From Virgibacillus ihumii (GTDB lineage: Bacteria > Bacillota > Bacilli > Bacillales > Amphibacillaceae): a DNA stretch of 64,000 bases. The stretch covers positions 558,001 to 622,000 of the forward strand of contig NZ_CACVAN010000001.1 in NCBI RefSeq assembly GCF_902726655.1. The letters are read 5' to 3'. Both the position numbers and the translations under genes were made by a program. Shown piece after piece: positions 1 to 64,000 of the stretch (position 1 is its first letter; each line of letters begins with the position of its first letter). The notes under the pieces are model-generated. The model was not told the DNA's origin, made no database searches, and saw only the letters and a list, made by a program, of their open reading frames with translations.

Positions 1-576
1 CGGTATATTTTTCATGAATAGGAATATCGCGAGAAATAATGTGAGCAAACTGACAATAAATACAGGCGATGTGAAGTCGCCAATTGCAACAATCGTTTGT
101 TCTCCCCTGACGATCAGACCGCTTTTTTCGAGTCCAATCAAAATCAGGAAAAAGCCGAGTCCGACTGTAATCGCATGTTTTAATGATTCCGGTATTGCCT
201 GTTTTAATACGGTTCCCAGCTTTGTGAATGCTGTTATCAAAAACAAAAGCGAGGCAACCAAAATGACAGCCAATGCTTCCTGAAATGATAGCCCGGTACC
301 TTCCACAATGGAATAAGCAAATAATGCATTGATTCCCATTCCGGGAATTAAAATTAACGGCAGTCTGGCGAAAATCCCCATCAGTACTGACCCTGCAAAA
401 CTTGCCAGTATCGTTGCAATCATTCCACTTTCAAGTGATATTCCTGTTTCACTGAGAATAGATCCATTTACAGCAACAATATAAACCGTTGTAAGATATC
501 CAACCAACCCGGCGATAATTTCCGTACGCCAATTTCCGGCAGTTTGTATCTTACCGTTATTGTTGTTATAAGGCAT
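1..576 (-). CDS. NCS2/AzgA-type nucleobase permease, C-terminus cut by window edge
   Basis: Reading the minus strand from the ATG at 576 gives an uninterrupted frame of 192 codons running off the left edge. It begins MPYNNNNGKIQTAGNW and consists of strongly hydrophobic segments. A GMGINALFAYS stretch near residue 67 resembles the conserved GMGxNAFFAY signature of the AzgA/PbuG branch of NCS2 permeases, which import hypoxanthine, guanine or adenine with protons. AGGAG lies 6 bases ahead of the start. A sigma-A-like promoter lies at 642-670. Substrate cannot be fixed from this N-terminal third. I saw no purine riboswitch in the leader. Confidence 0.85.
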   Translation of the reverse strand, partial: MPYNNNNGKIQTAGNWRTEIIAGLVGYLTTVYIVAVNGSILSETGISLESGMIATILASFAGSVLMGIFARLPLILIPGMGINALFAYSIVEGTGLSFQEALAVILVASLLFLITAFTKLGTVLKQAIPESLKHAITVGLGFFLILIGLEKSGLIVRGEQTIVAIGDFTSPVFIVSLLTLFLAIFLFMKNIP

Positions 577-641
577 GTTATCTCCTCATATTTAGCTGTC
601 CCTCTCCCGCCCGATTATACGTACATAATCCACAATTGATT

Positions 642-670
642 ATTATAGATATCTGGCGTTCGAAAGTCAA
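642..670 (-). promoter_or_regulatory. sigma-A promoter for the permease gene
   Basis: On the minus strand TTGACT, exactly 17 bases of spacer, then TATAAT. It is followed about 65 bases later by the permease start at 576. This matches the vegetative -35/-10 consensus at 11 of 12 positions. Confidence 0.7.
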
Positions 671-708
671 TCCAATTGAAATTGTATTTGAATTGTCATT
701 AATAAGAT

Positions 709-937
709 GGGGCTGGGACAAAAAGTGATTTATCAAAAGAAAAAACGAATTAAATGGTGGACTCAACCGCTCCGGAAATATACTTCGCTTTCCGCGGGCA
801 GCTGTTGAGCCCTCCTCGTGCTTGCGCACTGCGGGGTCTCATCTAGGCCTGTCCCCCGCAGGAGTCTACGTATATTTCCTCCGCTAGTCTCTATAATTGT
901 TCGTTTTTTGAATTGCACTTTTTGATTTGTCTCATCC
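709..937. repeat. Element D: monomeric hairpin repeat with imperfect terminal inverted repeats
   Basis: A noncoding, strongly self-complementary block between the permease promoter and the DUF2252 gene. The left edge (GGGCTGGGACAAAAAGTG) is imperfectly inverted at the right edge. The core, at about 770-883, folds into a long stem whose outer arms are CCGGAAATATAC and GTATATTTCCTCCG. The inner arms are GCGGG/CCCGC and GAGCCCTCC/GGGGTCTC. The same order of blocks (GCTTTCCGYGGGC, GAGCC.CCT, GGGGTCTC, CCCRCAGGAGTC) recurs in elements A, B and C, where two units face each other. It may also act as a terminator for the DUF2252 gene. Together with the promoter it accounts for the gene-free stretch 577-945. 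Confidence 0.75.
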
Positions 938-945
938 TCTCTATA

Positions 946-2268
946 TTACATATCATAGTTTTTCCGGCACCATTGAATGAATAAGTTAAAATCTTCGTTG
1001 ACCTGTTTTTTATAATAGACAGTAGCTGCAATCATTTGCGAAATAAAGCCATCATATTCATTGCCGATCGCTTTGATAATCTCTTCTTCACTTTGGTGGG
1101 TCAGAATTAGTTCATCCGCACGGGCATGTGCTTTGGCGGTAACTCTTCCCATCATTGCCACTGTTTCTTTCATATTTTCCATCGTGGTCAGATCATGTGG
1201 GTCAACACCTTCATCATACGGTGAGTTTTCGCGCACATAAAAATGATGGTCGCCTATCGTAAAGTAGCCAAGGTACGGGTCCTGCAAATATTGCATTGCT
1301 TTTTGAGCGGTGATAACGCGTTTTCCCTGATGAAACGGATTATCCGAAAACAGCTCATCATATGGGAAGAAATGCTTTGCAGCCGGCATGCGTGCTTCTT
1401 TAGCTTCAAGCACAATGTCGCCAAGATCACCTTTCGTGTCACCTTCAACCAGAATATAGTAACGAACCAGACCGATTGATCCGGTTCCTGCCCCGATTTT
1501 TTTTACCACATCTTTAATTTGATAAAATTCGTCGGGCTGTTTGTTTTCCGGTTCTATCGAATTTATATATTCATGCCAGTTAGCTTCCAATTCGGCTCGT
1601 TCGTCACCTGATAAATGCACGAGTCCGTCCATGTCCCGGAATTTTCGGTCACTGCCATTAATCGTCGTAATCGCATTTAATACTTCATTGGACTCCCTTC
1701 CTGGCAATTCCTGGACGACCTTTAAAACAGGTCCTTTCGTATTTGTTTCGTCAAAATTCAAGGTATCCGGCTGTTCGCCATTTGTGGCAAATTCCTTAAG
1801 TTGTGAATAGTACATCTCCAAATACGTTTTGATCAATTCATATTGCGCTTTTTCGTCAAATTTCAGTTCTTCACTGTATAGTGCTATGCTGACGGCCATT
1901 CGGAGCACATCATAAATGTATGAACCAAAGTAACCTTCGTCAAAATCGTTTGTGTCATATACAATGTGTCCTTCCCTGTTTTTAAATGCACCGAAATTTT
2001 CGAAGTGAAGATCACCCTGCAGCCATGTAGGCTTATCTGCCGGAGTATGATACGCCAAGGGCATATTTGTTACGTCATAATAGAATAAAAATGCACTTCC
2101 CCGATAAAATTGGAAAGCACTGTTCAACATTTTAGTGTATTTACGCTTGCGTTTATCGATATCGAGATGGAGCATATTTCCATCAAACTCATCAAGAACA
2201 GTACTAATCGTTTCCATTCGCAATTTTTCTCTTACTTTAACGATTTGGTCAGTCAGTTGTCGAGCCAT
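946..2268 (-). CDS. DUF2252 family protein
   Basis: 440 residues if translation begins at the ATG at 2268, which has AAGGAGG about 7 bases upstream. A further in-frame ATG at 2298 would add 10 residues but has no comparable ribosome site. The motifs GDLHFENFGAF (about residue 90) and VYDTNDFDEGYFGSYIYDVLR (about 107-127) mark the DUF2252 family (COG4320). They resemble the catalytic HxDxxN and DFD loops of aminoglycoside-phosphotransferase/kinase-like folds. The family's substrate is not established, so I give no function. It is transcribed away from sdaAB and stands outside the conserved gene order that begins at 2.4 kb. Confidence 0.85.
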   Translation of the reverse strand: MARQLTDQIVKVREKLRMETISTVLDEFDGNMLHLDIDKRKRKYTKMLNSAFQFYRGSAFLFYYDVTNMPLAYHTPADKPTWLQGDLHFENFGAFKNREGHIVYDTNDFDEGYFGSYIYDVLRMAVSIALYSEELKFDEKAQYELIKTYLEMYYSQLKEFATNGEQPDTLNFDETNTKGPVLKVVQELPGRESNEVLNAITTINGSDRKFRDMDGLVHLSGDERAELEANWHEYINSIEPENKQPDEFYQIKDVVKKIGAGTGSIGLVRYYILVEGDTKGDLGDIVLEAKEARMPAAKHFFPYDELFSDNPFHQGKRVITAQKAMQYLQDPYLGYFTIGDHHFYVRENSPYDEGVDPHDLTTMENMKETVAMMGRVTAKAHARADELILTHQSEEEIIKAIGNEYDGFISQMIAATVYYKKQVNEDFNLFIQWCRKNYDM

Positions 2269-2383
2269 TATAACTTCCTCCTTCAAATTAGCATTCATAA
2301 GGAAACAGTACCATGATAAATGAACGAACTAGTGATGGTAAAGCGAAGATATTTGTCAATAGTATGATTCCCGCTAAAGGATT

Positions 2384-2392
2384 TGTTATAAT
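2384..2392 (+). promoter_or_regulatory. extended -10 promoter for sdaAB
   Basis: TGTTATAAT is an extended -10 (TGnTATAAT) about 46 bases before the sdaAB start. No good -35 hexamer is visible at 17 bases, which is usual for extended -10 promoters. Confidence 0.5.
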
Positions 2393-2437
2393 AAAGCATA
2401 GCGTGTAAATAAAATTGATAAGTGGTGGTGTTGGGAC

Positions 2438-3100
2438 GTGAAGTATAATTCGGTGTTTGATATAATCGGTCCGGTTATGATTGGACCATCAAGTTCACAT
2501 ACAGCTGGTGCAGCACGTATCGGAAAGGCTGCACGGAATTTATTTGGAAAAGAACCGAAATGGGCACGGATCCATTTATATGAATCTTTTGCGAAAACAT
2601 ATAAAGGTCATGGAACAGACTTTGCTTTGATGGGTGGACTTCTTGGATATGAAACGGATGATCCAAGGATGAGTAAGGCTCTTGAAACTGCTGAGGAAAA
2701 ACATATTGATATCGAGTTTATTGAAGACAGTTCAGGTACCAATCATCCAAATACAGTACGGTTGATTATCGGTGATGCCGAGGATCAGCTCGAATTGGTT
2801 GGTATTTCCATTGGCGGCGGGAAAATTGAAATTACTGAGTTGAATGGCTTTGAACTCCGGCTATCGGGGAATCATCCGGCGATCCTTATCATGCATAATG
2901 ATCGTTTCGGCGCCATTGCTTCGGTGACAAAAATTCTTGCAAAATATGAAATTAATATCGGCCACATGGAAGTGAATCGGAAGGATGTGGGCAAGGAAGC
3001 ACTGATGATTATTGAAGTTGATCAGAATGTGGAGGACTCTATTTTAAAAGAATTAGAGAATGCCGATCACATCATCCAGATTTCCAAAATAGTTTCCTGA
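2438..3100 (+). CDS. sdaAB: L-serine dehydratase, iron-sulfur type, beta subunit
   Basis: 220 residues from a GTG start. The N-terminal GPSSSHTAGAARIG (residues 16-29) is the conserved substrate-domain motif of iron-sulfur serine dehydratases. A C-terminal ACT-like domain begins near HNDRFGAIASVTKIL (about residue 150). With SdaAA it deaminates L-serine to pyruvate and ammonia. The upstream ribosome site (AGTGGTGGTG) is weak. sdaAA follows 67 bases downstream, the standard Bacillus arrangement with recG next. Confidence 0.95.
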   Translation: MKYNSVFDIIGPVMIGPSSSHTAGAARIGKAARNLFGKEPKWARIHLYESFAKTYKGHGTDFALMGGLLGYETDDPRMSKALETAEEKHIDIEFIEDSSGTNHPNTVRLIIGDAEDQLELVGISIGGGKIEITELNGFELRLSGNHPAILIMHNDRFGAIASVTKILAKYEINIGHMEVNRKDVGKEALMIIEVDQNVEDSILKELENADHIIQISKIVS

Positions 3101-3167
3101 CGCTGTTTTAAATGACAGCGCTTTGATAAACAGGGATGTTATAATGCATCAGGAGAGGAGTTTTTAC

Positions 3168-4043
3168 ATGTTTCGTACGGTTGCGGAATTAGTCGAAATG
3201 GCTGAAAAAGAAGATATATTGATATCAGAAGTTATGATTCGTCAGGAGATGGATGTTAAAGAAAAATCGCGTGAAGAGGTCTTCGCTGACATGGAGAAGA
3301 ATCTCGATGTCATGGAGCAGGCTGTGGAAGACAGTCTGAAAGGTGTGCAGTCGGTCACCGGTTTAACTGGCGGGGATGCCGTCCTTATCCAAAACTATAT
3401 GAAGGAAAAGAAGCCGCTGTCCGGCAACTTAATGATGGACGCGGTGAGTAAAGCGATGGGCACGAATGAAGTGAATGCGGCAATGGGTACTATTTGCGCA
3501 ACGCCAACAGCCGGTAGCGCCGGCTGTGTTCCCGGGACGTTATTTGCCGTGAAGAATCAGCTGAATCCGACTCACGAACAAATGGTTCGTTATTTATTCA
3601 CTTCCGGCGCATTTGGGTTTGTTGTTGCGAATAATTCGTTTATCTCCGGTGCTGCAGGAGGTTGTCAGGCAGAAGTTGGTTCAGCTGGAGCGATGGCCTC
3701 CGCAGCAATAGTGGAAATGGCCGGTGGAAGTCCCCAGCAGTCTGCTGAAGCGTTCGCCATGACACTGAAAAATATGCTTGGTCTGGTCTGTGATCCTGTT
3801 GCCGGGCTTGTTGAAGTGCCTTGTGTGAAACGAAATGCAGGTGGATCATCACTTGCGATTGTGTCTGCTGATATGGCGCTGGCCGGAGTTACTAGCAGAA
3901 TTCCATGTGATGAAGTGATTGGTGCAATGTACAGAATCGGTAAACAGATGCCATCCAGTTTGCGTGAAACGGGTGAAGGCGGACTTGCAGATACACCAAC
4001 GGGACGCCTGCTGAAAGAAAAAATCTTTGGGATGTCTATTTAG
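3168..4043 (+). CDS. sdaAA: L-serine dehydratase, iron-sulfur type, alpha subunit
   Basis: 291 residues starting MFRTVAELV. The ATG at 3168 is preceded by AGGAGAGGAG at 3151-3160. An earlier in-frame start at 3123 is less likely, because B. subtilis SdaAA begins at the equivalent place. The cysteines expected to ligate the [4Fe-4S] cluster are in SAGCVPGT and in LVCDPVAGLVEVPC. Glycine-rich ATPTAGSAG is also conserved. It is the catalytic half of serine dehydratase with SdaAB, and is oxygen-sensitive in the family. recG begins 15 bases after its stop, suggesting cotranscription. Confidence 0.95.
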   Translation: MFRTVAELVEMAEKEDILISEVMIRQEMDVKEKSREEVFADMEKNLDVMEQAVEDSLKGVQSVTGLTGGDAVLIQNYMKEKKPLSGNLMMDAVSKAMGTNEVNAAMGTICATPTAGSAGCVPGTLFAVKNQLNPTHEQMVRYLFTSGAFGFVVANNSFISGAAGGCQAEVGSAGAMASAAIVEMAGGSPQQSAEAFAMTLKNMLGLVCDPVAGLVEVPCVKRNAGGSSLAIVSADMALAGVTSRIPCDEVIGAMYRIGKQMPSSLRETGEGGLADTPTGRLLKEKIFGMSI

Positions 4044-4058
4044 AAAGAGTGATGAAAT

Positions 4059-6092
4059 ATGCTAAGTGAATCGGTGACATCAATAAAAGGGGTAGGTGAA
4101 AAGTTTGCTGAGGACCTGTCCGTCTTGAATATTTATACGGTGGAAGACCTGCTGAACTACTTTCCCTATCGCTACGATGTATTTGAAATTAAACCGCTTA
4201 GCGAATTAATTCATGAAGATAAAGTAACCATCGAGGGAAAGGTTCTCCATGAGCCTTCCCTCAATTTTTATGGAAAGAAAAAGTCACGTCTTGCGTTTAA
4301 TGTGGAGGTTGAGGGTGTAGCCGTAAAAGCAGTGATGTTTAACCGCGCGTTTGCCAAAAAGCATATTAACCCGGGCGATACGATGACGTTAACGGGGAAA
4401 TGGGATGCACATCGCCTGCAGATTACTGTCAGTAATTATAAAAAAGGTGCTGCAGCCGAGCAGGCTGAAATTCAGCCAATGTATTCACTGAAAGGGGATG
4501 TCACTAACTACAAACTGAAAAAAGCGGTAAAGTCTGTCATTGCGGATTATGCGAATGAAGTCAGTGAGATTTTACCTGAGCAATATCTACATACATATAA
4601 GCTCCCGGACCGGAAACAGGCACTGGTGACCATGCATTTTCCAAAAAACAGAATTGACCTGAAGCATGCGAGAAGAAGGTTTATATATGAAGAGTTTTTA
4701 TTGTTCCAGCTTAAAATGCAGTTGTTGCGAAAAATAAAGCGGGAATCAACGCAGGGAAATGCACAGCATTATGATGCGGGGAACCTCCGTAATTTTATCG
4801 ACAGTTTTCCATTTACCCTGACTAATGCCCAGCAACGAACGCTGAACCAGGTTTTGGCTGATATGAAGTCTCCCTACCGGATGAATCGGCTTCTGCAGGG
4901 TGATGTTGGGTCTGGAAAAACTGCAGTAGCGGCAATTTGTCTGTATGCATCGGTAACTTCCGGCAAACAGGGTGCTCTGATGGTCCCTACCGAAATACTG
5001 GCTGAGCAGCATTATGAATCCTTGTCAGAGCTGTTTGGTAAAAAAGCATCGATTGTTTTATTGACGGGATCGGTCAAGGGTAAAAAGCGTAAAGAAATAA
5101 CAACTGCTATCGAAAATCATGAAGTTGACATTGTAATTGGAACGCATGCATTAATTCAGGATGATGTTAATTTTGCAGAACTGGGCTTTGCTATAGTTGA
5201 TGAACAGCACCGTTTCGGCGTGGAACAACGCCGCACATTACGGGATAAAGGCCTAAACCCGGATGTTTTGTTCATGACCGCCACCCCCATTCCACGAACA
5301 CTGGCAATTACTGCTTTCGGGGATATGGATGTATCGGCTATTGATGAAATGCCATCGGGAAGAAAAGATATTGAAACATATTGGGCACGGGATAATACAT
5401 TGGAGCGGGTGCTGCAATTCATTGAACAACGTGTTTCCCATGGTGAACAGGCGTATGTGATTTGTCCGCTTATCGAAGAGTCGGATAAAATGGATATTCA
5501 AAATGCGGTTGATCTTTTTCACCAATTAACAGAATTTTACGGAGCAAAACTTAATGTCGGGCTTATGCATGGGCGTCTTTCCACAGATGAAAAAGAACGG
5601 GCGATGAAACAATTTGCAGCCAATGAGGTGCAGGTGCTGGTTTCCACTACGGTTGTCGAGGTTGGTGTGAATGTGCCGAATGCAACGATTATGGTTATTT
5701 ATGATGCGGAGCGGTTTGGGCTGTCCCAGCTTCATCAGCTGCGTGGACGCGTCGGACGTGGAGAAAAACAAAGTTATTGTATTCTGATTGCTGATCCGAA
5801 AGGGGAGACAGGCAAGGAACGAATGCGGATTATGACAGAAACGAATAACGGATTTGAGCTTTCGGAACAGGATTTGAAGCTTCGCGGGCCAGGAGATTTT
5901 TTCGGGAAAAAGCAGAGCGGTCTTCCTGATTTTAAAGTTGCTGATATGATTCATGACTACCGGGCGTTGGAGACAGCGCGCCAGGATGCCCAGGAAATAA
6001 TTGAAAAAAATCTGCTGGAGGAAAATGCTGCTTTTTATCCATTAAAAATCCGCTTGGAAAATGAGCAAATATTGCAGGATAAGCTTGATTAA
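4059..6092 (+). CDS. recG: ATP-dependent DNA helicase RecG
   Basis: 677 residues, the usual RecG length. An N-terminal wedge/OB region is followed by a superfamily 2 helicase core with Walker A GDVGSGKT at residues 281-288 and the DEQH box at 381-384. The MTATPIPRTLA motif III and QLRGRVGRG motif VI follow, and the C-terminal TRG-type region contains GPGDFFGKKQSG. RecG reverses stalled replication forks and branch-migrates Holliday junctions. Its position after sdaAA and before fapR is the Bacillus order. Confidence 0.97.
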   Translation: MLSESVTSIKGVGEKFAEDLSVLNIYTVEDLLNYFPYRYDVFEIKPLSELIHEDKVTIEGKVLHEPSLNFYGKKKSRLAFNVEVEGVAVKAVMFNRAFAKKHINPGDTMTLTGKWDAHRLQITVSNYKKGAAAEQAEIQPMYSLKGDVTNYKLKKAVKSVIADYANEVSEILPEQYLHTYKLPDRKQALVTMHFPKNRIDLKHARRRFIYEEFLLFQLKMQLLRKIKRESTQGNAQHYDAGNLRNFIDSFPFTLTNAQQRTLNQVLADMKSPYRMNRLLQGDVGSGKTAVAAICLYASVTSGKQGALMVPTEILAEQHYESLSELFGKKASIVLLTGSVKGKKRKEITTAIENHEVDIVIGTHALIQDDVNFAELGFAIVDEQHRFGVEQRRTLRDKGLNPDVLFMTATPIPRTLAITAFGDMDVSAIDEMPSGRKDIETYWARDNTLERVLQFIEQRVSHGEQAYVICPLIEESDKMDIQNAVDLFHQLTEFYGAKLNVGLMHGRLSTDEKERAMKQFAANEVQVLVSTTVVEVGVNVPNATIMVIYDAERFGLSQLHQLRGRVGRGEKQSYCILIADPKGETGKERMRIMTETNNGFELSEQDLKLRGPGDFFGKKQSGLPDFKVADMIHDYRALETARQDAQEIIEKNLLEENAAFYPLKIRLENEQILQDKLD

Positions 6093-6100
6093 TGAATGGG

Positions 6101-6129
6101 TTGCATATTTGGATGTGGTATTATATATT
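6101..6129 (+). promoter_or_regulatory. sigma-A promoter of the fapR operon
   Basis: TTGCAT, 17-base spacer, TATATT. It starts just after the recG stop and places the transcription start inside or next to the FapR operator at 6135-6157. Confidence 0.7.
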
Positions 6130-6134
6130 ACTAT

Positions 6135-6157
6135 TAGTACCAAGTCCTAGTATTAAT
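6135..6157 (+). promoter_or_regulatory. FapR operator
   Basis: The stretch begins TTAGTACC and ends AGTATTAA with partial dyad symmetry centred near 6146. It closely matches the published FapR consensus (TTAGTACCTRGTCYTAATW type). It overlaps the predicted transcription start of fapR-plsX-fabD-fabG-acpP, so FapR should repress its own operon and malonyl-CoA should relieve this, as in B. subtilis. Confidence 0.8.
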
Positions 6158-6192
6158 GGACTTTGTTAATTGTAATGGATGGTGCGCATAAA

Positions 6193-6786
6193 ATGAAAAT
6201 AAATAAAGTGAAGCGGCAGCAATTATTGAAGGAAACGATTGATAAAACGCCGTTTATTACGGATGAAAAATTAGCAGAAAAATTCGATGTAAGCATCCAG
6301 ACAATTCGTCTTGACCGAATGGAACTGTCGATTCCGGAATTGCGGGAACGGATCAAGTCTGTTGCGACTACCCAATGGAATGAAACGGTAAAGGCATTGC
6401 CACTTGATGAAGTGATAGGGGAAATCATTGATCTTGAGCTGGACAAACGGGCAATTTCCATTCTGGTTATTAATAAGGAGCATGTATTTTCCAGGAATAA
6501 AATTGCCAGAGGACATCACCTGTTTGCGCAGGCAAATTCACTTGCCGTTGCGGTAATTAATGATGAATTGGCATTAACGGCAAAATCCGAGCTGAAGTTT
6601 ATGCGGCAGGTAAAAGAAGGCGAACGCGTTGTTGCAAAAGCCATCGTTGAAGGCATTGACAGCAAAGGTTTGACAATCGTTCGGGTTAATAGTTTTGTAG
6701 AAAATGAAAAAGTTTTTACCGGGTTATTTTTCATGTACAGATCAAATGATCACAAAGGAGACAATCCTAATGCGAATAGCAATTGA
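6193..6786 (+). CDS. fapR: Transcriptional regulator of fatty acid/phospholipid synthesis FapR
   Basis: 197 residues from the ATG at 6193 ([12 protein letters not shown]). Starts at 6163 (TTG) or 6175 (ATG) are possible but align poorly with B. subtilis FapR. The N-terminal DeoR-like helix-turn-helix contains [20 protein letters not shown]. The C-terminal hot-dog domain, which binds malonyl-CoA, carries [18 protein letters not shown]. It represses the lipid regulon and is relieved when malonyl-CoA is high. Its own operator overlaps the promoter. The last 17 bases overlap plsX. Confidence 0.95.
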
Positions 6787-7777
6787 TGCCATGGGAGGCG
6801 ATCATGCACCTGAAGCGATTGTTTCAGGTGCGCTTGATGCTGTTTCCCGGGTAAATGATTTGAATATTACGTTAGTTGGTATTGAGAGCAAAATGAAACC
6901 ATTAATAACTGATAAGAAAAATATTACGGTTATTCATGCCGATGAGGTGATTACGTCTGAGGATGAGCCTGTTCGGGCAGTCAGACGGAAAAAGAATTCT
7001 TCGCTTGTATTGGCAGCGAAGGAAGTGAAGGAAGGCAGGGCTGATGCTTGTATTTCAGCAGGAAATACTGGTGCCCTAATGAGTGCCGGATTATTCGTAG
7101 TTGGAAGGCTTCCAGGCATCGATCGCCCGGCATTGAGCCCAACATTGCCAACTGTAGACGGGAAAGGTTTTCTGCTGCTTGATGTTGGTGCCAACGTGGA
7201 TGCCAAGGCACATCATCTAGTGCAGTACGCCATTATGGGTTCTGTTTACAGTGAGAAAGTTCGGTCCATCGCAAAGCCGAAAGTTGGCCTGTTAAACGTC
7301 GGGACGGAAGATGGAAAAGGAAATGAACTGACAAAAAAGGCATTCACCCAATTAAAAGCTGCACCAATTAATTTTATCGGAAATGTGGAATCACGTGATA
7401 TTTTATCCGGAGTGGCAGATGTAGTGGTGACAGATGGATTCAGCGGGAATATTGCCTTGAAAACAATTGAAGGTACAGCTATGACGATGTTTTCCATGCT
7501 GAAAGAAACATTTATGTCATCGATGAAGACAAAGATTGCTGCCGGGATGGTGAAAGCTGATTTAAGCGGACTTAAAAATAAACTTGACTATTCCGAGTAT
7601 GGAGGCGCTGGTTTATTTGGTCTGGCAGCACCGGTAATTAAGGCACACGGATCGTCGAACAGCCGGGCAATTTTCAATGCCATTAAGCAGGCAACCCATA
7701 TGGTAGATCATAATGTAACATATACGATTGAAACGACGATAAAAGGAATTGACTTGGACAAGGGGGAAAACGAATGA
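6770..7777 (+). CDS. plsX: Phosphate acyltransferase PlsX
   Basis: 335 residues starting [22 protein letters not shown] just upstream selects this start inside the 3' end of fapR. B. subtilis PlsX is 333 residues. It converts acyl-ACP to acyl-phosphate at the membrane surface, supplying PlsY for glycerol-3-phosphate acylation. Conserved [12 protein letters not shown] and [10 protein letters not shown] segments are present. The stop overlaps the fabD start (ATGA), a sign of translational coupling. Confidence 0.96.
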
Positions 7778-8715
7778 AACGCATCGCATTTATGTTTCCT
7801 GGTCAAGGCTCACAAGCAGTCGGCATGGGAAAAGCATTTTATGAAGAGTATCCGGATGTTCAGGAATTATTTCATGAGGCAGATCAGTTGTTGGGAACAG
7901 ACATTTCGACCATTATGTTTGAAGGTTCCAAAGAGAAGCTGACAGAAACTGAAAATGCACAGCCCGCACTCCTTTTAGCCAGTATTGCTGCGCATACACT
8001 ACTCGTTAAAGAAGAGGTGCAGCCGGTCATGGCAGCGGGTCACAGTCTAGGAGAATACAGCGCACTTGTTGCTGCAGGGGCAATTTCATTTGATGAGGCA
8101 TTGCCACTGGTTGCCAAAAGGGGCAGATTGATGGAAGAAGCTTTTCCGAAAGGTCAAGGTTCCATGGCAGCCGTATTGGGAATGTCACAAGAGGATATCG
8201 AAGCGGTATTACAGCGGTTACCGGAAGATGATGCCGTCGATTTGGCAAACTTAAATTGCCCGGGGCAGATTGTGATTTCAGGATCAAAAGAAGGCATTGA
8301 TAAGGCTTCAGCTTTATTGAAAGACAGTGGGGCTAAACGTGTCCTGCCGTTAAATGTTAGTGGTCCGTTTCATTCGAGGCTTATGAAAACGGCAAATGAA
8401 CAATTTTCCAAAGAACTGAATGAAATTGACTTTAAAAATGCCAGCATACCGGTTTATGCAAATGTAACCGCCAAACCGGTTACCGAAAAAGAAGAAATTA
8501 AAGATCTGCTGATAAGGCAGTTATACTCACCAGTTCGCTTTGAAGAATCCATCCGTGGTATGATCCAGGAAAATGTTGACGCAATTGTGGAAGTGGGAAA
8601 TGGTAAAGTGCTGAGTGGTTTAGTACGGAAAATAGACCGTGGCATGAAAACTTTTGCCATACAGGATCCGGCTTCGTTGGATGAATTTTTATCCTGGTAT
8701 AGGGAGGAATCGTAA
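7774..8715 (+). CDS. fabD: Malonyl-CoA:ACP transacylase
   Basis: 313 residues. GQGSQ lies at residues 10-14, the nucleophile Ser91 in GHSLGEY, and the second catalytic residue His200 in GPFHSRLM. FabD moves malonyl from CoA to ACP to start type II fatty acid synthesis. It overlaps plsX by four bases and fabG by one base, so the genes are likely coupled. FapR control is inferred from the upstream operator. Confidence 0.97.
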
Positions 8716-9455
8716 TGCTGCAAGGAAAAAATGCCCTTGTAACAGGAGCTTCGCGGGGAATCGGCCGTTCGATAGCATTGGAATTGGCCAAACAAGGGGC
8801 GAATGTGGCCGTCAATTTTGCTGGAAATGAGGCAAAAGCACAATCAGTTGTTGAAGAAATTGAGCAATTGGGTGTAAAATCTTTTAAAGTACAGGCTGAT
8901 GTTGCGAATGCAGATCAGGCGAAAGCTATGGTGAAAGAAGTAGCAAATGAATTTGGAAGCCTTGATATTCTTGTTAATAATGCAGGCGTAACACGGGATA
9001 ATCTGTTGATGCGTATGAAGGAAGAGGAATTTGATCAGGTCATCGACACAAATCTGAAAGGCGTCTTCCAATGTACCAAAGCGGTTTCCAGGCAGATGAT
9101 GAAGCAAAAATATGGAAGAATTGTTAATGTCGCTTCCATTGTTGGAGTTAGTGGTAATCCTGGCCAGGCCAATTATGTTGCAGCTAAAGCCGGAGTTATT
9201 GGTTTGACCAAATCGACTGCGAAAGAATTTGCCTCCCGCAATATTCTTGTTAATGCAGTTGCACCCGGGTTTATTTCAACTGATATGACTGATGCCCTGA
9301 CAGACGAGCAACGGGAAAGTATGCTGGCAATGATTCCGCTCGCCAAACTGGGTACACCGGAAGATGTGGCAAAAGTGGTCCGCTTCCTTGCCTCAGATGA
9401 TGCCAGCTATATTACTGGCCAGACCATCCATATTGATGGCGGAATGGTGATGTAG
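8715..9455 (+). CDS. fabG: 3-oxoacyl-ACP reductase FabG
   Basis: 246 residues, a classical short-chain dehydrogenase. The NADPH-binding glycine motif GASRGIG is near the N-terminus, NNAG is at about residue 88, and the catalytic Ser141, Tyr154 and Lys158 are present. It carries out the first reduction of each elongation cycle. The initiating ATG overlaps the fabD TAA by one base (TAATG). Confidence 0.97.
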
Positions 9456-9509
9456 TGTGAAAAGTGAAGGCGAATGAATGGATTAACTATTGAAAGGGGG
9501 TGAAGTATT

Positions 9510-9746
9510 ATGGCAGACGTATTTGATCGCGTAAAAAATATTATTGTGGACCGTCTGGATGCAGATGAATCCAAAGTGACCATGGAAGCCTCTTTCAAAG
9601 ATGATTTAGAAGCGGATTCTTTGGATGTAGTTGAGCTTGTTATGGAATTGGAAGATGAATTCGATATGGAAATTGCTGACGAAGAAGCAGAGAAAATTAA
9701 TACAGTGGGTGATGCTGTTAATTACATAAACAGTACTCAATCCTGA
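9510..9746 (+). CDS. acpP: Acyl carrier protein
   Basis: 78 acidic residues. Ser37 in the [13 protein letters not shown] helix II motif is the site of 4'-phosphopantetheine attachment. GAAAGGGGGTG precedes the start. It carries the growing acyl chains for FabD, FabG and PlsX encoded just upstream and is the last gene before a terminator-like hairpin. Confidence 0.97.
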
Positions 9747-9756
9747 TTATTTCAGA

Positions 9757-9785
9757 AAGTCCCGCAGTGTGCGGGGCTTTCCGTA
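9757..9785 (+). terminator. Hairpin after acpP
   Basis: GAAAGTCCCGC and GCGGGGCTTTC form an imperfect stem with a loop of AGTGT. A short T-rich run follows. It likely ends or attenuates the fapR operon before rnc. Confidence 0.6.
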
Positions 9786-9894
9786 TATTTACAATATTAG
9801 TTATTGGCAGACAGGAAAGTAAACTATCTGATATAAGTGCAACTAAGGCTTTCTAGAAAACTAATTATATTATGAATGAAAGGTGGTGAAAAAC

Positions 9895-10575
9895 ATGAGT
9901 ATTTCAGTCTTGGAGGAAAAACTGGGAATTGCTTTTCATGACCATGACCTGCTAAGACAGGCCTTTACACATTCATCTTATGTGAATGAGCATCGTGGAG
10001 GGAAGTTTTCGGATAATGAACGGTTGGAGTTTCTTGGAGATGCCGTTCTGGAATTAGGGGTATCTCAATATTTGTACCGAACCAAACAAAAAATGGCAGA
10101 AGGGGAATTAACGAAGTTGCGCGCATCCATCGTATGCGAACCATCACTTGTTAATTTTGCCCGTGAATTGAATTTTGGTGATCATATTCTGTTGGGCAAA
10201 GGTGAAGAACAGACAGGCGGGCGTGAACGTCCTGCTTTGCTGGCAGACGTTTTTGAAGCTTTTTTGGGTGCTCTTTATCTTGATCAGGGGTATGATGAGG
10301 CCATTCAGTTTTTAGAGAAATATGTCTTTCCGAAAATATCAACAGGTGCTTTTTCGCATGCGATGGATTATAAAAGCCAATTGCAGGAACTTGTCCAGCA
10401 GCACCGGAACCATAATATTGATTATAATATTACCGGTGAAAAGGGGCCATCTCATGATAAGGAGTTTGTCGCACAAGTGCTGATTAAAGGCGATGTTGCC
10501 GGCGACGGTTCCGGCCGTACCAAAAAAGAAGCAGAACAGCGCGCGGCAAAAGATGCATTGGATAAATTTGAATGA
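9895..10575 (+). CDS. rnc: Ribonuclease III
   Basis: 226 residues from the ATG at 9895, eight bases after GGTGG. Two GTG codons just upstream are part of the ribosome site. The RNase III signature [14 protein letters not shown] starts at residue 41. The C-terminal double-stranded RNA-binding domain ends with the [13 protein letters not shown] helix. It processes rRNA precursors and cleaves structured and antisense RNA. It could act on transcripts of the long hairpin repeats in this window, but that is only inference. Confidence 0.96.
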
Positions 10576-10586
10576 GATAATCCAGA

Positions 10587-10616
10587 AAATGGCTGCCGGT
10601 GACGACAGCCATTTTT
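10587..10616 (+). terminator. Rho-independent terminator after rnc
   Basis: AATGGCTG and CAGCCATT form a perfect stem over a 10-base loop, followed by TTTT. Confidence 0.8.
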
Positions 10617-10649
10617 GCGTGAATTTTTATTAAAATAATAGTGCATTTG

Positions 10650-10718
10650 CCCGGAATCGCGCATATCTTATGCAGAAACGAGCATATCTGCCGCGAAATC
10701 GCGCATATTCCACGTGCG
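10650..10718. repeat. 21-bp tandem repeat, three units
   Basis: The core GCATAT recurs at 10661, 10682 and 10703, exactly 21 bases apart. The surrounding sequence is similar (AATCGCGCATATC, AAACGAGCATATC, AATCGCGCATATT). It is noncoding and lies between the rnc terminator and the DUF1128 gene. Two helical turns per unit would place all copies on one face of DNA. Confidence 0.55.
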
Positions 10719-10753
10719 AACAGTACTATGTGTTTTCACTGTTGCCTATTGAA

Positions 10754-10981
10754 TCATGCGTCCTTTCGTACAGACCGGAGCTCGTCAATAAATGCCTGGG
10801 TTTCTGGTGCGCTTAACTGTCCTTTTTGTTTGATCATATCGTACATAAGTTTTAGTTCCCCGTATTTTTCCAAATCATAGTCTTTAGGATCCAATATTTC
10901 ACGATTAACGACATTCAAATTTTCGGCCAGCTCATCCAAAATAAATTTCAGGTTTTCTTGTGAAGGATTTTCCAAATTCAT
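10754..10981 (-). CDS. DUF1128 (UPF0435/YfkK-like) small protein
   Basis: 75 residues, starting MNLENPSQENLKFIL, charged and probably helical and cytosolic. Sequence and length match the UPF0435/DUF1128 family (B. subtilis YfkK), whose function is unknown. GAGGTG precedes the ATG. It is the only minus-strand gene inside the otherwise collinear rnc-smc region. In B. subtilis rnc and smc are adjacent, so this looks like an insertion or relocation. Confidence 0.85.
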   Translation of the reverse strand: MNLENPSQENLKFILDELAENLNVVNREILDPKDYDLEKYGELKLMYDMIKQKGQLSAPETQAFIDELRSVRKDA

Positions 10982-11149
10982 CTAAACACCTCAATTATTA
11001 TAAATTTTGAAACGTGATAAGGTCACATATATGCTTTGTGATATGCCTTCTTTTGTTTCTTTCTTTATGATAAAATAAATGCGTTAAAAAACCAAATGGG
11101 ATATGGTACATAATTTAAACAATCCTCTTGTGGGAAATGGAGAATGAAC

Positions 11150-14100
11150 ATGTATTTGAAACAATTGGAAAGTGTTGGGTTCAAGTCTTTTGCCGAACGA
11201 ATCAATGTTGATTTTGTTCCTGGTGTGACAGCGGTAGTCGGTCCTAATGGAAGTGGAAAAAGCAATATAACTGATGCTATACGCTGGGTGCTTGGTGAAC
11301 AGTCAGCAAGGTCATTGCGCGGATCCAAAATGGAAGACATTATTTTTCAAGGCAGTGATACAAGGAATCCATTAAACGTCGCTGAGGTTACACTTGTTTT
11401 GGAAAACAGTGACAATGTGCTGCCACTCGACTATGAAGAAATCAGTGTTACAAGACGTGTATATCGGTCAGGTGAAAGTGAGTTTTATATAAATCAACAG
11501 TCTTGCCGTCTGAAAGATATCATTGACTTATTTATGGATTCCGGTCTCGGACGTGAAGCATTCTCCATTATCAGCCAGGGTAAAGTAGAGGAAATCTTAA
11601 GCTCAAAAGCGGAAGAACGCCGTACTATTTTTGAAGAAGCTGCAGGGGTTCTGAAGTATAAGCAGCGGAAAAAAAAGGCGGAGTATAAACTGGCGGAAAC
11701 ACAAGAAAATTTGAATCGTGTGGAAGATATCATTCATGAAATTGAACAGCAGATTGACCCGTTAAAGGAGCAGGCTGAAACTGCTAAAAAATATTTGGAC
11801 AAAAAAGATCGGCTGAAACAGCATGAAATATCACTTTTAGTTACAGAAATTGAACAATTCCATGAAAAATGGCAGTCGATGCTTAATGAATTGGAAAATG
11901 AGAAGCTGGAAGAAATCAATTTGAAAACTTCTATCCAAAAGACTGAAGCGAAATTGGAAAATTATCGTACGGAACTTCAGCATGCAGATGAACAAATTGA
12001 GAAGCTGCAAAATGATTTGCTGGAAACTACGGAGAAACTTGAACGCTATGAGAGTAAAAAAAGAGTTTTTAATGAACGTACGAAGCACTTCACGGAGAAT
12101 AAGCAAAAACTTGAAGCACAAAAAAAGGAAGCGGCAGATAAAATCGAACAGCTTCAACGTGAACTGCAGGATGAAAATAAAAAGCTCTCAGAAGTTCAGA
12201 AAAACAGTGAAAATACGAAACGACATGTTTCAGAACTGGAAGCAAAATTGTCGATAGAAACCGATGGTCTGGCTGATCGAATTGAGGAATTGAAATCGGA
12301 TTATATTGAATACCTTAACAATCAGGCTGCAAAACGAAATGAGAAACAATCTATTTATGAACAATTACAGCAAATTTCCGGAAAGAAAGACCGTAAATAC
12401 GAAAAATATGCTAATCTGCTGGAAGAGCGAAAAGCTCATGAATCTGAACTGGAAAAAATAAAACATCACTTAAACGAACAGGAAAAGAATTACAACCAAC
12501 AGGGTGATGCATTTCGACAGAAGAAAGAAGATTTGAGCAATAAACGAAATACTTTTCAGGAATCTCAGACAAAACTCTATCAAGGCTATCAGTATATGGA
12601 AAAGCTGAAATCAAAGAAAGAAATGCTCGAGGACATGAAAGATGAGTTTCAGGGTTTCTTTTATGGTGTGAAAGAAGTCTTAAAAGCGCGGGAGAATAGG
12701 AAATTAAGCGGTATTTACGGTGCGGTTATTGAGCTTATCGACGTACCCAAGCAGTACATCACAGCTATTGAGACTGTTCTGGGTGGACAGGCCCAGCATG
12801 TTGTGGTTGATGATGATCGAACGGCACGTCAGGCAATTAACTGGCTGAAGAAAACCAACAGCGGGCGAGCCACATTTTTGCCATTGGGATCAATCCAGCC
12901 GCGATTCATTCCAAAAGATGCTCTAGCTAAAATAGCAGGACACCAAGGTTTTATTGGAATTGCGGCTGACTTGGTATCAAGTGAATTCCAAGAGGCTGTG
13001 AAACACCTTATGGGACATGTTCTCGTTGCGGAAACATTGCAGGATGCCAACGAAATAGCCTCCATAGTCAATCGGAAGAACCGGGTTGTGACATTGGATG
13101 GCGACGTTGTTAATCCAGGCGGGTCCATGTCAGGCGGTGCTAGAAAGAAAAACAGTCAGTCCCTGTTCACAAGAGAGAAAGATCTGCAGGAACTCAGTGA
13201 TAAGCTTGCTGAGTTCCAGAAGCGGGCAACGTCTTTTGAAGCAAACGTAGATCAGCAAAAGCAGACAATCAACGTGATGGAACAACAGCTGCAGGAGCTG
13301 GAGCAAAAAGTTACCGATGAACAACAGAAATTGCAGGATCTTCGTGCAAAATACAAAGAAATAGAGATGAAGCTTGGTTCGCTGAATGAAAATCTTTCGT
13401 TTTACGATCAGGATAACCGGCAATTTGACCGGGATGAAAGCGAGCTTCAAACCCGAGATGAGCAGTTGACGAATAATCTGCAGGAACTTGCTGCACACCT
13501 TGAAAATATTCAACATGAAATAAATGAACGTACTGCTCAGAAAGAAGAGCTGCAGGATAACCGGGAACAGATACGGAATGATCTGCAACAGGAACAGGTT
13601 TCACTTGCGGAACAAGAGGAACGTGTTAAGAGCCAGCGTGAAAAAAGGGATACTGTCAAAAAACAGCTGACGGAATTTAATACACAATTTTCAAGCTATA
13701 CTGCAGAACTTAATGAACTAATGGATCTGCAAAACTCTTCGGAAACAGAGGAAGAAATTGAGCAGGTAGTGCAAACTGTGAATGCAGACAAAAAATCAAT
13801 TACGGAAAAAATCCAGAAGTTGCGAACTGAAAGGATGAAGCGCACACAGTTGATCCAGGATAACGAGCGGGAACTGAAGGAGGAAAACAAAAACCATCAG
13901 GCATTTTTACAGGCTCTTCAGCAGAAAGAGGTGTCAGCAAACCGTCTTGATGTGGAGTTGGAGAACAGGTTATCCAAATTGCAGACAGAGTACACGATGA
14001 CATTTGAAAAAGCTAAGAAGATGTATGGCAAAACAGAAGATCCGGATAAAGACCGGGCAACGGTAGAACAGCTTAAACATGCCATCGATCAGCTTGGTAC

Positions 14101-14710
14101 CGTTAATCTGGGAGCCATTGATGAATATGACAGGATATCTGAAAGGTATACGTTTTTATCAGATCAGAAAAATGATCTGGTAGAAGCTAAACAGACGTTA
14201 TATTCTGTGATAGCTGAAATGGATGAAGAAATGACAAGCAGGTTTGGTGACACTTTCAATCAGATAAGGGATGAATTTGCATCCGTGTTCCAGCAATTAT
14301 TTGGCGGCGGACGTGCTGAATTGAAGTTAACTGATCCGAAGAATCTGCTTGACACCGGTATCGACATCGTTGCCCAACCGCCCGGAAAAAAACTGCAGCA
14401 CCTTGGTCTTTTATCCGGCGGGGAACGCGCCCTCACCGCAATTTCATTGCTGTTCGCCATTTTACGTGTACGTCCTGTGCCGTTTTGTGTGCTGGATGAA
14501 GTGGAAGCGGCGCTTGATGAAGCGAATGTATCCCGGTTTGCTAAATACATCAAAATATATAGTGAAAAGACCCAATTCATTGTAATTACACACCGGAAAG
14601 GTACAATGGAAGAGGCTGATGTGTTATATGGCGTTACCATGCAGGAATCAGGTGTTTCACGGTTGGTTTCGGTACGCCTGGAAGATACGAAAGAACTAGT
14701 AAACTCATAA
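11150..14710 (+). CDS. smc: Chromosome segregation ATPase SMC
   Basis: 1186 residues from the ATG at 11150, the same length as B. subtilis Smc. The ATG two codons earlier lies too close to GGAG. Walker A GPNGSGKS spans residues 31-38. Long coiled coils run about 170-500 and 660-1020, split by a hinge around 520-650. The C-terminal head has LSGGERAL and Walker B CVLDEVEAALDEAN. SMC with ScpAB loads near the origin and compacts and resolves daughter chromosomes. ftsY follows after 15 bases with a strong AAGGAGG. Confidence 0.98.
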   Translation: MYLKQLESVGFKSFAERINVDFVPGVTAVVGPNGSGKSNITDAIRWVLGEQSARSLRGSKMEDIIFQGSDTRNPLNVAEVTLVLENSDNVLPLDYEEISVTRRVYRSGESEFYINQQSCRLKDIIDLFMDSGLGREAFSIISQGKVEEILSSKAEERRTIFEEAAGVLKYKQRKKKAEYKLAETQENLNRVEDIIHEIEQQIDPLKEQAETAKKYLDKKDRLKQHEISLLVTEIEQFHEKWQSMLNELENEKLEEINLKTSIQKTEAKLENYRTELQHADEQIEKLQNDLLETTEKLERYESKKRVFNERTKHFTENKQKLEAQKKEAADKIEQLQRELQDENKKLSEVQKNSENTKRHVSELEAKLSIETDGLADRIEELKSDYIEYLNNQAAKRNEKQSIYEQLQQISGKKDRKYEKYANLLEERKAHESELEKIKHHLNEQEKNYNQQGDAFRQKKEDLSNKRNTFQESQTKLYQGYQYMEKLKSKKEMLEDMKDEFQGFFYGVKEVLKARENRKLSGIYGAVIELIDVPKQYITAIETVLGGQAQHVVVDDDRTARQAINWLKKTNSGRATFLPLGSIQPRFIPKDALAKIAGHQGFIGIAADLVSSEFQEAVKHLMGHVLVAETLQDANEIASIVNRKNRVVTLDGDVVNPGGSMSGGARKKNSQSLFTREKDLQELSDKLAEFQKRATSFEANVDQQKQTINVMEQQLQELEQKVTDEQQKLQDLRAKYKEIEMKLGSLNENLSFYDQDNRQFDRDESELQTRDEQLTNNLQELAAHLENIQHEINERTAQKEELQDNREQIRNDLQQEQVSLAEQEERVKSQREKRDTVKKQLTEFNTQFSSYTAELNELMDLQNSSETEEEIEQVVQTVNADKKSITEKIQKLRTERMKRTQLIQDNERELKEENKNHQAFLQALQQKEVSANRLDVELENRLSKLQTEYTMTFEKAKKMYGKTEDPDKDRATVEQLKHAIDQLGTVNLGAIDEYDRISERYTFLSDQKNDLVEAKQTLYSVIAEMDEEMTSRFGDTFNQIRDEFASVFQQLFGGGRAELKLTDPKNLLDTGIDIVAQPPGKKLQHLGLLSGGERALTAISLLFAILRVRPVPFCVLDEVEAALDEANVSRFAKYIKIYSEKTQFIVITHRKGTMEEADVLYGVTMQESGVSRLVSVRLEDTKELVNS

Positions 14711-14725
14711 GGAGGAACCATAATT

Positions 14726-15724
14726 ATGGGCTTCATGGATAAATTAAAAAATAAATTTAAACAGAATGAGGAAACGGAAGAAGTTTCTGAAACGTATAAG
14801 CAAGGCATGGAAAAAACGCGCAATTCGTTTTCGGGAAAAATCAATGACTTAATTGCGCGGTATCGTAAAGTTGATGAGGACTTTTTCGAAGAATTGGAAG
14901 AAGTACTGATTTCGGCCGATGTTGGTGTGTCTACGGTAATGGACCTGATCGACGAGCTGAAAATGGAAGTGAAACGACGCAATATCAAAGATTCCGTCGA
15001 AGTTAAGGAAGTCATTTCCGAAAAATTAGTAGAAATTTATTATGGTGATGATGATGAGGATCTCGAAGAGCTCAATATCCAGGATGGGGAACTGTCCATT
15101 ATTTTAGTTGTAGGCGTGAATGGTGTCGGTAAAACGACATCAATCGGTAAACTTGCCTATAAACTTAAACAGGAAGGCAAAAACGTTGTACTGGCAGCGG
15201 GTGATACTTTTCGTGCCGGTGCGATTGAACAGCTTGATGTCTGGGGAGAGCGTGCCGGGGTTGACGTTATTAAACAAAGTGAAGGCAGCGATCCGGCAGC
15301 AGTAATTTTTGACGGAATTAAATCTGCTAAATCACGGAATGCCGATGTGCTGATATGTGATACGGCAGGTCGTTTGCAAAACAAAGTAAACCTGATGAAT
15401 GAACTGGCGAAAGTAAAACGGGTGATTGAGCGTGAAGTACCAGGTGCACCACACGAAGTTTTGCTAGTTCTAGATGCAACTACCGGACAAAATGCCATGA
15501 GTCAGGCGAAAACGTTCTCGGAAGCTACCGATGTATCCGGGATCGTTTTGACAAAACTTGATGGGACTGCTAAGGGCGGGATTGTTCTGGCAATCCGCAA
15601 CGAGCTGCAGATTCCGGTAAAATTTGCCGGACTGGGCGAAAAAATGGAGGATTTGAAGGAATTTAATGCCCATGCATTTGTGTATGGCTTATTCGCTGAT
15701 CTCCTTGAAGATACCGCTGAATAA
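14726..15724 (+). CDS. ftsY: Signal recognition particle receptor FtsY
   Basis: 332 residues with a short charged N-terminus rich in Glu and Lys, then the NG GTPase domain. Motifs are GVNGVGKTT (G1), DTAGR (G3), TKLDGTAKGG (G4) and GLGEKMEDL. It docks ribosome-Ffh complexes at the membrane and Sec translocon. The companion genes ylxM and ffh follow directly. Confidence 0.97.
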   Translation: MGFMDKLKNKFKQNEETEEVSETYKQGMEKTRNSFSGKINDLIARYRKVDEDFFEELEEVLISADVGVSTVMDLIDELKMEVKRRNIKDSVEVKEVISEKLVEIYYGDDDEDLEELNIQDGELSIILVVGVNGVGKTTSIGKLAYKLKQEGKNVVLAAGDTFRAGAIEQLDVWGERAGVDVIKQSEGSDPAAVIFDGIKSAKSRNADVLICDTAGRLQNKVNLMNELAKVKRVIEREVPGAPHEVLLVLDATTGQNAMSQAKTFSEATDVSGIVLTKLDGTAKGGIVLAIRNELQIPVKFAGLGEKMEDLKEFNAHAFVYGLFADLLEDTAE

Positions 15725-15776
15725 TGATACTATTGCATTTGTAAAGGGATTTCACTTAACAAGGGGTGGATATTAA

Positions 15777-16097
15777 TTGTTGGAGAAAACAACACGAATC
15801 AATTATTTATTTGATTTTTACCAGGAACTATTAACCCCTAAGCAGCGCAATTATATGGAAATGTATTATCTGGAGGATTATTCGCTTGGTGAGATTTCGG
15901 AATTGCTGGAAGTGTCACGCCAGGCGGTATACGACAATATCAGGCGTACTGAAAAAATGCTTGAATCCTACGAATCCAAACTGAAACTTTATACGAAATT
16001 TCAAAAGCGATATGATATTTTGGTTAAAATGGATAGAGAAGCTCCAGAAGCTAGTGTGTTTCAGACACTGATTAATCAATTAAAAGAATTAGATTAG
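15777..16097 (+). CDS. ylxM: UPF0122 helix-turn-helix protein YlxM
   Basis: 106 residues. It starts with TTG (15777 or the adjacent TTG at 15780), placed a few bases after AAGGGGTGG. The central helix-turn-helix ... [18 protein letters not shown] resembles sigma-70 region 4. The family is found beside ffh and ftsY, and the streptococcal orthologue modulates SRP activity. No direct function is visible here. The gap to ffh is 13 bases. Confidence 0.9.
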
Positions 16098-16110
16098 GAG
16101 GACACCTTCT

Positions 16111-17457
16111 ATGGCATTTGAAGGATTGGCCGACCGTTTACAAAGCACGATGAAAAAAATCACTGGTAAAGGAAAAGTATCCGAACAGGACGTCAAAGAA
16201 ATGACCCGTGAGGTACGGCTTGCTTTGCTTGAAGCTGATGTAAACTTTAAAGTAGTAAAAGATTTGATAAAACGTATTAAGGAACGTGCTGTCGGACAGG
16301 AGGTTATGGAGAGTCTGACCCCGGGACAGCAGGTCATTAAAGTGGTAAAAGAAGAATTAACCACTTTAATGGGCGGCGAGCAAAGTAAGATTGCCGTAGC
16401 TGATCGTCCGCCAACCGTGATTATGATGGTCGGTTTGCAAGGGGCCGGTAAGACAACGACAACTGGTAAACTTGCCAACCATCTGCGAAAAAATCACAAT
16501 CGTACACCGTTACTTGCAGCATGTGATATTTATCGTCCTGCTGCAATTAACCAATTGGAAACACTCGGACAGCAGTTGAATATGCCGGTTTTTTCAAAAG
16601 GCACGGATGCCAATCCGGTCGATATTGCAACAGAGGCAATCGAGCAGGCAAAAGCTGAACATAATGATTACGTCATTATCGATACAGCGGGTCGTCTGCA
16701 TGTTGACAATGACCTGATGGATGAACTGGAACAAATTAAAAAAGCCGTCAAGCCAGATGAGATTTTCCTCGTTGTTGACGCGATGACCGGACAGGATGCC
16801 GTAAACGTTGCGGAAAGTTTCAATGAGCAGCTTGATGTTTCCGGTGTTGTTTTAACAAAACTTGATGGTGACACCCGTGGAGGTGCGGCATTATCCATCA
16901 AAGCTGTTACCGATAAACCGATAAAATTTGCCGGTACTGGTGAAAAACTGGATGGGCTGGAAGCATTTCATCCCGAGCGGATGGCATCCAGGATACTCGG
17001 TATGGGTGATGTATTATCACTTATCGAAAAAGCACAGACGAACGTTGATGAAAAACAGGCAAAAGAACTGGAAGAAAAAATGCGTACCATGTCATTTACA
17101 TTTGATGACTTCCTGGAGCAAATGGGACAGGTTAAAAGTATGGGGCCACTTGAAGATTTAATGGCGATGATACCGGGTGCCAATAAAATGAAAGGGTTGA
17201 AAAATGCTCAGATTGATGAAAAACAACTGTCACATGTTGAAGCCATTATTCAGTCAATGACCAAGAAAGAGCGACAGGACCCAAGCATTATGAATGCCAG
17301 CAGAAAAAAACGAATAGCCAAAGGGTCGGGAACCTCAGTTTCCCAGGTGAATCGTCTGCTTAAGCAATTTAATGAAATGAAAAAAATGATGAAACAAATG
17401 ACTGGAATGCAAAAAGGTAAAAAAGGCAAAGGCGGCATGAAGTTTCCATTTATGTAA
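16111..17457 (+). CDS. ffh: Signal recognition particle protein Ffh
   Basis: 448 residues. The NG GTPase domain has GLQGAGKTTTTGKLA, DTAGRLHVD and TKLDGDTRGG. The methionine-rich M domain, about residues 300-448, ends with a Lys/Gly/Met-rich tail. It binds signal peptides and the SRP RNA and pairs with FtsY. The strong GGAGG and operon position after ylxM match Bacillus. Confidence 0.98.
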   Translation: MAFEGLADRLQSTMKKITGKGKVSEQDVKEMTREVRLALLEADVNFKVVKDLIKRIKERAVGQEVMESLTPGQQVIKVVKEELTTLMGGEQSKIAVADRPPTVIMMVGLQGAGKTTTTGKLANHLRKNHNRTPLLAACDIYRPAAINQLETLGQQLNMPVFSKGTDANPVDIATEAIEQAKAEHNDYVIIDTAGRLHVDNDLMDELEQIKKAVKPDEIFLVVDAMTGQDAVNVAESFNEQLDVSGVVLTKLDGDTRGGAALSIKAVTDKPIKFAGTGEKLDGLEAFHPERMASRILGMGDVLSLIEKAQTNVDEKQAKELEEKMRTMSFTFDDFLEQMGQVKSMGPLEDLMAMIPGANKMKGLKNAQIDEKQLSHVEAIIQSMTKKERQDPSIMNASRKKRIAKGSGTSVSQVNRLLKQFNEMKKMMKQMTGMQKGKKGKGGMKFPFM

Positions 17458-17508
17458 CGGGAAAAGTGGAACTGTTTCTAACATCTTAATGATGTAATGC
17501 AAAAACAC

Positions 17509-17537
17509 TTTACAGACCTAACACTTTCTGTTAGAAT
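17509..17537 (+). promoter_or_regulatory. sigma-A promoter upstream of rpsP
   Basis: TTTACA, 17 bases, TAGAAT, ending 40 bases before the rpsP start. It would drive rpsP-khpA independently of ffh. Confidence 0.65.
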
Positions 17538-17577
17538 CTAAAATTGTGTAAAACATATTTATTGGAGGTGCAAAAAC

Positions 17578-17847
17578 ATGGCAGTAAAAATCCGTTTGAA
17601 GCGTATGGGATCCAAAAGAAATCCATTTTATCGCGTAGTCGTTGCTGATTCACGTTCTCCACGTGATGGTCGGCTGATTGAGCAGATTGGAACTTACAAT
17701 CCTGTTGTTAATCCAGTTGAAGTGAAAATAGATGAAGAAAAAGCATTGGATTGGATGACCAAAGGCGCGAAACCGAGCGACACTGTTCGTAACCTTTTCT
17801 CAAAAGAAGGCATCATGAAAAAATTCCACGACCAGAAAAATCAATAG
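17578..17847 (+). CDS. rpsP: 30S ribosomal protein bS16
   Basis: 89 residues with the bS16 signature [19 protein letters not shown] at the N-terminus and DSRSPRDGR. It binds 16S rRNA early in 30S assembly. ATTGGAGGTG precedes the ATG. khpA begins 17 bases later. Confidence 0.98.
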
Positions 17848-17864
17848 TAAAGTAGTGTGATATC

Positions 17865-18092
17865 ATGAAAGCCCTAATTGAAACAATCGTGAAACCATTA
17901 GTCGATCATCCTGAAGACATTGTGGTTACGGAAAAGGAAGAGGAGACTAAAGTCGTCTATCATCTGACCGTTAACGAAAACGATGTCGGTAAGGTAATCG
18001 GCAAAAATGGCCGTATTGCCAAAGCAATCCGAACTGTTGTCTACGCAGCCAAATCGGACGTCAACAAACGAATTTATTTGGATATTATGTAA
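17865..18092 (+). CDS. khpA: KH-domain RNA-binding protein KhpA (YlqC)
   Basis: 75 residues forming a single type II KH domain with the GxxG loop in VIGKNGRIAKAI. KhpA works with KhpB/Jag in RNA binding and cell elongation control in Firmicutes. Position between rpsP and ylqD is conserved. Confidence 0.93.
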   Translation: MKALIETIVKPLVDHPEDIVVTEKEEETKVVYHLTVNENDVGKVIGKNGRIAKAIRTVVYAAKSDVNKRIYLDIM

Positions 18093-18120
18093 AGGGAGAG
18101 GGGAGACCTTTCCCTTTTTA
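18090..18120 (+). terminator. Terminator-like hairpin after khpA
   Basis: AAAGGGA and TCCCTTT arms, separated by about 12 bases, then TTTAAA. It overlaps the khpA stop codon. It may be a partial terminator. Confidence 0.5.
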
Positions 18121-18167
18121 AACATTTGTACCTGAAACGAAACTGTTTATGAGAGCGAGGAACAGTA

Positions 18168-18557
18168 GTGCAAATCATTAAAAAGGTCCTGATAAAGCAA
18201 ATTGTCACTGAGAAAAGCAAGAAGAAATTACATAAGAAATTTTATGATCATAAAATGCGGCTTGAGCAAGAGTGTCAACAGCTGTTATTTGAACAGCGCA
18301 AATTACTGAATAAGTCCGGTGTTTCCAGACAGGAAATTTCCGAAAGATTTCAGCAGGAAATTAAGAATCGCAAAGAAAAAATAAAACTAGCTGAGTTTAA
18401 AATTGAACAATTGGATATGCTGGAAATTGGCAGCGAAATTACTGAAAAAGAAGTTGAAGCTCTTGTTGAAGTGAAGGAAGGTTCGCATTGGGAAGAAATT
18501 TTAGAGGAGACGGCGATTGTCATCAAAGATGATGTAGTTGTCCGAATTGATGAGTAG
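18168..18557 (+). CDS. ylqD: YlqD family protein
   Basis: 129 residues from a GTG start, preceded by GCGAGGA. It is highly charged with a long predicted coiled coil (about residues 15-85) and an acidic C-terminus. Length, content and place between khpA and rimM match B. subtilis YlqD, whose function is unknown. Confidence 0.85.
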   Translation: MQIIKKVLIKQIVTEKSKKKLHKKFYDHKMRLEQECQQLLFEQRKLLNKSGVSRQEISERFQQEIKNRKEKIKLAEFKIEQLDMLEIGSEITEKEVEALVEVKEGSHWEEILEETAIVIKDDVVVRIDE

Positions 18558-18569
18558 CAGGTGAAAATC

Positions 18570-19085
18570 ATGACGGAAAAAATGTTCAATGCAGGGAAGA
18601 TAATCAATACACACGGAATTAAAGGTGAAGTGAAAGTTCTTCGAATCACCGATTTCGAGGAACGTTTTTCACCAGGGAATGTACTTTACCTCGAAAAAGG
18701 GGACGGGCAGCAGCTTGAGCTGAAAATTGCCGCACATCGTATTCATAAAGGTTATGATCTAATCCGATTTGTGGGATACGAGACAATCAATGATGTGGAG
18801 CGGTTTAAAGGAGATTATCTGAAAATCACCGAAAAACAGTTAACGGAACTGGATGAGAATGAATTTTATTACCACGAAATCATCGGTTGTGATGTTTATA
18901 CTGTAAATGATGAAAAAATCGGTGTGATTAACGAAATTTTATCACCGGGCGCAAACGATGTATGGGTAGTGAAGCGGGAATACGGGAAAGAGGTATTAAT
19001 CCCCTATATAGAAGATGTTGTGAAGCAGGTGGACATTTCTGCCAACAAAGTGGTTATTGAACCGATGGAAGGGCTGCTTGACTGA
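18570..19085 (+). CDS. rimM: Ribosome maturation factor RimM
   Basis: 171 residues from the ATG at 18570, seven bases after AGGTG. An upstream in-frame GTG at 18561 lies inside the ribosome site. The N-terminal RimM barrel starts [18 protein letters not shown]. The C-terminal PRC-barrel contains the usual [11 protein letters not shown] segment and VLIPYI. It helps mature the 30S head and binds uS19. The stop overlaps trmD by one base. Confidence 0.96.
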
Positions 19086-19819
19086 TGCATATTGATGTTT
19101 TAACGTTATTCCCCGAATTAGTTTCAGGTGTATTTAATCATTCAATATTGAAGAAAGCATATGACAAAGAAAAATACAGCTATAACCTGGTGAATTTTCG
19201 TGACTATACGGAAAACAAACATTACAAGGTTGATGATTATCCATATGGCGGTGGTGCGGGTATGGTCCTGACTCCGCAGCCGATTTTTGATGCGATTGAT
19301 AGTGTGAAAGAAAAGCGACAGTCCAAACCGCGGGTTATCCTGATGTGTCCGCAAGGTGCGCCATACAACCAAAGGAAGGCTGAAGAACTGGCCAAAGAGG
19401 ACCACCTTGTGTTTATCTGCGGTCATTATGAAGGGTATGACGAACGTATCCGGGAACATCTGGTTACCGATGAAATTTCTATTGGTGATTATGTTTTAAC
19501 CGGTGGAGAGCTTGGCGCGATGGTCGTAATCGACAGTGTTGTCAGATTATTGCCGGATGTTCTCGGAAATGTGGAATCCGCACCGGAGGATTCATTCTCA
19601 ACCGGGTTACTGGAGCATCCGCATTATACAAGGCCTGCTGATTTCAGAGGAATGAAGATACCGGATGTTCTGCTGTCCGGCAACCATGCAAAAATTGAAG
19701 CATGGCGTCGCAAGGAGTCTTTGAAACGAACATATGAAAGACGTAAAGATTTAATTGAAATGGATTCATTGTCCAAAGACGACTTGAAAATTTTGGAAGA
19801 GCTTAAAGATGATTTTTAA
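19085..19819 (+). CDS. trmD: tRNA (guanine37-N1)-methyltransferase
   Basis: 244 residues, a SPOUT-fold enzyme with the knotted SAM site in [16 protein letters not shown] and the conserved [10 protein letters not shown] near residue 57. It methylates G37 next to the anticodon and prevents +1 frameshifting. It begins in the rimM stop (TGATG). A promoter and L19 leader follow, so rplS has its own control. Confidence 0.97.
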
Positions 19820-19827
19820 AAATATTG

Positions 19828-19856
19828 TTGAACTCATATCACCAGTGTGGTATATT
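19828..19856 (+). promoter_or_regulatory. sigma-A promoter of rplS
   Basis: TTGAAC, 17 bases, TATATT immediately after trmD. It leaves a leader of about 90 bases before rplS. Confidence 0.75.
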
Positions 19857-19888
19857 AATTGTTGTTCTTAAAGTATTCACTTTAAGCG

Positions 19889-19932
19889 TATAAACGATGT
19901 TCCGCTTTCCCGTAGACGGATATGAGCATTGG
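19889..19932 (+). promoter_or_regulatory. L19 ribosomal-protein leader RNA
   Basis: The segment with ACGATGTTCCGC, GTAGACGGATATGAGCATTGG-like content matches the conserved core of the Firmicutes L19 leader (Rfam L19_leader) by recall. It sits directly before the rplS ribosome site, where L19 is thought to bind its own mRNA. A covariance-model scan would settle it. Confidence 0.7.
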
Positions 19933-19952
19933 TTTGGAAGGAGTGACAGAGA

Positions 19953-20297
19953 ATGCAAAAACTGATTGAAGAAGTCACAAAAGATCAGCTTCGCACGGAT
20001 CACCCTGATTTCCGTCCCGGAGATACTGTAAAGGTTCATGTGAAGGTTGTCGAAGGTTCACGTGAGCGTATTCAGGTTTTTGAAGGTGTTGTTATCAAAC
20101 GCCAAAACGGTGGAATCAGTGAAACATTTACAGTAAGAAAAATTTCTTACGGTGTTGGTGTTGAACGTACATTTCCGTTGCATTCACCTCGAGTTGCAAA
20201 GATTGAAGTTTCCCGTCGCGGTATTGTTCGACGCGCTAAACTGTATTATCTTCGCAATCTGCGTGGAAAAGCAGCACGTATCAAAGAACGTCGATAG
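19953..20297 (+). CDS. rplS: 50S ribosomal protein bL19
   Basis: 114 residues. Family hallmarks include [20 protein letters not shown] and [20 protein letters not shown] at the C-terminus. It sits at the 30S-50S interface. GGAAGGAGTG precedes the start. The gene has its own promoter and leader, and is followed by a strong terminator. Confidence 0.98.
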
Positions 20298-20314
20298 AGA
20301 AATCATTGTAAGGA

Positions 20315-20351
20315 AAGGAGCTTGGCTTATTTGGTGCAAGCTCCTTTTTTT
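20315..20351 (+). terminator. Rho-independent terminator after rplS
   Basis: AAGGAGCTTG and CAAGCTCCTT arms, followed by TTTTT. Confidence 0.9.
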
Positions 20352-20532
20352 GTTAAGCAGTTTAAGAAGTATAAAAACTTTATTAACTGTATACGTACAA
20401 CTAAGCATTCAGCTTAACGCTTGATCATAATCAGATTTTCTAAATAATGGCAGAAAGTACAACTTACAGGAAAGAGTTTTCCACTTTTCCGGAAGACGAG
20501 GTGAATCGCTTGTTCTTCCATTTTGATTTGAA

Positions 20533-20541
20533 TGATATAAT
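20533..20541 (+). promoter_or_regulatory. extended -10 promoter for lepB
   Basis: TGATATAAT (TGnTATAAT) about 50 bases before the signal peptidase start. No clear -35 was found. Apart from the rplS terminator I see nothing else in 20352-20532. Confidence 0.45.
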
Positions 20542-20589
20542 AAAACAAATAAGATATTTTAAGAGCAGGTTTGTGCTGGAGGGGAATAT

Positions 20590-21141
20590 ATGGAGAAACG
20601 GAAAAGTGAATGGTTTGAGTGGATTAAGGCATTATTAATCGCTTTTGCGTTAATTTTTATTGTTCGAACTTTCTTTTTTGCTCCGATCGTTGTTGATGGA
20701 CCATCCATGATGCCTACACTTCATGACGGGGATCAAATGATAGTCAACAAAATAATTTATGATGTTGCTGAACCGGAGCGATTCGATATTGTCGTATTCC
20801 ATGCCTCCGATAAAAAAGACTTCATTAAACGGGTTGTTGGGTTGCCTGGTGAGCATGTTGCCGTTAAAAATGATCAACTTTTCATTGATGGAAGAAAGGT
20901 AAAGGAACCTTTTATAGGACAGATGAAAAAAGGGGAAAATACATATACAGATGATTTCAAGTTGGAGGAGCTTCCAGGAGGTTACGAGGAAATCCCTGAA
21001 GGTTATGTGCTCGTATTGGGGGATAATCGGGGTAATTCCACGGATAGCCGTATATTAGGTTTAATATCGATGGATCAGATCGTTGGTACTGCTAATTTAA
21101 TTTACTGGCCATTTGACCGAATGCAAATTATGGATTATTAG
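20590..21141 (+). CDS. lepB: Type I signal peptidase
   Basis: 183 residues with one N-terminal membrane anchor (about residues 12-31) and an extracellular catalytic domain. The nucleophile is Ser39 in GPSMMPT and the general base is Lys80 in DFIKRVVGLPG. GDNRGNSTDSR is box E. It is a SipS/SipT-class enzyme that removes signal peptides from Sec and Tat substrates. It lies between rplS and rbgA, near the SRP genes. Confidence 0.96.
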   Translation: MEKRKSEWFEWIKALLIAFALIFIVRTFFFAPIVVDGPSMMPTLHDGDQMIVNKIIYDVAEPERFDIVVFHASDKKDFIKRVVGLPGEHVAVKNDQLFIDGRKVKEPFIGQMKKGENTYTDDFKLEELPGGYEEIPEGYVLVLGDNRGNSTDSRILGLISMDQIVGTANLIYWPFDRMQIMDY

Positions 21142-21153
21142 GGTGAATAAATA

Positions 21154-21996
21154 ATGACGATACAATGGTTTCCGGGACACATGGCAAAAGCGAAGCGTGA
21201 AGCTGAGGAAAAACTGAAATTAGTTGATTTTGTGATGGAACTGGTAGATGCGCGTGCACCATTTTCTTCACAAAATCCCATGCTTCAGCAAATATTGCGG
21301 GATAAATCCAAAATGATGGTATTAATGAAAAAGGATTTGGCCGATAATCGTCAAACTGAAAAATGGATTTCTTATTTCAGGACGAATGGTATTCCTGCAG
21401 TTGCCATCAATGTCAATGATAAGTCAGATATAAAAGAAGTGATCCGGCTGGGAAAGGAACTGAGTCAGTCGAAAATGGAAAAACTCAAGAAAAAAGGAAT
21501 TAATCCAAGACCAGGAAGAGGTATGATTCTGGGAATTCCTAATGTCGGCAAGTCTTCTTTGATCAATCGGCTAGCCAACAAAAAAATTGCAAAAATTGGT
21601 GATAAACCTGGTGTTACCAAACAACAGCTGTGGATAAAGGTACAAAATGAATTTGAACTTTTGGACACTCCGGGTATTCTATGGCCAAAATTTGAAGATG
21701 AACTGGTTGGTTACCGGTTGGCAGCAATTGGCACTATTAAGGATAATCTGTTGTCCATGCAGGATATTGTGGCATTCGTAATTAAATATATGCAGCAGCA
21801 TTATCCGGAACAACTGATGGAGCGCTATTCGATCGATTCGGAAATGGACGACATGTGGGATGTTTTTGTTTCAATCGGAAGACAACGTGGTGCCCTTGAA
21901 AGTGGTGGCAACGTGAACTTTGACAAAGTATCAGACCTGGTTATCCAGGATCTAAGAACCGGAAGACTCGGCAGAATTACGTTGGAAACACCGTAA
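21154..21996 (+). CDS. rbgA: Ribosome biogenesis GTPase RbgA (YlqF)
   Basis: 280 residues, a circularly permuted GTPase. The G4-like MKKDLAD is near residue 65, ahead of G1 GIPNVGKSS and G3 DTPG. The N-terminus WFPGHMAKA is conserved. A C-terminal helical ANTAR-like domain follows. RbgA drives late 50S assembly in Firmicutes. The gene starts 12 bases after lepB. Element A begins 9 bases after its stop. Confidence 0.96.
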   Translation: MTIQWFPGHMAKAKREAEEKLKLVDFVMELVDARAPFSSQNPMLQQILRDKSKMMVLMKKDLADNRQTEKWISYFRTNGIPAVAINVNDKSDIKEVIRLGKELSQSKMEKLKKKGINPRPGRGMILGIPNVGKSSLINRLANKKIAKIGDKPGVTKQQLWIKVQNEFELLDTPGILWPKFEDELVGYRLAAIGTIKDNLLSMQDIVAFVIKYMQQHYPEQLMERYSIDSEMDDMWDVFVSIGRQRGALESGGNVNFDKVSDLVIQDLRTGRLGRITLETP

Positions 21997-22005
21997 CAGT
22001 TAAAC

Positions 22006-22410
22006 TAAACTGCGACATAGTATGATGTTTTACCCCCGCTGCGGAAATACACGTCGCTTTCCGTGGGCGGCTGATGAGCCTCCTTGCGCTACCGCGCTAC
22101 GGAGTCTCATCTAGGCCTCTGCTCCCACAGGAGTCTCCGCGTATTTCCTCCGCTATTTTACGTTTATGACTCTTTGCTGGAATCGAAATCGTTATAGAAA
22201 AACGGATGATACCACTACACTAGTCCGGGTGAGTGGAGGGCGGTGACTCCTGCGGGAACAGCACGTGTCCGAAGACCCCGCAGAGTGGTTTTCTCGAGGA
22301 GGCTGAGGCCGTGCCCGCGGAAAGCATCCGCCCGAAGCGATCCCGGACGGTAGGGCGAGAAAGTGGACGTAATTATATAAAAACATTCCAGTAGTTGTGT
22401 CGCAGTTTAT
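22006..22410. repeat. Element A: 405-bp inverted dimer with 12-bp terminal inverted repeats
   Basis: The ends TAAACTGCGACA (22006-22017) and TGTCGCAGTTTA (22399-22410) are perfect inverted repeats. Inside are two long hairpins, about 22038-22155 and 22225-22350. The left has outer arms GCGGAAATAC and GTATTTCCTCCGC. The right has GTCCGGG and CCCGGAC. The two are diverged copies of one unit facing each other. It carries no plausible gene. It resembles a MITE or REPIN. No clear target-site duplication is seen. It fills the 460-base gap between rbgA and rnhB. Confidence 0.85.
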
Positions 22411-22456
22411 GGATATTGTGTAATAACGGATATTACCAGAGAGAGAAGGTGATAGG

Positions 22457-23230
22457 GTGAAACAGAAGTCGATTGCAGTCATAAAACAGTTGCTTGAAAG
22501 TGATGATGTAACAGATACTTTTGTTAACGAACTGCGAACTGATGAACGTAAAGGTATTCAAAAATTAATTGACCGATATGAGAAAAGGAAGTTGCAAGAA
22601 CTGGAATTAGAGCAGAAATATCGGCGAATGTGCTGGTATGAACAAAAAAATTATGCCAAATCCTGCCACTTTATCGCTGGGATAGACGAAGCGGGACGTG
22701 GTCCGCTTGCAGGTCCAGTAGTTGCGGCAGCTGTTATACTTCCTGAGGATTTTAAATTACTTGGTTTGAATGATTCCAAACAGCTGAATGAAACAACCCG
22801 TGATGCTTTTTTTGAAATTATTAAAGAAAATGCAGTCAGCTACGGTATATCAATGGTATCCAGTCAGGAAATCGATCAGGTTAATATCTACGAAGCTACC
22901 AAGTTGGCAATGTACAGAGCGGTTGATCAGCTTGATCCAAAACCGGACCATGTGCTAATTGATGCGGTTAATCTCGAAAAACTGCCCTGCTCATCAGAAG
23001 CTATTACAAAAGGTGACCAGAAAAGTGTTTCAATAGCGGCGGCAAGTATTTTGGCAAAGGTTACACGTGATACGGCAATGAGGCAATTGCATGAAAAATA
23101 TTCAGTCTATGGCTTTGCCTCCAACATGGGCTATGGTACACAACAGCATCTCGAAGCGCTTCGGAAACATGGCGCAACACCTTATCACCGGAATTCATTT
23201 GCACCAGTCCGGGAAGCTTTTCTGCGTTAG
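22457..23230 (+). CDS. rnhB: Ribonuclease HII
   Basis: 257 residues from a GTG start preceded by GAGAGAAGGTGATAG. The N-terminal extension of about 70 residues is typical of Bacillus RNase HII. The catalytic acidic residues are in GIDEAGRGPLAGP and in HVLIDAVNL. It removes ribonucleotides and RNA primers from DNA. rbgA normally precedes it directly, but here element A separates them. Confidence 0.96.
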   Translation: MKQKSIAVIKQLLESDDVTDTFVNELRTDERKGIQKLIDRYEKRKLQELELEQKYRRMCWYEQKNYAKSCHFIAGIDEAGRGPLAGPVVAAAVILPEDFKLLGLNDSKQLNETTRDAFFEIIKENAVSYGISMVSSQEIDQVNIYEATKLAMYRAVDQLDPKPDHVLIDAVNLEKLPCSSEAITKGDQKSVSIAAASILAKVTRDTAMRQLHEKYSVYGFASNMGYGTQQHLEALRKHGATPYHRNSFAPVREAFLR

Positions 23231-23285
23231 GCACGTATACATATAATCAGAAGAAAACCAATAAATCGGCATGGTTCGCTATTTC

Positions 23286-23314
23286 TTGTGAAATTCTATG
23301 TTTTTTTATACAAT
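23286..23314 (+). promoter_or_regulatory. sigma-A promoter of sucCD
   Basis: TTGTGA, 17-base spacer, TACAAT, ending 34 bases before sucC. Confidence 0.6.
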
Positions 23315-23348
23315 GGTTATGCAGTGAATTTTGATGGGAGGATGAACG

Positions 23349-24509
23349 ATGAACATTCATGAGTATCAAGGCAAAGATATTTTGCGAAACTATGGTGTAA
23401 ATGTTCCAAACGGACATGTTGCATATACGGTAGATGAAGCAGTTGAAGCTGCCAAAAAACTTGATGGTACCGTAAAAGTAGTGAAAGCACAAATCCATGC
23501 TGGAGGCCGTGGTAAAGCGGGCGGTGTAAAACTAGCTAAAAATCTTGATGAAGTGCGTACATACGCAGATGAAATTTTAGGAAAAACATTGGTAACGCAC
23601 CAAACAGGCCCTGAAGGAAAAGAAGTAAAACGTTTGCTTATTGAAGAAGGCTGTGACATCAAGAAAGAATATTATGTTGGTCTGGTACTTGATCGTGCCA
23701 CATCCCGCGTTGTTATGATGGCATCCGAAGAAGGCGGTACGGAAATTGAAGAAGTAGCAGCAAATACGCCTGAGAAAATTTTTAAAGAAGTAATTGACCC
23801 GGTAGTAGGCCTATCCGGATATCAGGCTCGCAGATTGGCATTCAATATTAATATTCCTGATGAGTTAATTGGTAAGGCTGCGAAATTTATGACAAGTCTT
23901 TATACTGCTTTTGTCGAAAAGGATTGTTCGATTGCTGAAATTAATCCGCTTGTAACGACAGGTGATGGTCAAGTGTTGGCGCTGGACTCCAAACTGAATT
24001 TTGATGACAATGCAATGTTCCGTCAAAAAGATGTTATGGAATTGCGTGACCTTGATGAGGAAGATGAAAAAGAGATTGAAGCATCCAAATATGACTTAAG
24101 CTATGTTGCATTGGACGGTAATATCGGCTGCATGGTAAATGGAGCGGGGCTTGCTATGTCAACGATGGATATTATCAAGCATCAGGGTGGAGAACCAGCA
24201 AACTTCCTTGATGTTGGCGGCGGTGCAACTGCCGAAAAAGTTACCGAAGCATTTAAGATCATTTTGTCCGATTCCAATGTAAAAGGAATTTTTGTCAATA
24301 TCTTCGGCGGTATCATGAAGTGTGATGTAATTGCTGAAGGTGTTGTGGAAGCAACAAAGCAAGTTGGATTGGAACTTCCGCTTGTTGTACGTCTGGAAGG
24401 TACAAATGTTGAATTAGGCAAGAAAATTCTTGACGACTCTGGCTTAAACATTACTTCAGCTGGTTCCATGGCTGATGGTGCAGAAAAAATTGTTTCCATG
24501 GTTAAATAA
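23349..24509 (+). CDS. sucC: Succinyl-CoA synthetase beta subunit (ADP-forming)
   Basis: 386 residues, an ATP-grasp enzyme starting [17 protein letters not shown]. The [11 protein letters not shown] nucleotide-binding segment, IAEINPLV and the C-terminal [12 protein letters not shown] are present. It binds nucleotide and succinate in the TCA cycle. The TGGGAGGATG upstream is strong. sucD follows after 107 bases. Confidence 0.97.
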
Positions 24510-24616
24510 TTCAGCGGAATCATTACCTGTTGAGCGGATGACCAAATGTTTCCGCTTGTTAAGCACCTATTTTTTTAATAAAACGTACGGAATTTATGTA
24601 GAAAGGACGGACGAAA

Positions 24617-25519
24617 ATGAGTGTATATGTAAATAAAGATACAAAAGTTATTGTCCAGGGAATCACTGGCGGTACAGCCAAATTCCATACAAAACAAATG
24701 CTTGAGTACGGTACAAAAATCGTTGGTGGTGTAACACCTAAAAAAGGCGGTACCGAAGTAGAAGGTGTTCCAGTATTCAATACAGTAAAAGATGCGGTTG
24801 ATGCAACAGGGGCAACTGCTTCCGTAATTTATGTTCCGGCTCCATTTGCCGCAGATGCCATTCTTGAAGCAGTTGATGCAGAGCTTGATCTTGCTATTTG
24901 TATAACGGAGCATATCCCTGTCATGGATATGGTGAAAGTTAAACGTTATATGGAAGGTAAGAAAACGCGTCTTGTAGGTCCAAACTGCCCTGGTGTCATT
25001 ACAGCTGACGAAAGTAAAATTGGAATCATGCCTGGTTATATTCATAAAAAAGGTCATATTGGAGTCGTTTCACGCTCTGGAACGTTAACATATGAAGCTG
25101 TACATCAATTATCTGAAGCAGGATATGGTCAAACAACTGCTGTAGGTATTGGTGGAGACCCTGTAAATGGAACAAATTTCATTGATGTACTAACGGCATT
25201 CAATGATGATCCTGAAACAGAGGCAGTTGTTATGATTGGTGAAATCGGTGGTACTGCTGAGGAAGAAGCGGCAGAATGGGTTAAAGCGAACATGAAGAAA
25301 CCTGTTGTCGGCTTTATTGGCGGCGCAACTGCACCTCCCGGCAAACGTATGGGGCATGCCGGTGCTATTATTTCCGGTGGGAAAGGTACAGCAGACGAAA
25401 AAATTCGCGTAATGAACGAATGCGGAATAAAAGTTGCTGAAACACCAGCAGAAATCGGTGATACGATGATCAGTGTGTTAAAAGAAAATAACCTGAATGA
25501 CAAATGTAAAACACATTAA
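24617..25519 (+). CDS. sucD: Succinyl-CoA synthetase alpha subunit
   Basis: 300 residues. The CoA-binding Rossmann domain starts [20 protein letters not shown]. The phosphorylated histidine lies in the C-terminal [10 protein letters not shown] motif. [11 protein letters not shown] is conserved. It forms the alpha/beta complex with SucC. Confidence 0.97.
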
Positions 25520-25528
25520 GTAATAATA

Positions 25529-25560
25529 GGGAACTCAAAGCAGTCATGTTTTGGGTTCCC
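25529..25560 (+). terminator. Hairpin after sucD
   Basis: GGGAACTCAAA and TTTTGGGTTCCC arms form a near-perfect stem just before dprA. Only a weak T tract follows. Confidence 0.55.
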
Positions 25561-25592
25561 ATTCTATAATTGGCATGAAAGGGAGTGGGCTA

Positions 25593-26492
25593 TTGGAAGC
25601 GGTCCGTAAACGTTTGATTCATATTACAAGATGCCGTGGTATTACACGAAGATCCATCAGAAGGTTTGTCCGTTATGATCCCACACTTCAAAGTATCTAC
25701 AAGTTTTCCTCAACAGAGATAAATCAGTTCTTGGCTATCCCGCACAAACAGGCTTCATTACTCTATTCCGATCTGCGTAATCCTTCATTAATTAAACAGA
25801 TTATACAAGACATTTCTTCATGCCGGGTTATTACTTTAGTTGACGAAGACTATCCCGTTGTGTTAAAAACTATAAAAGATGCGCCGCTCGTCCTATATGC
25901 CATGGGCAACACTTCCTTACTGGACAAACACCCATTAATCAGTGTGATAGGAACGCGTAAGCCATCAAGGGAAGCGCTGTCGAAGACGGAGGCATTTGTA
26001 GTTCCTTTAATTCACAGTAATTGGGTTATTGTCAGTGGAATGGCATCCGGGATCGACAGTATGGCACATCAGCAAACTTTGAAATATGATGGAATGACTA
26101 TCGCGGTATTAGGCGGAGGATTTCATCATATATATCCGAAACACAATTATCATTTATTCAATCAAATAGCCGAACATGGTCTCGTTCTCTCGGAGTACCC
26201 GCCGGATACACCGCCAAAGCGTTATCATTTTCCGGAAAGAAACCGAATCATCAGTGGTTTGAGCTTTGGAACATTGGTGATTGAAGCAACAGAACGAAGC
26301 GGTACACTTATAACGGTGGATCAGGCATTGGATCAGGGGCGTGAGGTATATGCTGTGCCCGGAAATCCTTTCCTAGCTCAAACCAGGGGCTGTCACAAAA
26401 TGATTCAGGAGGGCGCTAAACTGGTTCAGCACCCGATGGATATAATGGAGGATTGGGAACGGATGGAATCAAACTACAAATTGCTAAGTTAA
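25593..26492 (+). CDS. dprA: DNA-processing protein DprA (Smf)
   Basis: 299 residues if it starts at the TTG at 25593, which follows AAAGGGAGTGGG. Upstream in-frame starts (TTG 25551, ATG 25575) overlap the sucD hairpin and lack a ribosome site. The Rossmann core has GTRKPS, SGMASGIDSMAHQ and GGGFHHIYP, then RNRIISGLS and RSGTLITVDQALDQGR. It loads RecA on incoming single-stranded DNA during transformation. B. subtilis DprA has 297 residues. Confidence 0.94.
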   Translation: MEAVRKRLIHITRCRGITRRSIRRFVRYDPTLQSIYKFSSTEINQFLAIPHKQASLLYSDLRNPSLIKQIIQDISSCRVITLVDEDYPVVLKTIKDAPLVLYAMGNTSLLDKHPLISVIGTRKPSREALSKTEAFVVPLIHSNWVIVSGMASGIDSMAHQQTLKYDGMTIAVLGGGFHHIYPKHNYHLFNQIAEHGLVLSEYPPDTPPKRYHFPERNRIISGLSFGTLVIEATERSGTLITVDQALDQGREVYAVPGNPFLAQTRGCHKMIQEGAKLVQHPMDIMEDWERMESNYKLLS

Positions 26493-26517
26493 TCTCAGTA
26501 CTATTTTCATAGTAAGT

Positions 26518-26546
26518 TTGACAAACACATGGTAAGAATTTAATAT
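26518..26546 (+). promoter_or_regulatory. sigma-A promoter of topA
   Basis: TTGACA, 17 bases, TAATAT, 53 bases before the topA start. Both hexamers are close to consensus. Confidence 0.75.
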
Positions 26547-26598
26547 TAGTGAAGATTTCCAAATTTTATATGGTAACCTCATTTTGGGAGGAAAGTTC

Positions 26599-28677
26599 AT
26601 GTCAGATTACCTGGTGATCGTTGAATCGCCGGCAAAGGCAAAAACGATCGAACGCTATTTAGGCAAGAAATATAAAGTAAAAGCATCCATGGGTCATGTA
26701 AGAGACCTGCCCAAAAGTCAAACGGGTGTTGATACTGAAGATAATTTTAAACCGAAATATATAACAATACGCGGTAAAGGTGACGTACTGAAGGATTTAA
26801 AAAAATCAGCTAAAAAAGCAAAGAAAATTTATCTGGCTGCTGACCCCGATAGAGAGGGGGAGGCAATTGCCTGGCATTTGGCCTATGCTCTGGGAATTGA
26901 CGAAAATTCCAAATGCCGTGTGGTATTTAATGAAATTACGAAAGATGCAATTAAAGAGTCATTTAAACACCCGCGATCAATTGATAATGATCTGGTTGAT
27001 GCGCAGCAGGCGAGAAGAATTCTTGACAGACTTGTCGGTTATAATATCAGCCCTTTACTTTGGAAAAAAGTAAAAAAAGGACTAAGCGCGGGTCGTGTTC
27101 AGTCGGTTGCTGTAAAACTGATCATTGACCGGGAAAAGGAAATTGAAAACTTTAAGCCGGAAGAATACTGGTCAATTGAAGCCAATTTTCTAAAGGACAA
27201 GGAATCATTCGAAGGCTCTTTTTATGGAATTGACGGAAAGAAACAGGAATTAAAAACAGAGTCGAACGTTAATAATGTGATGAAAAAAATGCAGGGTAAA
27301 TCATTCACCGTGAGTAAAGTAAACCGCCGTGAACGAAAGCGAAATCCTGCACAGCCATTTACAACATCGTCACTGCAACAAGAGGCTGCCCGCAAATTAA
27401 ATTTTCGGGCAAAGAAAACGATGATGGTGGCGCAACAATTGTATGAAGGGATCGACCTTGGCAAAAAATCCGGCGGCATTACCGGTTTAATCACCTATAT
27501 GCGTACTGATTCAACGCGTATATCCAATACCGCAAAAGAAGAAGCAAAAGGATATATCGAACAACAGTACGGTAAAAACTATTTAGGCAATCATAAAAAA
27601 AGCAAGAAGCAGGAAGGCGCACAGGATGCTCACGAAGCTGTTCGTCCTACATCAGTTGTACGGGATCCGAAATCACTAAAACCCATATTGTCCAGAGATC
27701 AATACAGATTGTACAAACTTGTTTGGGAACGGTTTCTGGCTAGTCAAATGGCTCCGGCAGTTATGGATACCATGACGGTACATCTTTTAAATAACGGAGT
27801 TGAATTCCGTGCAACAGGTTCAAAAGTGAAGTTTAAAGGGTTTATGAAAGTGTACGTGGAAAGCTCCGATGATAAGAAAAAAGATGACAATAAATTTCTT
27901 CCTGACCTTTCCGAAGGGATGACTGTTGAGGCTAAAGACATTACTCCGAATCAGCATTTCACACAGCCGCCGCCGAGATTTACGGAAGCAAGACTTGTCC
28001 GAACAATGGAAGAGTTGGGAATCGGGCGTCCATCAACATATGCCCCTACACTGGATACGATTCAGCGCAGGAATTATGTCAGTATCGACAATAAGCGTTT
28101 TGTACCAACAGAACTCGGTGGAATTGTTATTGATATATTGGAGGAATTCTTCCCGGAAATTATCAATGTAGATTTTACCGTGAAAATGGAAGATGATCTG
28201 GATTCCATTGAGGAAGGCAAAACAGAGTGGGTTAAACTGCTGGATCAGTTTTATGGTAATTTCAGCAAACGTCTGGAAGTAGCAGAAGAGGAAATGGAAA
28301 AAATCGAAATTCGGGATGAGCCGGCAGGTATTACGTGTGAAAACTGTGGTCATGAAATGGTGTATAAAATGGGCCGGTATGGTAAATTTCTGGCATGTTC
28401 AAACTTCCCGGAATGCCGTAATACGAAACCAATTCTGAAAGAAATCGGAGTTAAATGCCCGAAATGTAAAGAGGGCAATGTCGTGGAACGAAAATCAAAA
28501 AAGAAAAGAACATTTTACGGTTGTGATCGCTACCCTGAATGTGATTTTGTTTCCTGGGACAAACCAATATCACGACCATGTCCCAAATGTGATTCACTGC
28601 TTGTTGAGAAAAAGAGTAAAAAGGAAACCCGTATTCAATGTACTAATTGTGATTACAAAGAAAATGCACAAAATTAG
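26599..28677 (+). CDS. topA: DNA topoisomerase I
   Basis: 692 residues from the ATG at 26599, eight bases after GGGAGGA. The TOPRIM domain has [15 protein letters not shown] and [13 protein letters not shown]. The active tyrosine is in [11 protein letters not shown] near residue 300. Three C-terminal Cys4 zinc ribbons begin at CENCGHE, CPKCKEG and CPKCDSL. It relaxes negative supercoils. Usually trmFO follows, but here a small orphan gene and then xerC do. Confidence 0.98.
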
Positions 28678-28702
28678 CTATCCGTTTTTGGATAGCTTTT
28701 TT
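28676..28702 (+). terminator. Rho-independent terminator after topA
   Basis: AGCTATCC and GGATAGCT form a perfect stem over GTTTTT, followed by TTTTT. It overlaps the topA stop codon. Confidence 0.9.
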
Positions 28703-28773
28703 ATGCGTTTTAGGTCAAATGGTTTTATCTGTCTCCATAAGGGAATGATGGCTATAGGAAAGGAGGAATTAAA

Positions 28774-29088
28774 ATGACTGAACGAAAATCATATTTTGTT
28801 TCGGTGGATTTCAAAGAAGTACGTGAGATGTCAATACCTGATAATGAAATTGAATTTGAAATATTGGCTACGCATAATGAAGTAAAAGAATTGAAAGAAT
28901 TATTCAGAGACACACAGAAAGATAGTAAAGGCGCTATTGAACACTTGGGCAAACCGTTTGACGAATGGGGTGCTGATGATAAGCGTTCAAACTATGACCG
29001 ACATTTAGTTAAAATTTACAGATTTATTCATGAATTGGGTACCTCTGAAACGAAAGACAAAACCGAGCAACTGGAAACGTTCAAATAA
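28774..29088 (+). CDS. Unrecognised small charged protein
   Basis: 104 residues with AAAGGAGG seven bases before the ATG, so it is probably translated. It starts MTERKSYFVSVDF. It is rich in Glu, Asp and Lys, has no signal peptide or membrane segment, and seems to hold a short strand region followed by helices. It does not match a family I can name. It occupies the place where trmFO lies in most Bacillaceae, between topA and xerC, but it is far too short to be TrmFO and has no FAD-binding glycine motif. Confidence 0.7.
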   Translation: MTERKSYFVSVDFKEVREMSIPDNEIEFEILATHNEVKELKELFRDTQKDSKGAIEHLGKPFDEWGADDKRSNYDRHLVKIYRFIHELGTSETKDKTEQLETFK

Positions 29089-29134
29089 TTGTAAAAAACC
29101 ATTATAACTTTTTGAAAAGTTCAATTGTTGTTCA

Positions 29135-29163
29135 TTGACGAATCAAAAAGTAAAAGCTATAAT
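29135..29163 (+). promoter_or_regulatory. Distal sigma-A promoter upstream of xerC
   Basis: TTGACG, 17 bases, TATAAT, about 150 bases before xerC. It is the best consensus match in the region. Confidence 0.7.
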
Positions 29164-29260
29164 TGTCCATTGGTAAGTAAATATGCTTGACACCAAATAA
29201 AGTATTTGAAAAAATAGAATGAGCTCAATTCAGAATTTTAATATAATTTTGTTAAGTTTA

Positions 29261-29289
29261 TTGCTTTCCACAATATTATATGTTATGAT
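29261..29289 (+). promoter_or_regulatory. Proximal sigma-A promoter of xerC-hslVU-codY
   Basis: TTGCTT, 17 bases, TATGAT, 28 bases before the xerC TTG start. Confidence 0.6.
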
Positions 29290-29316
29290 TTATTCGCTGT
29301 TTGGCGGGGTGAAAAA

Positions 29317-30261
29317 TTGAATAAATATAAAGAACAATGCGATGCGTTTATTGAATATTTGCAAATTGAGAGAAATGCATCCCCCTATACTGTTAAATTC
29401 TATGTAAAAGATTTGGAAGATTTCTTTGACTTTTTAAATGCTGAAGGGGTCGTCGGACTGGAACAGGTTAGTTATCAAGAGGTACGTTTATATTTGACGG
29501 TGTTATTTGACCGGAAGTTAAACAGACGAACTGTTTCCAGAAAAATATCAAGCCTCAGAAGCTTTTACAAGTTTTTGGATAGGGAAGGGTATGTTTCCAC
29601 TAATCCTTTTATCCATGTGAAACTTCCAAAAGCGGATAAATCAATCCCTGGTTTTTTATATCGGGAAGAATTAAATAAGTTATTTGAAGTGAATGATTTA
29701 TCGGATCCTTTGGGGCAGAGAGACCAGGCGCTCCTGGAAACTTTTTATGCCACTGGGATACGTGTCAGCGAGTGTCAGGGGATGCTGTTAAACGATATTG
29801 ATTTTTCTGTTGGAACGATGCTTATAAGAGGTAAAGGGAATAAAGAACGTTATATACCATTTGGACGTTTTGCCGAAATTGCCCTGGAAACCTACATACA
29901 TGATGGAAGAAATCAGCTTTTGCAAAAATCCCAGGTTCCAACAAAGAGTGTTTTTTTGAATGCAAAAGGAACGCCGCTTACAGCCAGGGGAATACGACTT
30001 ATTCTTAATAAGATGGTAGAAAAAGCTGCACTAACAGTACATGTTCATCCGCACAAACTCCGTCATACGTTTGCAACACATCTGTTGAATGAGGGAGCGG
30101 ATCTTCGAGGTGTTCAGGAGCTTCTGGGACATGAAAATTTGTCATCAACGCAAATATACACGCATGTGACCAAAGATCGGTTGCGAAATGTGTATATGCA
30201 AGCGCATCCCAGAGCGGATGGTCATAATTCTGATCAAAGAGGTGATCAACGTGGCAAATGA
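29317..30261 (+). CDS. xerC: Tyrosine recombinase XerC (CodV)
   Basis: 314 residues from a TTG start preceded by GCGGGGTG. The N-terminal SAM-like DNA-binding domain spans about 1-100. The catalytic core has Arg in [20 protein letters not shown], the [10 protein letters not shown] histidine and the Tyr of IYTHV. With XerD it resolves chromosome dimers at dif. The 3' end overlaps hslV by 11 bases, the Bacillus codV-clpQ-clpY-codY order. Confidence 0.95.
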
Positions 30262-30796
30262 ATTCCATGCCACAACTATTTTTGCGGTTCAGCATAATGG
30301 TCAATGTGCCATGAGTGGTGACGGCCAGGTAACAATGGGAAATGCCGTCGTAATGAAACATAAAGCCAGAAAAGTTCGTACGTTATTTAACGGAAAGGTT
30401 CTCGCCGGGTTCGCCGGATCTGTGGCAGACGCTTTCACCCTTTTTGAAAAATTTGAAGGAAAACTGGAGGCTTTCGATGGCAATTTGGCCAGAGCGTCGG
30501 TTGAACTGGCAAAAGAATGGCGCAGTGATAAAGTGCTTCGTAAACTGGAAGCAATGCTGATTGTCATGAATAAAGAAAAGATGTTTCTGGTTTCAGGGAC
30601 AGGAGAAGTAATCGAACCTGATGACGGTATTCTTTCAATCGGTTCAGGCGGCAATTATGCACTGAGCGCTGGGAGAGCTTTAGTCAGATATTCCGGGGAT
30701 TTGACCGCTAAAGAAATTGCAAAGGCAGCTCTTGAGGTTGCCGGCGAAATATGTGTCTATACGAATGATCACATAACTTTAGAGGTACTTGAATAA
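30251..30796 (+). CDS. hslV: ATP-dependent protease subunit HslV (ClpQ/CodW)
   Basis: 181 residues from the GTG at 30251, which follows AGAGGTGATC. The length equals that of B. subtilis Clp[29 protein letters not shown] and IGSGGNYAL are family hallmarks. It forms the peptidase double ring activated by HslU. The N-terminus reads (V)[12 protein letters not shown]. The serine that serves as N-terminal nucleophile in B. subtilis CodW (MSSFHATT) is absent, so the TT pair may be exposed by processing. Upstream starts would lie inside the xerC frame and lack a ribosome site. Confidence 0.95.
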
Positions 30797-30817
30797 TGAA
30801 GGAGGCCTTTGATATTA

Positions 30818-32209
30818 ATGGGAATTGATTACACTCCTAAACAAATTGTGGGTCAATTGGATAAATATATTATTGGTCAGAACAATGCCAAGAAATCGGT
30901 TGCTGTTGCACTTCGAAACCGTTATCGGCGTATGAAACTCGATGATACTATCAAAGATGAAATTGTCCCAAAAAACATACTCATGATCGGGCCGACAGGA
31001 GTAGGTAAAACTGAAGTTGCCCGTCGTTTGGCCAAATTGGTCGGTGCACCTTTCGTGAAAGTGGAAGCAACTAAATTTACGGAAGTTGGTTATGTAGGCC
31101 GTGATGTCGAATCAATGGTTAGAGATCTCGTCGAAATGGCACTCAGAATGGTGAAAGAAGAGAAAATGCATGAGGTGGAAGGTCAGGCCGAGAAGGAAGC
31201 AAATAAACAGCTGGTAAAACTGCTTGTCCCTCAGGCAAAAAAACAAAATAACATGAAAAACCCATTTGAAATGCTGTTTCCGGGTCAGCAGGATGAAGAT
31301 GATGATGACGATGATTTAAAGGATGAAGAAATAAAAAATAAGCGAAGCAGAATTGAGCATCAGCTTGCTTTAGGTGAACTCGAGAATTATACTGTAACGG
31401 TGGAAATAGAAGAAACGCCGCCATCCATGTTTGACATGCTGCAAGGATCGGGTATGGAACAGATGGGTATGAACATGCAGGATGCATTTGGGCAATTCAT
31501 GCCGAAGAAAAAGAAAAAGCGAAATCTTCCTGTTGCAGAAGCCAGGAAAGTATTAACACAACAGGAAGCACAAAAACTTGTTGATATGGAAGAAGCTGCC
31601 CAAGAAGCCATCCAGCGTGCCGAGCAATCCGGGATCATCTTTATCGATGAAATTGACAAAGTTGCTGCAAAGCAGGATAACTCGGCAAACGTATCAAGAG
31701 AAGGTGTTCAACGTGATATTTTACCGATAGTGGAAGGTTCAACTGTTGTAACCAAACAGGGTCCTGTTAAGACGGATCATATGCTTTTCATTGCTGCAGG
31801 TGCTTTTCATATGGCTAAACCATCCGATTTAATTCCTGAACTGCAGGGCAGATTTCCGATTCGGGTTGAATTGGATAAACTGACAGTAGATGATTTTAAG
31901 CGTATTTTGAAAGAGCCATCCAATGCTTTGCTGAAACAATATACAGCATTGCTGAAAACAGAAGGTATAAATGTTATTTTTACAGACGAAGCTATAGATA
32001 AACTGGCAGAAATTGCATATGACGTAAACCAGGATACGGATAACATCGGTGCCAGACGGCTTCATACTATTCTGGAGAAACTATTGGAAGACTTATCGTT
32101 TGAAGCCCCGGAAATTAATATGGAACAGGTGGAAATCACCGGGGAATATGTGGATAAGAAATTGAGCAATATCGTAGAAAATAAAGATTTAAGTCAATTT
32201 ATACTATAA
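30818..32209 (+). CDS. hslU: HslVU ATPase subunit HslU (ClpY/CodX)
   Basis: 463 residues from the ATG at 30818. A TTG at 30809 lies too close to GAAGGAGG. Walker [10 protein letters not shown] and Walker [12 protein letters not shown] are intact. The C-terminal tail LSQFIL docks into HslV. The I-domain holds a run of acidic residues ([13 protein letters not shown], about residues 160-172). It unfolds and feeds substrates to HslV. Confidence 0.96.
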
Positions 32210-32236
32210 ATCGAAATATTGAAATGGAGGATAATT

Positions 32237-33016
32237 ATGGAACTTTTAGATCGAGCCAGAAAAATCAACGCAATGCTGCAGAAAGCAACAGGCAAATCGG
32301 TGAACTTTAACGAGATGTCTGCATCACTGAGGGAGGTTATCAAAGGAAACATTTTCATCCTGAGCAGACGCGGTAAATTATTAGGTTTTGCGATCAATCA
32401 GGAAATTGAAAATGATCGTATGAAAGCAATGCTGGAGGATAGACAGTTTCCGGAAGAATACACTCAAGGACTCTATGGGATTTATGAAACGACAGCGAAC
32501 CTTGATATTGACAGTCCGTACACTGCATTCCCTGTTGAGAACCGGGAGTTGTTTAAAAATGGTCTGACAACTATTGTACCAATTATTGGTGGTGGTGAGC
32601 GTCTTGGAACCTTGGTGCTAAGTCGTTTGACTGAAAGTTTCAGTGACGATGATCTTCTGCTTGCAGAATATGGTGCCACTGTTGTCGGTATGGAAATTCT
32701 TCATGAAAAAACAGAAGAAATCGAAGTGGAAGCAAGAAGCAAGGCAGTTGTTCAAATGGCAATCAGCTCATTGTCCTACAGTGAACTTGAAGCGATTGAC
32801 CACATTTTTGAAGAATTAAATGGGCATGAAGGACTGCTTGTAGCTAGTAAAATAGCAGATAGGGTCGGCATAACCAGATCCGTAATCGTCAACGCGCTTC
32901 GCAAGCTGGAAAGCGCCGGCGTTATCGAATCCCGTTCACTTGGAATGAAAGGAACATATATTAAAGTTCTAAATGATAAATTCCTAGTTGAGCTGGAAAA
33001 GTTAAGATCAAGATAA
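32237..33016 (+). CDS. codY: GTP-sensing global repressor CodY
   Basis: 259 residues, exactly the B. subtilis length. ATGGAGG lies just before the ATG. The N-terminal GAF domain binds branched-chain amino acids, with GTP as the second effector. The C-terminal winged helix contains [21 protein letters not shown]. It represses nutrient-uptake, amino-acid synthesis and competence genes in rich conditions. In B. subtilis the fla/che operon follows; here a terminator and element B follow. Confidence 0.98.
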
Positions 33017-33067
33017 ATTGTCAACGTAAGATAAACGTTCTGCAAACGCAGAATAAGCAACCCAAGT

Positions 33068-33104
33068 TTAGCAGTCCTCTTCTTAAAGTAGGGCTGCTTT
33101 TATA
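33068..33104 (+). terminator. Rho-independent terminator after codY
   Basis: AGCAGTCCT and AGGGCTGCT arms with one G-T wobble, followed by TTTATATT. Confidence 0.8.
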
Positions 33105-33330
33105 TTATATTTATAAGGCTGTTTAAAAGATTGTGTTATACAAAATCCATAAACTGCGACATAGTATGGCTCTACCACCGCTGCGGAAATACACGTCGCT
33201 TTCACTTTCGAGCATAAGTGCGACATCTGCTCAAGCAATCTTTCGCAGTGTCTTCTTTACCGTGGGCGGCTGATGAGCCTCCTTGCGCTGTCGCGCTACG
33301 GAGTCTCATCTAGGCCTCTGCTCCCGAGTG

Positions 33331-33391
33331 AAGGAAGGCCGACTAAGACCGGCCTTTGCGGCCAACGTCGGCATACCCCTTTGTAGGGGCA
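33331..33391 (+). repeat. Nested module I2 in element B
   Basis: 61 bases from AAGGAAGG to GGGGCA. It folds as GCCGAC/GTCGGC enclosing a GGCC-TTTGC-GGCC hairpin, then CCCC/GGGG. Compared with I3, two base pairs differ by changes on both sides, so pairing is preserved. Confidence 0.75.
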
Positions 33392-33546
33392 CGTATTTCC
33401 TCCGCTATTTTTACGTTTATGACTCTTTGCTGGAATTGAAATCGTTATATAAAAACGGATGATACGACTACACTAGTCCGGGTGAGCGGAGGGCGGTGAC
33501 TCCTGCGGGAACAGCACGTGTCCGAAGACCCCGCAGAGTGGTTGAA

Positions 33547-33606
33547 AAGGAAGGTCGACTAAAACCGTCCTTTGCGGACAACGTCGACATACCCCTCGTC
33601 GGGGCA
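33547..33606 (+). repeat. Nested module I3 in element B
   Basis: 60 bases, same orientation and fold as I2. It has GTCGAC/GTCGAC enclosing GTCC-TTTGC-GGAC, then CCCC/GGGG. Outside the last loop only five positions differ from I2, and four of these are two compensated pairs. Confidence 0.75.
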
Positions 33607-33840
33607 AGGAGGCTGAGGTCGTGCCCGCGGTAAAGAAGACACAGTGAAAGTGGTCTTCTTGAACTGATGTCGCACTTATGCTGGCAGTGAAAGCATCCGC
33701 CCGGAGTGATCCCGGACGGCAGGGCGAGAGATGGATGTAATTATAGAACTCATTCTAGCAGTTATGTCGCAGTTTTGTTCAAATAGGAATCCAGTTCATA
33801 ATATATGCAAAAGAACTTGCTGTTATTTACACAATAATGC

Positions 33841-33869
33841 TTGATTGCTGTTTTGTGTTATGATATATT
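33841..33869 (+). promoter_or_regulatory. sigma-A promoter of rpsB
   Basis: TTGATT, 17 bases, TATATT. The predicted start near 33876 gives a leader of about 140 bases. Confidence 0.7.
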
Positions 33870-33875
33870 AATTTT

Positions 33876-34016
33876 TGGTGTAAGACTATGTTCATCTGTC
33901 GAAAGTGAACTGGTTATAAAACACACGTCCGGTGATTTGCATAGAAGGTGCCAGACAATCTGGTTTTTATGCGAAGATGACCTGGTCGGAGGAAAAACCA
34001 TTAGGAGGAATAAATT
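33876..34016 (+). promoter_or_regulatory. Long rpsB 5' leader with attenuator-like hairpin
   Basis: The leader holds a hairpin CCAGA-CAA-TCTGG at 33951-33963 followed by TTTTT, like a small intrinsic terminator. A downstream CCTGG (about 33980) could pair with part of it as an alternative. A long leader before rpsB fits autogenous control by uS2, but I recognise no named family. Confidence 0.4.
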
Positions 34017-34796
34017 ATGTCAGTAATTTCGATGAAACAATTGTTGGAAGCTGGTGTACATTTTGGTCACCAGACTCGCCGTTGGAACCCAAAGATGAAA
34101 AAATACATCTTCACAGAGCGGAACGGCATTTATATCATTGACCTGCAAAAAACTGTTAAAAAGGTTGATGAAGCTTACAAGTACGTAAAAGATCTGGCTG
34201 CAAACGGCGGTTCCATTCTTTTCGTAGGTACAAAAAAGCAGGCGCAGGAATCTGTGCGTGATGAAGCAACGCGTTCCGGTATGTTCTATGTTAACCAGCG
34301 CTGGTTAGGTGGAACACTTACAAACTTCCAAACAATCCGTAAGCGTATTAACCGTCTTAAAGACATAGAGCGTATGGAAGAAGATGGAACGTTTGAAGTA
34401 CTTCCGAAAAAAGAAGTAGTTGACTTATTGAAAGAAAAAGATCGTCTCGTTAAATTCCTGGGTGGAATTAAAGAAATGAACAAGCTTCCTGATGCAATGT
34501 TCGTTATCGATCCACGTAAAGAGCGTATTGCTATCGCTGAGGCACATAAATTAAATATTCCGATTATCGGAATTGTTGATACAAACTGTGACCCGGATGA
34601 AATTGATTATGTAATCCCGGCTAACGATGATGCAATCCGCGCGGTTAAACTTCTAACTTCCAAAATGGCCGACGCTGTTCTGGAAGTGAAGCAAGGTGAA
34701 GAATTAGAAGACGTGCAGGAAGTTCCAGGTGAAGAACAGCCGGAACCAGCAGAAAAGAAAGCAGCTGCTGAAACCACTGCCGAAGATAACGAATAG
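34017..34796 (+). CDS. rpsB: 30S ribosomal protein uS2
   Basis: 259 residues, starting [20 protein letters not shown], with the [12 protein letters not shown] segment. The acidic C-terminal tail (Glu/Ala-rich, about residues 235-259) is a little longer than in B. subtilis (246 residues). TTAGGAGG precedes the start. tsf follows beyond a hairpin, the usual rpsB-tsf pairing. Confidence 0.98.
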
Positions 34797-34807
34797 TAAG
34801 GAACTGG

Positions 34808-34846
34808 AAAGGTGATAAGGGGGAAAAGCCTTTTATCACCTTTTTT
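34808..34846 (+). terminator. Rho-independent (partial) terminator between rpsB and tsf
   Basis: AAAGGTGATAAGG and CCTTTTATCACCTTT arms with a T6 tract. It probably lowers tsf relative to rpsB expression, since no promoter is seen between them. Confidence 0.8.
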
Positions 34847-34883
34847 CGGAAAAATTTTACGTGATATGAAGGAGGATTCACAA

Positions 34884-35768
34884 ATGGCAATTACAGCTAA
34901 ATTAGTCAAAGAGCTACGTGAAAAAACTGGTGCCGGTATGATGGATTGTAAAAAGGCATTACAGGAAACTGATGGTGACATTGATAAAGCAATTGATTTC
35001 TTGCGTGAAAAAGGTATGGCAAAAGCAGCTAAAAAAGCAGACCGTATTGCAGCAGAGGGCTCGGCATATATAGAAGTTGCTGGTAACACTGCTGCATTAA
35101 TCGAAGTAAACTGTGAAACAGACTTTGTTACAAAAAATGATCAGTTCAAAGAGTTGCTTTCAGAGCTGGGTAAGCATGTAGTAACCCAGAAACCTGAAAC
35201 AACCGAAGAAGCACTGCAGCAAAAGCTTCATGGTACCGGTGATACGGTAGAACATTACATTAATTCTGTTGTAGCTAAAATTGGTGAAAAAATTTCACTG
35301 CGCCGTTTTGCTTTAGTTGATAAAACAGATAATGATGCGTTTGGAGCATATCTTCATATGGGAGGACGTATTGGGGTACTAACGCTTCTGGAAGGCACAA
35401 CTGATGAACAGGTAGCCAAAGATATCGCCATGCATATTGCTGCTGTTAATCCGCGGTATGTTTCACGTGATGCGGTTTCAGAGGAAGAAGTTACTAGTGA
35501 ACGCGAAGTGCTGAAAACGCAAGCATTGAATGAAGGTAAGCCTGAGCATATCGTGGAAAAAATGGTGGAAGGCCGCCTTGGTAAATTCTTTGAAGAAATT
35601 TGCCTGCTGGAACAGGATTTCGTAAAAGACCCTGACCAGAAAGTGAAAAAATATGTAGCTGACAAGGGTGCTTCCGTTAAATCATTCCAACGTTTTGAAG
35701 TCGGTGAAGGTATGGAAAAACGTGAAGAAAACTTTGCCGAAGAAGTTAAGAGCCAGATGAAAAAATAG
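34884..35768 (+). CDS. tsf: Elongation factor Ts
   Basis: 294 residues from the ATG at 34884, seven bases after GAAGGAGG. The UBA-like N-terminus has [16 protein letters not shown]. The core has [14 protein letters not shown]. It is the nucleotide exchange factor for EF-Tu. An in-frame start at 34812 lies within the terminator and is rejected. Confidence 0.98.
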
Positions 35769-35781
35769 TCAGGTTGACGAA

Positions 35782-35809
35782 TGGGGAACAGATTCAATTG
35801 TTCCCTATT
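35782..35809 (+). terminator. Hairpin between tsf and pyrH
   Basis: GGGAACA and TGTTCCC arms over a loop of about 8 bases, followed by TATTT. Confidence 0.65.
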
Positions 35810-35838
35810 TCGCTAATTTATTGTTGGATTGAAAATAA

Positions 35839-36587
<749 letters not shown>

Positions 36588-36588
<1 letters not shown>

Positions 36589-37145
36589 TGGCAGGCGGAA
36601 TTTTGAAGGAAACTCGTGAAAAAATGGAAAAGGCAGTTCAGGCCTTTACAAGAAATTTGGCAACCGTTCGGGCCGGGCGTGCAAATCCATCATTGCTGGA
36701 TAGTGTTTATGTTGATTATTATGGTGCTTCAACACCCCTTAATCAATTATCGACGGTCTCTGCTCCCGAAGCAAGATTGCTGGTAATCACTCCATTTGAT
36801 AAATCATCAATAAGTGATATTGAAAAAGCAATTCAGAAAGCGGATTTAGGTATTTCTCCATCAAGTGATGGCAATGTTATTCGGATTAATATACCTGCAC
36901 TTACAGAAGAACGGCGGAAAGATCTGAATAAAGTGGTTGGGAAATATACGGAAGAGGCTAAAGTACAAGTCCGAAATATTCGCCGGGATGCGAACGACCA
37001 GTTGAAAAAAGATGAAAAAGACGGCAATATGTCTCGGGATGATTTAAAAGATGAACAAGATAACGTTCAAAACGAGACAGATAAGCACATTAATAAGATT
37101 GACGAACTTGCAAAACAAAAAGAAAACGAAATTATGGAAGTTTAA
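36588..37145 (+). CDS. frr: Ribosome recycling factor
   Basis: 185 residues. [11 protein letters not shown] and the long helical segment [17 protein letters not shown] are characteristic. With EF-G it splits post-termination ribosomes. It is coupled to pyrH and followed by a terminator. Confidence 0.98.
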
Positions 37146-37177
37146 ACAGGCAAACATGTTGATAATAAGAAGTACAC

Positions 37178-37209
37178 AGTCCTCTTGTTTATATAAGGGG
37201 ACTTTTGTT
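37178..37209 (+). terminator. Rho-independent terminator after frr
   Basis: AGTCCTCTT and AAGGGGACT arms with a wobble, followed by TTTGTTT. Confidence 0.8.
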
Positions 37210-37245
37210 TCATTTTGATCCCTTGGAATTCAAGAAAAGCATCAT

Positions 37246-37373
37246 TTTTTATAACTTCAGAAAGTATAAATTATGGTAGACCTTATAAGAAAATTTTTGG
37301 GGTTTAGTATTGTCTTTTCCAGAGTTGATGGAAAATGAGTTTTTCTTGGATTTTAAGGAAATCGTTATAAAAA
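37246..37373. repeat. Element E: 128-bp repeat with TTTTTATAAC terminal inverted repeats
   Basis: TTTTTATAAC at 37246-37255 is perfectly inverted as GTTATAAAAA at 37364-37373. The left 45 bases, including ATGGTAGACCTTATAAGAAAA, are nearly identical to element F at 52.6 kb. The interior differs. No gene is present. Together with the frr terminator and the uppS promoter it accounts for 37146-37573. Confidence 0.7.
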
Positions 37374-37387
37374 TTTATCCAATATAG

Positions 37388-37396
37388 TGATATAAT
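37388..37396 (+). promoter_or_regulatory. extended -10 promoter upstream of uppS
   Basis: TGATATAAT (TGnTATAAT) just right of element E, about 178 bases before uppS. Nothing else was recognised in 37400-37570. Confidence 0.4.
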
Positions 37397-37573
37397 AGTA
37401 TTTCATCATAATAGGATATTAAATAATCGGTTATTTTTCTGCATTTGCAGGTAGTGAACCAAATGTGTTTTTATTGCATGGGGTGATTCGCGATTAAGTT
37501 TGCACAAGTTGGATTTTCTCATGATTAGTGATGGATTTTATAAGGATAATCAACCGAAGTCGGAGGACAAACT

Positions 37574-38338
37574 ATGTCATTAAAACTTCCTTTTTTTAAA
37601 AATAAACAAAAAGAAAAAGACGACTATCAATTTGATATGGAAAATATTCCGAATCATGTAGCTATCATAATGGATGGGAACGGCCGCTGGGCGAAGAAAC
37701 GTGGTTTGCCCCGTGTTGCCGGACATAAAGAAGGTATGGATACAGTCAAGAAAATTGTCAAGGTTGCACGCAGGTGCAATGTTCAAATTCTTACACTCTA
37801 TGCATTTTCCACTGAAAACTGGAAGCGGCCAAGATCAGAAGTGGAGTATCTGATGAGGCTTCCTAAAGAATTTTTACATATATATTTACCTGAATTAATG
37901 GATAATAACGTCAAAATTGATACAATCGGTAATTTTGATGGACTTCCTGATTATACGAGGGAGGCGATTCAGTATGCCAAGGAACAGACAAAAGATAATG
38001 ATGGATTATTATTAAATTTTGCTTTAAACTATGGTAGTAGGTTTGAAATTATGCGTGCCATTAAACAGATTATGGCTGACATTGATTCATCTGAACTTTC
38101 CGCTGACGCAGTGGATGAAGATAAATTTTCAGAGTACCTTTATACAAAAGGGTTATCTGATCCTGATTTATTAATCAGAACGAGTGGCGAACAGCGGCTT
38201 AGCAACTTTTTGCTCTGGCAGGTGGCGTATTCCGAGTTCTGGTTTACGGATGTGCTGTGGCCTGATTTTTCAGAAGAAATTTTTAGAACAGCCCTCCATG
38301 ATTATCAGCGGAGAAAGCGACGCTACGGAGGTATTTAA
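37574..38338 (+). CDS. uppS: Undecaprenyl diphosphate synthase
   Basis: 254 residues, a cis-prenyltransferase with IIMDGNGRWAKKRGL (catalytic Asp), LYAFSTENWKRP and RTSGEQRLSNFLLWQ. It makes the C55 lipid carrier for cell-wall synthesis. It uses IPP, whose usual MEP-pathway gene dxr would be expected two genes later but is absent here. Confidence 0.97.
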   Translation: MSLKLPFFKNKQKEKDDYQFDMENIPNHVAIIMDGNGRWAKKRGLPRVAGHKEGMDTVKKIVKVARRCNVQILTLYAFSTENWKRPRSEVEYLMRLPKEFLHIYLPELMDNNVKIDTIGNFDGLPDYTREAIQYAKEQTKDNDGLLLNFALNYGSRFEIMRAIKQIMADIDSSELSADAVDEDKFSEYLYTKGLSDPDLLIRTSGEQRLSNFLLWQVAYSEFWFTDVLWPDFSEEIFRTALHDYQRRKRRYGGI

Positions 38339-38353
38339 GGTGTTGGAAATAAT

Positions 38354-39157
38354 ATGAAACAGCGCGTTATAACAGCAATTTTAGCATTCATCATATTTAT
38401 ACCATTTGTCATTTTTGGCGGCTTGTATTTTGAGCTGTTTGTATATTTTCTTGCAACTCTCGGACTTATTGAATTAATGCGTATGCGGGATATCGGCAAA
38501 TACTCTGTACCGTCATTTCTTGCTGTAATCCTGCTATGGCTGCTGCTTTTGCAGGAACCGACAGATATTGTTCCGGTAGTATGGTTTACCAAGTCAGAAA
38601 TCATTATGCTGTTTGTAATGATTTTGCTGTCATATACTGTACTTGTTAAGAATAAGTTTACTTTTGACGATGCAGGTTTCATTCTGCTATCAACCATCTA
38701 TGTAGGCATGGGTTTTTATTACTTGCTTGCAACCCGGGGCAGCAGCGGGGACTTTGAAGGCCTGATCAATATTTTTTATGTCCTTGTTATCATATGGGTT
38801 ACGGATACAGGTGCTTATATTGCTGGACGTGCATTTGGAAAGAAAAAACTCTGGCCAATGATCAGTCCCAATAAGACCATTGAAGGTGCTGCCGGTGGAA
38901 TAGTAGCAGCATGTTTTGCAGGTGTGATATTTCAGGTGATTGAGCCAGTGTCTTACTCAATGATAATTGTTATTCTTGTTACAATCCTCGTCTCTGTTTT
39001 CGGACAAATTGGAGATCTCGTGGAATCGGCGTTTAAGCGCCACTACGGTGTAAAGGATTCGGGCGATTTACTGCCGGGGCATGGCGGAATTTTGGACCGG
39101 CTGGATAGTTTACTGTTTGTGCTGCCATTATTGCATTTTATTAATTTCTTTTCCTGA
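38354..39157 (+). CDS. cdsA: Phosphatidate cytidylyltransferase
   Basis: 267 residues with about eight membrane segments. The family signature lies in ISPNKTIEGAAGG and KDSGDLLPGHGGILDRLDSL. It makes CDP-diacylglycerol from phosphatidic acid and CTP, downstream of PlsX/PlsY chemistry. It begins 15 bases after uppS. rseP begins 61 bases after its stop, with no dxr between. Confidence 0.97.
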   Translation: MKQRVITAILAFIIFIPFVIFGGLYFELFVYFLATLGLIELMRMRDIGKYSVPSFLAVILLWLLLLQEPTDIVPVVWFTKSEIIMLFVMILLSYTVLVKNKFTFDDAGFILLSTIYVGMGFYYLLATRGSSGDFEGLINIFYVLVIIWVTDTGAYIAGRAFGKKKLWPMISPNKTIEGAAGGIVAACFAGVIFQVIEPVSYSMIIVILVTILVSVFGQIGDLVESAFKRHYGVKDSGDLLPGHGGILDRLDSLLFVLPLLHFINFFS

Positions 39158-39218
39158 TTTGTATTTTTCTGTATGATAGAACACAGGATTCCGGATTGAC
39201 TAAAGGAAGGTGCGTCTG

Positions 39219-40481
39219 ATGACAACTGTAATAGCGTTTATATTTATGTTTGGTTTGCTCGTTTTCATTCACGAACTAGGCCATTTAATCTTTGCGAAGC
39301 GTGCCGGAATGTTGGCGCGGGAATTTGCCATCGGATTCGGCCCCAAAGTATTTGCCTTTACCAAAAATGAAACTGTATATACCATTCGACTGCTTCCGAT
39401 AGGGGGGTATGTTCGGGTTGCCGGTGAAGATCCGGAAATAGTTGAACTGAAACCGGGACAGCACATAGCACTGGAATTTAATGATAGCGGAAAAGTGAAT
39501 AAAATTATTGTTAATCATAAATCAAAACATCCAAATGCGCGTGTGATGGAAGTTTCGAAAGCCGATTTAGATCATTCTTTAATCATTGAAGGCTATGAAG
39601 TTGAAGAAGAAGATCAGCGGTTACGTTTCGACGTTGATCCAAAGGCGTTTTATGTTATGGATGAAAAAGAGACGCAAATTGCCCCATATGACCGGCAGTT
39701 CGCCTCGAAAAGTGTCGGAAAGCGGGCAATGCAATTATTTGCGGGTCCGATGATGAATTTTGTGCTGGCGATTATTCTGTTCATCATTATCGGACTGATT
39801 CAGGGAGTCCCTACCGAAGAGGCTATTATTGATGAGGCAGTTCCTGATACTCCTGCTGCAGACGCAGGGTTCCAGCACGGTGATGAAGTTGTCAAGGTGG
39901 ATGGAAATCCGATTTCGACATGGGATGAATTCACTGCAATTATACAGAAAAGTGCGGGAGAAGAACTGAATATGACTGTTGAGCGGTCAGGCGGTGAAAC
40001 AGCTCAAATTTCGGTGGTTCCTGAAAAACGTGAAGTACAAGGCAGAACATATGGACAACTCGGGGTAACGCATATGTTTGAACAGACTTTTACCGGGTCA
40101 CTTCAATATGGATTTGTAAAAACGTATGATACCACCAAGCTCATTCTGACTAACTTGGGAATGCTGGTAACAGGTCAGTTATCAATTGAAACGTTATCAG
40201 GTCCAGTCGGTATTTATGATGCAACTGACAGGTTTGTGGAAGCAGGATTCTTTACCTTCCTGATGTGGACAGCCGTTTTGAGTGTTAACCTTGGGATTGT
40301 AAACCTTGTACCACTTCCGGCACTTGATGGGGGCAGGCTGTTGTTCGTTGGAATTGAGGCTGTACGTGGAAAGCCGATCGATCCGCAAAAAGAAGGCATG
40401 GTGCATTTTGTAGGCTTTGCACTCTTAATGCTTCTGATGATAGTTGTCACCTGGAACGATATCCAACGGTTATTTTTATAA
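39219..40481 (+). CDS. rseP: Site-2 zinc metalloprotease RseP (RasP)
   Basis: 420 residues from the ATG at 39219, a few bases after AAAGGAAGGTG. HELGH at residues 18-22 in the first membrane helix binds zinc, and LVPLPALDGGRLLF near the C-terminus supplies the third ligand. One PDZ domain lies around residues 205-280. It cleaves anti-sigma factors (RsiW) and signal-peptide remnants within the membrane. Confidence 0.96.
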   Translation: MTTVIAFIFMFGLLVFIHELGHLIFAKRAGMLAREFAIGFGPKVFAFTKNETVYTIRLLPIGGYVRVAGEDPEIVELKPGQHIALEFNDSGKVNKIIVNHKSKHPNARVMEVSKADLDHSLIIEGYEVEEEDQRLRFDVDPKAFYVMDEKETQIAPYDRQFASKSVGKRAMQLFAGPMMNFVLAIILFIIIGLIQGVPTEEAIIDEAVPDTPAADAGFQHGDEVVKVDGNPISTWDEFTAIIQKSAGEELNMTVERSGGETAQISVVPEKREVQGRTYGQLGVTHMFEQTFTGSLQYGFVKTYDTTKLILTNLGMLVTGQLSIETLSGPVGIYDATDRFVEAGFFTFLMWTAVLSVNLGIVNLVPLPALDGGRLLFVGIEAVRGKPIDPQKEGMVHFVGFALLMLLMIVVTWNDIQRLFL

Positions 40482-40533
40482 CATCAAGATAAATAGTGGT
40501 AAAAAAAGTTGTTTCATATACGGTGTAAAAATA

Positions 40534-40571
40534 CAGAACCCTTGTCTCTTATATAAATGGCAAGGGTTCTA
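40534..40571 (+). terminator. Hairpin between rseP and polC
   Basis: AGAACCCTTG and CAAGGGTTCT form a perfect 10-bp stem. The following T tract is weak. It lies where proS would be expected. Confidence 0.65.
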
Positions 40572-40619
40572 CATACTTTTAAACAGGTATTTACCTGAAA
40601 TTGCCAGGAGGAAATGGTA

Positions 40620-43600
40620 ATGGATATTTCTAAAAAAGAGAAAATGCAACTGCTGCTGAAGCAATTGAATATAGTTGATAATGAGGTACTTGATCACTTT
40701 TTCGACAGTGAACTGATTAAACTGGAAGTACATAAACAATCAAAGACATGGCATTTTCATGTGATGGTAAACAGGCTTTTGCCTATAGAAACATATACAT
40801 TGCTTTCCACAAAACTGAAAGAAACCTTTGCACAATTTGCCAACGCTGTTGAACTGACATTGTATACAAACGATAAGAAAAGTGATAATGGCATAATTTG
40901 TGATTACTGGAATTTATTTTTGCAAAATATCTCTAATTTATCACCGGCATATAAAGATGTCGTGCATAATCAGGTTCCGCAAATAAACAATAATAATCTT
41001 ATGTTAACTGCGAGGAATGAGGCTGAAGGCAGAGCGTTAAAAAGGCGTTTGGAAAAGGAATTTCAACTATTCTGTAATAAAATCGGTGCACCTGAATTTT
41101 CTATAAAGGTGGATGTTAAGCCCGAGCTGGCAGATATCGAAAAGTTCCGGGAGCAAAAGGCACTTGAGGATCAGCAGCTTGTCCAAAAAACGGTTATGGA
41201 AAAAGAAAAACGTGATAAGGAAAAGCTGAATAAAGAACAAAATAAGCCGCTGATGCTTGGTTATAAAATTCAGGATGAACCGATCCATATGGAAGAAATA
41301 CAGGATGAGGAGCGTCGGGTAACTGTACAAGGCTATGTATTCTCCTCAGAAATACGACAACTTCGATCAGGCAGGAGTTTGTTGATAGCCAAAGCAACCG
41401 ACTATACGGACTCACTGCAGATTAAGATGTTTTCCAAAGGCGATGATGATGCTGAGAAATTTGAAAAGTTGAAAACGGGGATGTGGATTAAGGCGCGGGG
41501 AAGTATTCAAACAGATATGTACACAAATGAGCTGGCGATGATGGCTAATGACATTCATGAAGTCAAGATGGAAGTGAGGCAGGATACCGCTCCTGAGGAC
41601 CAGAAACGGGTGGAGTTACATGCTCATACGACCATGAGTCAAATGGATGCAGTTGTTTCACCAGCAGCTTTAATTGAAAAGGCGGCATCCTGGGGTCATA
41701 AAGCTGTTGCCATTACGGATCATGCAGGTTTACAGGGTTACCCCGAAGCGCATGCTGCAGGAGAAAAGCATGGTGTTAAAGTACTATACGGGGTTGAGGC
41801 AAATCTGGTTGATGATGGTGTACCGATTGCCTATAATGAAGCAGAAATGGAGCTTGAGGATAGTACTTACGTTGTATTTGACGTGGAAACGACAGGCTTG
41901 TCAGCAGTATATGATACGATTATTGAACTGGCCGGAGTAAAAATTCGTCAGGGTGAAATTGTTGACCGGTTTGAAGCGTTTGCCAACCCGCATCACCCGT
42001 TGTCACAAACCACGATTGATTTGACTGGAATAACGGATGACATGGTGAAAGATGCTCCGGAAATCGACGAAGTTTTGAAAGACTTTTACGAATGGATGGA
42101 CGACAGCATTCTGGTAGCGCACAACGCCAGCTTTGACATAGGTTTTTTAAACCAGGGGTTCAGCAGAATTGACTATGAAAAAGTAAAAAACCCGGTTATT
42201 GATACACTTGAACTTGCCAGATTTCTGTTTCCGGAATTAAAAAATCATCGTTTGAATACGATGTGTAAGCATCTGGATGTTGAATTGACCCAACATCACC
42301 GGGCAATTTACGATGCGGAAGCTACTGGTTATTTGCTTTGGAAAATGGTGAAGGGTCTGTTGCAAAAGGAAATTACGAATCATATTCACTTAAACGATCA
42401 CATGGGAGTGGGTAATGCATACCAGCGATCACGTCCTTTTCACTGCACACTTCTTGCCAAATCGCAGGATGGTCTAAAAAACCTGTATAAACTGGTCTCC
42501 CATGCACATATTGATTATTTTTATCGTGTACCTCGTGTCCCACGGTCTCTTCTTCAGAAATACAGAGAAGGTATTCTGGTTGGGTCGGGATGTGACAAAG
42601 GTGAAGTCTTTGAAACGATGATGCAAAAGTCAGCTGATGAGGCAGAAAAGGCAGCGGAATTTTATGATTTTATTGAAGTGCAGCCACCATCTAATTATGT
42701 GCATCTCGTTGAAAAAGATCTCGTGCAGAATGAAGCGCAGATTCTTGATATATTAACAAAGCTCACAGATCTTGGCGAACGGATGAATAAGACAGTTGTT
42801 GCAACCGGTAATGTTCATTACATCGAGGAACATGATAAATTGTATCGGCAAATATTGATTTCTTCCCAGGCAGGTAATCCATTAAATCGGCAGACACTGC
42901 CAAATACGCCATTTCGGACTACCAATGAAATGCTCGAGTGTTTCAGCTTCCTGGGCGAGGACAAAGCGAATGAAATTGTGGTAACGAATCCTAATACGAT
43001 TGCAGATAACATTGAAGAAATCTCGCCTGTGAAAGACGGACTGTACACACCAACAATTGAGGGTGCCGATGAAGAAATGCGTAGTCTTTGCTATTCGCGT
43101 GCCAAGCATATTTATGGCGAACCTGTTCCAGATATCGTAACAGACCGTCTTGAGAAAGAGCTGTCAAGTATCATTGGGCATGGTTTTTCGGTAATCTATT
43201 TGATTTCTCACAAACTCGTAAAAAAATCACTTGATGACGGATACCTGGTAGGTTCTCGGGGGTCGGTAGGGTCTTCATTGGTCGCAACGATGTCGGAAAT
43301 AACTGAAGTTAATCCGCTGCCGCCACATTATGTGTGCTCTGAATGCCGTCATCATGAGTTTATTACGGATGGTTCTGTCGGCAGCGGTTTTGACCTGCCT
43401 GAGAAGGAATGCTCGAATTGTCATATACCACTGACCAAAGATGGACAGGACATTCCGTTTGAAACATTCCTAGGGTTTAAAGGTGATAAGGTTCCCGATA
43501 TTGATCTTAATTTTTCCGGTGAATATCAGCCAAGGGCGCATAATTATACGAAGGAATTATTTGGTGAAGATAATGTTTATCGTGCGGGTACAATTGGTAC

Positions 43601-44915
43601 AATTGCCGAAAAGACAGCATACGGGTATGTGAAAGGCTATGCTTCCGATAAACAGCTTGTTTATAAAAATGCAGAAGTGGACAGACTTGTGCAAGGTTGT
43701 ACTGGTGTAAAACGGACAACCGGTCAGCATCCGGGAGGTATTATTGTTGTACCTGAAGATAAGGAAATATTTGATTTTACCCCAATTCAGTTCCCGGCAG
43801 ATGATCGGAAGAGTGAATGGCGGACAACGCATTTTGATTTCCACTCCATTCATGATAACCTTCTGAAGTTGGATATCCTCGGACATGATGATCCAACTGT
43901 TATCCGAATGCTGCAGGATCTGAGTGGGATTGATCCGAAAACTATTCCGACAGATGATGCGGAAGTTATGAAAATCTTTTCAGGAACCGAATCAATCGGG
44001 GTTTCTCCTGAACAGATCAATTGTACAACAGGAACATTGGGCGTACCTGAATTCGGGACTAAATTTGTCCGGCAGATGCTTGAGGATACGAAACCATCCA
44101 CATTTGCAGAATTAGTGATTATTTCCGGATTGTCCCATGGTACCGATGTATGGCTTGGCAATGCACAGGAATTAATTAACGATGGTATTTGTGAGCTGCC
44201 GGATGTTATTGGCTGCCGTGATGATATCATGGTCTATTTAATGCACAAAGGATTGGAATCCCCACTTGCCTTTAAAATTATGGAGTTTGTCCGAAAAGGA
44301 AGAGGGCTGCAGGACGAATGGATTAATGAAATGAAAAAGCATGGTGTACCGGACTGGTATATTGAGTCATGTAAAAAGATTAAATACATGTTTCCAAAAG
44401 CACACGCAGCTGCATATGTACTTATGGCAGTCCGCATCGCATACTTTAAAGTGCATTATCCTATCTACTTTTATGCTGCATATTTTTCGGTTCGGGCTGG
44501 TGATTTTGAGCTGGATACAATGTGTAAAGGAGCAGATGCGATACGGAACCGGATTGAAGGGATAACTGCTAAAGGGAATGATGCATCACCGAAAGAAAAA
44601 AGTCTTTCCACAGTATTGGAAGTGGCATTGGAGATGTGTGAGCGTGGCTATTCATTTCAAAAGGTGGACCTGTATAAATCGAAGGCTTCTGAATTCATTG
44701 TTGAGGGAGATACGTTGATACCGCCATTTGATGCAGTAGATGGTCTTGGTACAAATGCTGCCATTAATATCGTTAAGGTAAGGGAAGATGGTGAGTTTCT
44801 CTCCAAGGAGGATTTGCGCCAACGGAGCAGAATTTCTAAAACGGTACTGGAATATCTGGACAATCACGGATGTTTGGAAGGTATGGCGGAGAAAAATCAA
44901 TTATCACTGTTTTAG
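40620..44915 (+). CDS. polC: DNA polymerase III PolC-type alpha subunit
   Basis: 1431 residues from the ATG at 40620, eight bases after AGGAGG. The ATG at 40614 is too close. In order there is an N-terminal domain, an OB fold (about 235-310), a PHP domain opening with [13 protein letters not shown], and a DEDDh 3'-5' exonuclease ([11 protein letters not shown], about 421-580). Next come the rest of PHP, a Cys-rich zinc motif (CSECRHH, CSNCHIP), and the polymerase palm with PDIDLNFSG. It is the main replicative polymerase of Firmicutes. Confidence 0.98.
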
Positions 44916-44997
44916 CCAGAAACATAGGCTATCGCAGTTGCATGAGCAGCATTAATGTGATATAGTTTTTATTGGTAAGTAATGATACGAACGGTTA

Positions 44998-45022
44998 AAG
45001 GAGTGGGTGAAGCCCACTCCTT
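44998..45022 (+). terminator. Rho-independent terminator after polC
   Basis: AAGGAGTGGG and CCCACTCCTT form a perfect 10-bp stem over a 5-base loop, followed by TTCTT. Confidence 0.8.
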
Positions 45023-45051
45023 CTTCATACTGCTATCTTTGAACTAATCCT

Positions 45052-45079
45052 CCCTTGCCACCTTTTCGGCAGGGGTTTT
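45052..45079 (+). terminator. Second terminator between polC and rimP
   Basis: CCCTTGCC and GGCAGGGG arms over an 8-base loop, followed by TTTTG. It stands in tandem with the previous hairpin. Confidence 0.7.
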
Positions 45080-45167
45080 GTATTAAAAAAGCTGGTTTGC
45101 AAATGAAAAAGAGTATGATGGTTCATAATAAGAAAAGTACACAATTGAATAGAAGGAGGGTTATTTC

Positions 45168-45638
45168 TTGAGTTCAAGCGTTATCAGCATAACTGAAAAT
45201 TTTGTGCAACCTATTTTGCAGGAACAAAACCTGGAATTGGTTGATATCGAATATGTAAAAGAGGGAAAGAATTGGTTTCTCCGAGTTTACATAGATAAGG
45301 AAGGCGGAGTGGACATTGCAGAATGTGGTTCAGTATCCGAGCAATTGAGCGAAAAACTTGATGAATCAGATCCAATCAAAGAAGCCTATTTTCTTGAGGT
45401 ATCATCACCAGGTGTTGAACGCCCATTGAAAACAAAAGCAGACTTTGAAAAAAATACAGGCAATAATGTCTTTTTGAAACTATATGCACCGATAGATGGT
45501 GAAAAAGAGTATGAAGGAACACTGGAAGAATTCACGAATGACTTTGCTGTAGTATCCTATATGGTGAAAACCCGTAAAAAATTGGTGGAAATTCCGTTCG
45601 ATAAAATTGCTAAAGCACGATTGGCAGTTAAGTTATAA
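45168..45638 (+). CDS. rimP: Ribosome maturation factor RimP
   Basis: 156 residues from a TTG start, eight bases after AGAAGGAGG. An N-terminal alpha/beta domain with LELVDIEYVKEGKNWFLRVYID is followed by a C-terminal Sm-like barrel. It assists 30S assembly. It opens the nusA-infB operon, the universal bacterial order. Confidence 0.95.
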   Translation: MSSSVISITENFVQPILQEQNLELVDIEYVKEGKNWFLRVYIDKEGGVDIAECGSVSEQLSEKLDESDPIKEAYFLEVSSPGVERPLKTKADFEKNTGNNVFLKLYAPIDGEKEYEGTLEEFTNDFAVVSYMVKTRKKLVEIPFDKIAKARLAVKL

Positions 45639-45651
45639 AGGGGGAATAAAA

Positions 45652-46746
45652 GTGAACAGTCAGTTGTTTGAAGCGATTGATTATTTGGAAAAAGAAAAAG
45701 GGATTGATAAAGACATTCTTTTGGAAACATTGGAAGCAGCTTTGATATCCGCCTATAAGAAAAACTTTAAATCTGCTACGAATGTACGGATCGATATTAA
45801 TGAGGAATCAGGTTCGATGCGGGTGCTGTCTCGTAAAACCATTGTTGAAGAAGTAGAAGATGTTCAGGAGGAAATTTCGCTTGCTGAAGCAGAGAAAATC
45901 GATCCGAATTATGAGGTGGACGATGTTATCGAAGTCGAAGTTACACCAAAAGATTTTGGACGAATTGCTGCCCAGGCGGCTAAACAGGTTGTTACACAAC
46001 GGGTCAGGGAAGCAGAACGCGGCGTTATTTTCAGTGAATATGCCGATCGTGAAGAAGATGTTATGACGGGTATCATCCAGCGTAAAGATCCGAAGTTTGT
46101 TTATGTAAACTTAGGTAAAATTGAAGCTAAGTTAGCGGAATCCGAACAAATGCCTACGGAAGAATATTATGTACATGACCGTTTGAAGGTTTTTGTTACT
46201 AAAGTTGAAAATACAGGTAAGGGACCGCAAATCTATATTTCCAGATCACACCCCGGTTTGCTGAAGCGCCTATTTGAGATGGAAGTTCCGGAAATTTACA
46301 ATGGAACTGTTGAAATTAAATCCGTTGCACGCGAAGCAGGTGACCGCTCGAAGATCTCCGTACATGCGGATGATCCTGAGTTGGATGCGGTTGGTTCTTG
46401 TGTAGGACAGCGGGGACAGCGTGTTCAGGTTATCGTGAATGAATTAAAAGGTGAGAAAATTGATGTGGTTGAATGGTCAGAGGATCCGGTGGAGTACGTA
46501 TCCAATGCACTCAGTCCGTCAAAAGTGGTCGAAGTACTGGTTAATGAAGAAGAAAAAGCAACCACTGTCATTGTGCCGGATTACCAGTTATCACTTGCTA
46601 TTGGTAAACGTGGACAAAATGCAAGGCTTGCAGCGAAGCTTACCGGGTGGAAAATTGATATAAAAAGTGAATCAGAAGCCCGTGAAGAAGGACTTTTAAC
46701 TGAAACTGACACCTATTCAGAAACCGGGGAAGATTTGTTCGAATAA
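45652..46746 (+). CDS. nusA: Transcription termination/antitermination factor NusA
   Basis: 364 residues from the GTG at 45652, after AAAGGGGG. The N-terminal RNA polymerase-binding domain is followed by S1 (about 135-200), KH1 with SVGQRG-type GxxG in [14 protein letters not shown], and KH2 with [16 protein letters not shown]. It modulates pausing, termination and rRNA antitermination. Confidence 0.97.
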
Positions 46747-46759
46747 GGGAGGTCTGGCC

Positions 46760-47032
46760 GTGAAAAAAAAGAAAGTACCTGAAAGAAAGTGTATTGTTAC
46801 GAATGAGATGAAGCCTAAAAAGGACTTGATTCGTATTGTCCGAAACAAAGACGGAGAGGTCTTTGTGGACCCAACCGGAAAGAAAAACGGTCGCGGAGCA
46901 TATCTATCCAACGATAAAAGCGTCATTGAAAAGGCTAGAAAAACCGGTATATTAAGCAGACAGCTTAATGTGGAAATCGACATCGCTATTTTTGATGAAC
47001 TTATGAAAATAGTTGAAGAAAATGAAAAATAG
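46760..47032 (+). CDS. rnpM: RNase P modulator RnpM (YlxR)
   Basis: 90 residues from a GTG start after AAGGGAGG. The DUF448 motifs PERKCIVT, DLIRIVR and GRGAYLS are clear. YlxR/RnpM binds RNase P RNA and tunes its activity in B. subtilis. It overlaps the next gene by 11 bases. Confidence 0.93.
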   Translation: MKKKKVPERKCIVTNEMKPKKDLIRIVRNKDGEVFVDPTGKKNGRGAYLSNDKSVIEKARKTGILSRQLNVEIDIAIFDELMKIVEENEK

Positions 47033-47321
47033 TTATTTGAGCTTATTAGGGTTGGCATACAGGGCAGGTAAATGCTCGCTAGGTGAAGAAACCATCGTGA
47101 AGGATATCAGGCAGAAACGGGCAAAACTGGTTTTGCTTGCGAATGATATTGGACCGCAGACCCGCAAAAAAATGACGGACAAATGTAAAACGAATGATAT
47201 ACCATTTATAATAGCTGATGATAGAGAAACATTATCAAACGCTGTAGGAAAATCCCATAGAGTAGCTATTGCCATTTTAGATGCAGGATTTGCCGCTAAG
47301 ATCAAATCGCTGCTCGGGTAA
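47022..47321 (+). CDS. rplGA: L7Ae-family ribosomal-type protein RplGA (YlxQ)
   Basis: 99 residues from the ATG at 47022; a TTG at 47013 is an alternative. It has the L7Ae fold signature [14 protein letters not shown] and [16 protein letters not shown]. The family binds kink-turns in RNA. It lies between rnpM and infB as in B. subtilis, where the protein is 100 residues. Confidence 0.92.
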
Positions 47322-47341
47322 TTAATTTCGGGGGTGAACGT

Positions 47342-49498
47342 ATGACGAAAATGCGCGTATATGAATATGCCAAGAAGAATAAAGCAGCAAGTAAAGAAGT
47401 AATTAACTATTTAAAAGAGTTAAATATTGAAGTGTCCAATCATATGTCGACGATTTCAGATGATACAATAGTAAAATTGGATAAGAAATTTGCACCAAAG
47501 CAGGAGACAAAGGAAGAATCCGCTGGCGAAAAAAACGGGAATCCGGGAAAGAAAAAAACAGGTTCCCATAATAGGCCAAATCAAAAACAGGATAATAAAC
47601 GAAAGCCTCCCCATAAGCAGCAAAACAAGCAGCAAAAAGGGAAACAGAACAAGCATCAGAAACAAAATAATAAACAGCATCATGGCAAAAAGGGCCGAGG
47701 TAAGCCTGCACAACAACAGCAGCAAAAACCGGTTGTGAAGGAAACACCAAAACAGATTAAGTACAGTGACACATTAACTGTTAGTGACCTCGCTCAGAAA
47801 CTAAATAAAGATACGTCAGAAATCATTAAGAAGCTTATGTTTTTAGGTGTTATGGCCACCAAAAACCAGGATCTTGATGATGATGCTGTAGAACTGATTT
47901 GTACAGAGTACAATGTTGAAGTGGAAAAGGAAATCATCTTGGAGGATACTGATTTTGATAAGTATCTGGAAGAAGACAAGGAAGCAGATCTTGTGGAGCG
48001 TCCTGCAGTAGTAACAATTATGGGACATGTTGACCATGGTAAAACAACGCTATTGGATGCAATCCGCCACACAAAGGTACAGGAAGGTGAAGCGGGCGGA
48101 ATCACCCAGCATATTGGTGCGTATCAGGTGGAAAATGACGGTAGAAAAATTACTTTCCTTGACACACCTGGGCATGCCGCGTTTACCAGTATGCGTTCTC
48201 GTGGAGCGCAAATAACTGATATTGCTGTTTTGGTTGTTGCTGCTGATGATGGTGTGATGCCGCAGACTGTGGAAGCAATCAACCATGCCAAGGCTGCTGA
48301 GGTTCCAATCATTGTAGCTGTTAACAAAATGGATAAGGAAGGCGCTAATCCAGACCGTGTGATGCAGGAATTGACGGAATATGAACTGATTCCGGAAGCA
48401 TGGGGAGGCAAAACGATTTTTGTGAACCTGTCTGCTGTTAAATACGAGGGAATTGATGATTTGCTGGAAATGCTCTTACTTGTTTCTGAAGTGGAAGAAC
48501 TGAAAGCAAATCCGAATAAAAATGCGTTCGGTACGGTAATTGATGCCCAGCTTGATAAAGGTAAAGGTTCAGTTGCTTCACTTCTTGTCCAAAGCGGTAC
48601 GCTGCATGTTGGCGATTCGCTTGTTGTTGGTAACACTTATGGACGGGTTCGTGCAATGGTAAGTGATATTGGTCATCGCGTAAAAGAGGCGGGCCCATCC
48701 ACACCTGTTGAAATTACTGGCCTTAATGATGTGCCACAGGCAGGCGACCAGTTCCTTGTTTTCAGTGATGAGAAAAAATCCCGCTCCATTGGGGAAGCCC
48801 GTCATCAGAAATATATTCAGGAAAACCGGACGGAGCAGACTAAAGTGAGCCTGGATGACCTGTTTGAACAAATTAAGCAAGGTGAAATGAAAGAAATTAA
48901 TATTATTATCAAGGCGGATGTACAAGGCTCGGCCGAGGCAATGGCTTCTTCTCTTAGAAAAATTGACGTGGAAGGCGTTAAGATTAAGATCATTCATACT
49001 GGTGTTGGTGCGATCACCGAATCAGATATTATTCTCGCATCCGCTTCCAATGCAATTGTAGTAGGGTTTAATGTACGCCCTGATGCCAATGCGAAAAAAG
49101 CTGCGGAATCTGAAAAAGTCGATGTCCGTCTTCACCGCGTTATTTACAAAGTAATTGAAGAAATTGAATCAGCTATGAAAGGACTGCTGGATCCGGAATA
49201 CGAGGAAAAAGTAATTGGTCAGGCTGAGGTCAGGGAAACATTTAAGGTTTCCAGAATCGGCACAATTGCCGGAAGCTATGTAACAGATGGTAAGGTAACA
49301 CGTGATTCCGGCGTTCGTTTGATTCGCGATGGCGTCGTACAATTTGAAGGTGAAATTGCTGATTTGAAACGATTTAAAGATGATGTTAAAGAAGTTGCAA
49401 AGAATTATGAGTGTGGCATCACAATCAAGAACTTCAATGACATTAAAGAAGGCGATACAATCGAAGCGTTTATTATGCAGGAAATTGAACGGAAATGA
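47342..49498 (+). CDS. infB: Translation initiation factor IF-2
   Basis: 718 residues. The N-terminal IF2N helix is followed by a Lys/Gln/Asn-rich low-complexity linker (about residues 50-140) and a second IF2N. The GTPase domain has [26 protein letters not shown] and [10 protein letters not shown]-terminal domains bind fMet-tRNA. It positions initiator tRNA on the ribosome. The stop overlaps ylxP (ATGA). Confidence 0.98.
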
Positions 49499-49773
49499 TT
49501 TTGTACGCTGAGGTCGAGTTCATGCTGTATGAGGGGCATTCGCTCAAACAAAAACGCTCTGTTATAAAACGGTTGATGGCAAAATTGCATAACGAGCTGA
49601 ATGTTGCTGTTACCGAATTGGATTACCACGATCTGTGGCAGCGAACAAAACTTGGTGTTGTTACGGTTTCCAATGATCTTACACATGTTGAGCAGATTAT
49701 GCAGGAGGTATTCCGAATTATGGATACCTTCACCGAACTTGAGCGTACTATAACGAATGTGGAACGGTTATAA
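49495..49773 (+). CDS. ylxP: DUF503 family protein YlxP
   Basis: 92 residues overlapping infB by four bases. [23 protein letters not shown] and the [14 protein letters not shown] segment define DUF503. The family has a ferredoxin-like fold, and its role is not established, though its place beside infB and rbfA suggests ribosome-related work. Confidence 0.92.
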
Positions 49774-49808
49774 TAAGGAAAGCACCATTTTTATTGAGGT
49801 GATGATAT

Positions 49809-50150
49809 ATGGGTGACTTACGTGCAAATCGAGTTGCAGAACAAATGAAAAAAGAAATGGGTGATCTCATCAGCAAGAAAATCAAGGATCCCCGTGTCGG
49901 ATTTGTCACTGTCACTGATGTTGAGGTAACAGGTGACCTGCAACAGGCAAAAGTATTTATTTCAGTGCTTGGTGATGAGCAGGAGAAACACGATACACTC
50001 GTCGGGCTCGCTAAAGCAAAAGGTTTTATCCGTTCAGAAATCGGCAAACGGATCCGGTTGCGTAAAACACCTGAAATTACGTTTGAATTTGATGAAGCGC
50101 TCGAACACGGAAATCGTATCGAAAAGATTTTAAGGGATTTGAACAATTAG
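49809..50150 (+). CDS. rbfA: Ribosome-binding factor A
   Basis: 113 residues, a KH-like fold with [22 protein letters not shown] and the [14 protein letters not shown] strand. It binds the 16S helix 1 region during late 30S maturation. The TTGAGGTGATG precedes the start. It ends the nusA-infB operon. Confidence 0.97.
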
Positions 50151-50171
50151 AATTAGCATGTGTGTATGAAG

Positions 50172-50196
50172 AAATCTGGCCCGCGGGTCAGATTTT
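50172..50196 (+). terminator. Rho-independent terminator after rbfA
   Basis: AAATCTG and CAGATTT close over a GC-rich CCCGCGGG inner palindrome, followed by TTTT. Confidence 0.85.
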
Positions 50197-50321
50197 TCCA
50201 TGGCAGATAAAGAAAGTTAAAACTTTCATGCTGCATAAGTGGAGCTAAGGCTGTCACCTAAAAGATTGGTGGCGACCAAGTTTTCTAATATTTCATCGTA
50301 CATAGTTTGGGAGTGGTTCAA

Positions 50322-51206
50322 TTGAAGGGAATATTGCCTTTATGGAAACCAAAAGGAATGACTTCGCATGATTGTGTAGCCAAAGTACGGAAATTGTTTT
50401 ATACAAAAAAAGTCGGGCATACGGGAACGCTTGATCCGGAAGTTGAAGGGGTCCTGCCTATCTGCATTGGACAGGCTACTAAAATCGTTCCGTTTTTAAC
50501 CGACACGACGAAGACATATAAAGCTGTAGTTTCGCTTGGTACAGCAACAGACACCGAAGATGCACAAGGCAGCATTATCGAGAAAAAGGCTGTTGGGATA
50601 TCTCTTTCTAAACAGATTCTTGAAAACGTGTTACAATTATTTTTGGGTGAAATTGAGCAAATTCCCCCTATGTATTCAGCAGTAAAGGTTAATGGTAAAA
50701 AATTATACGAATATGCTCGGGCTAATGAAGATGTTGAACGTCCGGTGCGGAATGTAACCATTCATAAACTTGATCTGCTGGATTTTGATAATGATCAACA
50801 TAGATTTACGATACAGGTTGTTTGTTCGAAAGGAACATATATCCGGACCCTTTGTGTGGATATAGGAAGAAGCTTAGGTTATCCGGCGCATATGTCCTAT
50901 TTGGTCCGCACCGAAACCGGTTCTATTATGCAGAAAGACACTGTAAGTTTTAATGAGCTTGAACAGGCAGGAGAAAGACAACAGATGCTGTTGCCGGTTT
51001 CAACAGGACTGAAACATTTGGATGTTCTTGAAGTTGATGAAAATATGAAAATGAAAGTGAAAAACGGACAGAAGCTCGCTTTACCGGAAAAACAACTTCA
51101 AACAGATCCGTTTACTGTAATGTTTCAAGATGATGTATTAGCAATTTATCAAATTCACCCGGATAAACCGAATTGTATAAAGCCAGTACGGGTTTTTAAT
51201 GAATGA
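50322..51206 (+). CDS. truB: tRNA pseudouridine(55) synthase TruB
   Basis: 294 residues from the TTG at 50322, six bases after GGGAGTGG. A TTG at 50307 and a GTG at 50313 are less likely. The catalytic aspartate lies in GHTGTLDPEVEGVLPI. KTYKAVVSLG and SKGTYIRTL follow, and the C-terminus is PUA-like. It makes pseudouridine 55 in the T-loop. ribF follows after 21 bases. Confidence 0.96.
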   Translation: MKGILPLWKPKGMTSHDCVAKVRKLFYTKKVGHTGTLDPEVEGVLPICIGQATKIVPFLTDTTKTYKAVVSLGTATDTEDAQGSIIEKKAVGISLSKQILENVLQLFLGEIEQIPPMYSAVKVNGKKLYEYARANEDVERPVRNVTIHKLDLLDFDNDQHRFTIQVVCSKGTYIRTLCVDIGRSLGYPAHMSYLVRTETGSIMQKDTVSFNELEQAGERQQMLLPVSTGLKHLDVLEVDENMKMKVKNGQKLALPEKQLQTDPFTVMFQDDVLAIYQIHPDKPNCIKPVRVFNE

Positions 51207-51227
51207 ATAAAGTGTAGGTGAAAAGCA

Positions 51228-52166
51228 TTGCGAACGATAGAATTAAGTTATCCGCATACATTGGAACTGGAGAATCTTCCTGAAACTGTCGCCGCGGTTG
51301 GTTTTTTTGACGGGATACATAAAGGTCATCAGGAAGTAATTCAAACCGCAGTTGATAAAGCAAGAAAAAATGACATGGAAAGTGCTGTTATAACATTTCA
51401 TCCACATCCATCGGTTGTTTTGAAAAAAGATGCAGCACATGTCAGGTATATTACACCCATAAAAGAAAAGAAGGAAATTCTCCAACAAATGGATGTGGAT
51501 CGGCTTTATATTATAACGTTCAATAAAGAATTGGCTTCCCTTGAACCCCAGCAGTTTATTGATCATTTTATCATCGGATTAAAAATAAAGCATCTTGTCG
51601 CAGGTTTTGATTTTTCCTATGGCCATAAAGGAAAAGGGAACATGAAAGAGGTTGGGAATCATACCCGGGGCGAGTTTGAATACACGACGATCAGCAAGGT
51701 TGATATGCATGATCAAAAAGTAAGTTCAACCAGAATTAGAGAATTGCTGCGGGACGGTAAAGTTGAAACAGCCAATAAACTGCTTGGTCGTCCATTGAAT
51801 ATTCAGGGAATTGTCATCGATGGCGAAAAGAGAGGCCGGTCTATTGGTTACCCAACAGCCAATATTCAGATTGACCCGGATGCACTGCTTCCTAAAACGG
51901 GTGTATATGCAGTGAAGGTGCAGTATAAAAAGGAGCTGTATGAGGGAATGGCGAGTCTCGGCTATAACCCGACATTTGACGGGAAACTTGATGAACCAAG
52001 TGCTGAGGTGAACATTTTTGATTACAATAACGACTTGTACGGTGAAGAATTAATCATGGAATGGCATAAATTTATCCGGGATGAGGAAAAATTTGATAGT
52101 GTGGATGAACTGATTGAGCAGATAGAAGATGATGAGCGGGTCATTCGCCAATATTTTTCAAACTGA
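51228..52166 (+). CDS. ribF: Bifunctional riboflavin kinase/FAD synthetase
   Basis: 312 residues from a TTG start after GTAGGTG. The N-terminal nucleotidyltransferase has GFFDGIHKGHQ and SSTRIRELL. The C-terminal riboflavin kinase has GRSIGYPTANI and LGYNPTF. It makes FMN and then FAD. The B. subtilis name is ribC. Confidence 0.96.
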   Translation: MRTIELSYPHTLELENLPETVAAVGFFDGIHKGHQEVIQTAVDKARKNDMESAVITFHPHPSVVLKKDAAHVRYITPIKEKKEILQQMDVDRLYIITFNKELASLEPQQFIDHFIIGLKIKHLVAGFDFSYGHKGKGNMKEVGNHTRGEFEYTTISKVDMHDQKVSSTRIRELLRDGKVETANKLLGRPLNIQGIVIDGEKRGRSIGYPTANIQIDPDALLPKTGVYAVKVQYKKELYEGMASLGYNPTFDGKLDEPSAEVNIFDYNNDLYGEELIMEWHKFIRDEEKFDSVDELIEQIEDDERVIRQYFSN

Positions 52167-52227
52167 GGTAGCAATTCCAGTTCTAATTAAATTATGGCTT
52201 GCATTTTGGCTAAAAAAGATGTAACCT

Positions 52228-52311
52228 TAAAAAGTAGAACCATCGCTTGGCATATCGTGACTCCGACGTTTGCTGGGGGAATGGGGATGAAATTAAAATA
52301 ATGGAGGTGAG
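52228..52311 (+). promoter_or_regulatory. Putative S15 (rpsO) mRNA leader
   Basis: About 85 bases with local complementarity (CTTGGCATATCGTG, CGACGTTTGC) and a G-rich GGGGGAATGGGGATG stretch before the ribosome site. The position suits an autogenous uS15-binding leader, known for Bacillaceae rpsO. I cannot draw a confident fold. Confidence 0.35.
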
Positions 52312-52315
52312 CCAA

Positions 52316-52585
52316 TTGGCTATCACAAAAGATCGTAAAAATGAAATTATCAGCGAATACAAGGTTCATGAAAATGATACTGGTTCCCCAGAAGTGCAAA
52401 TTGCTGTACTGACGGAAGAAATCACTACATTAAATGGACATTTGCGTGTTCACAAAAAAGATCATCATTCACGCCGTGGTCTTTTGAAAATGGTTGGTAA
52501 ACGTCGTAACTTGCTTAATTACCTTCGTAAGAAAGATGTTACACGCTATCGCGAACTAATTAAAAAACTTGGCCTACGCCGATAA
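52316..52585 (+). CDS. rpsO: 30S ribosomal protein uS15
   Basis: 89 residues from the TTG at 52316, six bases after AATGGAGGTGA. An in-frame ATG at 52247 would add 23 unrelated residues. [16 protein letters not shown] [18 protein letters not shown] and [13 protein letters not shown] are diagnostic. It binds the 16S three-way junction. Confidence 0.97.
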
Positions 52586-52592
52586 GTATTTT

Positions 52593-52622
52593 AAAAAAAG
52601 CAGGAGCAATCCTGCTTTTTTT
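52593..52622 (+). terminator. Rho-independent terminator after rpsO
   Basis: AAAAAGCAGGA and TCCTGCTTTTT arms over GCAA, with a T8 run. Its T tract merges with the left end of element F. Confidence 0.9.
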
Positions 52623-52732
52623 ATAACGTCTGAAATTATAAATGATGGTAGACCTTATAAGAAAAACTTCGGCACTCGCTATAAGACGGGCGAATGCCGA
52701 GTTTTTTCTAATACTTATACCACTTATAAAAA
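52618..52732. repeat. Element F: 115-bp repeat related to element E
   Basis: Left end TTTTTATAAC (52618-52627), right end CTTATAAAAA (52723-52732). The segment to 52665 nearly matches element E. The interior has a hairpin with arms ACTTCGGCACTCGC and GGCGAATGCCGAGT (about 52665-52703), followed by TTTTT, a second terminator-like structure. Confidence 0.7.
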
Positions 52733-52800
52733 TTTACATTTATCCGCATTAACTATAAAATGAAAGATAGAATGTTTTCTTGAAAGGAGTACTATTACTA

Positions 52801-54915
52801 ATGACAGATGAAAATCAGGTGTTCTCCACGGAAATTGCCGGCAGAAAATTCACCGTTGAAACTGGAGAACTTGCAAAACAAGCGAATGGTGCATGTATGA
52901 TACGGTATGGGGATACCTCCGTATTATCTGTTGCCACCGCATCCAAAGAACCAAAGGATTTACCATTTTTTCCATTAACTGTTAATTACCAGGAACGTCT
53001 TTATGCAGTTGGAAAAATTCCTGGTGGTTTCATTAAAAGGGAAGGACGTCCAAGTGAGAAAGCAACATTGACGTCTCGATTAATCGACCGTCCAATCAGA
53101 CCGCTTTTTCCCGATGGTTACCGAAATGAAGTACAGGTTATCAGTACTGTTATGAGTGTGGAACAGGATTGTTCTTCGGAAATTGCTGCAATGATCGGTT
53201 CATCGATTGCATTGAGCATTTCCGATATCCCATTTTCTGAACCGATTGCCGGAGTTGATGTCGGTCGGGTTGATGGAAAGTTTGTAATCAATCCAACGAT
53301 TGACCAGCGGGAAAAAAGTGATATTGATTTGACTGTTGCGGGCACCAAAGCAGCCATTAACATGGTTGAAGCAGGGGCAAATGAAGTACCTGAAGAAGTT
53401 ATGCTTGAAGCAATTATGTTTGGACATCAGGAAATTGTCCGACTTGTTGAGTTTCAGGAAAAAATTATTGATGCTGCAGGCATCGAAAAAATTGAACCGG
53501 AAATCGCTGAAACAGATGGGGCGCTCGTCGCAAAAGTTGAAGCAGAAGCAAAAGAGAAGTTACACGAAGCGATTCAAGTACAGGAAAAGCATGCAAGAGA
53601 AGAAGCAATCGATGCTGTGAAAGAAGCAGTGGTTGCCGGTTATGAAGACGAAGAAGAAGATGTAGTGAAAGATGTGAAATCAACGCTGGATAAAATGGTG
53701 AAGGAAGAAGTGCGTCGCTTAATCACAAAAGAGAAAGTACGTCCGGATGGTCGTAAAATTGATGAAATTCGTCCACTGTCTTCTAAAATTGGAGTTCTGC
53801 CAAGAACGCACGGTTCAGGGTTATTCACACGTGGACAAACCCAGGCATTAAGTGTATGTACCCTCGGTGCATTAGGGGATGTTCAAATTTTGGATGGGCT
53901 GGATCTTGAAGAGTCAAAACGGTTTATGCACCATTATAATTTCCCGCAATACAGTGTTGGGGAAACAGGACCAATCAGAGGGCCAGGGCGCCGTGAAATT
54001 GGACATGGTGCATTGGGAGAACGAGCGCTGGAAAAAGTTGTTCCTTCAGATAAGGAATTTCCATATACGATTCGTCTTGTTTCGGAAGTATTAGAGTCAA
54101 ACGGTTCCACATCACAGGCAAGTATTTGTGCAAGTACATTGGCGATGATGGATGCAGGTATTCCAATTAAAGCACCCGTAGCAGGTATTGCAATGGGACT
54201 TGTGAAATCAGGTGATGATTATACCATTTTATCTGATATTCAGGGAATGGAAGATGCGCTTGGCGATATGGACTTTAAAGTAGCCGGTACAGCTGAGGGT
54301 GTTACAGCACTGCAAATGGACATTAAAATCGACGGTCTATCCAAAGAAATTTTGGAAGAAGCATTGTCACAGGCTAAAAAAGGCCGTATGCACATTTTAG
54401 ATTCCATGCTTGCGACCATTAACAAGCCAAAAGAGGAATTATCTGAATATGCACCGAAAATCCTGACAATGGAAATTAATCCGGATAAAATCCGCGATGT
54501 CATTGGACCAAGCGGTAAACAAATCAATCAGATTATTGATGAGACCGGCGTAAAAATTGATATTGAACAGGATGGCAGTGTATTTATTTCGTCAACAGAT
54601 GCAACAATGAATAATAAGGCAAAACAAATTATTGAAGATCTTGTACGGGAAGTGGAAGTTGGACAGACTTATCTGGGAACTGTCAAACGCATTGAGAAAT
54701 TTGGTGCATTTGTCGAGATATTTAAAGGAAAAGATGGTCTAGTGCATATCTCTGAACTGGCTGAGGAGCGAACCAACAAAGTTGAGGATGTCGTTTCAAT
54801 TGGTGATGAGATCATGGTTAAAGTGAAGGAAATTGACAGGCAGGGCCGTGTTAATCTCTCACGCAAAGCTGTATTGAAAGAGGAAAAGGAAAAGAAGGAA
54901 AAATCAAGCATGTAA
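52801..54915 (+). CDS. pnp: Polyribonucleotide nucleotidyltransferase (PNPase)
   Basis: 704 residues from the ATG at 52801, after AAAGGAG. Two RNase PH domains are joined by a helical linker (about 230-310). A KH domain ([14 protein letters not shown]) and an S1 domain ([17 protein letters not shown]) follow. It degrades RNA 3'-5' with phosphate in the degradosome. The rpsO-pnp order is conserved. Confidence 0.98.
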
Positions 54916-54930
54916 CATAAGCAACACGAC

Positions 54931-54958
54931 AAGAAGCTGGTACCCCAGTTTCTTTTTT
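54931..54958 (+). terminator. Rho-independent terminator after pnp
   Basis: AAGAAGCTGG and CCAGTTTCTT arms over TACC, followed by TTTT. Confidence 0.8.
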
Positions 54959-55006
54959 ATGTTTAGGTTTTTTCGTAAATTATATTTCTTAACCCCGTAG
55001 TGGAAC

Positions 55007-55407
55007 AAAACTGCGACATAAACTGCTGGAATGAGTTCTATAATTACATCCATCTCTCGCCCTGCCGTCCGGGATCGCTCCGGGCGGATGCTTTCCGCGG
55101 GCACGGCCTCAGCCTCCTCGAGAAAACCACTCTGCGGGGTCTTCGGACACGTGCTGTTCCCGCAGGAGTCACCGCCCTCCGCTCACCCGGACTAGTGTAG
55201 TGGTATCATTCGTTTTTCTATAACGATTTCGATTCCAGCAAAGAGTGCCTAGACTCCGTAGCGCGACAGCGCAAGGAGGCTCATCAGCCGCCCACGGAAA
55301 AGAAGACACTGCGAAAGCTTGCTTGAGCAGGTCGCGCTTATGCTCGAAAGTGAAAGCGACGTGTATTTCCGCAGCGGTGGTAGAACATCATACTATGTCG
55401 CAGTTTA
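55007..55407. repeat. Element C: 401-bp inverted dimer in reverse orientation
   Basis: The ends are AAAACTGCGACA (55007-55018) and TGTCGCAGTTTA (55396-55407). The reverse complement matches elements A and B. It carries the I1 module (about 55297-55352) at the same site as element B. It lacks I2, I3 and I4. It has lost about 60 bases of one hairpin arm at a junction near 55248. It explains most of the gap 54959-55587. The remaining 180 bases hold only weak promoter-like sequence for ylxY. Confidence 0.85.
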
Positions 55408-55587
55408 TGGATTTTGTGTCAGTGTAAAATTAAAAATTCAAAACAGCCTTTGTGTAGGACTGATTATTATTGATACGATACATGTATTCTCTTGATAACG
55501 GTACTGACGTTCATTTTGAATGGGAAGCGTCATTTTTTAACATAACCTGTCCATATTCCTCATATGGATAAATGAGGGGGGATTCGG

Positions 55588-56535
55588 ATGTATCGTTATC
55601 GATCTGTGATACATATCTGTGTGTTTGTATTTATCGTTTTAATTGCGTTCAATGATCAATATAATCCATTTGTTATGAATGAGGCGGAAACCTTTTCAGA
55701 CGCTGTAACTAAGACAGAGGATCCGCTTTATGAAGAAATAAAATCGAAACGTTCCAAGTTCAGTAAATCCCCGATCAATGCCTATATCGACAAAGTCTGG
55801 AAAAAGACTCCGGGACTAAATGGGATTCATGTCAATGTCGATAAATCATACGAACAAATGAAAGAATCTGGAGAGTTTGACAAAACGTTGCTGGTGTATG
55901 AGCAGATCCCTCCAAAAGTTACATTGGATGAGCTTCCACCTGCCCCCATATACCGGGGTAATCCAAAAAAGAAAATGGTTTCCTTCTTAATAAATGTGTC
56001 GTGGGGGGCCGAACACATTCCCGAGATTCTGACGATTTTAAAAAAACATAACGTCGACGCAACTTTTTTTATTGAAGGAAAATGGGCACAGGCAAATTCT
56101 GATTATGTCAAAATGATTGATGAACAAGGTCATGTGATCGGAAATCACGCTTATAACCACCCGGATATGGAAAACCTTTCAAAAAATGCAATTGCTGAAC
56201 AAATGAAACGCACCAATGAGATACTGACAGCAATCACTGGAAAAACACCGGATTGGTTTGCACCACCTAGTGGCAGTTTTAATGATCAGGTTGTCAAAAC
56301 AGCAGATATGTTAAATATGAAAACAATTCTTTGGACGGTAGACACGATTGATTGGAAGAATCCTACAGTATCTGTTATGATGAATCGAGTAATGAATGAC
56401 CTTCACCCTGGTGCAACAGTTTTAATGCATCCGACACCGTCTATTGTTAATGGATTGGGTAATTTGATAAAAAATATTAAGGATCGGGGTTACCGGATAG
56501 GCACGATTTCGACTTTATTAAGTGCAAAAAGATAA
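55588..56535 (+). CDS. ylxY: NodB-domain (polysaccharide deacetylase-like) protein YlxY
   Basis: 315 residues with an N-terminal signal anchor (about 7-24) and an extracellular NodB domain from about residue 128. The metal-binding aspartates of the usual TFDDG motif are replaced by LINVSWG, and APPSGSFN replaces the usual RPPxG. The histidines in GNHAYNHPDM remain. Catalytic activity is therefore doubtful, which I believe is a trait of YlxY. The neighbours pnp and mlpA match B. subtilis. AGGGGGG precedes the start. Confidence 0.9.
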   Translation: MYRYRSVIHICVFVFIVLIAFNDQYNPFVMNEAETFSDAVTKTEDPLYEEIKSKRSKFSKSPINAYIDKVWKKTPGLNGIHVNVDKSYEQMKESGEFDKTLLVYEQIPPKVTLDELPPAPIYRGNPKKKMVSFLINVSWGAEHIPEILTILKKHNVDATFFIEGKWAQANSDYVKMIDEQGHVIGNHAYNHPDMENLSKNAIAEQMKRTNEILTAITGKTPDWFAPPSGSFNDQVVKTADMLNMKTILWTVDTIDWKNPTVSVMMNRVMNDLHPGATVLMHPTPSIVNGLGNLIKNIKDRGYRIGTISTLLSAKR

Positions 56536-56581
56536 AGGGTAGAAAATTCCCGTTATCGAAATGATATAGGAGGATTTTGTT

Positions 56582-57805
56582 TTGGTAGAAAAGCATACAT
56601 GTAATAACGGACTTCGTATTGTCCAGGAGAAGATTCCTGCAGTACGGTCGGTGACCATTGGAGTCTGGGTTTTAACCGGTTCCAGAAACGAGACGAAAGA
56701 AAATAACGGCATTTCCCATTTTTTAGAGCATATGTTTTTTAAAGGAACAAAAACAAGGTCTGCGCAGGATATTGCGGAAGCATTTGATGCCATTGGCGGA
56801 CAAGTAAATGCTTTCACTTCAAAAGAATATACGTGTTTTTATGCAAAAGTGATTGATACGCATAAGGAATATGCGCTGGAAATTTTGGCGGATATGTTCT
56901 TTAATTCTTCTTTTGATGAAGAAGAAATGGAACGCGAGAAAAAGGTTGTGCTGGAAGAAATAAAAATGTACGAGGATACTCCCGATGACATTGTTCACGA
57001 TTTGCTGGCTGCAGCAGCCTATGGTGATCATCCACTGGGTTATCCGATACTAGGAACAGAGAAACAGCTGCAATCATTTAAGCCTGAAACATTGCGTACA
57101 TATATTAAAAATCGCTATACACCAAAAAATGTTGTTGTATCTGTTGCAGGTAATGTGGATGATTTATTCATCAGCACCGTAGAAGGCTACTTCGGCAATT
57201 ATTACGGGGAAGAAGATCAGGCGGTTCTGGAAAAACCCTCGTTTCTTGCTAATGATATTGAACGCAATAAGGATACGGAACAGGCTCATTTGTGCCTTGG
57301 TTTCAACGGGTTCGCCGTGGACGATGAGGATATTTACAGTCTCATTATCATGAACAATGTTCTTGGAGGAAGTATGAGTTCCAGACTTTTTCAGGAAGTT
57401 AGAGAGAAACAGGGCTTAGCATATGCTGTGTTCTCATATCATTCTTCATTCCTGGATAATGGAATGCTGACGATCTATGCCGGGACCGGAAATGAACAAT
57501 TGCCAGTATTACGGGATACGATTCAAGCAACGATGGATTCGTTAATTAAAGATGGATTAACTGACAAAGAACTAAAGAACAGCAAAGAACAGCTCAAAGG
57601 AAATTTGATGCTCAGCCTGGAAAGTACAAGCAGCCGAATGAGCAGAAATGGCAGAAATGAATTGCTTCTTAAACGCCATCGTACACTGGATGAAATGGTT
57701 GACGAGATTGACCGGGTCAATCATGAAAAAATCCATCGTGTGATTGAATCCATTTTTAATCAAAACACATCAAGCGCATTGATAGCACCGAAACAACAGG
57801 CATAG
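56582..57805 (+). CDS. mlpA: M16-family processing peptidase MlpA (YmxG)
   Basis: 407 residues from a TTG start after AGGAGG. The inverted zinc motif HFLEH is at residues 46-50, and the third ligand is in EREKKVVLEEI near residue 125. Two M16 halves are present. It is related to mitochondrial processing peptidase beta. In B. subtilis it affects extracellular protease production. The substrate is not known. Confidence 0.93.
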   Translation: MVEKHTCNNGLRIVQEKIPAVRSVTIGVWVLTGSRNETKENNGISHFLEHMFFKGTKTRSAQDIAEAFDAIGGQVNAFTSKEYTCFYAKVIDTHKEYALEILADMFFNSSFDEEEMEREKKVVLEEIKMYEDTPDDIVHDLLAAAAYGDHPLGYPILGTEKQLQSFKPETLRTYIKNRYTPKNVVVSVAGNVDDLFISTVEGYFGNYYGEEDQAVLEKPSFLANDIERNKDTEQAHLCLGFNGFAVDDEDIYSLIIMNNVLGGSMSSRLFQEVREKQGLAYAVFSYHSSFLDNGMLTIYAGTGNEQLPVLRDTIQATMDSLIKDGLTDKELKNSKEQLKGNLMLSLESTSSRMSRNGRNELLLKRHRTLDEMVDEIDRVNHEKIHRVIESIFNQNTSSALIAPKQQA

Positions 57806-57859
57806 AATTCTTTTCACTGCATATATTCAGTAGTAGCCATGGAACTTGGAGGGGAATGT

Positions 57860-58093
57860 ATGCGGTATAAGGACATAAGCGGAAAAGAAATTGTGAATGT
57901 AAACCAGGGATCAAGGCTTGGTATTTTAGGGCAAACCGACCTGGAGATTAATGAAAAAACCGGACAGATCGAATCATTTATTATCCCTAATTACAAATGG
58001 TTCGGATTGAAAAAAGAAGGGGAAGAGACGAAAATAAAGTGGCGTTCCATTAAAAAAATAGGGGACGACATGATTATGATTGAATTTGACTAA
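57860..58093 (+). CDS. ymxH: PRC-barrel sporulation-type protein YmxH/YlmC
   Basis: 77 residues from the ATG at 57860, after GGAGGGG. The upstream ATG at 57839 has no ribosome site. It is a small PRC-barrel with RYKDISGKEIVNV and ESFIIPNYKW. It belongs to the YlmC/YmxH family. A role in sporulation is suggested by family name only. Confidence 0.88.
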   Translation: MRYKDISGKEIVNVNQGSRLGILGQTDLEINEKTGQIESFIIPNYKWFGLKKEGEETKIKWRSIKKIGDDMIMIEFD

Positions 58094-58110
58094 CTTCATA
58101 TACACGATGG

Positions 58111-58143
58111 CCGGTATCATTTTACAATGGTGCCGGTTTTTTT
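58111..58143 (+). terminator. Rho-independent terminator after ymxH
   Basis: CCGGTATCATT and AATGGTGCCGG form an 11-bp stem (two wobbles) over TTAC, followed by T7. Confidence 0.9.
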
Positions 58144-58267
58144 GCGTGTTAAGAAATCGCATATACATGACTGTTTCGTCTGAGCAAAGAGGTAAATCTG
58201 AAAAAGTTATGTTAAGCAGACAATCAGGCCGTCACAAAAACTCCTAATCACTAACACGGGAAAGCTA

Positions 58268-58276
58268 CATAAACTA
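58268..58276 (+). promoter_or_regulatory. Possible sigma-K -10 element of the spoVF operon
   Basis: CATAAACTA matches the CATANNNTA -10 consensus for mother-cell sigma-K, 45 bases before spoVFA. A convincing -35 (AC) is only loosely present in CTAACACGG. spoVF is sigma-K-controlled in B. subtilis. I see nothing else in 58145-58265. Confidence 0.4.
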
Positions 58277-58321
58277 TACAGAAATCAAATACGGGCAATT
58301 GTCTGGAGGTATGTAATAACG

Positions 58322-59203
58322 ATGAGTCAATCGATTGCTGTAATCGGCGGAGATGCACGATATCTGGAGTTGCTGCGTCAATTGCAGACCATGACTGATA
58401 CCACTATTTATTTAGTAGGGTTTGATAACTTGGAACAAGGATTTACAGGGCTGAAACAAACTGACTTTTTCGATCTGGAACCGGAAAAGCTGGATGCTGT
58501 TGTATTACCAATAACCGGAACGGATGATGAAGGGTATGTAGAAGCAGCCTTTTCTGATCAAAAAATACAGTTAACAAAAGAATGGTTTGGCGCATTAGAT
58601 AAATCGGCGTTGATTTTTACAGGAATTTCAAAGAAGTACCTTACAACTGTAACAACTGATTTAAATCTTACACTCATCCCGCTGTTTGACAGGGATGACG
58701 TGGCAATCTACAATTCCATTCCGACCGCGGAAGGTACAATAATGATGGTGATTGAACATACGGATTACACCATTCATTCATCAAGGGTAATTGTTGTCGG
58801 CTTTGGAAGGGTTGGAAATACAGTGGCCAATAAATTTGCAGCGCTCGGGGCAAAAGTATCTGTTTGTGCACAAAGCATCAAAGATCTGGCAAGAATTACG
58901 GAAATGGGACTCACTGCTATACCACTGGATGAATTGGAAAAACATACAAGTGAGAGTGATCTTCTCATCAATACCATTCCGGCAAATGTGGTTCGGAAGG
59001 ATTCCATCCAGAATCTGCCACCACATGCATTCATTATCGATTTAGCATCTAAGCCCGGTGGTACAGATTTTGATTATGCAAAACAAAGAGGTATTAAGGC
59101 AATTCTGGCCCGCAGTCTTCCCGGTATTGTGGCACCAAAAACATCCGGAAAGATTTTGGCAGATGTTATCAAACAATTCCTTATAAAAGAAGGGAGAAAG
59201 TAA
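58322..59203 (+). CDS. spoVFA: Dipicolinate synthase subunit A
   Basis: 293 residues (DpaA). A C-terminal Rossmann domain carries VVGFGRVGNTVANKFAALG. SpoVFA with SpoVFB converts the dihydrodipicolinate-related intermediate of the lysine pathway to dipicolinic acid in the mother cell for spore core loading. TCTGGAGG lies upstream. spoVFB starts one base after its stop codon. This gene marks the organism as an endospore former. Confidence 0.96.
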   Translation: MSQSIAVIGGDARYLELLRQLQTMTDTTIYLVGFDNLEQGFTGLKQTDFFDLEPEKLDAVVLPITGTDDEGYVEAAFSDQKIQLTKEWFGALDKSALIFTGISKKYLTTVTTDLNLTLIPLFDRDDVAIYNSIPTAEGTIMMVIEHTDYTIHSSRVIVVGFGRVGNTVANKFAALGAKVSVCAQSIKDLARITEMGLTAIPLDELEKHTSESDLLINTIPANVVRKDSIQNLPPHAFIIDLASKPGGTDFDYAKQRGIKAILARSLPGIVAPKTSGKILADVIKQFLIKEGRK

Positions 59204-59204
59204 C

Positions 59205-59810
59205 ATGAAATTAAAAGGTAAGCGAATTGGATTTGGTCTGACAGGATCGCACTGTACTTATGATCAGGTTTTTCCGCAGCTGGAGCGGCTGATGGATGAA
59301 GGGGCCGAAGTGGTACCGATTGTTACGTATACGGTTCGGACCACCGACACAAAGTTCGGAAATGCGAAGGATCATGTTGCAAAAATTGAGTCCATTACTG
59401 GAAAAAAAGTCATTACAACAATGCCTGAAGCAGAGCCGTTAGGACCTAAATATCCACTGGACTGTATGGTAATAGCTCCATTAACCGGAAATTCACTTAG
59501 CAAGATGGCTAATGCGCTAACCGATTCCCCGGTATTAATGGCAGCGAAGGCAACGATGCGGAACCAGGGCCCTGTGGTTTTGGGAATTTCAACCAATGAT
59601 GCACTTGGATTAAATGGTGTAAATCTGATGCGTCTAATGGCAAGCAAATATATTTATTTTATTCCATTCGGTCAGGATGATCCAATTAAAAAACCGAATT
59701 CGCTCGTTGCCGATATGGATTCGCTTGTAAAAACGGTAGAAACTGCTCTTCATCATGAACAGCTTCAGCCTGTTATTATTCCTCATGAATATGATAGTAT
59801 GGTAACATGA
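59205..59810 (+). CDS. spoVFB: Dipicolinate synthase subunit B
   Basis: 201 residues (DpaB), a flavoprotein-type Rossmann fold with GFGLTGSHCTYDQVFPQ and MVIAPLTGNSLSKMANALTDSP. It acts with SpoVFA. AGAAGGGAGAAAG precedes the start. asd follows after 36 bases, keeping dipicolinate and lysine precursor genes together. Confidence 0.96.
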   Translation: MKLKGKRIGFGLTGSHCTYDQVFPQLERLMDEGAEVVPIVTYTVRTTDTKFGNAKDHVAKIESITGKKVITTMPEAEPLGPKYPLDCMVIAPLTGNSLSKMANALTDSPVLMAAKATMRNQGPVVLGISTNDALGLNGVNLMRLMASKYIYFIPFGQDDPIKKPNSLVADMDSLVKTVETALHHEQLQPVIIPHEYDSMVT

Positions 59811-59846
59811 GTATAATCTATTATTAGGAAATGAGGGGTTAACTTA

Positions 59847-60893
59847 ATGGGTAACAACAATGGATATAATTTAGCGGTAGTCGGTGCAACCGGCGCCGTA
59901 GGGCAAAAAATCATTCAACTATTGGAAAAAAAGGATTTGCCGATAAATGATTTGAAACTTTTATCATCAGAAAGATCCGCCGGTAAAAAAATAGTTTTTA
60001 AGAATCGTGAAATAACGGTGGAAGCAGCCGAACCGGACAGCTTTAAAGATGTCGATATTGCGTTATTTTCTGCTGGCGGTTCTATCTCCAAAAAACTGGC
60101 ACCGGAGGCGGTGAAACGCGGTACAGTAGTTGTCGATAACACAAGTGCTTATCGTATGGATGAAGATGTTCCACTGGTAGTTCCGGAAGTAAATGTGGAT
60201 GATATTAAAAAGCACAACGGCATTATTGCCAATCCGAACTGCTCAACAATTCAGATGGTTGCAGCACTGAAGCCGCTGCATGAAGCGTATGGTTTGTCAC
60301 GGATTATTGTTTCAACCTATCAAGCTGTTTCCGGAGCTGGCAATAGTGCAAATGAAGAGCTGGAAAATCAGACGAAACAATTTTTGAACAATGAAGAGAT
60401 GAAGGCGGAATTGCTTCCTGTCAAAGGTGATAAGAAACATTATCCAATTGCCTTTAATGCTCTTCCGCAAATAGATGTGTTTCAGGAAAACGGGTATACT
60501 TTCGAAGAGATGAAAATGATTAATGAATCCAAAAAAATATTGCACTTGCCGGAATTACCGGTATCTGCAACATGTGTGCGTCTGCCATTTTTCCAATCAC
60601 ACGCCGAAAGTGTGTATGTTGACGTTGATAAAAATGGATTATCAGCAAGTGATCTGCAGGATGTTTTGCGAAAAGCAGAAGGCATTATCTTAGAGGATGA
60701 CCCTGCTAATCAAGTTTATCCGACACCACTAAGTGCAATGAATAAAGAAGAAGTGTTTGTCGGCCGTATCCGTAAAGATCTGGACCATGATAATGGTTTC
60801 CATTTATGGATTGTATCTGATAATCTGATTAAGGGTGCTGCCTGGAATACCATCCAGATTGCAGAACGCTTAATTGACAATAAATGGCTTTAG
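59847..60893 (+). CDS. asd: Aspartate-semialdehyde dehydrogenase
   Basis: 348 residues. NADP-binding VVGATGAVGQ is near the N-terminus, the catalytic Cys132 in NPNCSTIQ, and YQAVSGAGNS and CVRLPFFQSHAESV follow. It reduces aspartyl phosphate to the semialdehyde feeding DapA, threonine and methionine synthesis. GAGGGG precedes the start. Confidence 0.97.
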   Translation: MGNNNGYNLAVVGATGAVGQKIIQLLEKKDLPINDLKLLSSERSAGKKIVFKNREITVEAAEPDSFKDVDIALFSAGGSISKKLAPEAVKRGTVVVDNTSAYRMDEDVPLVVPEVNVDDIKKHNGIIANPNCSTIQMVAALKPLHEAYGLSRIIVSTYQAVSGAGNSANEELENQTKQFLNNEEMKAELLPVKGDKKHYPIAFNALPQIDVFQENGYTFEEMKMINESKKILHLPELPVSATCVRLPFFQSHAESVYVDVDKNGLSASDLQDVLRKAEGIILEDDPANQVYPTPLSAMNKEEVFVGRIRKDLDHDNGFHLWIVSDNLIKGAAWNTIQIAERLIDNKWL

Positions 60894-60909
60894 AAATTGA
60901 GGTGTTAGT

Positions 60910-62148
60910 ATGCAGATACTGGTCCAAAAATTTGGGGGAACTTCCGTTCAAACGGAAGAAAACCGTAACCATGTTATCAATCATATAAAAAATGCACTTG
61001 TGCAGGATTATAAAGTAGTAGTTGTTGTATCTGCATTGGGACGTAAGCCTGATCCATATGCAACAGACACATTGCTTGAACTTATTGATTTTCCTTCCAA
61101 TCAGAATGCGAAGCGGGAAGTTGATCTGCTGATGTCGTGTGGAGAAACAATTGCATCTGTAGTAATGTCCAATGAGCTGCAAAAAAAGCACATCCAGGCA
61201 ACAGCTTTAACCGGAGCGCAGGCAGGATTTATTACAAATGAAGATTTTAATCAGGCAAAAATAAAAGAAGTGAAAACGGATCGGATAATGAGGGAACTTG
61301 AGCAAAATGATGTTGTGGTAGTTGCCGGATTTCAGGGACAGACTGCTTCCGGTGAAATTACTACGATCGGCCGGGGAGGCAGTGATACAACGGCAGCTGC
61401 GTTGGGTGCTGCGCTTACTGCTGAGCGCATTGAAATCTTTACCGATGTAAATGGGATTATGACAGCAGATCCGCGAGTAGTATCTTCAGCGCGCGCATTG
61501 GATGTAGTGACGTATACTGAAATATGTAATTTGGCGTATCAAGGTGCAAAGGTCATTCATCCGCGGGCAGTGGAGATTGCGATGCAGGCTAAAATCCCTA
61601 TCCGTGTCCGTTCCACTTATATGCAGGATGAGGGCACACTGGTAACTGCTTCACGTGTTGAGGAGGCAGGTAAGGATATTACCGACCGGATGATAACCGG
61701 GATTGCGCATATGTCCGCGATTACACAAATTAAGATACACACAAAAGAAGAGGCACATCGCCTGCAGTCTGAAGTATTTAAGGCGATGGCAGAAGCAGGA
61801 ATATCCGTCGATTTTATTAATATTTCACCGACAGGGGTTATTTACACTGTTCCGGAAGCTCATACTCAAAAGGCACTGCACATACTGGAGACACTTGGTT
61901 TTCAGCCGGAAATCACCGAGAAATGTGCAAAGGTATCAGCTGTAGGAGCCGGAATGACAGGCGTACCCGGGGTTGCATCAAGAATTGTTCAGTCACTGAC
62001 TAATGCCGGAGTGCAAATATTGCAATCGGCTGACAGTCATACGACGATATGGGTGCTTATCAATGAAAAGGACTTGAGTGCAGCTGTCAATGCACTTCAT
62101 GATGTTTTCCAATTAAGCGGCGTCAATGACGAGTATCCTATTACTTAA
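60910..62148 (+). CDS. dapG: Aspartokinase I (diaminopimelate-sensitive type)
   Basis: 412 residues. The kinase domain has VQKFGGTSV, GRGGSDTTAAALGAAL and FTDVNGIMTADPR. Two C-terminal ACT domains follow (about 265-410). By position between asd and dapA it is the DapG isoenzyme. Feedback control by meso-diaminopimelate is inferred from B. subtilis. No riboswitch was seen upstream. Confidence 0.95.
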   Translation: MQILVQKFGGTSVQTEENRNHVINHIKNALVQDYKVVVVVSALGRKPDPYATDTLLELIDFPSNQNAKREVDLLMSCGETIASVVMSNELQKKHIQATALTGAQAGFITNEDFNQAKIKEVKTDRIMRELEQNDVVVVAGFQGQTASGEITTIGRGGSDTTAAALGAALTAERIEIFTDVNGIMTADPRVVSSARALDVVTYTEICNLAYQGAKVIHPRAVEIAMQAKIPIRVRSTYMQDEGTLVTASRVEEAGKDITDRMITGIAHMSAITQIKIHTKEEAHRLQSEVFKAMAEAGISVDFINISPTGVIYTVPEAHTQKALHILETLGFQPEITEKCAKVSAVGAGMTGVPGVASRIVQSLTNAGVQILQSADSHTTIWVLINEKDLSAAVNALHDVFQLSGVNDEYPIT

Positions 62149-62165
62149 GAGAAGGGTGTAAAGAC

Positions 62166-63047
62166 ATGAATTTTGGAAATGTCCTGACAGCAATGGTTAC
62201 CCCATTTGATGAAAGTGGAAAGGTGGATCTTCAGAAGACTACCGGACTTATTGAGCATCTTCTGGAAAACGGCAGTGATGGCCTGGTCATTGCCGGTACA
62301 ACAGGGGAGTCCCCAACATTGACCAAAGAGGAAAAAATCTCCCTATTAAAGCAAACTGTTAAAACTGTTAATAAACGTGTTCCAGTAATTGCTGGTACCG
62401 GAAGCAATAATACCGCTGCATCCATTTCTTTTACAAGAGAAGCTGAAACAAGTGGAGCAGATGCAATCATGCTAGTTGTTCCATATTATAATAAACCCAG
62501 TCAACGGGGGCTTTATGAACATTTCTCCGCAATTGCGAATGCAACTAAGTTACCGGTGATGCTGTATAATATTCCCGGCAGGTCAGTTGTAAAAATGGAG
62601 GCAAATACAATTGTTCAGCTGAGTAAAGTGAAAAATATTGTATCTGTTAAAGAAGCAAGCGGGGATCTTGATTTAATTTCAGAAGTAATTGAACGCACGG
62701 GTGATGATTTCAGTGTGTACTCAGGGGAGGACAGTGTGACATTACCGTTACTCGCTCTCGGTGGTGACGGTGTTGTCTCCGTAGCTTCCCATGTTATTGG
62801 TAACGAGATACAGAAAATGGTTACCGCATTTAAAAGCGGCAAAGTATCCGATGCCGGCAATCTGCACCGGAAGCTTCTCCCTGTTATGAACGGCTTATTT
62901 GCTGCACCGTCACCATCCCCGGTAAAAGCTGCCTTGCGGATGAAAGGTATCGATACAGGCAGTGTTCGGATGCCATTACTCGAGTTGACCGATACAGAAA
63001 AACAGGTGTTGAAGGAAACGTTAAACCTTGTCTCTGTTACACAATAG
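62166..63047 (+). CDS. dapA: 4-hydroxy-tetrahydrodipicolinate synthase
   Basis: 293 residues, a TIM barrel. The Schiff-base Lys162 is in VSVKEASGD and Tyr134 in LYNIPGRS. GTTGESPTL and PYYNKPSQ are conserved. It condenses pyruvate with aspartate semialdehyde. It is the branch to lysine, peptidoglycan and, in the mother cell, dipicolinate. AGAAGGGTG precedes it and a terminator follows. Confidence 0.97.
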   Translation: MNFGNVLTAMVTPFDESGKVDLQKTTGLIEHLLENGSDGLVIAGTTGESPTLTKEEKISLLKQTVKTVNKRVPVIAGTGSNNTAASISFTREAETSGADAIMLVVPYYNKPSQRGLYEHFSAIANATKLPVMLYNIPGRSVVKMEANTIVQLSKVKNIVSVKEASGDLDLISEVIERTGDDFSVYSGEDSVTLPLLALGGDGVVSVASHVIGNEIQKMVTAFKSGKVSDAGNLHRKLLPVMNGLFAAPSPSPVKAALRMKGIDTGSVRMPLLELTDTEKQVLKETLNLVSVTQ

Positions 63048-63091
63048 TGTTGCTTTTATATTAACAGTATCAAAGAAAAAGTATTATCATT

Positions 63092-63121
63092 AAAAATACC
63101 GGCTAAGATGCCGGTATTTTT
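63092..63121 (+). terminator. Rho-independent terminator after dapA
   Basis: AAAAATACCGGC and GCCGGTATTTTT form a perfect 12-bp stem over TAAGAT. Confidence 0.9.
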
Positions 63122-63197
63122 ATGCATTTATTCGCATGAAACACTCCGGGTTAGATAATACTAAAGGTATGACTTTATTAGAAAAGGAGTGTTCTGC

Positions 63198-63932
63198 ATG
63201 GATAAAGAACCATCAAAAAAGGACGACCAGAATCAGGGTGACCAGAATAACCAATCCTCACTCGTTCAAAAAATTCAGCAGCTGGGTCAATCCAATGTCC
63301 CACAAGCACCGGATTCTAACATTCATGTATTATCGATAATAGGTCAAGTGGAAGGTCATGTCCAGCTGCCGCCGCAAAACAAAACAACGAAATATGAACA
63401 TTTGCTTCCGCAGCTTATTGCAATTGAACAAAACCCCAAGATAGAAGGTGTTGTTGTATTATTAAATACAGTCGGTGGCGATGTGGAAGCTGGTCTGGCT
63501 TTATCTGAAATGATTGCCTCGATTTCCAAGCCAACCGTGTCTATTGTTCTTGGGGGCGGGCATTCAATCGGAGTGCCGATTGCTGTTGCGACAGATTATT
63601 CTTTTATCGCTCCGACCGCAACGATGATTATCCATCCAATACGGCTGACCGGAATGGTTATCGGAGTTCCGCAAACATTTGAATACCTGGAAAAAATGCA
63701 GGACAGGGTCATTGATTTTGTTGTACAGCATTCAAATATTAAAGAGGAAAAATTTAAGGAGCTCATGTTTGCAAGGGGCAATCTGACACGTGATATTGGT
63801 TCGAATGTCGTTGGTGAAAATGCGGTGGAATACGGACTAATTGACGGGGTTGGCGGCGTTCAAAAAGCAATGCAGAAAGTCAATGAGCTTATTGACAAGA
63901 ATAAAGGTAACGAGGAACAGGTGGTTCAATGA
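63198..63932 (+). CDS. tepA: ClpP-fold protein TepA
   Basis: 244 residues from the ATG at 63198, after AAAAGGAGTG. The polar, Gln/Asn-rich N-terminus (about 1-40) precedes a ClpP/crotonase-like domain. [18 protein letters not shown] and the serine in [11 protein letters not shown] are consistent with a serine protease site. It is called translocation-enhancing protein in B. subtilis and may degrade signal peptides. rnjB, normally between dapA and tepA, is absent. Confidence 0.92.
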
Positions 63933-64000
63933 TTTTGTATACGCCTTTAGCCAACTCGGACATATTTCCTGCAGAAAATGACGTGCTTGCAAAACGGCAT
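63929..64000 (+). CDS. ylzJ: YlzJ-like protein, 3' end cut by window edge
   Basis: The ATG at 63929 overlaps the tepA stop (ATGA). The first 24 codons read [20 protein letters not shown] and so on. The MILYT start and place after tepA match B. subtilis YlzJ, a short protein of unknown function that precedes spoIIIE. Confidence 0.75.

Follow-up and report, generated by a model that had tools for sequence, protein, structure and literature searches.

The gap between codY and rpsB in Virgibacillus ihumii contains two short, similar modules, I2 and I3, and this locus raises the question of what these modules are, which strand of them folds, and how they came to lie there. The whole stretch of 64,000 nucleotides analyzed here is referred to as the window, and its features are listed in Table 1. 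I2 and I3 lie in identical orientation with a spacing of 216 nt. They share 90% identity over 50 nt, with five differences (C9T, G17A, G22T, C32A, and G41A). Realignment bore out the preliminary description, in which four of these differences form two compensated pairs: C9-G41 and G22-C32 have both become T-A pairs between I2 and I3, and the fifth difference falls in the unpaired TAARACC linker. By simple arithmetic, two whole pairs would be hit among five random differences with a probability of ~0.001, or ~0.0001 if pairing is restored. The three-helix fold described for both modules was likewise recovered, with its stems mapped in each. The loops of I2 and I3 read TTTGC, TTTGTA, and TCGTC (GCAAA, TACAAA, and GACGA on the complement), and the conserved internal loop reads TAAAACC/AAC on the plus strand and GGTTTTA/GTT on the minus strand.

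Table 1. Features of the codY–rpsB gap and related repeat copies in the window
Feature	Position	Strand	Remarks
Partial relative of the host 5' arm	762-886	+	Slot 2 empty (CCCGCAGGAGTCTACG)
Copy A of the host repeat	22006-22423	+	Both slots empty
codY	32219-33016		Named by Pfam
Host repeat, element B	33136-33775	.	640-nt imperfect palindrome between codY and rpsB; carries I2 and I3
Left terminal inverted repeat (TIR), AAACTGCGACATA	33151-33163	+	100% complementary to 33763-33775
Extra segment of 57 nt, host 5' arm	33203-33259	.	Missing in copy A, present in copy C
Module I2, slot 2 of the host 5' arm	33330-33391	- (Rfam orientation +; wobble evidence favours -)	Diverged Bacillaceae-1-type fold
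I2 helices	33338-33343/33367-33372; 33351-33354/33360-33363; 33374-33379/33386-33391		
I2 third stem, CCCC/GGGG part	33376-33379/33386-33389		
Module I3, slot of the host 3' arm	33546-33606	-	Fold as in I2
I3 helices	33554-33559/33583-33588; 33567-33570/33576-33579; 33590-33595/33601-33606		
I3 third stem, CCCC/GGGG part	33592-33595/33601-33604		
Extra segment of 59 nt, host 3' arm	33630-33688	.	Partly the inverted complement of 33203-33259; missing in copies A and C
Right TIR	33763-33775	-	Perfect 13-nt partner of the left TIR
rpsB	34017-34796		Named by Pfam
Copy C of the host repeat	55011-55425	-	3' slot empty; slot 2 region of the 5' arm deleted

A default Rfam scan of the 64-kb window at gathering scores returned no match, rRNA included, because I2 and I3 score just below the gathering cut-off of the Bacillaceae-1 model (RF01690; Weinberg et al., 2010, PMC2864571). 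In an E-value-mode scan, both modules match this model over its full length (E ~2e-4), with 34.1 bits for I2 and 34.6 bits for I3 against the cut-off of 35, and the initial view that they correspond to no named RNA fails. Like Bacillaceae-1, I2 and I3 have an outer stem, an asymmetric internal loop (CTAAR.../CAAC), an inner hairpin, and a third hairpin, with an AAGGA 5' flank and a Bacillaceae host; the consensus fold and the conserved unpaired linkers of the family are present in both. The CodY protein of this host shares 92% identity with that of three Lentibacillus genomes and one Virgibacillus. The terminal loops of Bacillaceae-1 are described as RUCCU, and members of the family sometimes adjoin rRNA operons. 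UCCU is visible in the RF01690 consensus. I2 and I3 carry TTTGC and TTTGTA/TCGTC loops instead of RUCCU, have a shorter inner hairpin, and lie inside a repeat of the codY–rpsB gap, away from an rRNA operon. Because of their sub-threshold scores and their loops, they were filed as a variant and not as plain RF01690 members.

With our own model R1, which includes both sequences, I2 and I3 score 59 and 63 bits. When 18 loci of the same subtype were scanned with the Rfam model, the main module reached at least 35 bits in two (36.4 in L151; 36.1, 35.2, and 35.2 in L165) and 30–34.6 bits in nine, and was not reported at E 0.1 in seven (L149, L153, L155, L156, L236, L240, and L248). The TTTGC subtype is borderline or sub-threshold for the Rfam model, its terminal-loop consensus gone and its fold and linkers retained. 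I2 and I3 look like a diverged TTTGC-loop subtype of the Bacillaceae-1 repeat family.

Further copies were collected with a 66-nt query around I3. Among 149 genomes related to one of Lentibacillus, 33 gave a match, at most six copies being scored per genome. From 90 loci 104 copies were cut, some places being taken twice; these, less one fragment but plus I2 and I3, make 105 sequences, 73 of them distinct. A cut of 10 differences left out 26 and gave a close set of 47 distinct copies. Within helices 1 and 2 of the close set, 97.7% of cells are paired and 50 are double-change cells, compared with at most 27 in 1000 shuffles and at most 5 with slid partners. The inner pair 33568-33578 is seen as G-C, T-A, and C-G among the close copies. 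A wide set of 100 distinct copies with both loop types was fitted to model R1, a procedure biased towards the structure; 91.6% of its cells are paired (65.4% in shuffles), 402 are double-change cells (114.5 in shuffles, at most 68 with slid partners), and the covariation score is 0.572 (0.170 in shuffles). Two other measures discriminate little: at least one double change occurs in 16 of the 17 pairs (shuffle mean 14.0; 16 or more in 5 of 500 shuffles), and the number of further pair types is 40, compared with 37.2 in shuffles (40 or more in 79 of 500). Conservation is among the highest in the columns of the unpaired linkers, judged by the close-set consensus and the invariant alignment columns. 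The covariation of the module fold is overwhelming. The preliminary description had proposed a selected fold and a covariation test of it; that check has in effect been performed on 47 and 100 distinct copies, and its signal, far above chance, strongly supports the proposal.

RF01690 matches are widespread. They were found in 18 of 20 Bacillaceae genomes, with up to 97 per genome, and in 69 of the 121 genomes related to one of Halobacillus, ten of these 69 having at least 38 each. Eight Bacillaceae-1 copies were newly annotated in B. subtilis (PMC8208703). The Bhal-1 and Bhal-2 elements of Bacillus halodurans (74/76 bp, 36/50 copies, stem-loop; PMC2267715) resemble Bacillaceae-1, as compared by description only. 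In the open-access literature on Bacillaceae-1, to which the search was confined and which leaves out subscription journals, no description of nesting in repeats was found. An association of the modules with tRNA or rRNA genes was considered and rejected as a general feature, because tRNA genes occur in only two of the 48 module loci. At L137:1504-1566, a plus-strand module lies between tRNA-Glu and tRNA-Val, and at L446:1504-1567 another lies ~110 nt past the last of nine tRNA genes. As tRNA genes lie near them, these two modules may be co-transcribed on the Rfam plus strand.

The repeat that carries I2 and I3, element B, has a DNA fold 12 SD below that of 20 shuffles (z -12) and contains no ORF of at least 80 aa. 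In its TIRs, short length, and lack of such coding sequence, it resembles a MITE. MITEs and composite palindromic repeats, such as REP/BIME and bcr1 of Bacillus cereus, are short, palindromic, and high-copy. The host repeat shares these properties and is TIR-bounded, with no coding sequence found; unlike them, it is modular, structured cassettes replacing hairpins in fixed slots, and no partner transposase was found for it. Its TIR pattern was found in all 12 genomes searched, the single match in G034 not being above the control. Among the matches listed for 12 plus 5 genomes, no autonomous transposon with the same TIRs was seen by eye, the inward TIR pairs there being ~0.15–0.85 kb apart. No target-site duplication was seen by eye in the three window copies, whose two ends differ in length, and a search of plasmids and phages with the host element gave no match. 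The two other long host copies in the window, A and C, are both without modules. The mirror-placed extra segments of 57 and 59 nt represent further modular differences beyond the cassettes. Outside the palindrome, a 56-nt AT-rich direct repeat occurs at 37245-37300 and 52617-52672 with 88% identity. The alternative raised at the outset, a palindrome needed for mobility, stands in part, as regards the setting: the palindrome that encloses the modules is TIR-bounded, occurs in many copies, and has slots both filled and empty.

Comparison of filled and empty slots indicates how the modules are accommodated. The empty 3' slot reads CCCCGCAG-AGTGGTTTTCTCG-AGGAGGCTGAGG, and in the filled slot the module stands in place of TTCTCG (window) or TCTCG (G040). 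In slot 2, the module takes the place of ~13 nt. Slot filling is hairpin replacement and no clean insertion. Copies in G040 are 98% identical to I3; by our own count among the 38 of 57 matches listed for this genome, 26 span the module and 12 end at the slot, and the slot is empty in all ten of these 12 that were retrieved. Elsewhere, the module occupies the mirrored 5'-arm slot (L143, L212, and L213) or slot 2 (L156, L249, and L250). Four RF01690 matches of 77–80 bits lie between inward TIR pairs (G002:C67, G002:C89, and G001 near 1587649 and 2178618). A different, unrelated repeat marked CGATAAGTCAACATCG...GTTTCCTTTATCTC, referred to as host 2, also carries the module. In Virgibacillus indicus, the codY–rpsB gap contains a host-2-like element with a module (L004:11068-11125), and only the module aligns between this gap and that of the window; this locus is among the seven module matches across 80 codY loci (1.6 Mb). 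In Amphibacillus marinus, a marginal match (L030:10931-10994; 21 bits, E 0.099) lies directly downstream of codY.

Module orientation was counted at 236 distinct places with mirror-symmetric rules. Host 1, the repeat represented by element B, was recognized in 54 places, with 54 modules in sense (47 in the 3' arm, 3 in slot 1, and 4 in slot 2) and none in antisense; many of these 54 places share ancestors and are therefore not independent events. Host 2 has 37 sense and 2 antisense modules, and 143 of the 236 places fit neither host. The orientation is not set by the local slot sequence, because mirror-image arms would then invert the module, yet they do not. With some places taken twice, all 15 nearest relatives of I3 are in the 3'-arm slot, and the 15 nearest relatives of I2 are distributed over host 2 (12), slot 2 (2), and the 3' arm (1). 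Since their nearest relatives differ, I2 and I3 are probably separate lineages and not products of a recent duplication. Two other loci show more complex arrangements. L165:1498-2021 (= L258) is a composite with alternating modules, three in plus orientation at 231-nt steps and two in minus orientation in between; the plus modules are of the TTTGC type, and the minus modules score 67 bits with the Rfam model. L138:1501-1599 contains a Bacillaceae-1 copy, measured at 102 or 99 nt, with an extra segment inside, an apparent nesting in the module itself.

A folded RNA tolerates G.U pairs and not A.C pairs. On the Rfam strand, the 12 core pairs of 213 distinct copies, a core chosen post hoc, contain 45 A.C and 12 G.T mismatches (37 vs 12 by cluster, p 5e-4). 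The same lean is seen in all 17 pairs of the RUCCU-loop copies (n = 111; A.C 44, G.T 12), in the alignment-free outer helix (six inner pairs, 181 parsed copies; A.C 33, G.T 9), and in the TTTGC-like group of 83 copies (A.C 19, G.T 3). A SAM riboswitch control of 30 copies from the same genome set gave A.C 7 and G.T 54. Host-arm transitions, used as the control for mutation bias (34, 30, and 3 distinct sequences), amount to 18 vs 20 events and 38 vs 63 by cells; plain mutation bias is no explanation, because these transitions are balanced by events and lean the opposite way by cells. When all 17 pairs and both loop types are pooled, the counts are A.C 101 and G.T 122. The two loop-side pairs of helix 3 account for 86 of the G.T cells, 85 of them in 102 copies outside the strict RUCCU type, and the pooled excess arises because these model columns are not true pairs in non-RUCCU copies. 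The favoured strand itself has few wobble pairs (2% of core cells vs 7% in the riboswitch).

The third stem gives a similar indication. Its CCCC/GGGG pattern could be parsed in 61 of 217 copies, the other 156 not fitting; among these 61, the next pair is A.C on the plus strand (G.U on the minus strand) in 57, and one position further on, all have a Watson-Crick pair (T-A 56, C-G 4, and G-C 1). Among 209 distinct modules, the more stable fold belongs to the complement in 188 and to the plus strand in 20, with one tie. For I2, the conserved fold all but coincides with the minimum-energy fold only on the minus strand, the plus strand adopting a different fold; for I3, it does so on both strands. 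The discoverers of Bacillaceae-1 were unsure of its strand, as stated in PMC4333381. Since it is the complementary strand that tolerates wobble pairs, the molecule that folds is probably an RNA complementary to the Rfam model; it would here be antisense to codY and rpsB, and this strand agrees with the placement of CsrA-binding motifs on the reverse complement (PMC4333381). A promoter scan returned four patterns, all 9/12 (shuffles 1.6, sd 1.3). Two of them lie at the element's right-hand edge, on the minus strand (33826-33798 and 33781-33752), which is compatible with transcription of this strand and no proof of it. Gene neighbours at 77 module places are tandem in 57, convergent in 15, and divergent in 5, a further 24 places being left out (19 inside a crude ORF and 5 at edges). 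In the tandem cases, both genes are on the plus strand in 35 and on the minus strand in 22, with no clear strand preference. This neighbour pattern is as for repeats tolerated downstream of genes.

Several other explanations were weighed against these data. An sRNA transcribed from the plus strand, as modelled in Rfam, would accord with the orientation of that model and with the plus modules near tRNA genes in L137 and L446 (2 of 48 loci), but the wobble counts, the third-helix A.C pattern, and the different minimum-energy fold of the I2 plus strand oppose it, and we consider it quite unlikely. An equally improbable explanation starts from the proposal, made in PMC4333381, that the reverse complement of Bacillaceae-1 carries CsrA-binding motifs: the module would be a CsrA-binding sRNA whose GGA loops titrate CsrA in the manner of CsrB/RsmZ-type RNAs. 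The strand favoured by the wobble counts is that of the proposal, and csrA gene matches were found in 37 of 38 relatives searched. However, GGA is absent from the complement-strand hairpin loops of I2 and I3, which therefore cannot act on CsrA via such loops. TCC is missing from the first-hairpin loop in 104 of 188 parsed copies (25 unparsed), 71 of them of the TTTGC type, and the fold and linkers persist. Moreover, G011 and G018 encode CsrA yet have no module match. The RUCCU type may bind CsrA. Lentibacillus jeotgali (G003) has no CsrA match and one weak Bacillaceae-1 match, two other Lentibacillus genomes having 33 and 78; its pattern is not diagnostic, because G011 and G018 have CsrA without the module.

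It is likewise unlikely, if a little less so, that the module acts as a DNA-level hairpin, in single-stranded or cruciform form, in transposition like the REP hairpins of Y1 (HUH) transposases, and not as RNA. The nesting of the module in a TIR-bounded palindrome, the high copy number, the rarity of both kinds of mismatch, as expected if both strands matter, and the presence of Y1_Tnp genes in 18 of 20 genomes are in line with such a role. Against it, the A.C/G.T asymmetry is strand-specific, the orientation is fixed in both host-1 arms, and G008 has 29 Bacillaceae-1 matches and no Y1_Tnp, though G018 has neither; of the 30 Y1_Tnp loci, 20 were scanned with Rfam, and none showed Bacillaceae-1 at E values up to 0.5. 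A REP/RAYT system, with the repeat beside the Y1 gene, was rejected, as none of the 20 scanned loci carries the module. Imperfect palindromes can be corrected by template switching, as is generally known, and the hosts are palindromes; double changes might arise with no selection if one palindrome arm were copied over the other. This is very improbable: the conservation of the unpaired linkers speaks against it, and the residual mismatches are strand-asymmetric, whereas the host-arm transition events are not.

With moderate confidence, we regard I2 and I3 as Bacillaceae-1 RNA cassettes of the TTTGC subtype that occupy slots of a non-autonomous palindrome, a reading that includes the following proposals on strand, spread, and retention. 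The functional molecule would be an RNA of the strand opposite to that modelled in Rfam, which at this locus is the minus strand. The cassette would spread mainly as a passenger when the host repeat is copied, and would occasionally replace a hairpin in another repeat. It would be retained since its fold, with the conserved internal loop, either lets a host protein dock or shields read-through transcripts. Because the internal loop is the constant part, the likeliest use would be in RNA read through the repeat, as a domain that docks a protein or protects the transcript. Beside these proposals stand the observations: the same fold, its covariation, the high copy number, and filled and empty slots in one genome, together with the same module in an unrelated host, one orientation in both host-1 arms, and nearest relatives that differ between I2 and I3. 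More tentatively, and with rather more doubt than conviction, Bacillaceae-1 as a whole may consist of interchangeable structured-RNA cassettes, repeated in high copy number and taking the place of hairpins at fixed slots in several unrelated non-autonomous palindromic elements, held in one orientation and acting as complement-strand RNA, with at least two loop types and therefore probably two ligands.

The finding is real and named at the family level; the subtype, the setting, and a testable strand reassignment are new. What Rfam lists as an sRNA family without an assigned function appears to be a repeat of high copy number carried within larger palindromes, and some caution is advisable since many annotated Bacillaceae-1 sRNA genes may be repeat copies. 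The strand of Bacillaceae-1, reportedly doubted by its discoverers (PMC4333381), can now be argued from data. In these bacteria, structured domains appear to be swapped as cassettes between mobile-looking repeats.
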